46,900 bases of DNA from positions 1 through 46,900 of IMG/VR virus record IMGVR_UViG_3300034093_000785; one strand, given 5' to 3'. How positions within the stretch are numbered: position 1 is the stretch's first letter; each line of letters opens with the position of its first letter. Origin of the DNA: a virus. Positions 1 through 46,900 of the stretch are shown here, one piece after another. The notes beneath the pieces were generated by a model. That model saw only the letters and a program-made list of their open reading frames with translations, ran no database searches and was not told the origin of the DNA. A program made the position numbers and the translations under genes.

Positions 1-26
1 TCTACTTGTTTTAGTTGTTTTTTCAT
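1..26 (-). CDS. Partial gene, N-terminus only
   Basis: An ATG on the minus strand at 26-24 opens a frame that begins MKKQLKQV and runs off the left edge of the window. Its start overlaps the TGA of the upstream 76-residue gene in the ATGA arrangement used repeatedly in this operon, which is the main reason to call it. Only eight codons are visible, so no function can be given. Confidence 0.45.
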
Positions 27-253
27 TTTATCACTTGTTTAATTACTTCCCATTTGTTTTTAAATTGCACCCTGTTGAATCTACCTGTGTTGTAGTTGAA
101 CATCCAAGCCTCCATATACTTCGACCAAGTTTTATAGTTACATATCCTGCAACACTTCACTCTTCCCTGATCGCTAGGACGTTGGTATTTCATCTTATCC
201 TTACCGAACATAAACAAGGGGAACTTGCGGTTACATCCAAAGCACTTCTTCAT
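23..253 (-). CDS. Small putative zinc-binding protein
   Basis: A 76-residue basic protein. Cysteines at 4 and 7 (CFGC) and a second cluster KCCRIC near residues 33-38 could form a four-Cys zinc site; the rest is rich in Lys, Arg, Trp and aromatic residues, as in small nucleic-acid-binding phage proteins. It lies 3 bp after the 128-residue gene and its TGA overlaps the ATG of the next gene, so it belongs to the leftward operon. The zinc site is inferred from cysteine spacing; I recognise no named family. Confidence 0.75.
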   Translation of the reverse strand: MKKCFGCNRKFPLFMFGKDKMKYQRPSDQGRVKCCRICNYKTWSKYMEAWMFNYNTGRFNRVQFKNKWEVIKQVIK

Positions 254-256
254 TAC

Positions 257-643
257 TCACAACTTTTTAATTTTAATTGTTCCCATTGTACCACTTGGTA
301 AAGCTGGAGAAGAATAAACATTATCCCAGTCATGGTCCATAGCTAATTGATATAACATTGTTCTTGATATTTGATAGCAGTTACCAATAAACTCAGTACT
401 ATTATATCCAAAACTTTGATTATCTACAAAGTCAGGAAGCAATATTCGTTTAGCTTGTCTTAACAATTCTTCAGCTTCATCACGTCTTTTTATTTGCTCA
501 TCGAATGGTAAGCCTTTTACCATCTCTTCAATAGTATTTCTTAACTTCCATTGACCTGATGCAAATCTTCCAACATCATCAAGACAATCAATGATTAATC
601 GCATTTGATCTTCTGATAATTCTATTTGATATTTCTTACTCAT
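257..643 (-). CDS. Conserved phage hypothetical protein, 128 aa
   Basis: The frame is open from 670, but the ATG at 643 (protein start MSKKYQIELSEDQ) overlaps the TGA of the upstream Cys-rich gene as ATGA, so this start is preferred. The N-terminal part is a predicted helical segment with alternating acidic and hydrophobic residues (SEDQMRLIIDCLDDVGRFASG), a type I recall from many phage early regions. No catalytic motif is visible. Function unknown. Confidence 0.8.
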   Translation of the reverse strand: MSKKYQIELSEDQMRLIIDCLDDVGRFASGQWKLRNTIEEMVKGLPFDEQIKRRDEAEELLRQAKRILLPDFVDNQSFGYNSTEFIGNCYQISRTMLYQLAMDHDWDNVYSSPALPSGTMGTIKIKKL

Positions 644-795
644 TTGTCGGTGTTTATGAAGTACAAACACGTTCCGTCTGACTCAGGTTCAAATGCAGCG
701 TATGATTGCCTATAAGAATCAGGCGGTGCTGTAAACCTGTAACACTTCTCCGACAATGGGCAGAGATAGTTTTTACATAGACTAATGTCCGGCAT
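640..795 (-). CDS. Small Cys-rich conserved phage protein, 51 aa
   Basis: A 51-codon frame starting MPDISLCKNYLCPLSEKCYR. Cysteines at 7, 12, 18 and 43 with the pattern C-x4-C-x5-C-Y-R-F-x-A are typical of a small Cys-rich protein often seen in phage genomes. The stop codon overlaps the next gene's ATG (ATGA at 640-643), supporting translation. It is the first gene after the structured RNA region. Four cysteines could bind a metal or a cluster; that is inference. Function unknown. Confidence 0.75.
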   Translation of the reverse strand: MPDISLCKNYLCPLSEKCYRFTAPPDSYRQSYAAFEPESDGTCLYFINTDK

Positions 796-817
796 ATTGT
801 TTTGTTTTAAAGTTTGT

Positions 818-921
818 AGTCAGGACAGGAACGATCCATGCATCTTTTACTTATTTTCTTTTCGGGCGGACTGTACACATCCTAATAAGTAACTGCTCTA
901 ACCACTTGAGCTACCTGACTA
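818..921 (-). tRNA. tRNA-like cloverleaf with expanded anticodon arm
   Basis: On the minus strand an acceptor-like stem AGTCAGG pairs perfectly with CCTGACT. It is followed by TA and a textbook D-arm, GCTC-AAGTGGTTA-GAGC. In place of a 5-bp anticodon stem there is a perfect 9-bp stem (TTACTTATT with AATAAGTAA) closed by a long loop of about 27 nt. The T-arm is weak: ATGG with CTGT (two G-U pairs) around ATCGTTC. No unambiguous anticodon can be read. It may be a degenerate tRNA, a tRNA with a small insertion in the anticodon loop, or a tRNA mimic at the 3' end of the structured RNA region upstream. Confidence 0.4.
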
Positions 922-927
922 TGTTTA

Positions 928-1140
928 AGGATGAGAAGTCCTCTGTGTTGTACATAAACTTTATCTTTCAAATTATGATTTAGCGTACTCCTTTCTCAAG
1001 GGAACAACACATACACCCGACTTTAGCTTGGTGATGCGTGATAGCGCAGTCTCCCACCTAACACAGCTACTTGCAATAGTGGATATCACACCTGCAAGGG
1101 ACTCTCTCCTGGCGCTCATTACTGAGTGAGAGGTACAATT
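928..1140 (-). ncRNA. Candidate structured non-coding RNA
   Basis: No convincing frame is present, but stems are dense. Stem I: CTCTC 1104-1108 with GAGAG 1128-1132, with CTCA/TGAG inside. Stem II: CTTGCA 1070-1075 with TGCAAG 1093-1098, with GTG/CAC inside. Stem III: TAGCT 1024-1028 with AGCTA 1065-1069, then GGTG/CACC and GCG/CGC nested inside. CCTT/AAGG hairpin at 990-1001. An enclosing 8-bp stem pairs TGTGTTGT 944-951 with ACAACACA 1004-1011. AGGA/TCCT at 928-942. Coordinates are plus strand; sense is assumed minus because all neighbours and the cloverleaf element lie that way. It could be a leader or processed RNA linked to the tRNA-like element. It matches no class I can name. Confidence 0.45.
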
Positions 1141-1203
1141 ACTTTTTACTTGAAGATAAACCCCAGTATTTAGGGCCTTTACTAATCTGTTCAGTAAAAC
1201 CCT

Positions 1204-1515
1204 TTAAATCTGTTCATTTCCATTTTCAGATATTTCTGGTAAAGAACGGAAACCATCTTCATCAATCCTCAACCCATAAGCAAGGTCCATCATACTCATC
1301 TCGTACTCAGCCTTTCTTTTCGTCATCCCTCTGTCCTTCATTAGCTTCTTCATACTCCATTCCTTCCACTCATCGTTCTGCTTCTGAGTCATTGTGTAAC
1401 GAGCATACCAACCCTCTTCTTCCTTTACAAGGTCATCAAAGGTTACGTCATATCCAGCAATCTCCATCATCTTGTTAATGATATCCTTAGCTGTTTGTAA
1501 TCTCTTGTCACTCAT
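1204..1515 (-). CDS. Hypothetical protein, 103 aa
   Basis: A charged, mainly helical protein (starts MSDKRLQTAKDII) with a Trp-rich middle (GWYARYTMTQKQNDEWKEW). It overlaps the upstream 140-residue gene by 4 bp (ATGA), as expected within the operon. Around its stop codon the 10-mer TGAACAGATT is repeated 23 bp apart, and a second, ATG-less frame continues beyond the stop; see findings. No family recognised. Confidence 0.75.
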   Translation of the reverse strand: MSDKRLQTAKDIINKMMEIAGYDVTFDDLVKEEEGWYARYTMTQKQNDEWKEWSMKKLMKDRGMTKRKAEYEMSMMDLAYGLRIDEDGFRSLPEISENGNEQI

Positions 1516-1934
1516 TTCCCTTCTCTTATTTTGATTAATGCTCTCTTCAAGTACATAGCCTCATCTAACACTTCTTCGTATGCGTGCTGAAGCCAATCCT
1601 CTAAGGTTAAATCAGAACGATCTACTGTAGTATAATACTTACCAAGACCTCTCATCTCTCTTAACTTCAAGTCCTCCATCACAGCAGTTAATGTAACCGA
1701 TGGGGTTCCATACTTCAACTCATAGAAACCATTCACAGCTCTCTCATGTATCCCCTCCCAAAATGCTCGGTCCGGTGCTGTCTTGTTCCAGTCGAAAGCT
1801 AACTCCAATGCAGTAGCTAAGTCCCCTGTGCCTAATCTAAGTTTTCTGTCACTCGTGTTCTTGAGAACCATCTCTCTCAAACCATTGTCTGGAAGAAGGT
1901 CAAACCACTCCCTGATTGTTTTTATTTTACTCAT
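1512..1934 (-). CDS. Hypothetical protein, 140 aa
   Basis: The open frame extends to 2009, but the extension is a hydrophobic, AT-rich translation of the intergenic leader, so the ATG at 1934 (MSKIKTIREWFDLLPDNG) is chosen. The C-terminal helix with spaced E, E, D and Y residues (LEDWLQHAYEEVLDEAMYLK) recalls short helical segments found in many phage early proteins. A MazG-like nucleotide-pyrophosphatase fold is a weak possibility only. A gap of about 70 bp separates it from the nuclease gene and may hold a promoter. Confidence 0.75.
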   Translation of the reverse strand: MSKIKTIREWFDLLPDNGLREMVLKNTSDRKLRLGTGDLATALELAFDWNKTAPDRAFWEGIHERAVNGFYELKYGTPSVTLTAVMEDLKLREMRGLGKYYTTVDRSDLTLEDWLQHAYEEVLDEAMYLKRALIKIREGK

Positions 1935-2002
1935 AAGATTTAATTGTTGACGCAAATATAGGTCAGAATAAATAATTCTGAAAATAAATTCGATAAAAAT
2001 TA

Positions 2003-2494
2003 TTAACAATTTAGCTTTAGTATCTCCTCGATACAGAACTGAACCTGCTTTTGGTTCTTTGGGACGAACAATAGTGGTGCGTTCTTCTTACCACTCATCC
2101 TCTTCTTAAACATCTTCCAAACGTATGGGAACCTTTCATTTGCGAAGCCCTTACATTCTAAGAACCAAGACTCATCTTTGGCTACGAAGTCAGGGGTGTA
2201 TGTTATGGGTAGGACTTTCTTCATCCCCTTGTTTTCAAGATCAGGCTTCTTACCTACCTGCTCCCAAGTATCTCCTGGGTATGTGAACCCTGGGAATATC
2301 TCATAGCTTCTTGGCTCGTAATCGAAATCCAATCCTGCCTCTTTTAGCTTCTTGTATGTGAAGGCTTCAAGTTGGGAGGCGAACTTAATACCATCTACAG
2401 ATTGCTTGGTTGATTTAATCTTACCTGATGTACTTCTCTTTGTGAAGCTTCTCTTTACTACGCCCTTGTATGTAGCCTTAGCTTTTCTTGGCAT
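2003..2494 (-). CDS. PD-(D/E)XK endonuclease, DUF1064-like
   Basis: A 163-residue protein with a basic Lys/Arg/Ser/Thr-rich N-terminus, probably for DNA contact. The nuclease core is visible: E43 in FASQLEAFTYKKL, D102 in the TPDF motif, and E113-x-K115 in FLECKGF. This order and spacing fit the PD-(D/E)XK phage nucleases of the DUF1064 type, related in role to T7 endonuclease I, which cut branched DNA or help degrade host DNA. Together with the endonuclease VII homologue two genes upstream, the phage has two candidate branched-DNA nucleases. Family assignment is from motif pattern; substrate is inferred. Confidence 0.8.
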   Translation of the reverse strand: MPRKAKATYKGVVKRSFTKRSTSGKIKSTKQSVDGIKFASQLEAFTYKKLKEAGLDFDYEPRSYEIFPGFTYPGDTWEQVGKKPDLENKGMKKVLPITYTPDFVAKDESWFLECKGFANERFPYVWKMFKKRMSGKKNAPLLFVPKNQKQVQFCIEEILKLNC

Positions 2495-2787
2495 TAAGAA
2501 ATGTATTTGTTTATGATTGCTTTCATCTCCTCAAGCTTCTCTTCAGGTGCAATCTTGTGGAATAGATCAGTTAACCTTGACACCAATATACCAACTGGAT
2601 CTTCTTCAAACTTAATCCATTCAGGGAATACCATATAAACATTACCGTCAATGTTTCTAACGTATGCTACGGTGTTGCTATTGTATACTCCCCAATGTAG
2701 AAAATATCCAGACTGAGCTGCATTGAAATCAAGCAACCCTTCCTTTCTGTGATAATCGTCTTGGTTAAAGAATCTTACTTTTATCAT
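2494..2787 (-). CDS. Hypothetical protein, 97 aa
   Basis: A 97-residue acidic protein (starts MIKVRFFNQDDYHRKEG) with a predicted mixed alpha/beta character: beta-rich middle (YFLHWGVYNSNTVAYVRN) and a charged C-terminal helix. It lies between two nucleases, overlapping the upstream endonuclease VII gene by 4 bp and sharing a base with the start of the PD-(D/E)XK gene. Co-translation with both nucleases is likely. No family recognised. Confidence 0.75.
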   Translation of the reverse strand: MIKVRFFNQDDYHRKEGLLDFNAAQSGYFLHWGVYNSNTVAYVRNIDGNVYMVFPEWIKFEEDPVGILVSRLTDLFHKIAPEEKLEEMKAIINKYIS

Positions 2788-3200
2788 TGATTAACTTTCA
2801 AATAGTCATCAGACTCAGAGGTGTCATCAGAATAATTTAATAAATAAATTCTAGCAAATTCAAGTAATTCTGGGTCATCTCTAAAGTGACCTAAACCTCT
2901 ATTACAATGATTGCATAACATACCTCTTACGATATTATCTTTATGACAATGATCAACCACTAAATTTTCTTCAGACCCACATATAGTACACTCTTTAGTA
3001 GTTTCGATTAAATTTTTTAAATCTTCATCACTTATCATGTTCCTGTAATTACCTCTTCTAATTTGAGTTCTATAATTACTTCGGCAGGATCTACACCAAC
3101 TATCAAAACCTGATTTAGTTTTATTGTGTAATGGAAAAAACTCACTTGTTAGTGGTTTTATTTCCTTACATTTAGTACATTCTTTACTTAGCAATTCCAT
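2784..3200 (-). CDS. Recombination endonuclease VII-like HNH nuclease
   Basis: A 138-residue protein with two zinc-type Cys pairs near the N-terminus (C8/C11 and C36/C39) and a second set at C71/C74 and C96/C99. The signature of the T4 endonuclease VII family is clear: VVDHCH (D83-H84-C85-H86), then VRGMLCNHCNRGLGHF. In that family the enzyme resolves Holliday junctions and branched DNA before packaging. The extra N-terminal CxKC...CRSC module is common in phage homologues and may bind DNA. It overlaps its neighbours on both sides. Confidence in the family is high; the exact substrate is inferred. Confidence 0.92.
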   Translation of the reverse strand: MELLSKECTKCKEIKPLTSEFFPLHNKTKSGFDSWCRSCRSNYRTQIRRGNYRNMISDEDLKNLIETTKECTICGSEENLVVDHCHKDNIVRGMLCNHCNRGLGHFRDDPELLEFARIYLLNYSDDTSESDDYLKVNQ

Positions 3201-3445
3201 GCCTTTCTAGCTAATCTCAATCTACTTTTAGGATCTTTGGCAGCATCAGGGAATTTTTTCATTTGACCAGCAGATCTAGCGCAAAAAGACTTCCTTCTCT
3301 TAGCATCCTTCTCTGTCTTTGGTTTTGGAGCAGGAGGTTTAAGATTACCACCGGTAGCTTTATTATATGAAGCTCTACCCTTGGCGTTCAATCCACCCTT
3401 AGGGTCCTTACCTTCCTTTCGAGTCCATGCTGCTGACTTAGCCAT
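3188..3445 (-). CDS. Small basic DUF6321-like protein, 85 aa
   Basis: An 85-residue, very Lys/Arg/Ala/Pro-rich protein (MAKSAAWTRKEGKDPKGG... ending ARKAWNC). The sequence KGRASYNKATGGNLKPPAP followed by RRKSFCARSAGQMKK matches a small conserved phage protein that I recall as DUF6321. It overlaps the endonuclease VII gene by 13 bp. It heads a run of three further tiny basic proteins. The role is unknown; binding DNA or RNA is likely from charge alone. Confidence 0.8.
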   Translation of the reverse strand: MAKSAAWTRKEGKDPKGGLNAKGRASYNKATGGNLKPPAPKPKTEKDAKRRKSFCARSAGQMKKFPDAAKDPKSRLRLARKAWNC

Positions 3446-3603
3446 TACTTTTTCTTTTTAGTTTTAGCCTTAATCTTTTTCTCAGCCGAAAGCATAGCTT
3501 TGGTAGGCTTCTTTCCAGAACCTTTATTAGCACGGATATTGTCCCAAAGACCTCTCTGAGACATTGATCCGTCAGCTCGTTTAATCATTTCTTTCTTAGC
3601 CAT
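3445..3603 (-). CDS. Small Lys-rich protein, 52 aa
   Basis: A 52-codon frame, MAKKEMIKRADGSMSQRGLW..., ending in a poly-basic tail (KIKAKTKKKKK-like). Its TAA overlaps the ATG of the next gene (TAATG), and its own ATG overlaps the TAA of the gene before it. This tight coupling and the Gly/Lys-rich motif RANKGSGKKPTKAM support a real gene of a kind seen in Bacteroidota phages. Function unknown; nucleic-acid binding inferred. Confidence 0.75.
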   Translation of the reverse strand: MAKKEMIKRADGSMSQRGLWDNIRANKGSGKKPTKAMLSAEKKIKAKTKKKK

Positions 3604-3719
3604 TATCCTTGACCTCTTGACTTTTTAACATTCTTATCCTTAGGAGACTTGCGCTTGATATATTTACCAGGCTTTCTAGTCCCGAATGTAACTTTATTAG
3701 ATGAAGTAGCTTTAGCCAT
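3603..3719 (-). CDS. Small Lys-rich protein, 38 aa
   Basis: A 38-codon frame MAKATSSNKVTFGTRKPGKY ending KKSRGQG, strongly basic. It ends in TAATGG, so that the stop overlaps the start of the 52-residue gene. The motif TFGTRKPGKYIKRKSPKDKN resembles small basic proteins in related phages. It is short, so the evidence rests mainly on coupling and composition. Confidence 0.65.
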   Translation of the reverse strand: MAKATSSNKVTFGTRKPGKYIKRKSPKDKNVKKSRGQG

Positions 3720-3740
3720 CTATTTTATATTTCGCCAAAT

Positions 3741-3863
3741 CTAGCATTTTCCACCACTTTTGGCGGCTTTTGATGGGTTAGAAACAATCTTATTAGGATT
3801 CATTCCCTTACCACCCTTAACTTTAGGCATGGCTTTCTTTGTGGTTTTACTAGAGTATTTCAT
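3741..3863 (-). CDS. Small Lys-rich protein, 40 aa
   Basis: A 40-codon frame MKYSSKTTKKAMPKVKGGKG... ending KAAKSGGKC. The ATG lies just after the 171-residue fibre-like gene (stop at 3866). Basic and Gly-rich like its three neighbours. A perfect 7-bp inverted repeat (CGCCAAA 3733-3739 with TTTGGCG 3759-3765) overlaps its 3' end and could form a weak hairpin. Function unknown. Confidence 0.6.
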   Translation of the reverse strand: MKYSSKTTKKAMPKVKGGKGMNPNKIVSNPSKAAKSGGKC

Positions 3864-3865
3864 AT

Positions 3866-4381
3866 TTAAAAATTATAATAGTATTTAATTTCTACATTTA
3901 CATATCGATCAATTAAAAAGCCAGCTCCTTGCCCACCACTAGCAAGGCTAGGTACTTTAATTTGAATCTCGGAAGCTGATTTTTCATGAAGGTGTATTCT
4001 GCTAGATGTGTAGCTATCAATAGTTACACTTGCTACATTAAAATTAGCAACGTCATTGTTATCAATAATGTTAACAGCAACAAGATCATTGATAGTTGCT
4101 CCAGGTTCAACAGCAACAGACAAATCGTATTCACCTGGGAAACTATTATAAATAGTTGTTGAATCATCTAAAAGATTCGGTAACAAATGCAATCTATATA
4201 CAAAAGAATAGTATGGTGCAGCACCTCCACCTCCTAATGCAGAAACAGGTACAGCTTTTTGTTGCACCTTGTTTCCTGTAGTTGGTGTATTAATAATAAC
4301 CAAATCAGTAGGATCAGCAGACTCAACCAAAAATTCATTTGGTATTACCGCTTGTCTAGAGATTATTCCGTTATTAGGCAT
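3866..4381 (-). CDS. Fibre-like protein with shared N-terminal module
   Basis: A 171-residue protein. The first 14 residues, MPNNGIISRQAVIP, and the following pattern (EF.V, two to three beta-type segments, TGxKVxQKAV) are shared with the 297-residue protein just upstream. The C-terminal part is beta-rich and differs. A conserved N-terminus with a variable C-terminus is the usual layout of virion-anchored fibre or appendage proteins, so the N-terminal module is probably the docking part. The location among early leftward genes, away from the rightward virion genes, is unusual. Receptor binding is inference. Confidence 0.7.
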   Translation of the reverse strand: MPNNGIISRQAVIPNEFLVESADPTDLVIINTPTTGNKVQQKAVPVSALGGGGAAPYYSFVYRLHLLPNLLDDSTTIYNSFPGEYDLSVAVEPGATINDLVAVNIIDNNDVANFNVASVTIDSYTSSRIHLHEKSASEIQIKVPSLASGGQGAGFLIDRYVNVEIKYYYNF

Positions 4382-4387
4382 ATCGTA

Positions 4388-5281
4388 TTAGTTATATTTT
4401 CTGTATGTTAATCTAAGAGCTACAGTTTCTGTAAAATTTGTTACCCACGCTGTTCCATCCCACATAAATACTTGTAAAAAAATTGTTGGAGTAGAAGCAA
4501 ATCCTTGCATAACAAATTTAACCATCCATAATCTATTTCCATTCCATGAACTATCAACATCTTGAGATATTGTTAATACGTTTTTAGCTGATGCTAAACT
4601 AAACGTACCTGCTGGAAATGTTATATTTAACATACCAGGAGCTGATTGACTTATACCAACATTAGTACTTGTTAAACCAAATTGATTTATCGCACTACCT
4701 ATAATAAAAGATGAAGGAGATGGAGGCATTGATGATCCAGCCATTGCAAATCTAGTTGAAAACTCAGAATAAGGCAAAGTCGCAGTACCAGCAGGACCCT
4801 GAGGGCCAACATTACCTTGTGGACCAGCAGGACCAACAGGGCCTTGAGGGCCTTGAGAAGCTAAGAAAGCCCATCCTGTGTTGATTACACCACTTCCATT
4901 TGTAGGAGAAACTCCAGTAACACCACCTGTTGCAGTAACCCAATAGCTGCCTAAAATATCAGTGTCTGGATTTACCCAAGTAACTACATCATTTAACTCG
5001 TATGCTGTTGAATTATTATACGCACCTCTCCAATCTAAACCAGAAGGTACAGCAGGACCGGCAGGACCAGCAGGACCCATTGGACCTTGAGGACCAGCCT
5101 CTCCACCACCAATCATTCCAGCTAATTGATTAAGAGTCACAGCCTTCTGCTCAACTTTACTACCTGTTAAAGCTTTATTTAAAATAACAACATCTGTTTC
5201 GTTATTGAACTCAGTAGTTGTAGCTACTTTAAATTCATCTGGTATAACTGCTTGTCTTGATATAATCCCATTATTAGGCAT
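4388..5281 (-). CDS. Collagen-like fibre protein with carbohydrate-binding-like module
   Basis: A 297-residue protein: N-terminal anchor module shared with the downstream paralogue (1-55), a first collagen-like Gly-X-Y run (about 80-96, GPQGPMGPAGPAGPA), a module with the pattern DWRGAYNNSTAYELNDVVTW...SYWVT...GWAFL that resembles the chitin-type carbohydrate-binding fold CBM5/12 (about 99-140), a second collagen-like run (about 143-165), and a beta-rich C-terminal domain. Collagen-like stalks trimerise in phage fibres, so this is probably a receptor-binding or surface-adhesion fibre. The domain order is seen in the sequence; the sugar-binding role is inferred. Confidence 0.8.
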   Translation of the reverse strand: MPNNGIISRQAVIPDEFKVATTTEFNNETDVVILNKALTGSKVEQKAVTLNQLAGMIGGGEAGPQGPMGPAGPAGPAVPSGLDWRGAYNNSTAYELNDVVTWVNPDTDILGSYWVTATGGVTGVSPTNGSGVINTGWAFLASQGPQGPVGPAGPQGNVGPQGPAGTATLPYSEFSTRFAMAGSSMPPSPSSFIIGSAINQFGLTSTNVGISQSAPGMLNITFPAGTFSLASAKNVLTISQDVDSSWNGNRLWMVKFVMQGFASTPTIFLQVFMWDGTAWVTNFTETVALRLTYRKYN

Positions 5282-5347
5282 CGTAGTATATTTTTAGTAA
5301 AGATAATTAAACCAGCACTAAATACTTAAACGTAGTTTCATTAATTT

Positions 5348-5596
5348 TTACAAGTCAGAAGTCATAATCCCAAGAACATCATCCTCGTGGATATAACCGA
5401 ACTTGATATCATCCTCATCGGTCTGTGTACACTTCTTGAAAAGAACACGCTGACCCAACGTAAACTCAGTCACCTCTGGACCAAGGTCTATAATCATTCC
5501 GGTGTTGCCAAACTTAGCCTCTCCTAACGTGTGAATAGTGTTTGACCTTTCAATTAAGTCAGGCTTAATCTTGATCATCTTCCCCAATGGTTTCAT
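5348..5596 (-). CDS. GroES-like co-chaperonin
   Basis: An 82-residue protein matching the GroES (Cpn10) layout: the N-terminal strand MKPLGKMIKIKPDLIERS, a mobile-loop-like stretch, GMIIDLGPEV, then TLGQRVLFKK and the C-terminal IHEDDVLGIM. The length is close to GroES (about 97). In phages such as T4 (gp31) a viral GroES analogue works with host GroEL to fold the capsid protein. It overlaps the end of the preceding gene by 32 bp. A second, tandem GroES-like protein is encoded at 24,655, just before the terminase. The fold call is from sequence pattern. Confidence 0.75.
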   Translation of the reverse strand: MKPLGKMIKIKPDLIERSNTIHTLGEAKFGNTGMIIDLGPEVTEFTLGQRVLFKKCTQTDEDDIKFGYIHEDDVLGIMTSDL

Positions 5597-5876
5597 TGCT
5601 TTGTGTGTTTTCGTTATTAATCATTTGAGCCATCCTTGCAAATCGCTTGATGGCGTTCTTTTTATTTAATGCAGATATGTATAGAAACTTTTCACGGATG
5701 AATACCTGCTTCCTGATCTCTTTCCTTCCGTCAGGCATCTCCACAAGTTTCCCCTCAACGTGAGCCTCTGTTACCTCTCCAGTCTCAGTATCCAACTGAA
5801 ACAATCTATGTCCCTTGTTAGGGGAAATGGAACCCAAGAGTTTAGTCTCAGGTTCCTTTTTTTCCATTTCATCCAT
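5565..5876 (-). CDS. Hypothetical protein, 103 aa
   Basis: A 103-residue protein, starting MDEMEKKEPETKLLGSI, with a beta-rich N-terminal half (HRLFQLDTETGEVTEAHV), a central basic segment and an acidic, Asn-rich C-terminus. It sits between recT and the GroES-like gene, overlapping the latter by 32 bp, and there is a gap of 24 bp after recT. No family is recognised. Confidence 0.75.
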   Translation of the reverse strand: MDEMEKKEPETKLLGSISPNKGHRLFQLDTETGEVTEAHVEGKLVEMPDGRKEIRKQVFIREKFLYISALNKKNAIKRFARMAQMINNENTQSNETIGEDDQD

Positions 5877-5900
5877 GTCACAAATATACTATGAAATTTG

Positions 5901-6737
5901 TTACGAAATTATGTCATCCTTAGCTTCGCTCATGTCAACAAACTCAACCTCCTCAATCACCACCTCATTGTCGTCACTCATTCTCGCTCTTCCACCGGTT
6001 GACAACTTATCGTCAAGCTCTACTGCACGAGCAATCTCACTCACACCCTGCTTTGGAACAGTCTTCAATGCCTGCTTGATAGCCGCTTTCTTGAACATCC
6101 AGTCAGCTACGTCAGTACCATTGTTGTACGGAGAAGATCCTGACGAACCTGCCTTAGACAATGACTTAATCTTGTTAAGTTGATTACCATCCAACACCTC
6201 GATGATTGGATCAGCACCCTCTAGCTTAATCACAGCGTATGCACAATGCACTCGCTTAGCTTTCTCCTGCTCAGGTGTACGGTTCATAATCGGGTCATGC
6301 TCTAGCACCAAGTTTAAACCACGAGAGTACTTGAACTTACCTGCCTCAACCTCGTCATTGTAAACCACACCGGCATAGATGCTCTTTACTCGTGGGTTGC
6401 GGTATGCAATCTCCACTAGTCCCTTGTAACCGATTTGGAACTGAACATCTTTGCCGTATGGAATAACGTAGGCAAACCCCTCTGGAGTGTTGAAACGTAG
6501 CTTCAATTCAGCGGAAACCAAAACAGCGGCAAACAAAGAAGCTCTGTCGCATTGTAGCAACTTGGGAGACTTCTTTACAGCCGTCATAACGCTGATAGCG
6601 AACTCGTCTGGACTAACTCCATACTTGCTACCTACTAACTTCATGATTGTGTCCTCATAACCCTTCATTTGGGCCTCGAACTTTTGCATTTCTTGCTTAA
6701 CGGTTGACACCGCAGTTGTTGTTTTTTCTGTACTCAT
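5901..6737 (-). CDS. recT: RecT-family single-strand annealing protein
   Basis: A 278-residue protein with the full RecT pattern: SLFAAVLVSAELKLRFNTPEG, then VIPYGKDVQFQIGYKGLVEIAYRN, and later the VADWMFKKAAIKQALKTVPK segment. RecT-type proteins bind single-stranded DNA and anneal complementary strands; in phages they work with a 5'-3' exonuclease. The RecE-like PD-(D/E)XK gene at 7,493 lies three genes upstream in the same operon, giving a complete two-component recombination system. The C-terminal tail (VVIEEVEFVDMSEAKDD) is acidic. Start at the ATG giving MSTEKTTTAV. Confidence 0.93.
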   Translation of the reverse strand: MSTEKTTTAVSTVKQEMQKFEAQMKGYEDTIMKLVGSKYGVSPDEFAISVMTAVKKSPKLLQCDRASLFAAVLVSAELKLRFNTPEGFAYVIPYGKDVQFQIGYKGLVEIAYRNPRVKSIYAGVVYNDEVEAGKFKYSRGLNLVLEHDPIMNRTPEQEKAKRVHCAYAVIKLEGADPIIEVLDGNQLNKIKSLSKAGSSGSSPYNNGTDVADWMFKKAAIKQALKTVPKQGVSEIARAVELDDKLSTGGRARMSDDNEVVIEEVEFVDMSEAKDDIIS

Positions 6738-6740
6738 AAT

Positions 6741-7103
6741 TTAATTTATTGAATTGTCATCTTGTTTTGTGAATGTCATCTTCGCTTGGATACGTCTATC
6801 AATCTCATCAGCTCTTTCCTCATCACTCATTTCAGCTACCCCATCAAGACTAATACCGTAGTTGTTCTCGATAAAGCTGTGCATATATGGGATCATCCCC
6901 ATCTTGATAATCTGACCAAACACTTCCTTGTTCACTAAGAAAGGATTTATACCCTGGTCTTCCTTGAACTCTTCCATGTACTCAACGTCCAATTCTTGAA
7001 CATCTCCCTTGTCAATGATGTCAATGAACATCAGCTCGTTGTCTGATCCAATAACGATAGATAACATCTCGTTGTCTGTAACTTTGATTCTTGTTTTCTT
7101 CAT
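6741..7103 (-). CDS. Hypothetical acidic protein, 120 aa
   Basis: A 120-residue acidic protein (MKKTRIKVTDNEMLSIVIGS...) placed 3 bp before recT in the operon. The N-terminal half is beta-rich and the C-terminal half helical, ending DRRIQAKMTFTKQDDNS. Location between the exonuclease and RecT suggests a role in recombination, but that is context only. No family recognised. Confidence 0.75.
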   Translation of the reverse strand: MKKTRIKVTDNEMLSIVIGSDNELMFIDIIDKGDVQELDVEYMEEFKEDQGINPFLVNKEVFGQIIKMGMIPYMHSFIENNYGISLDGVAEMSDEERADEIDRRIQAKMTFTKQDDNSIN

Positions 7104-7113
7104 GTTGATTTGA

Positions 7114-7326
7114 TTATAGGTTTGCGTCTGCGACTTCTTCCATTAAGTTCTCGATATCCATCTCCATCTCGATGATGCGACTTGTGTAAGAGTCGTGAAA
7201 TGCGTTCATCATGATGTTCAAAGACTCGATGTTCTCAATAGAGTCCTTCAACTGCTTACTTAAAATTAACGTAGCCAAGGTTAGTACTCCCACTAAAATT
7301 GACAAGATTGTAATTGCTACTATCAT
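7114..7326 (-). CDS. Single-pass membrane protein with coiled coil, 70 aa
   Basis: A 70-residue protein: an N-terminal hydrophobic helix (residues 2-23, IVAITILSILVGVLTLATLIL) followed by KQLKDS and a helical, heptad-like acidic tail (IENIESLNIMMNAF...RIIEMEMDIENLMEEV). N-terminal anchor plus coiled coil is also the layout of inner-membrane spanins and of membrane-anchored phage early proteins. The first gene after a 166-bp gap; a -7-like TAAATTTG (plus-strand CAAATTTA 7342-7349) precedes its ATG by 15 bp, without a clear -33 box. Confidence 0.7.
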   Translation of the reverse strand: MIVAITILSILVGVLTLATLILSKQLKDSIENIESLNIMMNAFHDSYTSRIIEMEMDIENLMEEVADANL

Positions 7327-7409
7327 CTTTTTATTTTTTTACAAATTTAATTAATTAGCTGTGTAATGAAAAATATTTTTTGTTAAAATACATTACTAAA
7401 TATATATTC

Positions 7410-7434
7410 ATTTTCATTTTCATTTTCATTTTCC
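7410..7434. repeat. TTTTCA tandem hexamer repeat
   Basis: Four tandem ATTTTC units preceded by a TATATATTC run lie in the gene-free stretch 7327-7492. A shorter version of the same arrangement (TATATATATTTTCATTTTCC) stands at 21,163-21,186, there beside the CACTWGTAT array. Both are pyrimidine-rich on one strand and easily melted. Confidence 0.8.
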
Positions 7435-7478
7435 TACCGATGATACAAAACTGATACATAATTTTTACTAATGAAATA

Positions 7479-7499
7479 CACTTGTATATACACTAGTAC
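7479..7499. promoter_or_regulatory. Pair of CACTWGTAT motifs, 12 bp apart
   Basis: CACTTGTAT (7479-7487) and CACTAGTAC (7491-7499) stand 12 bp apart, the same period seen between the first two copies in the array inside the initiator gene at 21.2 kb. The second copy overlaps the TAG stop of the exonuclease gene. With the TTTTCA repeat 45 bp away this looks like a second, smaller copy of the 21.2 kb module. Binding by the initiator is inferred. Confidence 0.55.
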
Positions 7500-8365
7500 T
7501 TTTCTGTGAGTTCATCATCCTCTTGTTTCTTGTACGCATAGGCTGGAAGATCGAGGTCCATGATACCCGACTTGTGGTCAGCCAATACCTCATACCCTTG
7601 ACTCCAGTCGTTAGCATCTACGCACTTCTTGTGCAGGTTTAATAGTGACTGGCAAGTAACCCAACCAACATCCAATGCGTTAGGGGAAAGGAAGTAAGTA
7701 GCTGAGCAATACGGAGCTTTATTCTCCACAGCTATGAACAGAAACTTGTCAAACTTATCCGTGCCATATAAAGCCTTTAAACCCATCGAATAGAACGCTG
7801 CCTGTTCATGGTATCGGTAGTTCCAAATAGACTTCTGAAAATCGCTAGGATGAGCTGATATAGTAGTCTTTAGGTCAATGATAAGGTTCTTCTCCTCGAT
7901 GAAGGCATCAGGTCTACCCTTACACTTTAGCTTAGTCACCGGATCAGTCCACATGATACCCCTCTCAATGGTAGCCCTATCAATCAATGATTTGATTACC
8001 GGATTGGATAGAACGCTGTCAGCCATCAACTTTGCCTGAGCATATACATCAACGTCTACTAACGCTCTGTTGTGATGGGCAGACTCTTCGATAAGTTGCT
8101 GCTTCCACAGCTTATTCTCTTGTGAACGAAAGTCCTTTGTCGGATCAGGACGCTTAGACATATCCATCACAGTGAAGTCATCATCAATCGTGTGAGGCTC
8201 TAACACCATGCTGTGTACCAATGTACCCAGTGTCTGAGCATCGGTAGATTGTCTAGGGTTGTCGATAGCATACTTGAAATGCATAGGGGACTTGTGATAC
8301 TCCTTCAAGAGAGAGAAGTTAATCCCTTCAATCTTGTTGTACTTTGTTTGTTCGTTGTTACTCAT
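7493..8365 (-). CDS. RecE/RecB-like PD-(D/E)XK exonuclease
   Basis: A 290-residue protein of the RecE C-terminal (DUF3799-like) exonuclease type. N-terminal GINFSLLKEYHKSPMHFKYA is the usual entry motif; LGTLVHSMVLEP contains the conserved His51; E134 (ATIERGIMW), D153 (KGRPDAF) and D164-x-K166 (LIIDLKTT) form the metal-binding core; Q188 lies in YRYHEQAAFY. The family degrades one strand of double-stranded ends 5'-3', making single strands for RecT, encoded downstream in the same operon. The length fits the family. The TAG stop lies inside a CACTAGTAC motif. Confidence 0.9.
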   Translation of the reverse strand: MSNNEQTKYNKIEGINFSLLKEYHKSPMHFKYAIDNPRQSTDAQTLGTLVHSMVLEPHTIDDDFTVMDMSKRPDPTKDFRSQENKLWKQQLIEESAHHNRALVDVDVYAQAKLMADSVLSNPVIKSLIDRATIERGIMWTDPVTKLKCKGRPDAFIEEKNLIIDLKTTISAHPSDFQKSIWNYRYHEQAAFYSMGLKALYGTDKFDKFLFIAVENKAPYCSATYFLSPNALDVGWVTCQSLLNLHKKCVDANDWSQGYEVLADHKSGIMDLDLPAYAYKKQEDDELTEKY

Positions 8366-8368
8366 AAT

Positions 8369-8608
8369 TTATTTGTATTTTCTTATTACTTCAAATGTTT
8401 TTTTGATGGCTGACCAATCAAGATGAGGTTCTTCACCATTCCTTACAGGATACCAAGCAAAGTTATATCCGTGGTTAGCATTGTAGTCTTCCCGACTTAC
8501 CTTGTTACCATTAACTTTGTCTATGTATATCCAAGGAACATTACCAAAGAGTTCTAGTTCTATACCTATCTTCTTTAGTCTATTCCGGAATACTTCTATC
8601 TCGTTCAT
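8369..8608 (-). CDS. Hypothetical protein, 79 aa
   Basis: The frame is open to 8686, but the first 26 codons overlap the preceding gene deeply, so the ATG at 8608 (MNEIEVFRNRLKKIGIELEL) is chosen, leaving a 29-bp overlap with the upstream 79-residue gene. The sequence VPWIYIDKVNGNKVSREDY...NFAWYPVRNGE has a beta-rich character. The gene stands 3 bp before the exonuclease gene. Function unknown. Confidence 0.7.
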   Translation of the reverse strand: MNEIEVFRNRLKKIGIELELFGNVPWIYIDKVNGNKVSREDYNANHGYNFAWYPVRNGEEPHLDWSAIKKTFEVIRKYK

Positions 8609-8819
8609 CTTGTCCTCCAAATGTTTCGTTGTAGTATTCAGTACCATTTCTTGCGTTCTTTTGTATAAAACCTTCATGCTCACCAATATTAAAAGCTAAT
8701 GCAATCTCCTTCTTGTGCATTGCTTTGGCTTGTTCAAATTCTTCAATAGTTATATTACCGCGATGCTCATACATTTTACTATACAACCAGTCTATACTAC
8801 TTTGTTTTTTGTTGCTCAT
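8580..8819 (-). CDS. Hypothetical protein, 79 aa
   Basis: A 79-residue helical, charged protein, MSNKKQSSIDWLYSKMYEHRGN..., of a type often found in phage early regions (DWLY...IT.EEFEQAKAMHKKEI). Its first 19 nt (ATGAGCAACAAAAAACAAA) are nearly identical to the first 19 nt of the gene at 9,840, so that the mom-bearing segment lies between two near-identical starts. Function unknown. Confidence 0.75.
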   Translation of the reverse strand: MSNKKQSSIDWLYSKMYEHRGNITIEEFEQAKAMHKKEIALAFNIGEHEGFIQKNARNGTEYYNETFGGQDERDRSIPE

Positions 8820-8889
8820 AATTTTTATTTTTTAATTGTCAATTTATTGCGTGTATTCAGATGTTATGTGTAATTGCTATCATTCGTTT

Positions 8890-9516
8890 TCAAAAGAGAG
8901 TTTGTTGAAGAAAACTTTTATTAAAATCTCCCACGCTCTTTTTTTTACGTTTCAACTTATTACTTATTTCATAAAGCCATATTATTTTCGGTAATCCAGT
9001 TTGCACTATCGCATCTCCTGTTTTAACCGCTTCTCTCAATTCATAAGAGTATGGTCTTTCAATACTCAAACTTCTTGGGTGGTATGTTTTGCCTTTCCAT
9101 TCTACATATTTTGTCGGTGTTGTTTCTCCTATGTTTTTAAAGTTTGCAGCCTTATAAATCGTTCCGCTATGCCCTACTGTTTTATCTGAATAACTCAAAA
9201 CATAGTTGTAATCCGTATTACTTGCACACCACTTTATAATTTGAGATAAAAACCAACTTTCACTATTGCAAGGTGCATCGTCTAAACAAGCCATTCTTCT
9301 AATATCAATGCAGTTTTTATACTTCTTTTCGTGTCTTGGTTTTCCCATTACGCTACCACCTACAAGTAATCCATCTATAAACATTGCAAAACATACGCTT
9401 ATTCCTCCACCCATTGCACCTTTTTTATAATGGTATTCCTCAAAAATATGGCGAATATCTGCAAACCTACAAGTTCGTATTTCGCATTTTGTTTTATCTA
9501 ATTTTCCCTCGCTCAT
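8890..9516 (-). CDS. mom: Mom-like DNA adenine modification protein
   Basis: A 208-residue protein. The stretch YSDKTVGHSGTIYKAANF (109-126), with the preceding CIDIRRMACLDD and the hydrophobic strand FAMFIDGLLVGGSVMG, matches the Mom family of phage Mu. Mom is a GNAT-fold enzyme that converts adenines in phage DNA to a carbamoylmethyl form, protecting it from restriction. The length fits (Mu Mom is about 240). The gene lies inside a repeat-bounded insert, 300 bp from the nearest operon neighbour on the 5' side, and has no Com-like partner nearby. Family confidence is high; activity on this phage's DNA is inferred. Confidence 0.85.
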   Translation of the reverse strand: MSEGKLDKTKCEIRTCRFADIRHIFEEYHYKKGAMGGGISVCFAMFIDGLLVGGSVMGKPRHEKKYKNCIDIRRMACLDDAPCNSESWFLSQIIKWCASNTDYNYVLSYSDKTVGHSGTIYKAANFKNIGETTPTKYVEWKGKTYHPRSLSIERPYSYELREAVKTGDAIVQTGLPKIIWLYEISNKLKRKKKSVGDFNKSFLQQTLF

Positions 9517-9575
9517 TTTAATAAAAGTTTTCTATTCGTTTTCAAATCAACATTTTCGGTAAATAACCGCAACTA

Positions 9576-9670
9576 CACATAACACGGGTTTGGCAAAAGT
9601 GGGCAGACACATTCTGCTAAAATTGAGCATCCTACAAGCCCACCTTCGCCAAGCCCGATAACGTTATGTG
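9576..9670. repeat. 95-bp attC-like imperfect palindrome
   Basis: Outer arms CACATAAC (9576-9583) and GTTATGTG (9663-9670); inner arms CGGGTTTGGC (9585-9594) and GCCAAGCCCG (9648-9657), one G-T; then GTGGGC (9599-9604) and GCCCAC (9638-9643), with a 33-nt centre. The two-tier arm layout with unequal spacers resembles integron attC sites (R''-L''...L'-R'), with each outer box one base off the RYYYAAC/GTTRRRY consensus. It begins 6 bp after the stop of the 54-residue gene. Confidence 0.65.
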
Positions 9671-9675
9671 CAAGG

Positions 9676-9840
9676 CTACTCATAGTGATTTGAATCACGT
9701 ATTGTTTCCAAAGAATCAAGCTGTTTTTTTAGCGTTTCTTTCTCTCTAATCATAAGCATTATTTCTTGCTCAACGTGATTCAGCCTAAGTTTTGTGTCAT
9801 TAATTGCTACATCAATTTTAGTTTGTTTTTTGTCGCTCAT
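9676..9840 (-). CDS. Small coiled-coil protein, 54 aa
   Basis: A 54-codon frame MSDKKQTKIDVAINDTKLRL..., with a heptad-like run of Leu, Ile and Val through KLRLNHVEQEIMLMIREKETLKKQ-type sequence ending SNHYE. Its ATG is one base from the stop of the upstream 123-residue gene. Its start resembles that of the gene at 8819 at DNA level, and its stop abuts the attC-like palindrome. A small coiled coil of unknown role. Confidence 0.7.
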   Translation of the reverse strand: MSDKKQTKIDVAINDTKLRLNHVEQEIMLMIREKETLKKQLDSLETIRDSNHYE

Positions 9841-9841
9841 A

Positions 9842-10213
9842 TTACTTCAATTTATTTGATTTGAAATTGACCGAGCAGTAGTGCAGGGATATATCCCTAA
9901 CCTCTCTTGAATACCTATCCAACACCTCAACCCAGTATGCGTCATCTATTGTCGGAGTTCCGGATATAATCCTACGCAATCTCTTGCGTCTGTTCTTGAG
10001 ATCAGGCTCTATCACCATGAACAACAACTCGAACTGCTTTGCGTATGGCAAGTAACCATCTTTGACCTCTAGTCCGCATCTCTGCAACGACTCCATGACG
10101 GTCTTCTTCAGTTCAAATATGTACTTTAATTTATCAGCACGACTGACTCGTTTCTCGACTACATGAGACGTAACCCTCTTGGCTCGTCTCACCTTTGTGA
10201 CTTCTGTTTGCAT
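9842..10213 (-). CDS. Hypothetical basic protein, 123 aa
   Basis: A 123-residue, Arg/Lys-rich protein (MQTEVTKVRRAKRVTSHVVEKRVSRADK...) with predicted helices throughout and a short conserved-looking IISGTPTIDDAYWVEVLDRYSRE near the C-terminus. It overlaps the upstream 86-residue gene by 25 bp. The basic N-terminus suggests nucleic-acid binding; no family is recognised. Confidence 0.7.
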   Translation of the reverse strand: MQTEVTKVRRAKRVTSHVVEKRVSRADKLKYIFELKKTVMESLQRCGLEVKDGYLPYAKQFELLFMVIEPDLKNRRKRLRRIISGTPTIDDAYWVEVLDRYSREVRDISLHYCSVNFKSNKLK

Positions 10214-10449
10214 CTTTCTTGTGTTTTAATTGTTTTGATAATCTCTTCCCAGTCTGCAATGTCCCTTTCGTTAAAGACATAGCAACTCGCCCTGAACACC
10301 TTCATCATTGAACGATAGCGTTCTGGTTTGTACACCATGGCTATTGACCTTGCATCCTTCTTTGTCTTAGCAAAATACTCAACAACCTTGTGCGCTCTGA
10401 GTATAAGCTCTTGTTTACTCAACCTCGATTGTCTTAGTCTGAAAGTCAA
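10189..10449 (-). CDS. Hypothetical basic protein, 86 aa
   Basis: An 86-residue helical, basic protein (MTFRLRQSRLSKQELILRAH...). Both ends overlap neighbouring genes (25 bp and 35 bp), an overlap longer than elsewhere, so the start may lie slightly further in. It lacks recognisable motifs. Confidence 0.65.
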   Translation of the reverse strand: MTFRLRQSRLSKQELILRAHKVVEYFAKTKKDARSIAMVYKPERYRSMMKVFRASCYVFNERDIADWEEIIKTIKTQERCKQKSQR

Positions 10450-10789
10450 TCATTACATAGGATGGAGAACAAAAGTCTTCCCTCATCTCCAGTCTATCCT
10501 CAATCTTCCAACCATCATTTAGCGAGTCGATAAGTAAGATTCCATTCTCAGTAATCTCTCCATGCTCATCCGACTCATCATAGACGGTGTACTCAATCTC
10601 TGCGACAACCTGATCAATGGAGGTGTGAATACTTTTCAACCCCCACTCTCTTACCTCTATGCTCATTGTCCAATGTACGATTGCATTAAATGGATCGTTG
10701 TCGACATCATTCTGCTTCATAGCGAAATGAGTCTTAATGCTCCTTGTGTGAGAGTCTCTAACCCTCGTTGTAAATTTTAGCGATGTCAT
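10415..10789 (-). CDS. Hypothetical beta-rich protein, 124 aa
   Basis: A 124-residue protein with many alternating beta-type segments (IVHWTMSIEVREWGLKSIH, IEYTVYDES) and an acidic middle (YDESDEHGEITENG). It overlaps the small HTH gene upstream by 32 bp. Function unknown. Confidence 0.7.
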   Translation of the reverse strand: MTSLKFTTRVRDSHTRSIKTHFAMKQNDVDNDPFNAIVHWTMSIEVREWGLKSIHTSIDQVVAEIEYTVYDESDEHGEITENGILLIDSLNDGWKIEDRLEMREDFCSPSYVMIDFQTKTIEVE

Positions 10790-10955
10790 TGCTTATTGTT
10801 TTGAAATAGTTTTCGATGTTTGCTACCTCTTCGTCAGTCCAATTACCCTGAACCAACCTTCTCTGAACCTTGCTACGGCTCATGTCAACAGCCTCAGCCA
10901 TTGCGCTAATGTTAAACTTATCCAAGTTCTCCACTAAGTACTTAATTATATTCAT
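10758..10955 (-). CDS. Small helix-turn-helix DNA-binding protein
   Basis: The frame is open to 11,033, but the first 26 codons translate the AT-rich leader, so the ATG at 10,955 (MNIIKYLVENLDKF) is used, giving 65 residues. The central segment ISAMAEAVDMSRSKVQRRL reads as a helix-turn-helix (A...V..S...V.R.L), followed by WTDEEVANIENYF, as in small XRE/Cro-type phage regulators. It is the first gene after a 570-bp gene-free region, a natural place for a transcriptional regulator with nearby operators. The HTH call is from pattern only. Confidence 0.7.
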   Translation of the reverse strand: MNIIKYLVENLDKFNISAMAEAVDMSRSKVQRRLVQGNWTDEEVANIENYFKTISNDIAKIYNEG

Positions 10956-11529
10956 CCTCACCTTGTTTTTAGGACACAAAAATACTAACAGAAAACTAAT
11001 TCTGCAAATATTTGTAATAAAAATTACTAACAATTAATTGTTTTAATAAACTTTGATTATGTGCATAGAGGGGGTTCAGGTGAATAAAGATATTACTCAC
11101 ATTTACTTATCTCTTTATCTATAATTGATAAGTACTCATTGTCCAAAAGTTCCAGTCAGGCTCTGGCATTGATAGGTCTTTAGTTTCCCTTCACCACTAC
11201 GTTACCCCCCTGAGTATTGCGTAGATTTATGTTATCAATGTTATTCATCACTCAACAAATCTCTCAGTTATTCACCGATACCAAATTGATGTGATGGTTC
11301 TTTTCACAATTGCTTTTATTCATCAGTTAATTATAGTTACCTGACACGGTATAAAAACAGGCAAAACCGTAATTCTATTTCACTTAAAACAACTCTCCCC
11401 ATCATGGTACATCATCGCTATGATCTCCCACAATAGGGAGGGGTGTTTTTTTTGTGAAAAGAACGAAGCAAATATAGCAATCTATTTATGAATAGCAACT
11501 ATATCAATAAAAACTTTTTAAACAGTTTG
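10956..11529. other. Gene-free region with repeats, possible plus-strand RNA
   Basis: No convincing coding frame; only frames of 16-23 codons. TTATTCATCA occurs at 11,241 and 11,316 and TTATTCACC at 11,268, and the last is perfectly complementary to GGTGAATAA at 11,079-11,087. A plus-strand intrinsic terminator ends the region (11,425-11,453), although all flanking genes are on the minus strand, which suggests a plus-strand RNA of up to about 400 nt. A minus-strand stretch at about 11,100-11,165 keeps a 20-codon ATG-less frame (LELLDNEYLSIIDKEISKCE), perhaps a gene remnant. Confidence 0.45.
11425..11453 (+). terminator. Intrinsic terminator, plus strand
   Basis: Stem CTCCC (11,425-11,429) with GGGAG (11,436-11,440), loop ACAATA, followed after GGGTG by eight T (11,446-11,453). 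It points rightward in a region where all genes point leftward. Confidence 0.6.
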
Positions 11530-11841
11530 TTAACCTTTCTTGGATGACTTACCATCTTTACCATTTCTAGATCTATTCTTCGACCTGCTTTCCAAAACTA
11601 ATTTTCCAGATTTAGTGTGACTTCTATCCTTCTTCATAGCTGACATCTTACCGTATGTTCCAGCATCCTTGTTAGCCTTGTTTAGACCTGCACGATAAGC
11701 CTTACGCTCATCAGTTGAATGATACTTCTTGTTGTACTCATTCTTCTTCTCACGAGCCTCAGGATTGTTCTGAAAATACTTTGCAGACCTGCTAGTTCCG
11801 GTCTTAGTTCCGGCTAATGTGTTGCGCTTAGATTGTGCCAT
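11530..11841 (-). CDS. Conserved basic phage protein, 103 aa
   Basis: Start at the ATG giving MAQSKRNTLAGTKTGTSRS (two codons inside the longest frame). A strongly basic protein rich in Lys, Arg, Ser, Asn and Gly, with KKYHSTDERKAYRAGLNKAN and HTKSGKLVLESRSKNRSRNG. I recall proteins of this kind in many Bacteroidota phages, without a known function. Low-complexity basic composition suggests binding to nucleic acid or a packaged role. Confidence 0.75.
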   Translation of the reverse strand: MAQSKRNTLAGTKTGTSRSAKYFQNNPEAREKKNEYNKKYHSTDERKAYRAGLNKANKDAGTYGKMSAMKKDRSHTKSGKLVLESRSKNRSRNGKDGKSSKKG

Positions 11842-11856
11842 ATACAAATGTATTAA

Positions 11857-11952
11857 TTAAATTGCTAGGTTGTCATCGTTGTCATCGTTGTTTTTAATAA
11901 ATATAAAACCCCAAATGAACATCACAACCATTGTTACTACTATTATCTTCAT
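11857..11952 (-). CDS. Tiny membrane protein, 31 aa
   Basis: A 31-codon frame: MKIIVVTMVVMFIWGFIFIK forms one hydrophobic helix, then NNDDNDDNLAI, an acidic tail made by a DNA duplication (TTGTCATCG twice in tandem on the plus strand). It fits the gap between the DnaA-like gene and the 103-residue gene exactly. Many phages encode such tiny membrane proteins; function unknown. Confidence 0.5.
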   Translation of the reverse strand: MKIIVVTMVVMFIWGFIFIKNNDDNDDNLAI

Positions 11953-11961
11953 GTCGCAAAG

Positions 11962-12480
11962 TTAAACATTCTTTTCTAGTACCAACAACTCCTTGAGTAA
12001 CTTCTGCTTTTGTATCCTTACCTTCTCCTTCTCCTTGTCCACCTCTCCGGATAGTAAGTTAACAAGCTCTGTCTTCATCTCCCTCATCACGTCCTCCAGA
12101 GACATCAACTTCACCAAGTACTGACGTAGGTCGTAAGTAATGTAGTCAGAACCCGACTTCATCCCAAGAAATCTGCTGATGATGTTGTCATACACCTGAC
12201 GATAACTCTTCTCTGAGTTGTACAACGTAACGTGTGCATTGTTGCATAGGTAAGTAACCGCACTATGGTCACGCTTGATGATCTTCCCGATATCCACCAA
12301 CCTCATCCCGATCAGGTCTTTTAGTAGTACTGCCATTAGCGTTCTTGCTTTGACGTATACAGCTTGTTTATTTCTTTTGGGGATATCATCCCACTCTATC
12401 CTTCTGGAGTCAATAATGAAGGCATTAATTTCTTCTACAACAATCTTTTTTAGTTGCTCTACTTCTTTTTCTGTGTTCAT
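11962..12480 (-). CDS. Stand-alone DnaA domain IV-like DNA-binding protein
   Basis: A 172-residue protein. Residues 43-104 match the DNA-binding domain IV of DnaA: KARTLMAVLLKDLIGMRLVDIGKIIKRDHSAVTYL, with the signature RDHSAV (70-75) standing for the DnaA RDHTTV motif that contacts DnaA boxes. There is no AAA+ ATPase domain. A predicted coiled coil fills the C-terminus (LMSLEDVMREMKTELVN...EKEKVRIQKQKLLKELL). It probably recognises DnaA-like boxes such as the two TTATCAACAGG copies at 17.1 kb, as a replication factor or a regulator competing with host DnaA. A CACTAGTAAT-type motif lies 34-47 bp upstream of its ATG. Confidence 0.8.
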   Translation of the reverse strand: MNTEKEVEQLKKIVVEEINAFIIDSRRIEWDDIPKRNKQAVYVKARTLMAVLLKDLIGMRLVDIGKIIKRDHSAVTYLCNNAHVTLYNSEKSYRQVYDNIISRFLGMKSGSDYITYDLRQYLVKLMSLEDVMREMKTELVNLLSGEVDKEKEKVRIQKQKLLKELLVLEKNV

Positions 12481-12513
12481 GGTTTTATGTTTTTTAGTTT
12501 CTTATTACATTCG

Positions 12514-12527
12514 TATTACTAGTGTAT
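12514..12527. promoter_or_regulatory. CACTAGT motif upstream of the DnaA-like gene
   Basis: TATTACTAGTGTAT on the plus strand reads ATACACTAGTAATA on the minus strand, agreeing with the array motif CACTWGTAT at seven of nine positions; the next gene starts 34 bp downstream at 12,480. Likely an operator site; no good TAnnTTTG box is seen close by. Confidence 0.45.
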
Positions 12528-12648
12528 TCATTTGATTTGTCTCTGATTTAATAACTTAATAAGCAGGAGTGAATTGATTATCAACCAATTACACCCCTTA
12601 ACCTATCAAGTACTAAACAACTAAACAAACAAACTAAAACACTGACTA

Positions 12649-12741
12649 TCAGTCTTTTTTACTATCATCGTTGGTTCTTTCAACTTTGAGACGTGAATTT
12701 TCAAAGGAGTGAATGTATTTGTACCACTCATTTATATCCAT
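12649..12741 (-). CDS. Possible tiny protein, 30 aa
   Basis: A 30-codon frame MDINEWYKYIHSFENSRLKV... ending DDSKKD. It overlaps the end of the Cys-rich gene upstream by 14 bp. Amino-acid composition is natural (aromatic and charged residues well mixed), unlike the competing frame from 12,731. The remaining stretch 12,528-12,648 shows no gene, only a hairpin-like GTGAATTG...CAATTACAC at about 12,573-12,596. Confidence 0.45.
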   Translation of the reverse strand: MDINEWYKYIHSFENSRLKVERTNDDSKKD

Positions 12742-12943
12742 TCCGTCTCTTGGATTGTCTTGTGATAACGTCACTCTTAATTGATTTTGGCTCATAGATT
12801 TCTAATTTTTTTGTTAACGTGCTACCGCTTTCTAGCTTTGACCAGTTCATGTTGTGGCAGGTACAACCCCCACACTTTTTCAAGTCCACACTGCATGGTT
12901 TATTGCAGGTATGGAACGCACAAGAATCAATACGCATCATCAT
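12728..12943 (-). CDS. Small Cys-rich protein, 71 aa
   Basis: A 71-residue protein, MMMRIDSCAFHTCNKPCSVD..., with six or more cysteines in the first 30 residues (SC, TC, PC, KKCGGCTC), followed by a charged, less ordered C-terminal half. The spacing suggests one or two zinc sites. It overlaps the preceding 72-residue gene by 17 bp. No known family. Confidence 0.7.
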   Translation of the reverse strand: MMMRIDSCAFHTCNKPCSVDLKKCGGCTCHNMNWSKLESGSTLTKKLEIYEPKSIKSDVITRQSKRRNGYK

Positions 12944-13145
12944 CCTGCACCTCCGTTGCTTTACTATGCATCATCTTCTTTCCAATGCCGTCCAATACCT
13001 TTATCTCGTCCATGATAAACTTCTCGACTGAATACATTCTCTCCTTGCGGATATCTGCCAGCCTATGGTCTAAGTTAGATGTCTGGTGATAGATGAGGCG
13101 AAATAATGTCTTTACCTCGTCCTCTGTTAATTTGATTGTTCTCAT
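12927..13145 (-). CDS. Hypothetical helical protein, 72 aa
   Basis: The ATG at 13,145 (MRTIKLTEDEVKTLFRLIYH) is chosen because it overlaps the TGA of the upstream membrane-protein gene (ATGA); the longer frame would lie within that gene. The sequence LTEDEVKTLFRLIYHQTSNLDHRLADIRKERMYSVEKFIMDEIKVLDGI is helical and resembles short phage proteins with a paired-helix layout. Function unknown. Confidence 0.75.
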   Translation of the reverse strand: MRTIKLTEDEVKTLFRLIYHQTSNLDHRLADIRKERMYSVEKFIMDEIKVLDGIGKKMMHSKATEVQDDDAY

Positions 13146-13297
13146 TTCCTTGTGATTAATAAGATTAAAAATGATATGCTTAGTCCTGCCAATGCAATCC
13201 ACTTCATCGGATCAATCCTGAAGTCCACCCCCACTACCCCAATCAACATAAAGATGGGAAGTAGTATTGATGTTATTTCGTGTACGTTCCTTTTCAT
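13142..13297 (-). CDS. Small two-helix membrane protein, 51 aa
   Basis: A 51-codon frame MKRNVHEITSILLPIFMLIG... with two hydrophobic segments (about 10-24 and 33-48, IALAGLSISFLILLI) and a basic C-terminus (TRK). Stop and start overlap neighbours as ATGA on both sides, which strongly supports translation. It could insert in the inner membrane; function unknown. Confidence 0.7.
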   Translation of the reverse strand: MKRNVHEITSILLPIFMLIGVVGVDFRIDPMKWIALAGLSISFLILLITRK

Positions 13298-13407
13298 CGT
13301 TTCTTAAATATTAAATGTGCTACTGAATACCCTGCCATCATGCCAAGGCGCACCGAGGACTGGAGTACAAACGCTCCAATCCTGATGCTTAACCATGCCT
13401 TGTTCAT
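13294..13407 (-). CDS. Tiny protein, 37 aa
   Basis: A 37-codon frame MNKAWLSIRIGAFVLQSSVR..., amphipathic with hydrophobic and basic residues, ending VAHLIFKKR. It is coupled by ATGA to the membrane protein downstream and overlaps the stop of the upstream 76-residue gene. Support is mainly the unbroken chain of overlapping starts and stops. Confidence 0.6.
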   Translation of the reverse strand: MNKAWLSIRIGAFVLQSSVRLGMMAGYSVAHLIFKKR

Positions 13408-13631
13408 ATGAAGTCAATGTCATTGCAATAAAAAGAGTCCATCACATTATCATCATCCCCATCAATCAACATCACCTGATACTCACCATCCTCTTCCACG
13501 CTAAACTCTGACTTCCATTTCCTGAAGAACCTTGTGTACATCGCCTGACTTCCCACAATATTAGCCTCTACCGATGTCGGCACATAGCTGTTCTTCCTTG
13601 CATCATACCTGCTGACCATTATGCTAAACAT
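13404..13631 (-). CDS. Hypothetical protein, 75 aa
   Basis: Start chosen at MFSIMVSRYDARKNS (13,631), which overlaps the upstream gene by 8 bp; the longer frame would overlap it by 26 bp. A mixed alpha/beta protein with an acidic C-terminal half (LIDGDDDNVMDSFYCNDIDF). Function unknown. Confidence 0.7.
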   Translation of the reverse strand: MFSIMVSRYDARKNSYVPTSVEANIVGSQAMYTRFFRKWKSEFSVEEDGEYQVMLIDGDDDNVMDSFYCNDIDFI

Positions 13632-13908
13632 GACGACCTCCCTCTGCATACATTGCAGTTATTAATTTACCTACAGCCTTTTCGTAATGACCTCTAGCTG
13701 TTACATATTTCCCATTCACATAGATGCCAAACCTATTATACTCCTTCCCACTTTTACTCTCTGACGATAACGTTTCCACATAACCTGTTGCTCTATACTC
13801 CCCACTTACACTCAATGCCGCAGATACAATTCGAGTATCCGATGTGTAATGTTTACCTGCCTTCTGTTTTTGTGCAGGCTCATGTACCATGATTTCTATA
13901 GTTTCCAT
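13624..13908 (-). CDS. Hypothetical protein, 94 aa
   Basis: A 94-residue beta-rich protein (METIEIMVHEPAQKQKAGKH..., RIVSAALSVSGEYRATGYVE). The segment NRFGIYVNGKYVTARGHYEKAVGKLI looks like a compact fold. It lies 4 bp after the 87-residue gene. No family recognised. Confidence 0.7.
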   Translation of the reverse strand: METIEIMVHEPAQKQKAGKHYTSDTRIVSAALSVSGEYRATGYVETLSSESKSGKEYNRFGIYVNGKYVTARGHYEKAVGKLITAMYAEGGRHV

Positions 13909-13912
13909 TGTT

Positions 13913-14176
13913 TTATTTATTTAATTTTTTTCTTTTTATTTCCTTTTCCAATACCTCATTCATGAAGGCATCATCCACCTGAACGAACCATCCGTCCCAC
14001 TCTCTAGCCACCTCCAGTAGCATCGTTGTGTTGTAGTACATATCGCTCGATATATATTCTCCGTAGGTTCTATCCTTCAGTAGATAGTCTACAACTCCTG
14101 CATCCTTGGTTAGCTCATATGCCCTGACCACCTGCTCCCCGAACAGATAGCCGTATGCCGTTACTTTATTCTCCAT
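13913..14176 (-). CDS. Hypothetical protein, 87 aa
   Basis: The longest frame starts at a TTG (14,185); the ATG three codons in (MENKVTAYGYLFGEQVVRAY) is preferred and overlaps the upstream gene by 11 bp. The protein is mixed alpha/beta, with aromatic residues (YISSDMYYNTTMLLEVAREWDGWF) and a basic tail (EKEIKRKKLNK). Function unknown. Confidence 0.7.
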   Translation of the reverse strand: MENKVTAYGYLFGEQVVRAYELTKDAGVVDYLLKDRTYGEYISSDMYYNTTMLLEVAREWDGWFVQVDDAFMNEVLEKEIKRKKLNK

Positions 14177-14345
14177 GTCTTTCAAATGTTATTGTTCTGA
14201 AAAGGTCTGCCTCTATCCATATACCATCAACCTCTACGATGTCAATGTACATTTCAGGATTCATTATACTGCCTTGGTTCACTACCTTGTAGTCTGTGAC
14301 TACTTTCTTTTCACCGCTGTGGGTTACTGCAATCATGTTGTTCAT
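14166..14345 (-). CDS. Hypothetical protein, 59 aa
   Basis: A 59-codon frame MNNMIAVTHSGEKKVVTDYK..., ending RTITFERHGE. Beta-rich with a pattern of strands (MYIDIVEVDGIWIEADLF). It fills the gap between two other genes and overlaps the downstream one by 11 bp. Function unknown. Confidence 0.65.
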   Translation of the reverse strand: MNNMIAVTHSGEKKVVTDYKVVNQGSIMNPEMYIDIVEVDGIWIEADLFRTITFERHGE

Positions 14346-14356
14346 GTTGATTTTGT

Positions 14357-14575
14357 TTATTGTTTAACTTCCACGTTTTTGTATGGCTCAAGTTCTATCC
14401 AAGCCTTGGTCTCCGGAATGCGATTACCATCCACTGCTTGAATGATATCCCCATCAATTTCCAAGGTAAGGTCATGCGTCTCTGCAAAGGCATTGACTGA
14501 CTTGATAGCTGACTCCAATGTTTCACGCTTTACTACGGAGGTGAACGCTCCATCCTGTTTGAATACTAGGTACAT
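14357..14575 (-). CDS. Hypothetical protein, 72 aa
   Basis: A 72-residue protein, MYLVFKQDGAFTSVVKRETL..., mixed alpha/beta with an acidic balance. Adjacent genes lie 4 bp upstream and 11 bp downstream. Function unknown. Confidence 0.7.
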   Translation of the reverse strand: MYLVFKQDGAFTSVVKRETLESAIKSVNAFAETHDLTLEIDGDIIQAVDGNRIPETKAWIELEPYKNVEVKQ

Positions 14576-14579
14576 TGCT

Positions 14580-14783
14580 TTATTTGTTTATTTGTGTTGA
14601 TTCTATGATGTCTAGATACATATCGTACAGGTCGTTGAACGTCTCCTGCATTTCATCAGTGTACCTTGTATCCCCATTATGACCTATGATGAACATATTA
14701 GGGCTGTTAAAATACCTTGTCAATTCAAGGTGAGCCAGCTCAGATGCCAGCTCCACGTTGTTGATTGTGATGTTGTTATTCAT
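14580..14783 (-). CDS. Hypothetical protein, 67 aa
   Basis: A 67-residue acidic protein, MNNNITINNVELASELAHLE..., largely helical. It starts 4 bp after the lipoprotein gene and ends 4 bp before the 72-residue gene, in keeping with a tightly packed operon. Function unknown. Confidence 0.7.
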   Translation of the reverse strand: MNNNITINNVELASELAHLELTRYFNSPNMFIIGHNGDTRYTDEMQETFNDLYDMYLDIIESTQINK

Positions 14784-14787
14784 TGTT

Positions 14788-14958
14788 TTAGTGTTTATTA
14801 GTGCAACGATAGTTTACCATGTCTCGCCCTGCGTTTCTGCTGTGAGCCTTGCTCATGACTGACTTATTCTTTTTTGCATGGGCTGAATAGTTATACCCAC
14901 TTGTGGCGCAGGATGACAATAACCCGATTATCACTACTGCTAAAATTGTTTTTTTCAT
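14788..14958 (-). CDS. Small predicted lipoprotein, 56 aa
   Basis: A 56-codon frame MKKTILAVVIIGLLSSCATS...: a short basic start, a hydrophobic core (residues 4-15) and a lipobox LSSC with the lipidated cysteine at residue 17, a typical signal for signal peptidase II. The mature part is basic (HAKKNKSVMSKAHSRNAGRD). Small phage lipoproteins in other systems block superinfection at the envelope (T5 Llp) or take part in lysis; either is possible here. The signal is directly visible; the role is inferred. Confidence 0.75.
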   Translation of the reverse strand: MKKTILAVVIIGLLSSCATSGYNYSAHAKKNKSVMSKAHSRNAGRDMVNYRCTNKH

Positions 14959-14986
14959 TGTTTGTTTGTTTAATTGTTCGACAAAT

Positions 14987-15259
14987 TTATATCAAAGTTG
15001 TTTCACTTTGACGATTGTTAATAACTTTTGCACCGCACTTGAAAGAGATGATAGTAGAAAGGTTGACCATGCGGAAGTCCTGTACCCCTGCATCCCATAC
15101 AACCATCATATTATGATCAGCAGGGTTGAATTTCATACCCACACCTTTGACTCCTTTCTTTACTCCAATCCGTGCTGTCATTCTACGGATGCTGTTGTCC
15201 TTCTTTGTGAATACCACTGAGAAGTACTTGCCTTTTGTTTCTAAGATTTCTTGTTTCAT
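14987..15259 (-). CDS. Hypothetical protein, 90 aa
   Basis: A 90-residue, beta-rich basic protein (MKQEILETKGKYFSVVFTKK...). Segments KYFSVVFTKKDNSIRRMTARIG and NMMVVWDAGVQDFRMVNLSTI fit a small beta-barrel, of the kind found in many phage early regions. Function unknown. A 28-bp gap separates it from the lipoprotein gene. Confidence 0.75.
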   Translation of the reverse strand: MKQEILETKGKYFSVVFTKKDNSIRRMTARIGVKKGVKGVGMKFNPADHNMMVVWDAGVQDFRMVNLSTIISFKCGAKVINNRQSETTLI

Positions 15260-15271
15260 TTGTTTATTTGT

Positions 15272-15478
15272 TTATTGATTAATTAATTCCATTGCCTCTT
15301 CTGTTATCTGACCTTCAGAGGTGATTAAACCCCTGTCAATTAATGCTGAGGCTGTCCTGCCGTAATGACCTTGTAATGACCAAGCAAAGCCTGTTGCAAT
15401 TAATTCTGAGAATAACTCTAGTGTCTGCATATCGTTCAGCTCCCCTGACTCATATGCGATGATGTTGTCTACATTCAT
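15272..15478 (-). CDS. DUF7417-like conserved phage protein, 68 aa
   Basis: The ATG at 15,478 (MNVDNIIAYESGELNDMQTL) is preferred to the longer frame, which is unlike the family. The sequence IIAYESGELND..TLELFSELIATG.AWSLQGHYGRTA.ALIDRGLI is the pattern of a widespread small phage protein that I recall as DUF7417. Function is unknown in the family. Confidence 0.85.
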   Translation of the reverse strand: MNVDNIIAYESGELNDMQTLELFSELIATGFAWSLQGHYGRTASALIDRGLITSEGQITEEAMELINQ

Positions 15479-15558
15479 TTTTGTTTTGTTTAATTGGTTA
15501 AGAGGAACCCTGTCGGGCTGTGATACCACATTTAATCCTTTCGTCCACATAGGACTCA

Positions 15559-15933
15559 TCAGTTAACCTGCTCCCAATAGATGAAGTACTTCCTGTCAAA
15601 TTCGTAGCGCTCACCTTCAAACTCATCTCTGTATACCAGCGTCTCTTTTGTAGTTTGTATGCCGTCCTTCATTTGAACCCAAGACATTGCAATGCACTGC
15701 TGAGTGAATATCTTATCAAGTTCCTTTAAGATATCAATTAAGTACTCAAAAGAGGCTGTTGTGGTGAACCTTACAATCAAGGTAGGCTCCGGATTGTCCT
15801 CAAAAATTCCGTCCGGAGTGTACTTGTACTCGTGAATGTTTTTTGATAAGTAGCCATCAGATAGCCACTGCTTTGCCTGCTCTAGGCTGAAAGGATTATT
15901 GTTTAATCCGATGTTTAACGTGATTGTGTTCAT
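15559..15933 (-). CDS. Hypothetical protein, 124 aa
   Basis: A 124-residue protein (MNTITLNIGLNNNPFSLEQA...) with an alternating alpha/beta pattern, aromatic-rich C-terminus (EFDRKYFIYWEQVN) and a central acidic turn (GIFEDNPEPT). It is of a type seen repeatedly in phage early operons, but no activity is evident. Confidence 0.75.
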   Translation of the reverse strand: MNTITLNIGLNNNPFSLEQAKQWLSDGYLSKNIHEYKYTPDGIFEDNPEPTLIVRFTTTASFEYLIDILKELDKIFTQQCIAMSWVQMKDGIQTTKETLVYRDEFEGERYEFDRKYFIYWEQVN

Positions 15934-15938
15934 GTTGT

Positions 15939-16115
15939 TTATTTTATTTGATTGTCTATTATTTGAATTGAAAGACCTATTAAGGTCAGGAACAGGGAGA
16001 AACCTATCAGCATCTCGTCAAAGATTGTCTTATCTGACAACATTAGTAAACCCGTAATTAGTAAGGTCATTGCTAGTCCTAACAATACCTTCATTGCTTT
16101 GTCTGAATTGCTCAT
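15939..16115 (-). CDS. Small two-helix membrane protein, 58 aa
   Basis: A 58-codon frame MSNSDKAMKVLLGLAMTLLI... with hydrophobic segments at about 8-26 and 35-52 separated by SDKTIFDE. It fits between adjacent genes without overlap. Likely an inner-membrane protein; a holin-like shape is possible (two short helices, small size), but charge and context do not decide this. Confidence 0.65.
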   Translation of the reverse strand: MSNSDKAMKVLLGLAMTLLITGLLMLSDKTIFDEMLIGFSLFLTLIGLSIQIIDNQIK

Positions 16116-16135
16116 TTTTATGTGTGTTTAATTGT

Positions 16136-16330
16136 TTACTTTACTTCGTACACTTCATCCAATATGTAGCCCAATCTTTTCATGTAAGCTATATAATTGT
16201 CCTCGTGTTTTTCATCGTTGAATTGCTTCACTACTACTTTTTTGTTTTTACCAGCGTAATTGCTGTTGTGAAACGTGATTAATGACTTGTGCATATGCAA
16301 ATGGAGTGGTTTTCGGTTTTGCTTAGGCAT
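16136..16330 (-). CDS. Hypothetical basic protein, 64 aa
   Basis: Start chosen at MPKQNRKPLHLHMHKSLITF (16,330), overlapping the upstream gene by 8 bp, since the longer frame lies wholly within that gene. The protein is basic and His-rich at the N-terminus and ends YIAYMKRLGYILDEVYEVK. Function unknown. Confidence 0.65.
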   Translation of the reverse strand: MPKQNRKPLHLHMHKSLITFHNSNYAGKNKKVVVKQFNDEKHEDNYIAYMKRLGYILDEVYEVK

Positions 16331-16679
16331 ACATTTGGTTGCCTGTGGTTTTGATTGTGTTAAACGTTCTGTCATCTTGATTCTCAACTCCTGCAACTCG
16401 CCACGTTGGTGATACTCTAGGGTTGAACTGAACTGCTGTACCTGTGAATGTGGTAGCCGCAACAACCTGATAGCTGTCGAATTGAACCCAAGCACATCTT
16501 AGCTTATCTGCTCCTTTGAATATACGCAAGCTAGATGACTTCTGATTTTTGAGCTTGCAACCTGTTAACACTAATGAGTGTGTGTTAGGGTTAACGTATG
16601 TGACGTTACCTGCGTCATCCTTTATCTGCCAATGCATGAAATGTGCGCCACGTCCTAGGTGAAATGCTACTTTGTACAT
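16323..16679 (-). CDS. Conserved phage hypothetical protein, 118 aa
   Basis: A 118-residue beta-rich protein, MYKVAFHLGRGAHFMHWQIK..., with KDDAGNVTYVNPNTHSLVLTGCKLKNQ and VWVQFDS-like segments. I recall similar proteins in other phages, of unknown function. It is the first leftward gene after the 930-bp replication-region candidate, so it heads the main early operon. Confidence 0.75.
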   Translation of the reverse strand: MYKVAFHLGRGAHFMHWQIKDDAGNVTYVNPNTHSLVLTGCKLKNQKSSSLRIFKGADKLRCAWVQFDSYQVVAATTFTGTAVQFNPRVSPTWRVAGVENQDDRTFNTIKTTGNQMYA

Positions 16680-16845
16680 ACTATTTGTTTTTAAGTTGTT
16701 AGCGAAACGCCCCTATCGAAAGGTAGAATCTGATATAATCTCATCAGCGTTTCAGTTAGTAATCCAATATTTCAAAGAACGTTTGTCTCTCGATTGATTG
16801 ACACTGCAAAGATAGGATAAGGTCATATCTCCAATCCAAATTTAT

Positions 16846-16857
16846 TTTGTTAACAAA
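16846..16857. promoter_or_regulatory. TTTGTTAACAAA palindrome
   Basis: A perfect 12-bp palindrome in the leader of the early operon. Its right part is also half of a 9-bp inverted repeat, ACAAACGTT (16,853-16,861) with AACGTTTGT (16,778-16,786). It looks like an operator for a dimeric protein, such as the small HTH protein at 10,758; the partner is a guess. Confidence 0.45.
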
Positions 16858-16913
16858 CGTTAAAATCGCTGTAACTCATTGATAATCAATAAGAAAAAAG
16901 TGCAAATATTTTT

Positions 16914-16967
16914 AGGGTTTTTGAGTAATTAGGGTTTGTATAGGGTAAAAGTAGGGTTGAGAGGGTT
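16914..16967. repeat. AGGGTW direct repeats
   Basis: AGGGTT or AGGGTA starts at 16,914, 16,931, 16,942, 16,953 and 16,962, with spacings of 17, 11, 11 and 9 bp. A purine-rich, roughly one-turn repeat just before the first 18-bp dyad. Confidence 0.6.
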
Positions 16968-16975
16968 ACTGCCTT

Positions 16976-17365
16976 GTTGTACTATATAACAACCTGTGAG
17001 AATACAATCGCTTTACGTGGTAAAGGAAACAGGCGCACGCGCGCCCATACACGCGTATAGGGGTTTTTCCGCTACATTTCACACAGGTTTATCAGAAGTT
17101 ATCAACAGGGTTATCAACAGGTATTTTGTTGCACTTTAATACAACAGAACAGGACAGGATACCAATCTGTTAGGTTGTACAATAATACAACAAATCTGTT
17201 GACATATAATACAACATGTCATGCGTCATCATGCATCATGCAGGTTGTCATACAATACAACATACACATGTACTACATATGTATTACACTTGTATTATAA
17301 TACAACTTGGTCATTGGTTTATAGTACAACATGTAATCATCGGAAAAGTTGCACTAAAACACAAC
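16976..17365. repeat. Eight 18-bp dyad repeats (iteron array)
   Basis: The 18-mers start at 16,976 (GTTGTACTATATAACAAC), 17,128 (GTTGCACTTTAATACAAC), 17,174 (GTTGTACAATAATACAAC), 17,198 (GTTGACATATAATACAAC), 17,244 (GTTGTCATACAATACAAC), 17,289 (CTTGTATTATAATACAAC), 17,313 (ATTGGTTTATAGTACAAC) and 17,348 (GTTGCACTAAAACACAAC). Six of eight keep GTTG at the left and all keep CAAC at the right. Start spacings after the first are 46, 24, 46, 45, 24 and 35 bp, near multiples of 11.5 bp. The copy at 17,289 contains a perfect palindrome TTGTATTATAATACAA and overlaps a CACTTGTAT motif. Confidence 0.85.
17089..17121 (+). promoter_or_regulatory. DnaA-box-like direct repeats
   Basis: TTATCAACAGG occurs at 17,099-17,109 and 17,111-17,121, 12 bp apart, preceded by a weaker TTATCAGAAG (17,089). 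TTATCAACA is one base from the DnaA box TTATCCACA. The phage encodes two DnaA domain IV-like proteins, and host DnaA is also a candidate binder. Confidence 0.55.
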
Positions 17366-17500
17366 CCACCCAGTCCGCAAAAAGGCGTTTCGGTCACGCA
17401 CGCATGCACGCACATGTATATGTTACCCCCTCCTAATTGTGTTCAGCTATTTTCGTAAAACCCCTACTATGTTCAGCCTTTTTCCCATTTATAGGGTATC

Positions 17501-17526
17501 AAAAAACCCCTACCGATGTGGAGGGG
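17501..17526 (-). terminator. Intrinsic terminator, minus strand
   Basis: On the minus strand CCCCT (plus 17,522-17,526) pairs with AGGGG (17,507-17,511), with a further CC/GG inside, followed directly by six T (17,501-17,506). It ends transcription of the initiator, helicase and following genes before the origin-like region. Confidence 0.75.
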
Positions 17527-17609
17527 CTTCGAGATTGTTAGGTCTGATATCTCATACGCTATGTATGGAATAGCTTTTTATGCATGATATCTCGTACAAT
17601 TTAGGCTTA

Positions 17610-18137
17610 TTATTTCCTTTTATTAAGATCTCTTTGTAGGTGGTTTATCTCCTTGATGAAGAAGTCTACCACTTCTGACATACCTTCAGCCTGGAGTTTA
17701 TCTACGATAGCTTTGGCTTTGTCTGAGTACTTGCGATTGGTTTCAATGAAGCTCTTGGTCTTGCTAATGTGGTACTTGATAGATGACTTATCCATTTGAA
17801 TGAAGTGTGCTATACTATCGAAGTTATTGGACATCACCCCTTCAACGAGGAACATCCACATACGCTTAGCTTCAACGTGGTTTCCGGATCTATTGCCAGA
17901 GGTTACGTCATCAACTTGTACGGCAAACTCTTCACAGCAGGCTTGTAGTATCTTGACCATGAAGGCATTGGGATTATCCCTCCACTTTTTGACTATTGGG
18001 TACTTGCTCATGTAGTCAAAAGCTTCTAGGGACAGAGGATGATCCATCCCTAGAGTTTCTATGAGTTGAGATACGAACGCAGCCTTTTGGTATGGCTTAA
18101 CGTATTCTACTAGTGCTTCTATATTAGCGTGTTTCAT
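17610..18137 (-). CDS. DnaA domain IV-like protein, 175 aa
   Basis: The ATG at 18,137 (MKHANIEALVEYVKPYQKAA) is preferred, as the longer frame overlaps the PP-loop gene. Residues 64-145 follow the DnaA domain IV layout: a short helix with CEEFAVQVDDVTSGNR, then HVEAKRMWMFLVEGVMSNNFDSIAHFIQ and MDKSSIKYHISK, where DKSSI takes the place of DHTTV. This motif is more diverged than in the 172-residue protein at 11,962. It is the last gene before the terminator and the origin-like region. A role in initiation, or in modulating host DnaA, is inferred; the fold match is moderate. Confidence 0.65.
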   Translation of the reverse strand: MKHANIEALVEYVKPYQKAAFVSQLIETLGMDHPLSLEAFDYMSKYPIVKKWRDNPNAFMVKILQACCEEFAVQVDDVTSGNRSGNHVEAKRMWMFLVEGVMSNNFDSIAHFIQMDKSSIKYHISKTKSFIETNRKYSDKAKAIVDKLQAEGMSEVVDFFIKEINHLQRDLNKRK

Positions 18138-18147
18138 ATTTGTATTT

Positions 18148-18990
18148 TTATAGTCCGCAATATCCTGAATCGCAGGAGTTAAAGTCGTTATCAAATAGTT
18201 GTGCCTGTGGCTTCCAGTTTGCTATGTCTGTGTACTTAACCCCCTTCTTCCAGCATCCGTTGGCTTTATTCTCAGCGTCAACAAACCACTGAAACTTGTC
18301 AGTATGCCTCTCGCTCATGTGTTTAAGTAGCAGCTCGTTTCTATGAAAGCATCCAACGCAGTTGTTCATGTAAGCAAAACGAACAGGCTTACCCTCCCAG
18401 TACTCGTGTATCTGGTCCTTGAATATCTGGTCCTGGATGAGGGGGAAGGCAGGCTTTTGGAACGGCATCTTTTGCCACTTGTTCTTTCCGTCCTTTCTCT
18501 GCCCAACGATAAACTTCTCCCAGATGATACCGTTCTCGTCACATCGGTCTTGCATCCTTGAGGCTCTAGACATCTCGTTAGCTCTAAATCCTATTCTCAT
18601 CTCTATAGGCTCGTTGATATGTTCCCTCCAGAAGTTCTGTATGGGTACTAGCTTCATCCTGTATGTGCAGAATCGGTTGAATACATTTGGTAGGAAGTGT
18701 CCGTTCTTGTTTGTTATGGTCCTGTCGAAGCTCCAGCCTGTTACCCAGTTTATCTCCCTTCCGATGTATTGCTCTAAGTCGAGCATGGTGTAAACGATTG
18801 TATCCTCTTCTAGGGTCCCGATGAACTCCTTCCCAATCTTATCTGACACTATCTTTCTAACAGCCTCGTCCTTAAACTTCAGCTTATCGTCATCTGTAGT
18901 TACTAACGCAAATAGGTTATAGTCGGCAGGATAATGAACCGCCATGTAGCTTGAGGTCTTACCCCCACTTAATGAGTTGATTGTTTTCAT
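18148..18990 (-). CDS. PAPS reductase-like PP-loop protein
   Basis: A 280-residue protein of the phosphoadenosine phosphosulfate reductase-like superfamily: SLSGGKTSSYMAVHY (6-20) is the ATP-binding PP-loop. Conserved Cys residues follow in YMNNCVGCFHRNELLLKHMSE, and there is a C-terminal Cys-rich end (DFNSCDSGYCGL). Such proteins are frequent in phages; roles proposed for relatives include sulfur transfer to nucleic acid (as DndC) or nucleotide metabolism. It lies 3 bp after the primase-helicase gene, so it is coupled to replication. Sulfate reduction as such is unlikely in a phage. Confidence 0.85.
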   Translation of the reverse strand: MKTINSLSGGKTSSYMAVHYPADYNLFALVTTDDDKLKFKDEAVRKIVSDKIGKEFIGTLEEDTIVYTMLDLEQYIGREINWVTGWSFDRTITNKNGHFLPNVFNRFCTYRMKLVPIQNFWREHINEPIEMRIGFRANEMSRASRMQDRCDENGIIWEKFIVGQRKDGKNKWQKMPFQKPAFPLIQDQIFKDQIHEYWEGKPVRFAYMNNCVGCFHRNELLLKHMSERHTDKFQWFVDAENKANGCWKKGVKYTDIANWKPQAQLFDNDFNSCDSGYCGL

Positions 18991-18993
18991 GAT

Positions 18994-20730
18994 TTAAAAT
19001 GGCATTTCTTCTTGATTTATTTTTTGTTCTAGGTAGTTACCGGATTGTTTGTTAGAGGGTTGGTAGAACCTTCCAGAGTCTATATCGTATTGTAAAGCTA
19101 CACTACCTTGTCTACCCCAGTGCTTGAATTTAACCTTTTGGACAAACACTTCAGGGGATGATGTTCCGTCCTCAAAGAAATGTCTGTACACTGATATACC
19201 GTTGTGTGACTTGTTAAAGAAGTGAGCAGATCCAGCCATGTCGTATAGCGTGGGGACTAGGTATGGTCCGTTGCCTTTATCTCTTTGCATTTTTGTCGGG
19301 TGAGCGACCACAAAGATATGTACTCCAAACTTATGAGCAAAATTTATTATCAGGTCGAGTTGCTTACCGATGTATGTGGTCTCGTTGGATGCGAAGTCGT
19401 GGTCTAACTTATTCCAAGCATCTATGATCAGTCCGTTTATTCCGTATCGTTTAACAAGTTGTGTAGCGTGTTCGATAATACTCTCAACGCTGTTATCTTC
19501 CTTGGGAACGATGTAGAAGAAGTTGTCACGGTAGTAGTCCATGGCTTGTATCACCTTATGGTCAGCCATGTCGTTGAATCTCTCCCCTACGAGTTTGGAA
19601 GCTATCTTAGAGAAGTGGAGTTGAAGTGGGTAGTTCTCAGGGGAGAATATACCAAACCTCCATCCGTGCTTGATCGATAGGTCCACCATGATTTGGTCAA
19701 GGAACTCTGACTTTCCATGGTTTGGGATACCGGTGACAACGGTTAGATATCCTGGATCAAAGGTAAGTAGCTCGTTAAAACAGGGGATTGATATGTCGCA
19801 TCCTGGTTTAAGTCCCTCACGCTTTAGTCTCCAGATATCATCTGATAGGTTGTCTACGGTTAGTACTCCGTCAATAGGGTATGGCTCGGATTGGGTTATT
19901 GTGTCTTGTAGGGCTAGAGGCTCCTTCATTAACAGCTCGTTTGCATCCTTGCATCCCAAGAAGCTAACCTTGCGACATCTGTACTTACCTAAGCGTCTAG
20001 CAAGCTCCTCCTGTAATACACGTCCTGGCTCATCGTCATCGGTGGCTATGAAGATTGTTTTTACATCCTCAAACAGGTCTATGCAGTTGTCGAGGTAGAC
20101 TAGCTTCTGCTGTGCGGACTTTGTTGCTCCGTTTGGTACAGAGATAACTGAGTCATATCCAGCCTCGATGTAAGACAGTGCATCAACTTCACCCTCCGTG
20201 ATGATCACATAGTCCATGTCCTTCATTGAGTCCAAGTTGTAGAATATAAGCTCAGCATCCTTGTACAGCTTGAAAGACTTCTTTGGTCCACGGTACTTGA
20301 CGTTGATTAGTTCCGTGTCACGGAAGTAGTTGAACTCGATACACTTAGCCTCCTTCTCAAGTTGTGGGAAGAAAGTACGTCCTTGTGTAATCTTGACTTG
20401 GTTGACCACTCGCTGCGACAAACCTCTGTCGGTAAAGAACTTGAGTACGTCATCTTCTAAGTCTGTGATGTTTCTCCACTCAGGGCGAGAGTATATGGGC
20501 TTCTGTAACTCGTTAGGCTTGTATGCCCCCTCTAGTTTCTTCCCGAACTTAGCTCCGCAGTGTAGGCAGTTTCCGATTCCTTTTTGTCCATCCCAACTAA
20601 AAGACTTAGCTGTCTTCTTCTTCCTATCCCCGGAACACTCTGGGCATGGCATAGCATTTTCCCCTGTTGCGTTCTTGAGGTCTATGATGAACTCACGCTT
20701 TGTTTGTAGGTTGATTATTCTTTCGATCAT
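18994..20730 (-). CDS. Bifunctional primase-helicase, T7 gp4-like
   Basis: A 578-residue protein with three parts. Zinc ribbon: C29, C32, C55, C58 (CPECSG...CLHCG). TOPRIM primase core: VIITEGEVDALS (E179, E181) and IATDDDEPGR (D231-D233). RecA-like DnaB helicase domain: Walker A TGIPNHGKS (333-341), Walker B GLIIDAW (433-439), and HIFVVAHPTK (471-480). This is the order and length of T7 gp4 (566 residues). The C-terminus, KINQEEMPF, is acidic with a final Phe, as in T7 gp4, where that tail contacts the DNA polymerase. It lies 50 bp after the initiator gene. Confidence 0.95.
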   Translation of the reverse strand: MIERIINLQTKREFIIDLKNATGENAMPCPECSGDRKKKTAKSFSWDGQKGIGNCLHCGAKFGKKLEGAYKPNELQKPIYSRPEWRNITDLEDDVLKFFTDRGLSQRVVNQVKITQGRTFFPQLEKEAKCIEFNYFRDTELINVKYRGPKKSFKLYKDAELIFYNLDSMKDMDYVIITEGEVDALSYIEAGYDSVISVPNGATKSAQQKLVYLDNCIDLFEDVKTIFIATDDDEPGRVLQEELARRLGKYRCRKVSFLGCKDANELLMKEPLALQDTITQSEPYPIDGVLTVDNLSDDIWRLKREGLKPGCDISIPCFNELLTFDPGYLTVVTGIPNHGKSEFLDQIMVDLSIKHGWRFGIFSPENYPLQLHFSKIASKLVGERFNDMADHKVIQAMDYYRDNFFYIVPKEDNSVESIIEHATQLVKRYGINGLIIDAWNKLDHDFASNETTYIGKQLDLIINFAHKFGVHIFVVAHPTKMQRDKGNGPYLVPTLYDMAGSAHFFNKSHNGISVYRHFFEDGTSSPEVFVQKVKFKHWGRQGSVALQYDIDSGRFYQPSNKQSGNYLEQKINQEEMPF

Positions 20731-20753
20731 TGTTGTTAAATTATGATTTTACT

Positions 20754-20772
20754 TTTGACATTATTCGTCAAA
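20754..20772. promoter_or_regulatory. TTTGAC inverted repeat
   Basis: TTTGAC (20,754-20,759) and GTCAAA (20,767-20,772) separated by 7 bp lie in the 50-bp gap between the initiator stop and the primase-helicase start. It may be an operator or a short hairpin affecting expression of the helicase. Confidence 0.35.
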
Positions 20773-20780
20773 TTATAAAT

Positions 20781-21563
20781 TTACGACTTGAACCCGATTG
20801 GGGTAGATTTATATACCCAAGATCCGTTAACAACCTCTCGCTTCATTAGAGGGTTATTATGGAACTCTTTTACATAGCCTGGTATGTTGATATCATTTTC
20901 ATTAGTTATTTGAAATTTGACCCCTTTCTGTTCGTTTTTGAACCATGATGCGATCATTTTCTGTTTCCAATTTAACACTTGGTCCCCTTTTGCGTCTTTC
21001 CAGTCGGCAACGGAGTAGTATTCGTAAGCCTGAGAACCAATGCTCGGATCAAAACCTTTTTCAGCTGCGTAACTCATCATCTCCTCTTTCGATGGAGCGA
21101 TAAATTCTTTTCTTTTTCTTTTTGTATTTTCTTTTTCTAAACTACTAGATATATTACTAGATTCTATATATATATTTTCATTTTCCATATGTATTACACT
21201 AGTATCTCCACTAGTATATTCAAGTGTATTACTAGTGTTATTCACTTGTATTTCACTAGTATTCTTTTCCCATCTTTTTTTGATGTTACCTCTTCTGGAG
21301 TCTGAAAACTTCTTTCTCTTCTCAATTTCAGCTTCTAGCCTTACATTGTAGTAGTTTCCTTCTTCATCTTTTTGGAATTTATCGAGGACGTTGCGGTCTA
21401 AATCACCGCAAATATGCATGATTTTTTCCTCAGTTAATCTCCCATGTTGATGTTGAGCGCAGATAAGTCTGATGTACTTTCCTACTTGTGCGTGTGTAAG
21501 GAATGCTGTCCCTACATAGAAGTCCTGTGTGTAGAACAGGAAGGCTGGATCTTTTTGTGCCAT
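20781..21563 (-). CDS. Replication initiator, lambda O-like organisation
   Basis: A 260-residue protein. Residues 1-95 match the N-terminal domain of phage replisome organisers (DUF1376/DUF4373 type): KDPAFLFYTQDFYVGTAFLTH and VGKYIRLICAQHQHGRL. Residues 101-145 form a Ser/Thr/Asn-rich linker whose codons carry the CACTWGTAT array. The C-terminal part (150-215: PSKEEMMSYAAEKG...AYEYYSVADWKDAKGDQVLNWKQKM) is the usual DnaT-like region of these initiators. As with lambda O, the origin repeats probably lie in the gene and are bound by the N-terminal domain, while the C-terminus loads the helicase encoded next. A Bacteroidota-type promoter with one motif between its boxes precedes it. Confidence 0.85.
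   Translation of the reverse strand: MAQKDPAFLFYTQDFYVGTAFLTHAQVGKYIRLICAQHQHGRLTEEKIMHICGDLDRNVLDKFQKDEEGNYYNVRLEAEIEKRKKFSDSRRGNIKKRWEKNTSEIQVNNTSNTLEYTSGDTSVIHMENENIYIESSNISSSLEKENTKRKRKEFIAPSKEEMMSYAAEKGFDPSIGSQAYEYYSVADWKDAKGDQVLNWKQKMIASWFKNEQKGVKFQITNENDINIPGYVKEFHNNPLMKREVVNGSWVYKSTPIGFKS
21141..21262. repeat. CACTWGTAT iteron array with AT-rich flank
   Basis: Copies: CACTAGTAT 21,197-21,205 and 21,209-21,217; inverted ATACACTTG (plus CAAGTGTAT) 21,221-21,229; inverted AACACTAGT (plus ACTAGTGTT) 21,231-21,239; CACTTGTAT 21,243-21,251; CACTAGTAT 21,254-21,262. Core starts are 10-13 bp apart, about one per helical turn. Two weaker ACTAGA sites lie at about 21,144 and 21,155. The AT-rich stretch TATATATATTTTCATTTTCC (21,163-21,186) would serve as the unwinding element. 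The array encodes initiator residues 101-124. Confidence 0.8.
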
Positions 21564-21715
21564 ACTTGTTATTTTTTAATGTTGGATACAAATGTAATAC
21601 ACTTGTATGCTTGTGGCAAAATTTTTTTATTAACATTAAAAGTGTTGAAAAGTTTTTTGTTGTTTAATAAAATTATTGATATATATTTGTCGGCGTAACT
21701 ATTAAAATTAAAAAA
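21564..21715. promoter_or_regulatory. Divergent promoter region with embedded operator
   Basis: Leftward promoter for the initiator: -33 TTTG (plus CAAA 21,617-21,620), 20-bp spacer, -7 TACATTTG (plus CAAATGTA 21,589-21,596), 26 bp before the ATG. The motif CACTTGTAT (21,600-21,608) lies between the two boxes, an ideal place for repression by the initiator itself. Rightward promoter: -33 TTG (21,660-21,662; TTTG also at 21,656), 19-bp spacer, -7 TATATTTG (21,682-21,689), 27 bp before the ATG at 21,716. Both fit the Bacteroidota TTTG/TAnnTTTG pattern. Confidence 0.7.
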
Positions 21716-22015
21716 ATGCCAAGTTCAGAGAAAAAAAACCTTTTAGGTAGAACGGTTGTTAAATCAAATGATAAAACATACAATACTGATGGTTATTCAA
21801 GATCTAAGTCTAAAGTAGTTCTCAATAAAGAGGGTGATATTTTAAAAACGAAATCTAAAACAACTAAATATAAACCAGTAGGAGAACCAACAGGTAAATT
21901 GCAGGGTTATAAAGCGTCTGGAACTACTGTTACAAAAAAGAAATATTCAGATGGTAAACTAAAGTCAACAAATACAAAATCAGGTGTTATTCCTGTGAAA
22001 GCTAAAAAGAAATAA
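21716..22015 (+). CDS. Lys-rich protein, 99 aa
   Basis: A 99-residue, strongly basic Lys/Ser/Thr-rich protein, MPSSEKKNLLGRTVVKSNDK..., made of short repeated strand-turn units (KSKVVLNKEGDILKTKSKTTKYKP, KYSDGKLKSTNTKSG) and ending PVKAKKK. First gene of the rightward operon, directly behind a strong promoter. The periodic charged turns suggest a fibrous or nucleic-acid-coating protein. No known family. Confidence 0.75.
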   Translation: MPSSEKKNLLGRTVVKSNDKTYNTDGYSRSKSKVVLNKEGDILKTKSKTTKYKPVGEPTGKLQGYKASGTTVTKKKYSDGKLKSTNTKSGVIPVKAKKK

Positions 22016-22016
22016 T

Positions 22017-22307
22017 ATGCCAATACTTCCAAAAAAACCAAGAAGTCAAAAGCTTTTAGAGAGATCAGTTGCTAAAGATAAAAAAGCTGATTTCTACAGA
22101 CAGTCTAATGTTCATATGCAGCAACAGGCTGGTCAGCTTGAGAAAAAGAAGGAATCTATGACTCCTGGTGAAAAAAAGGCTGCTGATAAATTGATTGGCA
22201 AGATGAAAAAGCAAACTCCTAAGGCGGCTATTAAAAGTGTTGTTATTAGTGAAAAAGCTTTTAAATTAAGAACTAAAGCTGAAAAACTTAAATCAAAAGG
22301 AAAATAA
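22017..22307 (+). CDS. Lys-rich helical protein, 96 aa
   Basis: A 96-residue basic protein, MPILPKKPRSQKLLERSVAK..., mostly helical with a Gln/Lys-rich middle (VHMQQQAGQLEKKKESM) and Ala/Lys segments (KKAADKLIGKMKKQTPKAAIK). It lies 1 bp after the preceding gene; its TAA overlaps the next ATG. Composition resembles histone-like tails. Function unknown. Confidence 0.75.
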   Translation: MPILPKKPRSQKLLERSVAKDKKADFYRQSNVHMQQQAGQLEKKKESMTPGEKKAADKLIGKMKKQTPKAAIKSVVISEKAFKLRTKAEKLKSKGK

Positions 22308-22834
22308 TGAACGGTCCAGGTCCAATCAAGCAAGCTATTTCAAATGTAAAGGCTCGCAAAGAAGAGAAGAAACGTGCTACTGAGCAGGGTTATAAATATA
22401 ACCGAAACATTATCCATGATGTTGGTGAGAATAAGAGCCGTAACATCAAGGGTAGTGTAGGTGCTGCTGCTCAATCTAAGGTTGATCAGGCTAAGAAAGA
22501 TGTTAAAAAAGTTAGCTCTTCCGTCAAGAAAGCTGTTGAATCCAAGGTTGATAAAATGCAGGAATCAAGTCAAGCTAGAAAGGCTATGAAGGCTGCTGAT
22601 GAGCGTAGTAAGAATAGTCGTATTGAGGGTAAAACCAAAAAGACCAATCTATATCTAGCTAGCGTAAATGAAAAAGGAAAGATTGAGCAAGCGGATCGGA
22701 ATTTTTATAATTCCAATAAAAAACAATCTTCAAATAAGGGAAAGATTGCTGGAAAGAATGTTATTCAAAAAATGAAGAATAGCTCAAAGCTAAAGCAAGC
22801 TCATAAAAGAAGCCGTAATTCTGGTGTTAAGTAA
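22307..22834 (+). CDS. Lys-rich Ala/Ser helical protein, 175 aa
   Basis: A 175-residue protein with many Lys, Ala, Ser and Asn residues (MNGPGPIKQAISNVKARKEE..., SKVDQAKKDVKKVSSSVKKAVESKVDKMQ). The central Ala/Lys repeat resembles the C-terminal domain of histone H1 or bacterial HU-like tails. Together with the two genes before it, it forms a cluster of basic proteins expressed with late genes, which would suit DNA compaction or packaging inside the head; this is inferred from composition only. Confidence 0.75.
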   Translation: MNGPGPIKQAISNVKARKEEKKRATEQGYKYNRNIIHDVGENKSRNIKGSVGAAAQSKVDQAKKDVKKVSSSVKKAVESKVDKMQESSQARKAMKAADERSKNSRIEGKTKKTNLYLASVNEKGKIEQADRNFYNSNKKQSSNKGKIAGKNVIQKMKNSSKLKQAHKRSRNSGVK

Positions 22835-22866
22835 GGATTTTTTTTTAATTTAAAACAAAAAACAAA

Positions 22867-23220
22867 ATGAGTAATTATTCTATGAAAGGAGTAGTATCTT
22901 CGTTGTCGGAGATTCAGTCAAGAGGTAACTTCTCTTGGAGAAATTTATTATTAACCACCACAAGAGAGATCAAGGGTAAGGAATACACAGACGTGTATGA
23001 GTTCCAAGTATCCGGTCAATCTCTTGATACGTTGAGCGAGTCTTGCGTTGGTTGTGAAGCGGAGATTGCTTTTAATATCCGTAGCCGTGAGTACAACGGA
23101 AAGTATTACACTAACTTATCAATGTGGAAGATGGAGTACACGCCAAAAGAGGGAACCTCAGGGAACTACTCTAAGCCAGCTCCAAGTGTAGAGACATCTG
23201 ACGATGATCTTCCATTCTAA
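22867..23220 (+). CDS. DUF3127 SSB-like protein
   Basis: A 117-residue protein of the DUF3127 type: MSNYSMKGVVSSLSEIQSRGNFSWRN, then YEFQVSGQSLDTL and AEIAFNIRSREYNGKYYTNLSMWKME, fitting an OB-fold. The tail SVETSDDDLPF ends with the acidic DDDLPF, like the C-terminal tip of bacterial SSB (DDDIPF), which recruits partner proteins. It probably binds single-stranded DNA for the phage. It stands apart from the other replication genes, on the rightward strand after the Lys-rich cluster. Confidence 0.85.
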   Translation: MSNYSMKGVVSSLSEIQSRGNFSWRNLLLTTTREIKGKEYTDVYEFQVSGQSLDTLSESCVGCEAEIAFNIRSREYNGKYYTNLSMWKMEYTPKEGTSGNYSKPAPSVETSDDDLPF

Positions 23221-23264
23221 TTGTGAAAACATTAAAATAACTTTTTAAAAACTTAATCCCCCTA

Positions 23265-23597
23265 ATGATTACCTTTGATAAAAACGCTAATATGAAAGGT
23301 GTTAAGAAGGGGGATTTTGTTTTAGATGGCAACATCCTAAAATGTCGAGTTCTTGTTTCATATGATTCAGATGAAACTTTTGAAGGTGTTGACTTTATGT
23401 GGAGCGAGTGCGCTATACCGATGAGTCTTATATCGTACTACAGCTTACACATTAACGACAAGGGTATGACTATAAAAAATCAGATTATCATATCTCTTGA
23501 TGATGGGAAGGATATTATATGTAGGGGTAGCATGGAGGACTTAACGGACCTTTATAATACCCACATTAAGAATGACAGGATCTTTAAATTTAACTGA
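23265..23597 (+). CDS. Hypothetical protein, 110 aa
   Basis: A 110-residue, acidic beta-rich protein (MITFDKNANMKGVKKGDFVL...) with short strands and turns (CRVLVSYDSDETFEGVDFMW). Its TGA overlaps the ATG of the metallophosphoesterase gene by one base. Function unknown. Confidence 0.7.
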   Translation: MITFDKNANMKGVKKGDFVLDGNILKCRVLVSYDSDETFEGVDFMWSECAIPMSLISYYSLHINDKGMTIKNQIIISLDDGKDIICRGSMEDLTDLYNTHIKNDRIFKFN

Positions 23598-24490
23598 TGA
23601 TAAAAACAAAAAGTGAAAGGCATGGTCGTAATATAATTATTACCGACTGTGACGTTAAGCAGAAGTTTCTCATGATATCTGACGTGCATTTTGATAACCC
23701 AAAGTGTAAGAGGAATGTATTAAAAAGGCATTTAGATTACGCCAGAGAGAATGAAATGAAGGTTGCCATTAACGGTGACTTTTTCTGTTTAATGCAGGGT
23801 AAGTATGATCCACGCAGGTCGAAGAAAGATATTCTTCCAGCGCATAATAGCTACAACTACTTGGACCTTGTTATCGAGGAGGCTGTAGACTGGTGGAGTC
23901 CTTATGCGGATATGATTACATTCATTGGATATGGAAACCATGAGACTGCGATTATCAAGAACACTGAGACAGATCCACTTAGAAGGTTTGTTGACTTATT
24001 GAACTACAAGAATAAGACTAGTGTACTAGTTGGAGGTTATGGAGGTTGGTGGATCATTAGACCTATGAATAAGAAGGGTTCTGCTATTTTGTCTACTTTC
24101 AAAATTAAATACTTTCACGGATCAGGAGGTGGAGGAGAGGTTACTAAGGGTGTGATTCAGAATAACCGTATGTCTGTAAGGACTGAGGGGGCTGACTGTA
24201 CTTGGCAGGGACACGTTCATGAGTTATATCATGTCATTGACTCTAAGGAGTATATTCAATTCAATTCACATACAGGGTACTCTGTTCAGCATAAGTACCT
24301 TCATCATATCCGTACAGCTTGCTATAAAGAGGAATATGAGGATGGGTATGCAGGGTATCACATTGAAAAGGGAAGACCTCCCAAACCAATCGGAGGGTAC
24401 ATTTTGTCATTCGACCTTGACAGAAGTTACACAGAAACTAAAAGGGAATGGAATTTGGTTCCAAACTTTGAACAGATAAGGGATAAATAA
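23597..24490 (+). CDS. Calcineurin-like metallophosphoesterase
   Basis: A 297-residue protein with the full set of metal-binding motifs: MISDVHFD (D29, H31), INGDF (D61), GNHE (113-116) and GHVH (205-208). Such enzymes hydrolyse phosphomono- or phosphodiesters with two metal ions; phage members include DNA-end nucleases and serine/threonine phosphatases. The position, after an SSB-like gene and before the terminase operon, might suit DNA processing. Substrate is not shown by sequence. A terminator-like hairpin follows directly. Confidence 0.9.
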   Translation: MIKTKSERHGRNIIITDCDVKQKFLMISDVHFDNPKCKRNVLKRHLDYARENEMKVAINGDFFCLMQGKYDPRRSKKDILPAHNSYNYLDLVIEEAVDWWSPYADMITFIGYGNHETAIIKNTETDPLRRFVDLLNYKNKTSVLVGGYGGWWIIRPMNKKGSAILSTFKIKYFHGSGGGGEVTKGVIQNNRMSVRTEGADCTWQGHVHELYHVIDSKEYIQFNSHTGYSVQHKYLHHIRTACYKEEYEDGYAGYHIEKGRPPKPIGGYILSFDLDRSYTETKREWNLVPNFEQIRDK

Positions 24491-24493
24491 AAA

Positions 24494-24522
24494 AAGAGGG
24501 GACACCGTTGTATCTCCCTCTT
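24494..24522 (+). terminator. Hairpin after the metallophosphoesterase gene
   Basis: AAGAGGGG (24,494-24,501) pairs with TCCCTCTT (24,515-24,522), with one G-T pair and a 13-nt loop. There is an A-tract before it but only a short T run after it, so termination may be weak, or stronger on the minus strand. Confidence 0.5.
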
Positions 24523-24589
24523 CCAAACAAAAAACAAAAAACAAAGTAGGCAATACAAAGTTAGGTTTTAAAATACCCGATATTATGTA

Positions 24590-24597
24590 TAATTTTG
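24590..24597 (+). promoter_or_regulatory. -7-type promoter box for the terminase operon
   Basis: TAATTTTG fits TAnnTTTG in the 165-bp gap following the hairpin, 57 bp before the ATG at 24,655. The upstream box is imperfect (TTTT at about 24,566-24,569, 20 bp before). The 5' leader includes a T-rich tract (TTTTTTTTAG) twice. Confidence 0.4.
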
Positions 24598-24654
24598 AGT
24601 TTTTTTTAGTAGGCTTTTTTTTAGGGTATTTAGCTAGATTATTAATTAATATTT

Positions 24655-25383
24655 ATGGAGATAACAAAACAAGAGGCAGAAAATTTAAGGCCACCACGAG
24701 GAAGGGTAATCATAGAGGTCCCAAATATCATTTCTGAAGATGTTAAAATTGGGGAGGCGATCATTAGTGTTAGGGCAATCAGTGACGAGGCTCGTGTTGA
24801 CATGGGTTCTCGCTCCGGTATTGTACACTCTGTTTCACCTTACGCTGATATCCCTGCTCTATGTTATACTTGGGATGGTCCGGTAGAAATTGAGAAGGGA
24901 GACTTAGTTTACTTTTCACACGATGCTATTGCTAAAGCAGCTACTGTTCAGAGGGATGAGGCTTACTACTATACCTTTAATGATGAAGGGCAGACTAGAT
25001 GTTTGCTTGTGGTTCCGTACAAAGAGATTATTTTGTGTATCAGGGAATCGGATGGTAAGTTTAGTACTGATCACATATACGCATTAAATGACTACGTTGT
25101 GATTAAGAAGGTATTGAAACCAAAGCCATCATTCTTGTATATGCCAGACGAATATGAGAAAGATATTTTTGAAGTTGTATATCCTCCAACAGGGGATATT
25201 GTTTACGACTGGAGGGAAGGATACTTGAAATCTAATTGGAAAAATACTAAGGTTGATAAAGGTATGATTGTGAAATCAAAGTCTAAGTCTCCTGTAAAGT
25301 TAGAGTTTAAATACAAGCAACTTATGACTGAGGATTTGTATTATTTGCAAAGTCACACTATTATTGCACAAGTAAATGGATAG
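24655..25383 (+). CDS. Tandem GroES-like protein, 242 aa
   Basis: Residues 10-130 show a GroES-like layout: LRPPRGRVIIEVPNIIS, SGIVHSVSPYADIPA, IEKGDLVYFSHDAI, and a final YKEIILCIRE. Residues 138-242 repeat the scheme: IYALNDYVVIKKVLKPKPS, GMIVKSKSKSPVK, and YLQSHTIIAQV. A Cpn10 duplication in one chain would make half as many subunits complete a ring with GroEL. It opens the terminase-capsid operon, where a capsid co-chaperonin is expected (compare T4 gp31). The first domain is convincing, the second is more diverged; no experimental example is known to me. Confidence 0.65.
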   Translation: MEITKQEAENLRPPRGRVIIEVPNIISEDVKIGEAIISVRAISDEARVDMGSRSGIVHSVSPYADIPALCYTWDGPVEIEKGDLVYFSHDAIAKAATVQRDEAYYYTFNDEGQTRCLLVVPYKEIILCIRESDGKFSTDHIYALNDYVVIKKVLKPKPSFLYMPDEYEKDIFEVVYPPTGDIVYDWREGYLKSNWKNTKVDKGMIVKSKSKSPVKLEFKYKQLMTEDLYYLQSHTIIAQVNG

Positions 25384-26047
25384 TAAGATATATCATAAGA
25401 TGAAGTATAGGATCGACAAGATCCCTATGACCGATCAGGTGATATTCAAGTTTCCTGACCTTATGCAGTTTGCAAACATATTTGCTAGTGAGATTGGTAT
25501 GCCTCAGAATGTAACCGCTGACTTTGTTATGCGATACATTATGTTGATGTACAGTCCTGGAAGTCCTGGTATTGAGATATACCCAATGTTAGCTAAGAGA
25601 AAGACTTGGGCGTTGAAAGAGTTAGGGGTTAATCCATCAGTAGACGGCTCGTTCCCAACAGAATACAACGAGCTGTTGTTAAATAAAAACCAAACGTGCA
25701 GAGCTAAGGTAGTTCTATTCCTTCGGTTACAACAACCAGAGGATTGGGCTATCATGATGCGAGCAGAGGAGATGCTGTACGACTTGTTGTCCTTAGAGTT
25801 CCCAGAGGACCCTACGGATCAGAAGAATCACATCTCCAATATTGAGTCCTTGAGAAAACAGTTGTCTGAATCTAGGGAAAGATTCATGCAGGGTGAGATA
25901 TCAAAGGCATTAGAAAATGAAATAACCAAGTTCTTAGCTCAAGACAATTTGGGTATCAGACCAGAGGAGTATATGATGTTCGCTCCAAAGGGTACTGCTC
26001 CAAGTAAAGCTAAGGCTGATCAAATGTTCCCTGAAGTTGGCAACTAA
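25376..26047 (+). CDS. Hypothetical protein before terminase, 223 aa
   Basis: A 223-residue helical protein (MDSKIYHKMKYRIDKIPMTD...). It overlaps the tandem GroES-like gene by 8 bp and the large terminase gene by 11 bp. Features: a helical N-terminus with aromatic residues (VTADFVMRYIMLMYSPGSPG), a long acidic coiled-coil-like helix (NHISNIESLRKQLSESRERFMQ), and a C-terminal extended tail. Position directly before the large terminase would suit a small terminase subunit, but no helix-turn-helix is evident. Function unknown. Confidence 0.7.
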   Translation: MDSKIYHKMKYRIDKIPMTDQVIFKFPDLMQFANIFASEIGMPQNVTADFVMRYIMLMYSPGSPGIEIYPMLAKRKTWALKELGVNPSVDGSFPTEYNELLLNKNQTCRAKVVLFLRLQQPEDWAIMMRAEEMLYDLLSLEFPEDPTDQKNHISNIESLRKQLSESRERFMQGEISKALENEITKFLAQDNLGIRPEEYMMFAPKGTAPSKAKADQMFPEVGN

Positions 26048-28418
26048 TTCAAAATATCATGATATATATCAAAAGGAAGATCTTGTGGCTGTATATCACA
26101 ATGATGACCCAATCCTTAAAACTATCGAGGTTCCTCTGCCAAGCATAGAGAGCTTCTTTGGTAAGCCATGGGATGAGGCTGTTAAGTTAATAGACGGATA
26201 CGGACTACACCCTAAGAACCAAAGGTTCAACCATCAGAAGGTTCCGGATAAGTTGGCTAACATCCAGGATTTGATCCGTAAGAAAATGAAGCTCAAAAAA
26301 AGAGAGGTTGTGAGCCAGAATGATATTTATGATGAGCTTGAAAGTAATCGTCTTGAATATAGGGAAGAGATAGCTTGGATTCAATTACAGATTAAGAGAA
26401 GGTATCAGGGATATTGGTTTTTTAATAATGGCAAGCCAACGTATATTGACGGATGGCATTATGTATATTTGAACTTTTGGGACATTCAGAATGAGACTAG
26501 ACAAGATAGTTTACCTTGGTATCGTGACCTTGATCGCAGGATTTTTATTTATGCTCGCTATTGCTATACTACCACTGAGGCTGTTTACAAGTATCGTGTT
26601 ACATATAGGACGCAGGGTGAGGTTAAAGTAAAGTACTTCCAACGTGTAAAGAACGCTGAGGAGTTTGCTGCTAAGTTCCCTGCCGCTTATATTGACGAGG
26701 GTGCTTATATTGTTGATATGGGATATAGAACCTGTTACGGATATATCTTCCCTAAACGAAGACGTATCGGTGCTACATCACAGGCGGCTTGTATGCTGTA
26801 CTGCATTGTAACAGAGCATAAACAACAGAAGGGTGGTATCCAAAGTATCACTGAGACTCAGGCTCGTAATGACGTTTATATTGATAAGATTGTGAAGCCT
26901 TGGAGAAAGATACCATTCTTCTTGAAGCCATCACATGACGGTACTGACTTCCCAAAGGAAAAGCTTTCATTCTCCTACTCAGCCTCAAGATCGCAGGGTG
27001 CTACACACAATCGTGTCGCTTCACATGACGGATGGATTGAGGCTCGTGCATCTTCAGAGAGGTCATTTGATGGACAGAAGCTACACGCATACTTGGATGA
27101 CGAGGGTGGTAAGCACGGAGATAGTGGGGTTTCAATTCCACGAAGGTGGCAGGACGTTGTGCGTAAGTGTCTATCTCAGGGTTTGCGTATCAACGGACTT
27201 GGTATGTTTACATCTACGCTTGGTGAATTTGAGGCAGGTGGTGGTAAGGAATTTTTTGATCTAATTAAATCTTCATATTACGATGAACGAAACGAAAACG
27301 GATTTACAACTTCAGGGCTATTTACGCTATTCATCCCAGCATACGATGGGTACGATGAGTGTGTGGACGAGTACGGACTCTCTATCATTGAAGACCCAAT
27401 CGAACCAGTTAAGAACCTCGAAGGTAACATTGTCACAAGAGGGGCTAAGACTATCCTAATGAACACAAGAAAAGACCTTGAAGAAAAGGGCTTGGATTTG
27501 CGTTTAAATGGAGAGATTAGGGATAACCCTTGGACGTTGCAAGAAGCTGCTTCTAAAGCGTCTAAGAATAGCAATTTTGACCTGTCTATCTTACGAACTC
27601 GTATCAATCAGTTAAAGTTTGATAGGGTGTTTAGGACTAGGAACATATCATTGGACTGGAAGGACGGATTTGGTAGCGAGGTTGTTGTTACAGATAACGC
27701 TGAAGGTAAGTACACTGTGTCTTTCATTCCTCCGCATGAGCAAAGGAACAAGAAGATGTTTGACTCTGCTAAGAACGGATGGTTCCCTTCCCCACAAGTA
27801 TCCAATAGGTATATACTTGGATGTGACCCATTTAAATTTGGTAACAGGGACGTAAAGGGTAGAAGAAAGTCTAACGGAGGTGGAGCGTTGTTCTATAAGC
27901 ACGATCCAGCAGTAGACTCTCAGGATAAGCCTATTGATCAGTGGATATCTAACAAGTTTGTAGTAACTTATAATACTCGAGTAGATGACGGTAACACTTA
28001 CTGCGAGGATATGCTTAAATTAGCAATCTTATTTGGCGCACACGTTTACCCTGAACGTAACGTACCTATTGTAATTGAAAAATTCAGAGAGTGGGGATAT
28101 GAAGGTTATCTGTTATACGATATTGATCCAAATGGAAAGCTGGCTACTGCTCCTGGCCGCTATACAGGAGAGGCTGACAAGGAACAGATCTTCACGGAGT
28201 TCATGAACTACATTAAGGTATTTGGTAGGAGCGACAATCATATTGAGATGCTTGAGGAGTGTTTAGAGATTAACGACCCTTCAGAGATGACCAACTATGA
28301 CTTGTTTGCCGCTGGCGGTATGGCTCTATTAGGAGCTAAATCCGCACTGCCAAAGTATTTACAGGAGATGACAGAGGTCAAAAAGATGAATGACTTATTA
28401 GAATTTTTTGATTCTTGA
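26037..28418 (+). CDS. terL: Terminase large subunit
   Basis: A 793-residue protein starting at TTG (MATNSKYHDIYQ); no in-frame ATG lies before about residue 80, so a TTG start is required. The ATPase domain has a nonstandard Walker A, RRRIGATS (near residue 240), and Walker B LHAYLDDEGG (near 349-358), then TSTLGEF as a coupling motif. The nuclease domain includes GCDPFKFG (near 595), VIEKFREWGYEG (near 680-690) and TNYDLFAAGG (near 752). This is the motor that pumps DNA into the head and cuts it. Longer than most TerL proteins (about 500-700), with an N-terminal extension. Confidence 0.88.
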   Translation: MATNSKYHDIYQKEDLVAVYHNDDPILKTIEVPLPSIESFFGKPWDEAVKLIDGYGLHPKNQRFNHQKVPDKLANIQDLIRKKMKLKKREVVSQNDIYDELESNRLEYREEIAWIQLQIKRRYQGYWFFNNGKPTYIDGWHYVYLNFWDIQNETRQDSLPWYRDLDRRIFIYARYCYTTTEAVYKYRVTYRTQGEVKVKYFQRVKNAEEFAAKFPAAYIDEGAYIVDMGYRTCYGYIFPKRRRIGATSQAACMLYCIVTEHKQQKGGIQSITETQARNDVYIDKIVKPWRKIPFFLKPSHDGTDFPKEKLSFSYSASRSQGATHNRVASHDGWIEARASSERSFDGQKLHAYLDDEGGKHGDSGVSIPRRWQDVVRKCLSQGLRINGLGMFTSTLGEFEAGGGKEFFDLIKSSYYDERNENGFTTSGLFTLFIPAYDGYDECVDEYGLSIIEDPIEPVKNLEGNIVTRGAKTILMNTRKDLEEKGLDLRLNGEIRDNPWTLQEAASKASKNSNFDLSILRTRINQLKFDRVFRTRNISLDWKDGFGSEVVVTDNAEGKYTVSFIPPHEQRNKKMFDSAKNGWFPSPQVSNRYILGCDPFKFGNRDVKGRRKSNGGGALFYKHDPAVDSQDKPIDQWISNKFVVTYNTRVDDGNTYCEDMLKLAILFGAHVYPERNVPIVIEKFREWGYEGYLLYDIDPNGKLATAPGRYTGEADKEQIFTEFMNYIKVFGRSDNHIEMLEECLEINDPSEMTNYDLFAAGGMALLGAKSALPKYLQEMTEVKKMNDLLEFFDS

Positions 28419-28440
28419 TAATTAAATTGCTCACATTTTT

Positions 28441-28448
28441 TATATTTG
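28441..28448 (+). promoter_or_regulatory. -7-type box before the portal gene
   Basis: TATATTTG exactly matches TAnnTTTG and ends 6 bp before the ATG at 28,455, so a transcript from it would begin at or very near the start codon. The -33 box is poor (CTTG 28,414-28,417 at 23 bp). Confidence 0.35.
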
Positions 28449-28454
28449 CATTTG

Positions 28455-30761
28455 ATGTTGAAGTTTACGCCAATAATTTCTTTTCCTTCAGATAGAATTC
28501 CAAAGGAAGAAAAACAATCGTTGAGTTACATAACCCAGGTAGCTCAGGCTATATATTCACGTTGGTATAACGGTAGGACGTTGTACGGTCAGACAGCTAC
28601 AGGTTGGTTCCAAATGATGACAGACTACGGAGAGGGTAGACAAAGTTCTGCTCCATACCGTGACTGGTTTTTGGGTGTTCAGAATGACAAGAACTCTCCT
28701 GTAAACAGAATGACTCAGTATGCTCGTAAGGCTTACACTAATGTTAGTTATGACATCGTTAGCCCTGCGCCAAAGTATCTTGCAGTTATTAAATCTGTAT
28801 TGAGTGCGTCTGACTTCAAGGTAAAGTGCGAGTCTCTTACTCCTACTTCTAATTTTGAAAAGCAGAAGAAGAAGTGGAGGATGTACTATGAGGATAAGGT
28901 ATTGAACCCTATCAGGGAACAAATTGGTCTAGCTAAAGTTAGCCTACCATGGACTCCTCAGGACGAGACTGAGCTTGATATGTATGAGAAGTATCAAGGT
29001 TTTAAGTTACCTCTTGAGAACGCAATGGAGGACATTGCAAAGCATATGTTTGATATCAGCGACTGGGATAAGGTTCGACTAAGAACTATTGAATCCCTTG
29101 TTCAAAACAACTTCGCTGTTACTCAAGTGTATGCAGACAAGGATGGTGTTACAAGAATGAGATACATCAACCCTGCTGGATTTGTTACAGCTTATATTGA
29201 TGAAGATGAAGAAGGTGAACCATCATTTGCTGGTCATATCCAACGTGTTAGAATTACAGACATTAAAGATAAGTTGTTGGAGCTTGGGGCTACTCCTCAG
29301 GATCTTGAGAACTTGGCAAGGATTTTCTACGAAACCCAAGGCTATACTGCAAAGGATTTTAATTTCAATAGAAAGGATCCTGTAACAGGTAGATACGTTT
29401 GGGAAGACTTCTCAGTCGAGGTATTGCACTTTGAATACCGTGCTAATGACTATGAGTACTTTACTAAGCGTCAAACCAAGGATGGAAAGGTTGTGTTCCA
29501 AGAAGAAGATTTTGGTAACATTAAGAAACCATACGCTGACGGAAGAATGAGAAAGACAGACGTTACCTGTGTTCAGAACGTCTATGAGGGTAAGTACATC
29601 TTGGGAACTAAGTTTGTTTACGACTACGGATTGCAAAAGAATATCATGAGAGACTCTCGTGGTAACGCAGTTCTATCTTATGTATTTGAAAGAGTCACAG
29701 GAAAGTCTATCGTTGAAAGATGGAAACCACATTTGGATTCTTTGATGCTTACTTGGATTAAGTTGCAGGCTGCTAAGTGGGCCGCTGCTCCAAAGGGTAT
29801 TGTTGTTGATATCGGATTGCTGTCTAATATGGACATGGGTATGGGTACTATGAGTCCGTTAGAACTTGTTCGTATCCGTAGACAGACCGGTAATCAGTTT
29901 ATTAACTCTAAGACAGACGTTCTTAATAAGGGTAACAATATGCCTATCCAAGAGCTTCCAGGTGGTATCGGTCCTCAATTAGAGGAGTGGTTAACTTGTT
30001 GGCAGGATGACATGAACCGCATCATGGACTTGGCTGGTATCACACCAACTATGGCTGCTATGCCTACAACTCCTTCTGAGAAAGGTTTAGGTATCAGCGA
30101 GATGGAAGTTGACGCTACTAATCACGCTCTATATCCTTTGAAGAAGGCTATCATGCGATTGAAGGAAAAGGCTGCTAAGAAGGCTATTCTAAAGACTCGT
30201 ACTAATATGCGCTTTGATAAGATTGTTCATAAGTATTATTTTGAATTACTTGGTGAAGAAAAAGCTAACGCATTAGATGCTTTTGAGGACTTGACATTAG
30301 AGCAGATTGGTATCAAATTAGTTTCTACACCAACAAATACTCGTAAGAACCAAATATTACAAGCAGCATTACAATCAATGCAGGCAGGTAAGAACGGAGT
30401 TATTGGTATCACATTGGCTGACTACTTGTTCATTGAGAAGGAATTAGAGAATGATAACGATGAGTTTGCTGCTTGGTATATGACCGTTGCAGAAGAACGT
30501 CAGCGTAAAGTTAAGATGGAGGAGGCTATGCAACAGCAACAAATGAACGCACAAGTTCAGGCACAGGCTGCACAACAAGCTGCTGAGGCTAAGGCTGCTG
30601 CACAACAGGCGTTAGAACAAATGAAGCAGGCTTCTATTATGACCGAGTACCAACAGAAGGCGTTGTTGGAAGAGATTAAGCACAACCACAGAATGGCAGA
30701 GCTTGCACAAGAAGGTCAGTTAGAGAAGCAGAAAGATGTAGAGATATCTGGGAATTTATAA
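28455..30761 (+). CDS. Portal protein
   Basis: A 768-residue protein, start at ATG 28,455 (MLKFTPIISFPSDRI) rather than the TTG three codons upstream. The order terminase-portal-scaffold-capsid and the length fit a portal. Internal motifs include a wing/stem helical region (LTWIKLQAAKWAAAPKGIVVD) and a segment SEKGLGISEMEVDATNHALYPL, then a long C-terminal Gln/Ala-rich coiled coil (residues about 690-735). A portal forms the dodecameric ring through which DNA enters the head. The assignment rests on gene order and composition. Confidence 0.8.
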   Translation: MLKFTPIISFPSDRIPKEEKQSLSYITQVAQAIYSRWYNGRTLYGQTATGWFQMMTDYGEGRQSSAPYRDWFLGVQNDKNSPVNRMTQYARKAYTNVSYDIVSPAPKYLAVIKSVLSASDFKVKCESLTPTSNFEKQKKKWRMYYEDKVLNPIREQIGLAKVSLPWTPQDETELDMYEKYQGFKLPLENAMEDIAKHMFDISDWDKVRLRTIESLVQNNFAVTQVYADKDGVTRMRYINPAGFVTAYIDEDEEGEPSFAGHIQRVRITDIKDKLLELGATPQDLENLARIFYETQGYTAKDFNFNRKDPVTGRYVWEDFSVEVLHFEYRANDYEYFTKRQTKDGKVVFQEEDFGNIKKPYADGRMRKTDVTCVQNVYEGKYILGTKFVYDYGLQKNIMRDSRGNAVLSYVFERVTGKSIVERWKPHLDSLMLTWIKLQAAKWAAAPKGIVVDIGLLSNMDMGMGTMSPLELVRIRRQTGNQFINSKTDVLNKGNNMPIQELPGGIGPQLEEWLTCWQDDMNRIMDLAGITPTMAAMPTTPSEKGLGISEMEVDATNHALYPLKKAIMRLKEKAAKKAILKTRTNMRFDKIVHKYYFELLGEEKANALDAFEDLTLEQIGIKLVSTPTNTRKNQILQAALQSMQAGKNGVIGITLADYLFIEKELENDNDEFAAWYMTVAEERQRKVKMEEAMQQQQMNAQVQAQAAQQAAEAKAAAQQALEQMKQASIMTEYQQKALLEEIKHNHRMAELAQEGQLEKQKDVEISGNL

Positions 30762-30781
30762 AAACAAAAAATAAATAGGCT

Positions 30782-31960
30782 ATGGAAAACAATGATTTAA
30801 TTATCCCTGCGGATTTGCAGGCGAGAGCGATGGTTGATGGTTGGTCAGACAATCAACTAAGAGATGAAGCTATGAAGCTTGAGGTTAACAACCAACCTCC
30901 TGCTATCCCAACTGGAGACGATGGTTTGCCTCCACAACAAGTTTCAGCACAAGAAATTCAACAACTAGCAGGAGATGATAGTAACACTATTCCACCTGCT
31001 CCAGTAGAGCCACAGGGTTCTTCTTTGAACTTAGAAGAGTTCGGTGTTCAGTCTTATGACGAGTTAAAGTCTTTGATTAGCAAGGCTAGAGAATATGAGC
31101 CGCTAGTTCAGAAGTATAAGGAGTATGATCCAATCATGCCTTACTTGAACGATGTTCAGAATCCTTTTGCTAACGACACTATTAATCGTTTGAATAACTT
31201 TGTTAAGAACACAGGTATCAGCGACTTGAGTATTGCATCAACCATTCTTGCTACAAGTAACGATGAGTTGAAAACCAATCCTGTAAAGGCTTTGGCAATT
31301 ATGGAAGTGTTGAGCGATCCAGACTTAGCTAACTTAGGATTGAACAACTTGATGCAATACGTTGCAGATAAAAACAATATTGATGTAGATACTACATACG
31401 ACTCATTGGATGAAATGCCAGTGAAAATGCGTGTTGAACTACAGAAGACGTTAAAAACTATTGAAACAAAACGTCAAGAGTTTGATACAAAACAAGATTA
31501 CTTTGGATATTTGCAAAACCAAAGAACCCAACAGGAGCAAGTGATGACTCAACGAATGGCTACTTGGGATAACGTGTTAAATGACATGGGATCTAAGTTA
31601 AAGTCAATTCCGGTGAAGGTCGATCTTGAGAACGTGGGTGAAGTAACTTTAGATTATGCGGTCAGCAAAGATGATCTAAATAAGTTACTTCCCGAAGTTC
31701 GAGGAATTGTGGGCAGTTTAAATCCTGACGAGGATGGTATTAAGACGGTTATGAAAGTTCTAGAAAACCGGGTATGGTTAGACAATAGAACTAATATCAT
31801 AAAGGAAGCCATTAAGTCTGCTGAGGGAAGAATCCGAGAGGCAGAGGTACAGAGAGTACACAATGGAGGCCAAGTGGTGAACCGCCAAGATGCACCTGCT
31901 CAAGGACCTAAAACCAGTCCTCACTTAGAAGCTACTAAGGCGTTCTTAGGTATAAAATAA
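30782..31960 (+). CDS. Scaffold-like protein, 392 aa
   Basis: A 392-residue acidic protein placed between portal and major capsid, as a scaffold would be. The N-terminal third is Pro/Gln-rich and disordered (LPPQQVSAQEIQQ), the centre is helical (KTLKTIETKRQEFDTKQDY), and the C-terminus is basic and flexible (HNGGQVVNRQDAPAQGPK). Helical, charged scaffolding proteins with a capsid-binding C-terminus are known in many phages. The call is inferred from order and composition. Confidence 0.7.
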   Translation: MENNDLIIPADLQARAMVDGWSDNQLRDEAMKLEVNNQPPAIPTGDDGLPPQQVSAQEIQQLAGDDSNTIPPAPVEPQGSSLNLEEFGVQSYDELKSLISKAREYEPLVQKYKEYDPIMPYLNDVQNPFANDTINRLNNFVKNTGISDLSIASTILATSNDELKTNPVKALAIMEVLSDPDLANLGLNNLMQYVADKNNIDVDTTYDSLDEMPVKMRVELQKTLKTIETKRQEFDTKQDYFGYLQNQRTQQEQVMTQRMATWDNVLNDMGSKLKSIPVKVDLENVGEVTLDYAVSKDDLNKLLPEVRGIVGSLNPDEDGIKTVMKVLENRVWLDNRTNIIKEAIKSAEGRIREAEVQRVHNGGQVVNRQDAPAQGPKTSPHLEATKAFLGIK

Positions 31961-31991
31961 ACCTAAAAAATAACTTTAAAAATTTAAAAAA

Positions 31992-33449
31992 ATGGCTATT
32001 GTATATAACAATCCAGGCGCACAACCACAGGGATATACCACTGGTAGTGCTACTCCGAGTTCAACCGTAAATGCCGGTTATACTCAACACTCATTGTTGT
32101 CATCTATTGACGCTCTTCCTCCAGATGTTTCTTCCAAATTGTACAAGCGTTTTGGTGGACAAGGTTTGGACATCTTGAATCTTTTGATTGCTCAAGGTGC
32201 TAAACGTGTAGTTAACAATTCTAATGGTTCTTTCCACTTTGAAGAAGACCGTTACAATCAATCAGTTCTTGTTAATTCTGTAACAGCTCCTGGAACTGGA
32301 ACATCAATCAGTTTTACTGTTAGTAATGCAGATACAAATGAAGCTAATCCTTATTTGGTTATTGGTGATTTGATTATCAGAATGACTGACTTCTTGAGAT
32401 TGAGAGTTGTTAATGTTTTACCAACAGCCCCTGGAGTTTATTCAGTTACCGCTGTTCCTGCTGATGGTGTATCTGTAACTGCCGCTGTAACTGCTGGTGA
32501 TACATTCGCTATTTATTCATCTGCTTTTGGTGAAGATACTACTCAACCAAACGCTAAAGCTACTTACTGGAGTAAATTTGCAGCCCCAATGCAACGCCAC
32601 AAGACATCTGCTAAGATTACTGGTGATGCAATGACTGATAAAGTTTACCCTGTAATGATGGACGATGGTAAAACTTTGAAAGGTTTCCACTCACACTTGT
32701 TTGCACAACACGAATACCGTCACTTGTTAGGTATGGTTGGTGCTATGATTTTGGGTAAGGGTTACAACTACACTCTTAATTCTGGTAATCAAGTAACTAG
32801 CCCAACTGATAGTACTATTGGTATGGCTCAAGGTATGGTTGAGACTTTCCAACAAAGAGCTTCTGGAGAGCAATGGACTACTGGAACTATGGTTGCTGAT
32901 TTGTATTCTATTATTGCTCAAATGAAAGCTAACTGGACTGGTAATGATTTAGTTGGATTATTCTCTAAAGATTTGTATCAAGATTTTGAAAAGAATATTG
33001 CTGCTAATGGTCTTTTGGCTAATACTAACATTGCTTCTACTCGTCAAGAGTCTGCTAAAGTAATCTTCGGTGATAATCAAGACTTTGAAACCATGATGTC
33101 TACTTTCGCTTTCTCTACTTTGACTTTGAACGGTAAGAACTTGAACGTAAAATCATTTGACTTGTCTTACGATCCTACTTTGTTTGGATTGGGAACAAGT
33201 AATGAGTTCACTAGTATGGGATTTGTTATGCCTGCTGAAAAGCAAGCTGACGCTACTGGTTTGTTGCGTAACACAGTTGAGTTGATCTATAAGTCAATGG
33301 ACGGTGAAGATCGTTTCATGAAAGTATGGGATGACGGAGCTGCTTCTCCTCGCAGACTTGGACCAAACGATAACTATGTTATCTATATGTTGACTCACTT
33401 TGGATTCGACTGGTTCAAAATCGAGCAGTGCGGTCTTTTGTATGCATAA
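31992..33449 (+). CDS. Major capsid protein
   Basis: A 485-residue protein directly after the scaffold-like gene and followed by a strong terminator, as expected for the most expressed virion gene. It starts MAIVYNNPGAQPQGYTTGSA. A beta-rich stretch (residues about 95-175, TSISFTVSNADTNEANPYLV) could be an inserted domain, followed by a helical E-loop/A-domain-like part (RHKTSAKITGDAMTDKVYP, LLGMVGAMILGKGYNY). Length and order fit an HK97-fold capsid protein. The fold is inferred. A CACTAGTAT at 33,209 is probably a chance match. Confidence 0.82.
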   Translation: MAIVYNNPGAQPQGYTTGSATPSSTVNAGYTQHSLLSSIDALPPDVSSKLYKRFGGQGLDILNLLIAQGAKRVVNNSNGSFHFEEDRYNQSVLVNSVTAPGTGTSISFTVSNADTNEANPYLVIGDLIIRMTDFLRLRVVNVLPTAPGVYSVTAVPADGVSVTAAVTAGDTFAIYSSAFGEDTTQPNAKATYWSKFAAPMQRHKTSAKITGDAMTDKVYPVMMDDGKTLKGFHSHLFAQHEYRHLLGMVGAMILGKGYNYTLNSGNQVTSPTDSTIGMAQGMVETFQQRASGEQWTTGTMVADLYSIIAQMKANWTGNDLVGLFSKDLYQDFEKNIAANGLLANTNIASTRQESAKVIFGDNQDFETMMSTFAFSTLTLNGKNLNVKSFDLSYDPTLFGLGTSNEFTSMGFVMPAEKQADATGLLRNTVELIYKSMDGEDRFMKVWDDGAASPRRLGPNDNYVIYMLTHFGFDWFKIEQCGLLYA

Positions 33450-33462
33450 TCAATAAACAATA

Positions 33463-33492
33463 AAAAGGGGGAGCCTAAAAACTCCCTCTTTT
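33463..33492 (+). terminator. Intrinsic terminator after the capsid gene
   Basis: AAAAGGGGGAG (33,463-33,473) pairs with CTCCCTCTTTT (33,482-33,492) over 11 bp with one G-T pair; loop CCTAAAAA. It can act in both directions. It probably sets capsid transcript levels apart from the tail genes. Confidence 0.8.
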
Positions 33493-33527
33493 AATCTTAT
33501 AAAAAACAAAAACAAAAATAAAGTAAT

Positions 33528-34472
33528 ATGATTTACAGAGAAGGTACACGCTTAGATCGTGAAGATTTGCAAGAACACATTGAAATCTTGCAAGAAAAGT
33601 TCCCAACTTATTTTAGGAAAGAGAATCCTCTTCCGGTTAAAATTGATTTTATTCAATCAGCTAAATTCTACATTGAAGCTTTTAGACCCGGTGGAGATAT
33701 ATCAGCAGGGAGAATATTAAAAAGACCTCAACCTATGGGTATTAAACCTATTGGTTATGAAAACGATGGTGGTTTTTTATCTGAAATAAGATATACAGAA
33801 TCAGCACCTGTAGCATCTGGAGGTGAATTGAAATGGGCAAGTTCAACAATGCATTTATCTGAAAACACAATTTTACGTCCTGTTGTTGACTTGGAAAAAT
33901 TAATTTTCTTATGGTTTTATTGCGATCATTTTACAAACAATGATTGTATTAAGAAAAGAGGTAAAGCTAAATTTGAGTTCATTATCCCAGAACAACAAGT
34001 AGAATCTAAATACGACAATATTAAGGCTAGACGTAGATTGGAAGATGAGATTTTGATTGAAGAAACTCGTATTTCTTATGATCTTGTTAAGGAAATAGCT
34101 TCTAAGATGAATATCGCATTTAGAGGTGAAGAGAAAGTTGATAGGGTTTCTTTGTATGATGGAATTGCTTACTCTTCTGATCGTATAAAACTTTATGACT
34201 CATTGAAAGCTCAATACAAGCCTGAAGTTGGTACTACAGTAGAAGCTGTTGTCGGATTGACTCAAATCAAGAATTTGGTAGCTAGTGCTGTTGAAAACTT
34301 GAAGTTGTTTGAGGATGAGAGTGTAAACAAGTGGAGAATCAAAGCTCCTGGAAAACCAAAGTATCTATGTGATATCGAAGGTGAGTCCAATGAGGAGAAG
34401 TTGTTCAACCTTGTTGAGTTTGTTTCAAATGACTCAGAAGCCTTGAAAACAGTACAAGGTTTGTTGAAATAA
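33528..34472 (+). CDS. Hypothetical protein in the virion operon, 314 aa
   Basis: A 314-residue protein, MIYREGTRLDREDLQEHIEI..., between two terminators, so it is probably transcribed with its own control. The N-terminal half is beta-rich with a metal-like CDHFTNNDC segment (HFTNNDCIKKRGKAKFEFIIPE); the C-terminal half is helical (RRLEDEILIEETRISYDLVKEIASK). Its place directly after the capsid suggests a capsid-associated or decoration protein; no family is recognised. Confidence 0.65.
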   Translation: MIYREGTRLDREDLQEHIEILQEKFPTYFRKENPLPVKIDFIQSAKFYIEAFRPGGDISAGRILKRPQPMGIKPIGYENDGGFLSEIRYTESAPVASGGELKWASSTMHLSENTILRPVVDLEKLIFLWFYCDHFTNNDCIKKRGKAKFEFIIPEQQVESKYDNIKARRRLEDEILIEETRISYDLVKEIASKMNIAFRGEEKVDRVSLYDGIAYSSDRIKLYDSLKAQYKPEVGTTVEAVVGLTQIKNLVASAVENLKLFEDESVNKWRIKAPGKPKYLCDIEGESNEEKLFNLVEFVSNDSEALKTVQGLLK

Positions 34473-34492
34473 AACTAATTAAAAAAAGTATG

Positions 34493-34522
34493 AAAAGGGG
34501 GTAGGAAATCTTACTCCCTTTT
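34493..34522 (+). terminator. Intrinsic terminator
   Basis: AAAAGGGGGTAG (34,493-34,504) pairs with TTACTCCCTTTT (34,511-34,522) with G-T pairs; loop GAAATC, followed by more T. A TATTTTTG box (34,525-34,532) just after it could be a -7 element for the next gene (ATG at 34,553). Confidence 0.75.
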
Positions 34523-34552
34523 TCTATTTTTGTCTTTAAATCTTCATTTTTT

Positions 34553-37126
34553 ATGACTACAGATATTCGTCTTTATTTTGACTGCACTTCAAAAAAGACA
34601 TACATTAAGGACTTTACTGATTACAATACATCAGAGTTCCCTGATCGGGTTCAAATCGATGGTAATGGTACTTTGTTCGACCCTACAAATAATATGGTTT
34701 TTAATTTGGTTGATTTTTCCATAAATAAATCTACCATTCCAAATGTCACTGACGAATTCAGTTTAAATGTAACGACATCTAACACTATTATTCCAGGCAA
34801 CTACAATTTCAATTATAGCAATACTTATAATTTTAATAATGGTGGGCCAGATATGAATATGTCGTTTCTTAACCCTAGCACTATATCTTTACCTTTTACT
34901 AATGTTGGTTTGATTTGGGCTGCTGGAGATACCTTTGCTATAACAGAAGCTACAGATGAGGATAACGTTGGTACATACACTATTTCAGAGATTTCTTATA
35001 ATAACGATCTTAATATTTGTTACATCACTGTAACTACAGATACATTTGTTGCAACAGAAGGTCCAGATATAAACGCAGAGATAGAATTTAGTCCTAAGCA
35101 AATTCCTGTATACATAGATAAAACATACACTTACACAAGTTGTGCTTCTGTAACTCCATGTATCACTGCTAACTACGATTGCACATCTACTCCTTTCGGA
35201 AATATTACTTTTGAAGATTCTAGTAAATACCCAACAGGAGTTGTTGCCGACAATAAAGAGTTTACTATTTACTACCCTAACGGATTGGATTTTACTCAAT
35301 CTCCTAATCCTGATAACTATCCTATTGAAAACCCATTAGAGGTTAGCACTGGCAGCTTTGTTTCAATCAGCACATTAGCTACAGGTACTTGGAGTGCTAA
35401 GTTGGCTTTGACAACATCTCAGACTCAGGTTGATGGTCTTGTTGTGGTTAACTCTTCTTCTGTTGTTAAGGAGTTTAATGTTAGTTGCACTAGCAATATG
35501 TGTGGCTTGTCAAGTTGTTTGACTAAGCTTAAAGATCGTCACATCTCTTATTTGAAGTCATCTACAGTTAGCCCATTGCAGCAATATGTTGATAACGTGC
35601 AGTTGTTGTACACTATGGCTAAAGAGGCTCAGGCTTGTGGAGATAAGAACACTTACGAGAAGTATATCGCAGAGATTTTCGCAGTAGTTAAGCAGACTGA
35701 CACTAGTTGCGGATGTGGATGCTCTGGATCTTGCTCAGGTTCTTGCGATTGCGGTGGATGTGATGACGGATGTGGATGCGGAGAGACTGGTCCTACTTGG
35801 GTAAATAACACTGGAATCAATATCAATAGTTTGTTGGAAGATTTGGCTGACATTCCTGCTCAGGTAGCAGCTCTTCAAACTAATGTAGATGGTTTATCAG
35901 ATGATGTTTCAGCTTTAAATAATTGGACAGGTCTTGGAGAAACTCTTCCTGGAGGTCAAAACCTATTCAATGCTGTTGATGGTTTGATAAGCACAACCAC
36001 TAACTTAGGTGGTCAGGTTAATAACAACACTGGTGACATTTCAGGATTGCAAATTCAAGTAGATACTTTGGATTCTGAGGTTGCTGATTTGCAAAATCAA
36101 ATTGAGGCATTAGGTTCATCAAACAGTGAGGTTTCTGTATATGAGTTGATGACCAACTCTGGAACTCAAAAGTCTGTTTGGGTAGCTACTTCAGGTAATG
36201 AATCAGGTGCAACTGATTACACTATAGTTATTCCAGGTGATGTAGAATCTAGTTTTCCTGGAGGAGAATATATTTCTTTTTATAACCCTCCAACAGGGGT
36301 TTGGTTTTATGGATATGTTGAAGAAGCTCAATTTTCTGGAGGGTCAACAACCCTAGGTGTTATTTGGGGTAATACTGAATTCCCTAACGGAGCTTCTTGG
36401 CAGAGTTCAACTCAATCATTCCTTGTTTACAAGGGTCAAATGACTTCAGGAGAGTATAATTTCCAAACAACATTATCATTAAACAATACTGCTTATTGGA
36501 AGTTTGAGGATGAAGCTTATAAATTTTGGAGTAAAATAAAAGCTTCTTTTGTAATAAATGAACCTACTATTATTAATCAGAAGCCAATGTTTCAAATTAC
36601 AAATTCAACGGCTAATAGAGATATATTATTAAGAGATATACCTTGCGGAACTATTGTTGATTTAGAGATAAGTCTTGAAAAGTTATTTAATCCGGGACCT
36701 GGTTTTTATGACTGCGTTACTTTGGTTGATGTAAAGTATAATACAAATGATAATATTGCTATATCTGACGATAATCAATTATTGTTTGGTGGATATTCTG
36801 GATTTAATCCTAGTCAAGGGTATGGAATTGATCTTAACATGAATTCTAATACACCTTTTCAGCTTGGTATACCTGAATCAACAGAAAACGCTGCATCTGT
36901 TCAAGATGTAGTAAATACTTTTAGTGATGGAACTTTTGGTGTTCCTATAGCTTCTAACAGAAAAGTTAGTAGACACGCTACTGGGCCAAATTACCCAAAC
37001 AATTCGACTCAAAATTTCTTTACAGGAACTCTTGCTGAGACTATTGTTTTTAATTCTGGCAATATAAATATCACACTATTTAATATAGAGCAATCATTTG
37101 GGAAGATGCCTGTAAATTTAGCATAA
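34553..37126 (+). CDS. Large virion protein with Cys/Gly-rich knot, 857 aa
   Basis: An 857-residue protein. Residues 1-330: beta-rich, with Cys-containing motifs (SCASVTPCITANYDC, SCTSNMCGLSSC). Residues 385-412: nine Cys in about 24 residues in Gly/Ser/Asp context. Residues 420-530: heptad coiled coil (LEDLADIPAQVAALQTNVDG, VDTLDSEVADLQNQIEALGS). Residues 530-857: beta-rich globular part, with NPPTGVWFYGYVEEAQF. An N-terminal base, coiled-coil stalk and C-terminal head fit a trimeric tail or capsid fibre. It follows a terminator and precedes head-tail connector genes. The fibre role is inferred. Confidence 0.7.
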   Translation: MTTDIRLYFDCTSKKTYIKDFTDYNTSEFPDRVQIDGNGTLFDPTNNMVFNLVDFSINKSTIPNVTDEFSLNVTTSNTIIPGNYNFNYSNTYNFNNGGPDMNMSFLNPSTISLPFTNVGLIWAAGDTFAITEATDEDNVGTYTISEISYNNDLNICYITVTTDTFVATEGPDINAEIEFSPKQIPVYIDKTYTYTSCASVTPCITANYDCTSTPFGNITFEDSSKYPTGVVADNKEFTIYYPNGLDFTQSPNPDNYPIENPLEVSTGSFVSISTLATGTWSAKLALTTSQTQVDGLVVVNSSSVVKEFNVSCTSNMCGLSSCLTKLKDRHISYLKSSTVSPLQQYVDNVQLLYTMAKEAQACGDKNTYEKYIAEIFAVVKQTDTSCGCGCSGSCSGSCDCGGCDDGCGCGETGPTWVNNTGININSLLEDLADIPAQVAALQTNVDGLSDDVSALNNWTGLGETLPGGQNLFNAVDGLISTTTNLGGQVNNNTGDISGLQIQVDTLDSEVADLQNQIEALGSSNSEVSVYELMTNSGTQKSVWVATSGNESGATDYTIVIPGDVESSFPGGEYISFYNPPTGVWFYGYVEEAQFSGGSTTLGVIWGNTEFPNGASWQSSTQSFLVYKGQMTSGEYNFQTTLSLNNTAYWKFEDEAYKFWSKIKASFVINEPTIINQKPMFQITNSTANRDILLRDIPCGTIVDLEISLEKLFNPGPGFYDCVTLVDVKYNTNDNIAISDDNQLLFGGYSGFNPSQGYGIDLNMNSNTPFQLGIPESTENAASVQDVVNTFSDGTFGVPIASNRKVSRHATGPNYPNNSTQNFFTGTLAETIVFNSGNINITLFNIEQSFGKMPVNLA

Positions 37127-37127
37127 T

Positions 37128-37844
37128 ATGAATCTACAAGAGATATTAAATAATGTTTACACGTCTTTAGGAAAGGATCAATATGGGGGTTACATAACCC
37201 CCGAATCCTATAACGAGGCTATTAGATATATCAATCAGGAGCAAATCAACGACCTATTAAAGGTGTTTGAGGAGAAGAGAGAGATTACCGATGATCTAAT
37301 TCCTTTCGTTATTACTAAGGGAGATAGTGGTTCTACTCCTCTTAGACAGGATAAATTTGGTTATGTAAACCTTCCTGAGGATTATTGGTACTACATTAGA
37401 GCGCATTTCTTGACATTTGATTCTGATAGCTGTGATACATTTTCTATCGAGCCAAGACCTATTGAATTTTTGAATCAGGCTGACTTTGGATATAGGATTG
37501 GGACTAACATCCTAAAGCCTACCGTAAAGCATCCTATTGCAGCTATTCAAAATGGTAAGTGGCTTGTTCAGCCTGTTACTACGAATGGTGTTGTGTTTAC
37601 ATACCTTCGTAAGCCAAACGACCCTAACTACGACTACGATATTATTAACGGAGAGATTATTTATCTTCCTCCCGGTACACTTCATGCAGACGGATCTCCA
37701 AGCACTTCAGTAGAGTTTGAATATCCAGACTCAGTTCACTTGAACTTGATTCAATTAATCGTGAAATACTTTAGTATCAACATCCGTTCTGAGTTCAATC
37801 TTCAGACATTGGATATACAGAAAGGTCAGCAGGGTACACTTTAA
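37128..37844 (+). CDS. Head-tail connector-like protein, 238 aa
   Basis: A 238-residue protein (MNLQEILNNVYTSLGKDQYG...). Features: a helical N-terminus with NEAIRYINQEQINDLLKVFEEK and a following beta-rich part with YVNLPEDYWYYIRAHFL, of the type seen in head-completion or ring proteins of podoviruses. It starts 1 bp after the fibre-like gene. Role by position. Confidence 0.65.
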   Translation: MNLQEILNNVYTSLGKDQYGGYITPESYNEAIRYINQEQINDLLKVFEEKREITDDLIPFVITKGDSGSTPLRQDKFGYVNLPEDYWYYIRAHFLTFDSDSCDTFSIEPRPIEFLNQADFGYRIGTNILKPTVKHPIAAIQNGKWLVQPVTTNGVVFTYLRKPNDPNYDYDIINGEIIYLPPGTLHADGSPSTSVEFEYPDSVHLNLIQLIVKYFSINIRSEFNLQTLDIQKGQQGTL

Positions 37845-37856
37845 TAAAAAACTACG

Positions 37857-38450
37857 ATGATTACGAAAAGACAATTAATAGAAACTATACAGAATAGACT
37901 GGCTTCTGGCGATGTTACAGAGGATATCAAAGGTAAGTACCCATATCAAGTTATTGCCTATGTGCTAAACTTGGCTTATACTGACGCTGTTTTTGGTAAT
38001 CCAAACGCTAAGAAGGACTTATCTGTAAGGTATTCATCAGAGGTTACTTGTAGTCATGGTCAATACTCAGCTAAACTTCCTGTACTTCCTTTATTGGGTA
38101 GTGAAGGTGTTACTTATGTAGAAGGTTCAGACTGCACTTGGTATCCTATTAGAATGGGAAGCACCGAGAATAGAATGATGAACTTGATTAAGCCTCAGAC
38201 TAATCTAATTACTTGCTACTTGAGAGGCAAGAAGATTTACTTTAATCAGAAGCCTACTGATACTGTATCCTTTGATATAGTTCCTAATGTTGCCGAAATG
38301 GATGACGAGGATATTATCTCAATCCCAGGTCAAGAGTCTGCTATCTATAACATGGTTATTCAGATGATTATGCAGACCAATACTAAACCTGAGGAGGTTT
38401 ACAACAACGGAGTTCCAGACACAGACAAACCTAATAACCCTGCTAAGTAA
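37857..38450 (+). CDS. Head-tail connector-like protein, 197 aa
   Basis: A 197-residue protein (MITKRQLIETIQNRLASGDV...), with an N-terminal helix pair and a beta-rich C-terminal part (YVEGSDCTWYPIRMG, YLRGKKIYFNQKPTD). Its stop overlaps the ATG of the next gene. Together with the flanking 238- and 251-residue proteins it makes a trio of small structural proteins in the position of adaptor/ring proteins. No family named with confidence. Confidence 0.65.
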   Translation: MITKRQLIETIQNRLASGDVTEDIKGKYPYQVIAYVLNLAYTDAVFGNPNAKKDLSVRYSSEVTCSHGQYSAKLPVLPLLGSEGVTYVEGSDCTWYPIRMGSTENRMMNLIKPQTNLITCYLRGKKIYFNQKPTDTVSFDIVPNVAEMDDEDIISIPGQESAIYNMVIQMIMQTNTKPEEVYNNGVPDTDKPNNPAK

Positions 38451-39205
38451 TGAAAGATCCGGTTAAAAATATAACTCACTTAGTTCTTACAGCGATTAAC
38501 CGAATGAAAAACTTTGGTTACTCTATTACTGACTATGAGTGGGTTGAAGAGATTGCGATAGAGTTTTATCAACATAAGCTCAGTGGATATAATATGCCAT
38601 CAGTTGTTTCCGTACACGTTGAAGTGGACTCTAACACAAGAATATGGCCCATGCCTGCTGACTTTATCAGATACACAAAGATTGGGTACAAGACAGGTAA
38701 CAGGGTTTGGACATTGGGTATAGACAACTCTATCTCTTTAGATAACCCAGACGTTTGTGATAACATTCAGCAAGCAGATAGCAATCCGAACTATGGTAAC
38801 TCATCAGGATTCTGGATTGCAGAGGGATTCTACAACGGAACTTACTACGGACCTATCTATACCGCAGGCGGTGGATTTAACGTCAACTATTATCGTGTAA
38901 ATGAGCGTGAGAGGTATATTCAATTCGTTGACGCTCTTCCAAACGGAAAGGCTGTTGTTGAGTACTTGAGTTCAGGTAAAAACGTGTGTGGAAATACATT
39001 AATTCCTTTAGCTTACGTTGATGCCTTCCAAAAGTATTTATTGTGGCAGATGTGTGAGTTGAAGCCTGACTTGCTTAACTTGGCTAAGGATAAGGAACGT
39101 CAATATACTGACGCTATTTGGGACGCTAACATACTCGCTAAAGCCCCAACAGTGGATGAGATTATGGATACTATTTACGGAGCGAGTGGATTTAATATTA
39201 GATAA
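38450..39205 (+). CDS. Tail tube or adaptor-like protein, 251 aa
   Basis: A 251-residue protein (MKDPVKNITHLVLTAINRMK...). The layout, an N-terminal helix followed by VSVHVEVDSNTRIWPMPADFIRYTKIGYK..., a Gly/Tyr/Asn-rich loop (NPNYGNSSGFWIAEGFYNGT) and a C-terminal helical part (LLWQMCELKPDLLNLAKDKERQY), recalls T7 gp11-like adaptor proteins that join portal and nozzle. Gene order with the following 1,324-residue protein fits. Inferred. Confidence 0.65.
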   Translation: MKDPVKNITHLVLTAINRMKNFGYSITDYEWVEEIAIEFYQHKLSGYNMPSVVSVHVEVDSNTRIWPMPADFIRYTKIGYKTGNRVWTLGIDNSISLDNPDVCDNIQQADSNPNYGNSSGFWIAEGFYNGTYYGPIYTAGGGFNVNYYRVNERERYIQFVDALPNGKAVVEYLSSGKNVCGNTLIPLAYVDAFQKYLLWQMCELKPDLLNLAKDKERQYTDAIWDANILAKAPTVDEIMDTIYGASGFNIR

Positions 39206-39208
39206 CAT

Positions 39209-42200
39209 ATGATGCAAGGTCAAGAGATTACTTTTTTAGGGGGTATAAACACCGATGATGATGTAAGATTTATTACTGACGGTGATTATAGAAGCTCTAA
39301 GTATGCTAGAACAGGTTCCGCTGAGGATCAGAACATGGGAGCCTTGGAGAGTATGCCTGGTAATATCTTGATTGATAATCCTGACTACCCAGATGGAATT
39401 AATACCGTCATCGGATCAGCTAAATGGATTGAGAATAATAGCATTATTTACTTTGTATTCAATGACCAAGATAACCACTCTATTTGGACTTATAAGTTAG
39501 ATACCAAAGAGATTAAGAAGGTTATATCTAATTTAACTGTTACAATACAACTACCTCCCCCATTAAATCCAATTACTATTGAAACATACGCAGGAGATGC
39601 TTTGAATTTTAAGGTTGAGAATAAGATATATCACGCTAATGTAATTGATAATATTCTATATTGGACTGATGGTTTTAACCCTCCAAGAAAGCTTGATATC
39701 AAAAGCGCAATAACTTTTATTGAAAGTCAAGGTTTAGACGAAGACGGTTATAGCCTAGGAGCATTTAATACAGTAGAAGAAGCTTCAAAGACTATGGATG
39801 TGTTGAAAGCACCTCCAACGGTTGTTATTGAGGCTGAATATCAAACAAATCCTAATAAGAATTTCAATAAGTTGTACGGAAACCAATACCAATTTAGATA
39901 CCAGTATGTTTATGAAAATAACGAGGAGTCTAAGTGGTCAATGATTTCTAAACAACCATTTCCTACGGTTTCAGAGTTTGTTGCAGGTAGAAATACTATT
40001 GATGCGTTAGCGGATAATGAGATTAAGTTAACCTATAATACCGGAAGCGTGAATGTAAGACAGATTAACTTTGCTTACAGACGTGGAGAAAATGGACCGT
40101 GGTTAATATTCAAGCAACTTGATAAGAAACAAGAGGGTATTTTAAATCCTTACCTAACAGAGGAGTTGATATTTGATGACAATACAGCTCCGATTGGTGC
40201 TAGTTTAGCAGATATTCTTTATGATAATGTACCACAAACGGCTCACTGTCAGGAAATACTTTCAAATCAGTCATTAGCTTACGGAAATTTTTATGCTGAC
40301 TATGATTTAGTTCAGGGTGTTGACGTTGTAGCGGAAAGAAATCTAAATGAATTTTTTGAAGCTAGTAATAATACTTATCATCAATTATACATTATTAATA
40401 GGCTTTATAAAAATGTAGCTTCTGTAAATGATAATGATTGTCAGGTGTTTTTTAATTCAGATAATTGGTATTATGAAGAGGGTGATGTTTTATTTTTTAA
40501 ATTACAGGAAATTACTTCAGCACAATATCCAATTACAGTAGAAGATGATCTTAAAGATGATGATACGTTTTTTACTTATTATTACACCATAACATCTGAA
40601 GAAGCTTCTTATTCAACTGACTGGTATGTTAATTGTGTAAATTTAGCTAGTAATATTGTATCTTATTTTAATTCAACATATCCAGAATTAAATGGGAATG
40701 TGTATGTAGATTCTAATAATCCATTATGCATTCATTTTCAAACATATATTAGTTCATTTGATTCATCAATAGCTAGTTTAGATAATTATTTTGAATGGTA
40801 TAGTATTGCTGGATTAATCAGATCAAATAAATGTAGGAAATCATTAAAGAAAGGAAGTAAAAAAGTATTTGGTATTCAATATTACGACAGGGGTAACAGA
40901 TCTAATACAGTTCAAACAACACCTGGAATGATATTAGAAGTTCCTTTTCCTGGGCAAGAAGATTTGTCTTCTTTTCAACATAATATTGATGATTTTGGTA
41001 GAAGTCAATCTGCATATACTGTAAATCCTAAATTTACAATTAATCACACTCCTCCAGATTGGGCTACTCATTATTCTATTCTTGTAAAGAAAGATGAGTT
41101 AATTAGTAGTTTTATGCAAACTACAATAACTTCTATTGGTCAGGGTTCAAGTTTAAATACTTTGAATTTCAGATTAGATATGTTGCCCTCTTCAAATACT
41201 GAAGATTTTTATACAACTAATAATCCAGGAGCTACTTTTTATCATACTCCTTCTAAAGGAGATAGGGTTCGTTTTATATCTTCAGAGTATTATAGAAATC
41301 CATTACCAGCTACTGCTGGTGATACCGCATCTATAATAGTACCATCATCGTATATTGATAAATATATGGAGGTTGAAGTTATTTCTTATGATGCTAGTAC
41401 TAAAGTCCTTACAGTTAGTTCTTTTGACTACAAATCTTTTTTTGGAAATACAATGTATGGTTATGGATCTTTATGTGAAATATATACCGCAAAAAAAGAT
41501 GTAGCTGAAGAGGTATGGTATGAAATAGAGAAGTTTGATATTATTCAAGATGGGGCATCTAAATATCATGGCGGCAACATACAGAATCAAACAGTTGATC
41601 AACCTGCAATAATTGAGTCGGATTATGGAGATATTTATTATAGAAAAAGAGAGTTAGCTACAGGTGCTGATTTTAAATTATATGAAACATTCACTGAGGT
41701 AGTTGATGATACATCGAATAGATTTAGAAATATAATAACATATAATGATGATAATGATACCGATGTTAGAGGGGTTCATACTTTTACAGCTTGGTATAAT
41801 CATTTCTTTAATACTCCATATTTTCAAAAATATAACACAAACGAACCTTTCAAATTTACATATAACAGATGGTATGAATATCTACCCAGAATGACATACC
41901 GTTATTATTTCATAGAAGATTTTAATTACAGCGACTATTATGTATCAGACGGACATGGAAGAGGAAGGATTGGTATTGAGAATAATAAAACTAAAAGAAC
42001 TCATTACAAGACCGGAGTGATACACTCTGCGCCATACGTTATGGAGTCATTTATCAACGGATTGTCATCATTTGATACGTTGGGTAATGCTGAGTATTTA
42101 GATGATACATTTGGGCCTATAAATCGCCTTAAACAAGTTGGATATACATTGAAGGCTTTGCAGGATCGTAAGGAGGTTAGCATATATATTCAAAGGTCAT

Positions 42201-43183
42201 ACGCTACTTCTGGAGATGGTTCTGGTCAGTTGGCCTTTACATCAAAGACATTTGGAGGTGTTAACCCTTCAGATACATTGTACGGATGTATTCACCCAGG
42301 ATCTGTTTTGATTATCGAAAACGATATGTACTACTATGATTACAATAGCGGTACTATTGTTAGAAGCTCTTCAAACGGTCAGTATGACTTGACTGGTCCT
42401 AAGTATAAGTTCAACTACTACCTAACCAACAAAACAATGGAGATTAGTAAGGTTGAACAAAAGGATGTGTTTGGAAGAATGTACCAATCTAAATACGAGC
42501 CTATTGCGTTTGTTGATGAGCAGAACACTGAGTACACATTAAACTTTGTTAAGTATTTCTACCCTGTTGACAAGCCTGCTGTAATTTCTGGAAACAGAAT
42601 ATATTACCAATATGATAGTAACGAAGCTCCTGTTTTTGACTACTTAGAGGATAGATGGAAGACCTTTGTAGACTACGACTTGTATTGGGCTGAAACTCTT
42701 GGTATCAATGTGTTTACGTTCAAGAGAGATGATTTGTACGAACACAACATGGCTTTCTTAGAGGATGGTACTGCAAATGAGCTTAACTTCTACGGAGAGC
42801 AGAAAACAATGTCTGTTGAGTTTGTTCTTAATCAGAACCCTATAATCATCAAGCGTCCTCTTAGTATTGGACTACGTTCTAATAAGCTATTCGACTTGAC
42901 AAAGGTTTCAACAAAGGGTAACGCTTCGTATCCGGTAATGGAGTCTAAGCTATATTCTAACAACTTCAAGTTGAAGGAAGGGTACTGGTGGTCTGCATAC
43001 TTGAGAGATATGACGAATATCATAGCCTCTAAACCAAGTCAGAATACTGCTGATAAGGCTTTGATAAACGGAAGGGAGCTTAGAGGGTATGCTATTATTC
43101 ATAACATTGAGTACACAGGTAATGAGAAAGCGATATTGTTTGACGTGAAGTGCAGCTATGTACCAAGCGAGGCGATGATATAA
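39209..43183 (+). CDS. Tail stabilisation-like nozzle protein, 1324 aa
   Basis: A 1,324-residue protein whose N-terminus (EITFLGGINTDDDVRFITDGDYRSSKYARTG...GALESMPGN) follows the pattern of the tail stabilisation proteins described in crAss-like phages: GG-[IM]-N-x-D followed by Y-R and E-x-x-x-G-N. The rest is beta-rich, with Tyr/Asn/Asp-rich repeats and a large beta-propeller-like region (for example QFRYQYVYENNEESKWSMI). The start may be 39,209 or 39,212 (ATGATG). T7's gp12 nozzle plays a comparable part. Base composition is more AT-rich between about 40,300 and 41,900 than at the ends, which might mark a later-acquired internal domain. Confidence 0.78.
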   Translation: MMQGQEITFLGGINTDDDVRFITDGDYRSSKYARTGSAEDQNMGALESMPGNILIDNPDYPDGINTVIGSAKWIENNSIIYFVFNDQDNHSIWTYKLDTKEIKKVISNLTVTIQLPPPLNPITIETYAGDALNFKVENKIYHANVIDNILYWTDGFNPPRKLDIKSAITFIESQGLDEDGYSLGAFNTVEEASKTMDVLKAPPTVVIEAEYQTNPNKNFNKLYGNQYQFRYQYVYENNEESKWSMISKQPFPTVSEFVAGRNTIDALADNEIKLTYNTGSVNVRQINFAYRRGENGPWLIFKQLDKKQEGILNPYLTEELIFDDNTAPIGASLADILYDNVPQTAHCQEILSNQSLAYGNFYADYDLVQGVDVVAERNLNEFFEASNNTYHQLYIINRLYKNVASVNDNDCQVFFNSDNWYYEEGDVLFFKLQEITSAQYPITVEDDLKDDDTFFTYYYTITSEEASYSTDWYVNCVNLASNIVSYFNSTYPELNGNVYVDSNNPLCIHFQTYISSFDSSIASLDNYFEWYSIAGLIRSNKCRKSLKKGSKKVFGIQYYDRGNRSNTVQTTPGMILEVPFPGQEDLSSFQHNIDDFGRSQSAYTVNPKFTINHTPPDWATHYSILVKKDELISSFMQTTITSIGQGSSLNTLNFRLDMLPSSNTEDFYTTNNPGATFYHTPSKGDRVRFISSEYYRNPLPATAGDTASIIVPSSYIDKYMEVEVISYDASTKVLTVSSFDYKSFFGNTMYGYGSLCEIYTAKKDVAEEVWYEIEKFDIIQDGASKYHGGNIQNQTVDQPAIIESDYGDIYYRKRELATGADFKLYETFTEVVDDTSNRFRNIITYNDDNDTDVRGVHTFTAWYNHFFNTPYFQKYNTNEPFKFTYNRWYEYLPRMTYRYYFIEDFNYSDYYVSDGHGRGRIGIENNKTKRTHYKTGVIHSAPYVMESFINGLSSFDTLGNAEYLDDTFGPINRLKQVGYTLKALQDRKEVSIYIQRSYATSGDGSGQLAFTSKTFGGVNPSDTLYGCIHPGSVLIIENDMYYYDYNSGTIVRSSSNGQYDLTGPKYKFNYYLTNKTMEISKVEQKDVFGRMYQSKYEPIAFVDEQNTEYTLNFVKYFYPVDKPAVISGNRIYYQYDSNEAPVFDYLEDRWKTFVDYDLYWAETLGINVFTFKRDDLYEHNMAFLEDGTANELNFYGEQKTMSVEFVLNQNPIIIKRPLSIGLRSNKLFDLTKVSTKGNASYPVMESKLYSNNFKLKEGYWWSAYLRDMTNIIASKPSQNTADKALINGRELRGYAIIHNIEYTGNEKAILFDVKCSYVPSEAMI

Positions 43184-43236
43184 AGTGAAAACTTTTTTAG
43201 GAAAATTGATAAAAAAATATTTAATTTGCAGGTGAT

Positions 43237-44082
43237 ATGATAGATCCAATGACCGCAATGATGCTTGTAAATGCCGGCCTTTCAGTAGGTCAAACGGCAT
43301 TTGGAGCTATTCAAGGAGCTAAGGCTCAGAAAGAATTAAAAGGTCTTCAGAGACCTGAGTATCAAGTAAACCCAGAGGTTTATAAGTCATTAGGTGTTGC
43401 TCAATCTTTAGCTTCAAACAGGAATTTGCCTGGACAAGGTGATATGGAGGCTCAGATGGATGCTTCTGCTGCTAATGCAGTTAATCAGATAAATAGATCA
43501 GGTGGATCTGCTGCTGATAGAATGGCTGCTATTGCTGCTACTTATGCTGACAATGCTCAAAGCAAGGTTGGTTTAGGAATACAAGCTAATCAGCAATATC
43601 TTCAGAATTTAAGAGGTCTTCAAGATCAATTAATGAATGTTTCTGCTGAGAAGGATAAGGCTTTTTATGATAAGCAGCAAGGTTACTATGAGAAGTTACA
43701 AAGGCTTCAACAACAAGCAGGTGCAGGAACTCAAAATGTTGCGGCAGGTATTCAAGGTCTAGCAGGTACAGCGAATCAAGCTTTTTCTTATCAAGGACAA
43801 ATGGATATGTTAGATAAGGAACAAGCAAATGAAATGGCAAGATTAGATAAGATTTATGGTGGAATGGGGGAAGAAAAAAGAGCTATTGAGCCTGATGCTT
43901 TACCATCAATACAAGGTAAAGGTATGAGTCCTATATCAAAATCATTTACTCCTATGCAAGGTATGGGGATGAGTCCTATTACAGGTCCTAAAACTCAATT
44001 AGGATTAATGAATACAGGTCCTAATTATGTAGATATAATGAAAGATCCTCAATGGGCATCTATCCTACTTAGAAGTATGTAA
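43237..44082 (+). CDS. Internal virion protein, 281 aa
   Basis: A 281-residue Ala/Gln/Gly-rich protein with a hydrophobic start (MIDPMTAMMLVNAGLSVGQT) and long helical coiled-coil segments (LQDQLMNVSAEKDKAFYDKQ, YYEKLQRLQQQAGAG). The layout resembles T7 gp14-like internal core proteins, which leave the head and form a channel in the host envelope. It is placed after the tail nozzle, as in T7-like genomes. The N-terminal segment could cross a membrane. Inferred by composition and order. Confidence 0.7.
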   Translation: MIDPMTAMMLVNAGLSVGQTAFGAIQGAKAQKELKGLQRPEYQVNPEVYKSLGVAQSLASNRNLPGQGDMEAQMDASAANAVNQINRSGGSAADRMAAIAATYADNAQSKVGLGIQANQQYLQNLRGLQDQLMNVSAEKDKAFYDKQQGYYEKLQRLQQQAGAGTQNVAAGIQGLAGTANQAFSYQGQMDMLDKEQANEMARLDKIYGGMGEEKRAIEPDALPSIQGKGMSPISKSFTPMQGMGMSPITGPKTQLGLMNTGPNYVDIMKDPQWASILLRSM

Positions 44083-44092
44083 AATATCAACT

Positions 44093-45496
44093 ATGGCAGA
44101 AGTATTAAATTTAGGAATAGGAGCAGGAACAAATTCATCTGAGGTGTTTAATTTAAACACTCCAAATCCTTTTGCTATATCTCAAGATTACATGAACAAG
44201 GCTATCGCTATGCGAGAGAAGTCTTTAGCGAGAGATGTAGAAAATGAAAAGGAAAGACAAGAGAGATTGGATGATTTTCTATCTAAGGTTGATAGTGTTG
44301 ATCCTAAGTGGGCTAATGCAAATTTAGAATTAAACAATCTTATCAACAACTACGGAGACCAAATTTCTGAATATAGAGCGCAAGGAAAGCCATTGACAAA
44401 AGAGTTTTATAAGAGCATTAACGAAGCTCAAAGGGCTATTAAAAATAGAGCGTCTATAAATGAGAAGAACTTCACTAAGTATTCTCAGATAATGGCTGAG
44501 ATGTCTGCTCATCCTGAACTATATTCAAGAGAAGATGTGGACGCTTTTGAATCAGAAGTTAGTAAGGCTTATGAGAAAGAGGATGGTGGTATTGAGGCTG
44601 CTGAACCAATTTTAAATTCTTGGCAAAAAAAGATAGGTCCTATCAATGTTGTTGATAAATACATAGAAGGTAACTTCTTGCCACAATCAAAAGACAAGAC
44701 AGGATACTTAAAGGCTACAGATGAGAAGGAATTTAAGAGCAGTGTTAACAGCTACTGGGACTCATTGACAATGCCTGAAAAGAAAAAGATTTACGATCAG
44801 TATGTTAGGACTGGTAGAATAGATTCTGAACAAGTTGCAGGTGTTGAAGGTACTGAAGATCAGGCTAAGATGATTGAATTAATCGAGCAAGATGTTAGAC
44901 CTAAGATGGAATTTGATAAGACTCCTCCTACTTACAGAGGTGGTGGTGGAGGCGGAACTACTCCGAAAGAAAAAACTAAGTTTGCAGCTCAACCGATTAA
45001 AGGATTCCCTCAAGATGAAATGAGAAAGATTGCATTGGGTGACGGTCAAGGTGGTGGTGTTGAATCAAGGGTATTGCAAAGTAGATATTCTGGAAATAAA
45101 AATATAATTCCTTATTATATGGAATACTTAGGACCTGGACAAGTATCAGGAGGTAATGAACCGGGTTGGTACATATTTGGTAAAGAGTCTAAGGAAGCTA
45201 GTTCTAAAGAAATAAAACCAGGAGAATCTGAAGAGGCAGTAATAGCGCAATACTCAACAGAAACTGGAGTAAATCCAAATGATGTTGATTATAAAAGAAT
45301 AGGAAACACAATTAAGTTTTATAAATTAGAAGATGCTATAGTTCCTTATGATTTGAATATTGCATCTATGGAACTTTATGGAATCCCAAGTATTGAGGCT
45401 GTTGCAAGTGCTGAAAAGTTAAAAATGCCAGGAACATCAGGTGGTAGCTCAGTTAATACTCAGAGTAAAAAAGGTTGGAATCCAAACGGAAATTAA
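44093..45496 (+). CDS. Internal virion protein-like, 467 aa
   Basis: A 467-residue hydrophilic, helical protein (MAEVLNLGIGAGTNSSEVFN...). The first 250 residues are long charged helices (MNKAIAMREKSLARDVENEKERQERLDDFL is one), followed by a Gly-rich linker (YRGGGGGGTTPKEKTK) and a smaller C-terminal domain with KGFPQDEMRKIAL and ETGVNPNDVDYKR. The Gly run separates two domains. In place and composition it fits a T7 gp15-like core protein, ejected into the host ahead of the DNA. No catalytic motif seen. Confidence 0.65.
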   Translation: MAEVLNLGIGAGTNSSEVFNLNTPNPFAISQDYMNKAIAMREKSLARDVENEKERQERLDDFLSKVDSVDPKWANANLELNNLINNYGDQISEYRAQGKPLTKEFYKSINEAQRAIKNRASINEKNFTKYSQIMAEMSAHPELYSREDVDAFESEVSKAYEKEDGGIEAAEPILNSWQKKIGPINVVDKYIEGNFLPQSKDKTGYLKATDEKEFKSSVNSYWDSLTMPEKKKIYDQYVRTGRIDSEQVAGVEGTEDQAKMIELIEQDVRPKMEFDKTPPTYRGGGGGGTTPKEKTKFAAQPIKGFPQDEMRKIALGDGQGGGVESRVLQSRYSGNKNIIPYYMEYLGPGQVSGGNEPGWYIFGKESKEASSKEIKPGESEEAVIAQYSTETGVNPNDVDYKRIGNTIKFYKLEDAIVPYDLNIASMELYGIPSIEAVASAEKLKMPGTSGGSSVNTQSKKGWNPNGN

Positions 45497-45508
45497 ATAT
45501 AATTTAGA

Positions 45509-46900
45509 ATGAATAACGAATACGTTACAGGACTACATAAATATTTACAAGGTCAATACGGATCTGAATTTCAATTAAATGAACAGCAGTTCCAAGAGAA
45601 ATTGAATAATGACCCAGAATATGTTAATGGATTGTATGGTTATTTGCAAGGTCAATATGGCTCTCAATTTACATTAAGTCCTGAAGAGTTTTCGGGTAAA
45701 GTAAAAAAAAAAGACCAATCGCAGAGTGGTTACGGTCAAACCCAACCTGGCAGTGGCTCAAGCAATTCCCAAGATGAGCTTTTGCGTAGAGCAAAAGAAA
45801 TGGGGTGGAATACAGTTGAAGAATATAAAAGGGCTGATTGGAAAAAAAATAGAGGGTTTGCTGATTTTAATAGGTTTCAAGAAGAGCAAGGTTTTGGTAT
45901 AGAAAAACAACCAGAACCTCAGATTGAAAAGATTCCGGTCAAGGCTAAGGAGAGATGGGAAGATGAAAGTATTAGTGCCACTAAGAGATTAGAAGAGTGG
46001 TATAAGGCTAACCCTACACCAAGATATCCTACTGAAAGTGATTTAGCTCCAGAGGAATTAAGAAAGGCTGCTGAATTAGAGCAGTCAGGCTCTAGTCTTT
46101 ATGATACATCAAAGTTGTCCGATTCTGAAAAAAAGAAATACGAGACTGTTCAGCAGGCTAAACAAGACATTGAAAAAAGAGTTACTGCTACTGAAATAGC
46201 AGGTAGAGGTAATGTTGATTTCTTCTTAGATTATTACGATAAGAATAAAGATAAATTATCTGAATTTAATTATGACGATGCTTTAAAGACATTGTCTGAT
46301 TTCAAAAAAGATTTACAGAAAAAATATGGCCCTAATTTTCAGGTTACTGATTTAAGTCCTGAAGATGCTGAAATGTATGATCAATTATCTAACGCTGTTA
46401 TAAGTGTAGAAGATCAAATAACTCAAGACTATTTAAACTCATTAAAGTCAACTGGTAAAGATAAAGAGGAGGTAGAAAAGTATGAGGAGATAATGAATCG
46501 CAGGGCTTCTGATCCTGATTTAAGATACGAGGTGTTTGCTGATGCTAACGGAGTTTTGAGAAGAAGACCTACTGGTACTGATCAGTATGCGATGATGAAT
46601 GGAAGGATTGCTATAAAGAAAGACTTTGATTTTGCTGAGGAGGATAGATTTTTAAGGGAGTTTGAGAACAAGGCTATAAAGACTAGAACTGATGCCAAAC
46701 TAATGAAGTTAGGTAGGATGAAGTTGGATAAGCCTTGGGGTAATTTCTTCAATGATTTAGAGCCTAAATACAATCAGATTGGCACTGTTAATGACAATTT
46801 CAATCAGTTATTTACAGATCTTAATGAAGGTAAGATTTCACAAGAAGATGCTAAAATTAAGTATGATGAATTAAAAGGTCAATTAGACTCTTTAAATAAA
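45509..46900 (+). CDS. Partial large internal virion protein (464+ aa)
   Basis: An open frame from ATG 45,509 to the right edge, 464 codons without a stop. The N-terminus holds two tandem repeats of about 31 residues: EYVTGLHKYLQGQYGSEFQL and EYVNGLYGYLQGQYGSQFTL, each followed by a QFQEKL/EFSGKV-type segment. Then a Gln/Ser-rich linker (SQSGYGQTQPGSGSSNSQ) and a long acidic helical part. In T7-like phages the last internal virion protein is very large and may carry a lytic transglycosylase or other enzyme; nothing of that kind is visible in this part. Confidence 0.8.
   Translation, partial: MNNEYVTGLHKYLQGQYGSEFQLNEQQFQEKLNNDPEYVNGLYGYLQGQYGSQFTLSPEEFSGKVKKKDQSQSGYGQTQPGSGSSNSQDELLRRAKEMGWNTVEEYKRADWKKNRGFADFNRFQEEQGFGIEKQPEPQIEKIPVKAKERWEDESISATKRLEEWYKANPTPRYPTESDLAPEELRKAAELEQSGSSLYDTSKLSDSEKKKYETVQQAKQDIEKRVTATEIAGRGNVDFFLDYYDKNKDKLSEFNYDDALKTLSDFKKDLQKKYGPNFQVTDLSPEDAEMYDQLSNAVISVEDQITQDYLNSLKSTGKDKEEVEKYEEIMNRRASDPDLRYEVFADANGVLRRRPTGTDQYAMMNGRIAIKKDFDFAEEDRFLREFENKAIKTRTDAKLMKLGRMKLDKPWGNFFNDLEPKYNQIGTVNDNFNQLFTDLNEGKISQEDAKIKYDELKGQLDSLNK

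Follow-up and report, generated by a model that had tools for sequence, protein, structure and literature searches.

A region at 16.8–17.4 kb of the window (the whole stretch of viral DNA analysed, 46,900 nucleotides recovered from environmental DNA) is probably a bidirectional replication origin, or the part of one that fixes where the forks diverge, in which repeated 18-bp dyads act as iterons and are likely bound by P0001, a DnaA-related protein encoded alongside. This reading is built on the dyad array, its direction, spacing quantum and conservation, together with a change in GC skew, the domain IV fold of P0001 and the gene neighbourhood. The DNA between the P0001 gene and the leftward operon (16680–17609), which holds all eight dyads, is referred to here as the slot.

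The eight 18-bp dyads occupy 16976–17365 (Table 1), with seven of them clustered in 238 bp (17128–17365) at start spacings of 46, 24, 46, 45, 24 and 35 bp; the sites, coordinates and spacings listed in the first-pass annotation all proved exact on re-checking. Allowing up to three mismatches to the dyad consensus, 13 strand-matches were found in the window against 0.88 expected, a count that none of 100 dinucleotide shuffles reached. A weight matrix was also trained solely on the dyads of relatives and then run over the 46.9-kb window. Seven of the eight dyads scored 19.6–25.4 bits and took the top seven places, the highest-scoring place outside the slot reaching 13.6 bits. The remaining dyad, at 17313 (ATTGGTTTATAGTACAAC), scored 15.1 bits on the + strand and is called degenerate because on the − strand, the one on which the array is read, it scored just 9.3 bits. 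At 16024–16041, inside the genes that open the leftward operon, there is a ninth but weak dyad (13.4 bits). Open reading frames do cross the array, and coding repeats were considered as an explanation and rejected: the gap between two homologous neighbouring dyads is 46 bp in the window versus 24 bp in the relative G005, and because of this 22-bp difference no reading frame is kept.

Table 1. Features of the slot and of the genes discussed, in window coordinates.
Feature	Position	Strand	Basis or remark
P0004, second DnaA domain IV-type protein	11962–12480	−	Domain scan
TATCTTTG, Bacteroidota-type −7 promoter element (TAnnTTTG) of the leftward operon	16807–16814	−	Promoter-like
AT-rich tract, 70–77% A+T (60-bp windows)	16833–16952		Adjoins isolated dyad
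Isolated dyad GTTGTTATATAGTACAAC	16976–16993	−	Most conserved stretch of the slot; retained in array-less relatives too
Two TTATCAACA words, DnaA-box-like	17099–17119	+	Between isolated dyad and array; number not conserved
Array dyad 1 GTTGTATTAAAGTGCAAC	17128–17145	−	Consensus and matrix
Array dyad 2 GTTGTATTATTGTACAAC	17174–17191	−	Consensus and matrix
Array dyad 3 GTTGTATTATATGTCAAC	17198–17215	−	Consensus and matrix
Array dyad 4 GTTGTATTGTATGACAAC	17244–17261	−	Consensus and matrix
TAATACATATG element	17276–17286	−	Within 45-bp gap of array; same word in initiator-gene iterons
Array dyad 5 GTTGTATTATAATACAAG	17289–17306	−	Consensus and matrix
Array dyad 6, degenerate, GTTGTACTATAAACCAAT	17313–17330	−	Consensus and matrix
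Array dyad 7 GTTGTGTTTTAGTGCAAC	17348–17365	−	Consensus and matrix
P0001, 175 aa, ATG start, DnaA domain IV without AAA+ domain, proposed dyad reader	17610–18137	−	Pfam and structure model
P0002, primase-helicase (Toprim and DnaB-like)	18994–20730	−	Domain/PHROG matches
P0003, DUF1376/primosomal-type, likely initiator or helicase loader	20781–21563	−	Domain/PHROG matches
Iterons inside the P0003 gene (ACTAGT and AATACANNTG words), then A-rich tract	21186–21261	−	Second origin-like element

All dyads share one orientation. Read on the − strand, the direction of the neighbouring genes, every array dyad opens with an invariant GTTGT and closes with a looser ACAAC; since the invariant half comes first each time, the sites form a direct-repeat series in which each unit has its own dyad symmetry. 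Adjacent spacings across the relatives cluster at 23–24, 32, 34–36, 45–47 and 58–59 bp. For 25 such spacings from five phages, which are not independent because some sites are shared by descent, the best period was 11.4 bp (R = 0.86, a value that 0 of 5000 random sets reached), so that the ~11.5-bp quantum first noticed in the window holds across relatives. The window and its most divergent relative by themselves gave a period of 11.1 bp (R = 0.94). An alternative fit, in which the B-DNA period of 10.5 is combined with a fixed shift of 3 bp, gave R = 0.77. Between the window and G005, one inner dyad is displaced by 12 bp, with the outer two constant at 59 bp apart.

The relatives, which are few and some of them only fragments, have helicase-primase identities to the window of 99, 79–86, 61–68 and 49%. 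At the same position and in the same orientation, G003, G004 and G005 (79–86%) carry 8, 8 and 9 dyads, and in each a TACATATGTA word again lies within a 45–47-bp gap. This agreement in place, direction and spacing quantum supports the earlier proposal of an ordered, gene-free site for one type of protein. The AT-rich tract also recurs at the equivalent place in relatives. G006 has three dyads and G001 a single dyad of this type (motif A). In G001 the proteins P0001, P0002 and P0003 are 98–99% identical to those of the window, yet the whole slot has been exchanged and the array lost; its place is taken by a GIY-YIG-like gene, two TATTTAGA..TCTAAATA dyads and parS-like palindromes. G010 and G011 contain no motif A, only other dyads of the TATTTAGA..TCTAAATA type, and in the 63% group motif A was absent and a skew change at the slot was not clear. 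The first-pass annotation had named absence of the repeats from close relatives as evidence against an ordered site. Such absence was found in part, in that G001 has an exchanged slot with one dyad, and G003–G005 retain the array. Because G001 keeps one dyad with nearly the same proteins, the full array is not indispensable for P0001–P0003, and instead of being the essential core it may enhance one made up of a single dyad.

Further features of the exchanged slots can be recorded here. The GIY-YIG-like gene inserted in the G001 slot (L006:6550–7150) has a C-terminal HTH. The dyad that replaces motif A in G001, G010 and G011 is ATTTAGANNNNNTCTAAAT, its copies lying 93 bp apart in the last two. 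Pairs of the parS-like TGTTTCACGTGAAACA occur in the slots of G001 (L006:7380–8110), G006, G010 and G011; these phages carry no ParB_N gene and may use the ParB of the host.

Third-position GC (GC3) skew flips sign in or near the slot in the window, G005 and G003, and not at the divergent promoter, which is 4 kb away. When GC3 skew was modelled, the coefficient for side of the slot was about 0.35–0.40, against about 0.01 for gene strand. Placing the change at the slot instead of at the divergent promoter gained 25.4 log units in the window, 32.0 in G005 and 22.6 in G003, values not corrected for a 1.9–2.3-fold overdispersion. The argument draws on four module genes and their homologues, and in the window these four had a coding skew of −0.14, versus +0.20 for genes of that strand left of the slot (Fisher p = 4e-13). 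The changepoint is only coarsely located, since its bootstrap ranges (5–95%) were wide: 15.2–17.5 kb in the window, 13.6–17.1 kb in G005 (slot at 16.6, best point 2 kb off the slot) and 4.9–22.8 kb in G003. In G004 the change was weak, with the best changepoint 4 kb from the slot, and none was visible in G001 and G006, where the contigs end soon and few genes lie beyond the slot. In the window, G005 and G003, the sign change, coarse as it is and weak in G004, was independent of gene direction, as at a bidirectional origin.

From the slot, the gene order is P0001, a PAPS reductase-like gene, P0002 and P0003. P0003 gave a DUF1376 match below cut-off and a primosomal PHROG match, and its structure model was poor (pLDDT 47). 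Among the functions that the first-pass annotation offered for the array, an origin is the best supported, because the skew flips near the slot in three genomes and a helicase-primase gene and a DnaA-domain gene adjoin it. Packaging found no support, the terminase gene lying ~9 kb off. The nearest primases in named phages were mostly those of Bacteroidota phages, and Rfam gave zero matches in the window or the relatives.

A different placement of the origin has to be weighed, in which the iteron cluster in the P0003 gene, in the style of lambda O or RepA_N, is the origin and the dyad slot, with P0001 as its reader, serves as an accessory site for replication enhancement or copy control. All six array-type phages (window, G001, G003–G006) have the ACTAGT and AATACANNTG iterons, in varying copy number and followed by the A-rich tract, where the P0003 gene encodes the linker of its product; G001 retains them though its array is lost, and the lambda origin is itself situated within gene O (PMC5043065). 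In the window, G005 and G003, however, the GC3 skew flips at or near the slot rather than at the module's P0003 end, and we regard this placement as unlikely.

The proteins scanned in the window include RecT, an exonuclease, Mom, a terminase and a portal (the Mom-like DNA modification gene is at 8890–9516). No integrase match was obtained among them, so that the phage is likely lytic. This gene content bears on the idea, also raised in the first-pass annotation, that the slot is a partition site, a centromere for a ParB-, ParR- or KorB-like protein. Although the dyads are ordered and lie in non-coding DNA, and parS-like TGTTTCACGTGAAACA pairs occur in four of the relatives' slots, a scan for ParB_N and AAA_31 (ParA) genes found none in the window or the relatives, the window contains no good parS match, and an integrase is likewise missing from the proteins scanned. 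Partition is accordingly very improbable.

The slot could also be an operator region, where a phage regulator bound to the dyads controls the leftward operon from the promoter-like element at ~16.8 kb. The TATCTTTG element lies ~160 bp past the isolated dyad, with the AT-rich tract between them, and the occurrence of TATTTAGA..TCTAAATA and parS-like dyads in the relatives' slots is reminiscent of exchanged repressor–operator pairs. Seven dyads 300–550 bp upstream of one promoter and zero at others would be unusual for a regulon, however, and the regulatory function suggested earlier, although it gains this promoter-like element, leaves the skew change unexplained. We consider an operator to be a rather improbable explanation of the slot.

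Returning to the origin, P0001 is most likely the protein that reads the dyads, judging from its fold and the pattern of its conservation. It matched Bac_DnaA_C (PF08299) at 34.1 bits, above the curated cut-off of 31.5, and this was its sole Pfam domain above cut-off; towards the N terminus, ~50 aa are helical. The structure model (pLDDT 89.5) superimposed on DnaA domain IV in 3pvp (Z 14.0, rmsd 1.6, 95 residues) and 1j1v (Z 12.9). The AAA+ ATPase domain is absent, and P0001 is therefore not a full-length DnaA initiator. It also appears, in our reading of the alignment, to be without the arginine of the E. coli DnaA basic loop. Recognition helices are often kept within a protein family. That of P0001 (MDKSSIKYHISKT) is kept at 10 of 13 positions in G004 versus 61 of 162 for the rest of the protein (p = 0.007), and at 4 of 13 in L016, which has no motif; P0001 is favoured as the reader because its helix is kept in array phages and not in motif-less L016.

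The same origin might instead have P0003, P0004 or a host protein as the reader of its dyads, a less probable assignment but one of some weight, and one with which the origin itself is compatible. P0003 has in its favour that TAATACA is common to the dyad halves and its own iterons. Homologues of P0004 occur in the three relatives with a full array (in G001 and G006 the contig stops short of the P0004 position), but its recognition helix is kept at only 4 of 13 positions in G004, where the dyad motif is unchanged. Of the binders proposed at first, the DnaA-like protein beside the array would on helix conservation fit better than P0004. Against a host reader, the exact paired-dyad pattern yielded no array in host-type genomes.

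Exact patterns, which diverged arrays would escape, brought up no comparable array among 2.9 million viral contigs or among 84,980 species genomes, in keeping with a phage-encoded reader. The contigs with an exact paired-dyad match (L026–L040) contain no DnaA_C gene in those records, and rescanning eight of them together with six bacterial loci revealed no comparable array. In one of these contigs, L032 (29734 bases), words loosely resembling GTTGTATTA recur about every 51 bp along several kb, in what is probably repetitive coding sequence. Against a phage collection, the DNA showed no similarity, near or distant; in the same records P0001 had zero protein matches and P0004 one weak match. A P0004-based search confirmed no relatives, and a profile search with the P0001 alignment plus a flank-pattern search added none.

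The steps that we infer for the origin are reading of the dyads by P0001, half-site pairing, opening of the AT tract and helicase loading. Two copies of P0001 would sit on each dyad, one on either of its directly adjoining 9-bp half sites (GTTGTATTA / TAATACAAC), and the bound protein would form an ordered nucleoprotein row with a step of ~11.5 bp. Anchored at the isolated dyad, this row could strain or open the adjacent AT-rich tract, a candidate unwinding element, where P0003 and the helicase-primase P0002 would then be loaded.

In bacteria, the ability of DnaA to open origins is linked to its AAA+ domain. If our reading is true, the DNA-reading and AAA+ motor functions of DnaA would be separable, and the phages would offer a compact system for asking how an ATPase-less nucleoprotein row opens DNA and loads a helicase. 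Their natural variants, with a full array, three dyads or one dyad, form a ready deletion series, and the skew change independent of gene strand would mark an origin in an uncultured phage group. Rather tentatively, the slot may exemplify an arrangement in which a DnaA domain IV protein without ATPase has its own box, occupies it in head-to-head pairs on a ~11.5-bp ladder, and works from a slot exchangeable for other dyad types.

Among known systems, the closest protein family is PHROG 27829, a DnaA-like replication initiation protein of domain IV type, which P0004 matches weakly (E = 0.003); P0001 matched no PHROG. To our knowledge no target array has been described for this family, and a literature search found no description of a phage domain IV protein paired with an array. 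RepA_N-type origins (pSK41, pTZ2162 and the PLE satellite) consist of semi-palindromic direct repeats, those of PLE in a non-coding origin (PMC7145576). The dyad array is likewise made of semi-palindromic direct repeats, but the window proteins scanned include no RepA_N domain and the proposed reader is of DnaA type. With bacterial oriC the slot shares a proposed reader of domain IV type, ordered sites beside an AT-rich tract and a GC-skew change, and low-affinity E. coli DnaA boxes 2 bp apart give a step of ~11 bp (PMC6070618). It differs from oriC in its box, TAATACAAC, which has 6 of 9 letters in common with the DnaA box TTATNCACA, in the abutting inverted pairs and in a protein without an AAA+ domain; the array of TTATNCACA boxes by which a bacterial oriC is recognised is absent from the slot, which has two exact TTATCNACA words and zero TTATCCACA. 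The lambda origin contains short O iterons with internal dyad symmetry, bound by dimers, beside an A+T-rich region in the replication module (PMC5043065), and repeated dyad iterons beside an A+T-rich tract in a replication module are what the slot presents as well. Unlike that of lambda, the array is intergenic, separate from the element formed by the iterons inside the P0003 gene, and its 7 + 1 sites stand at quantised gaps beside a gene of the DnaA domain IV type.
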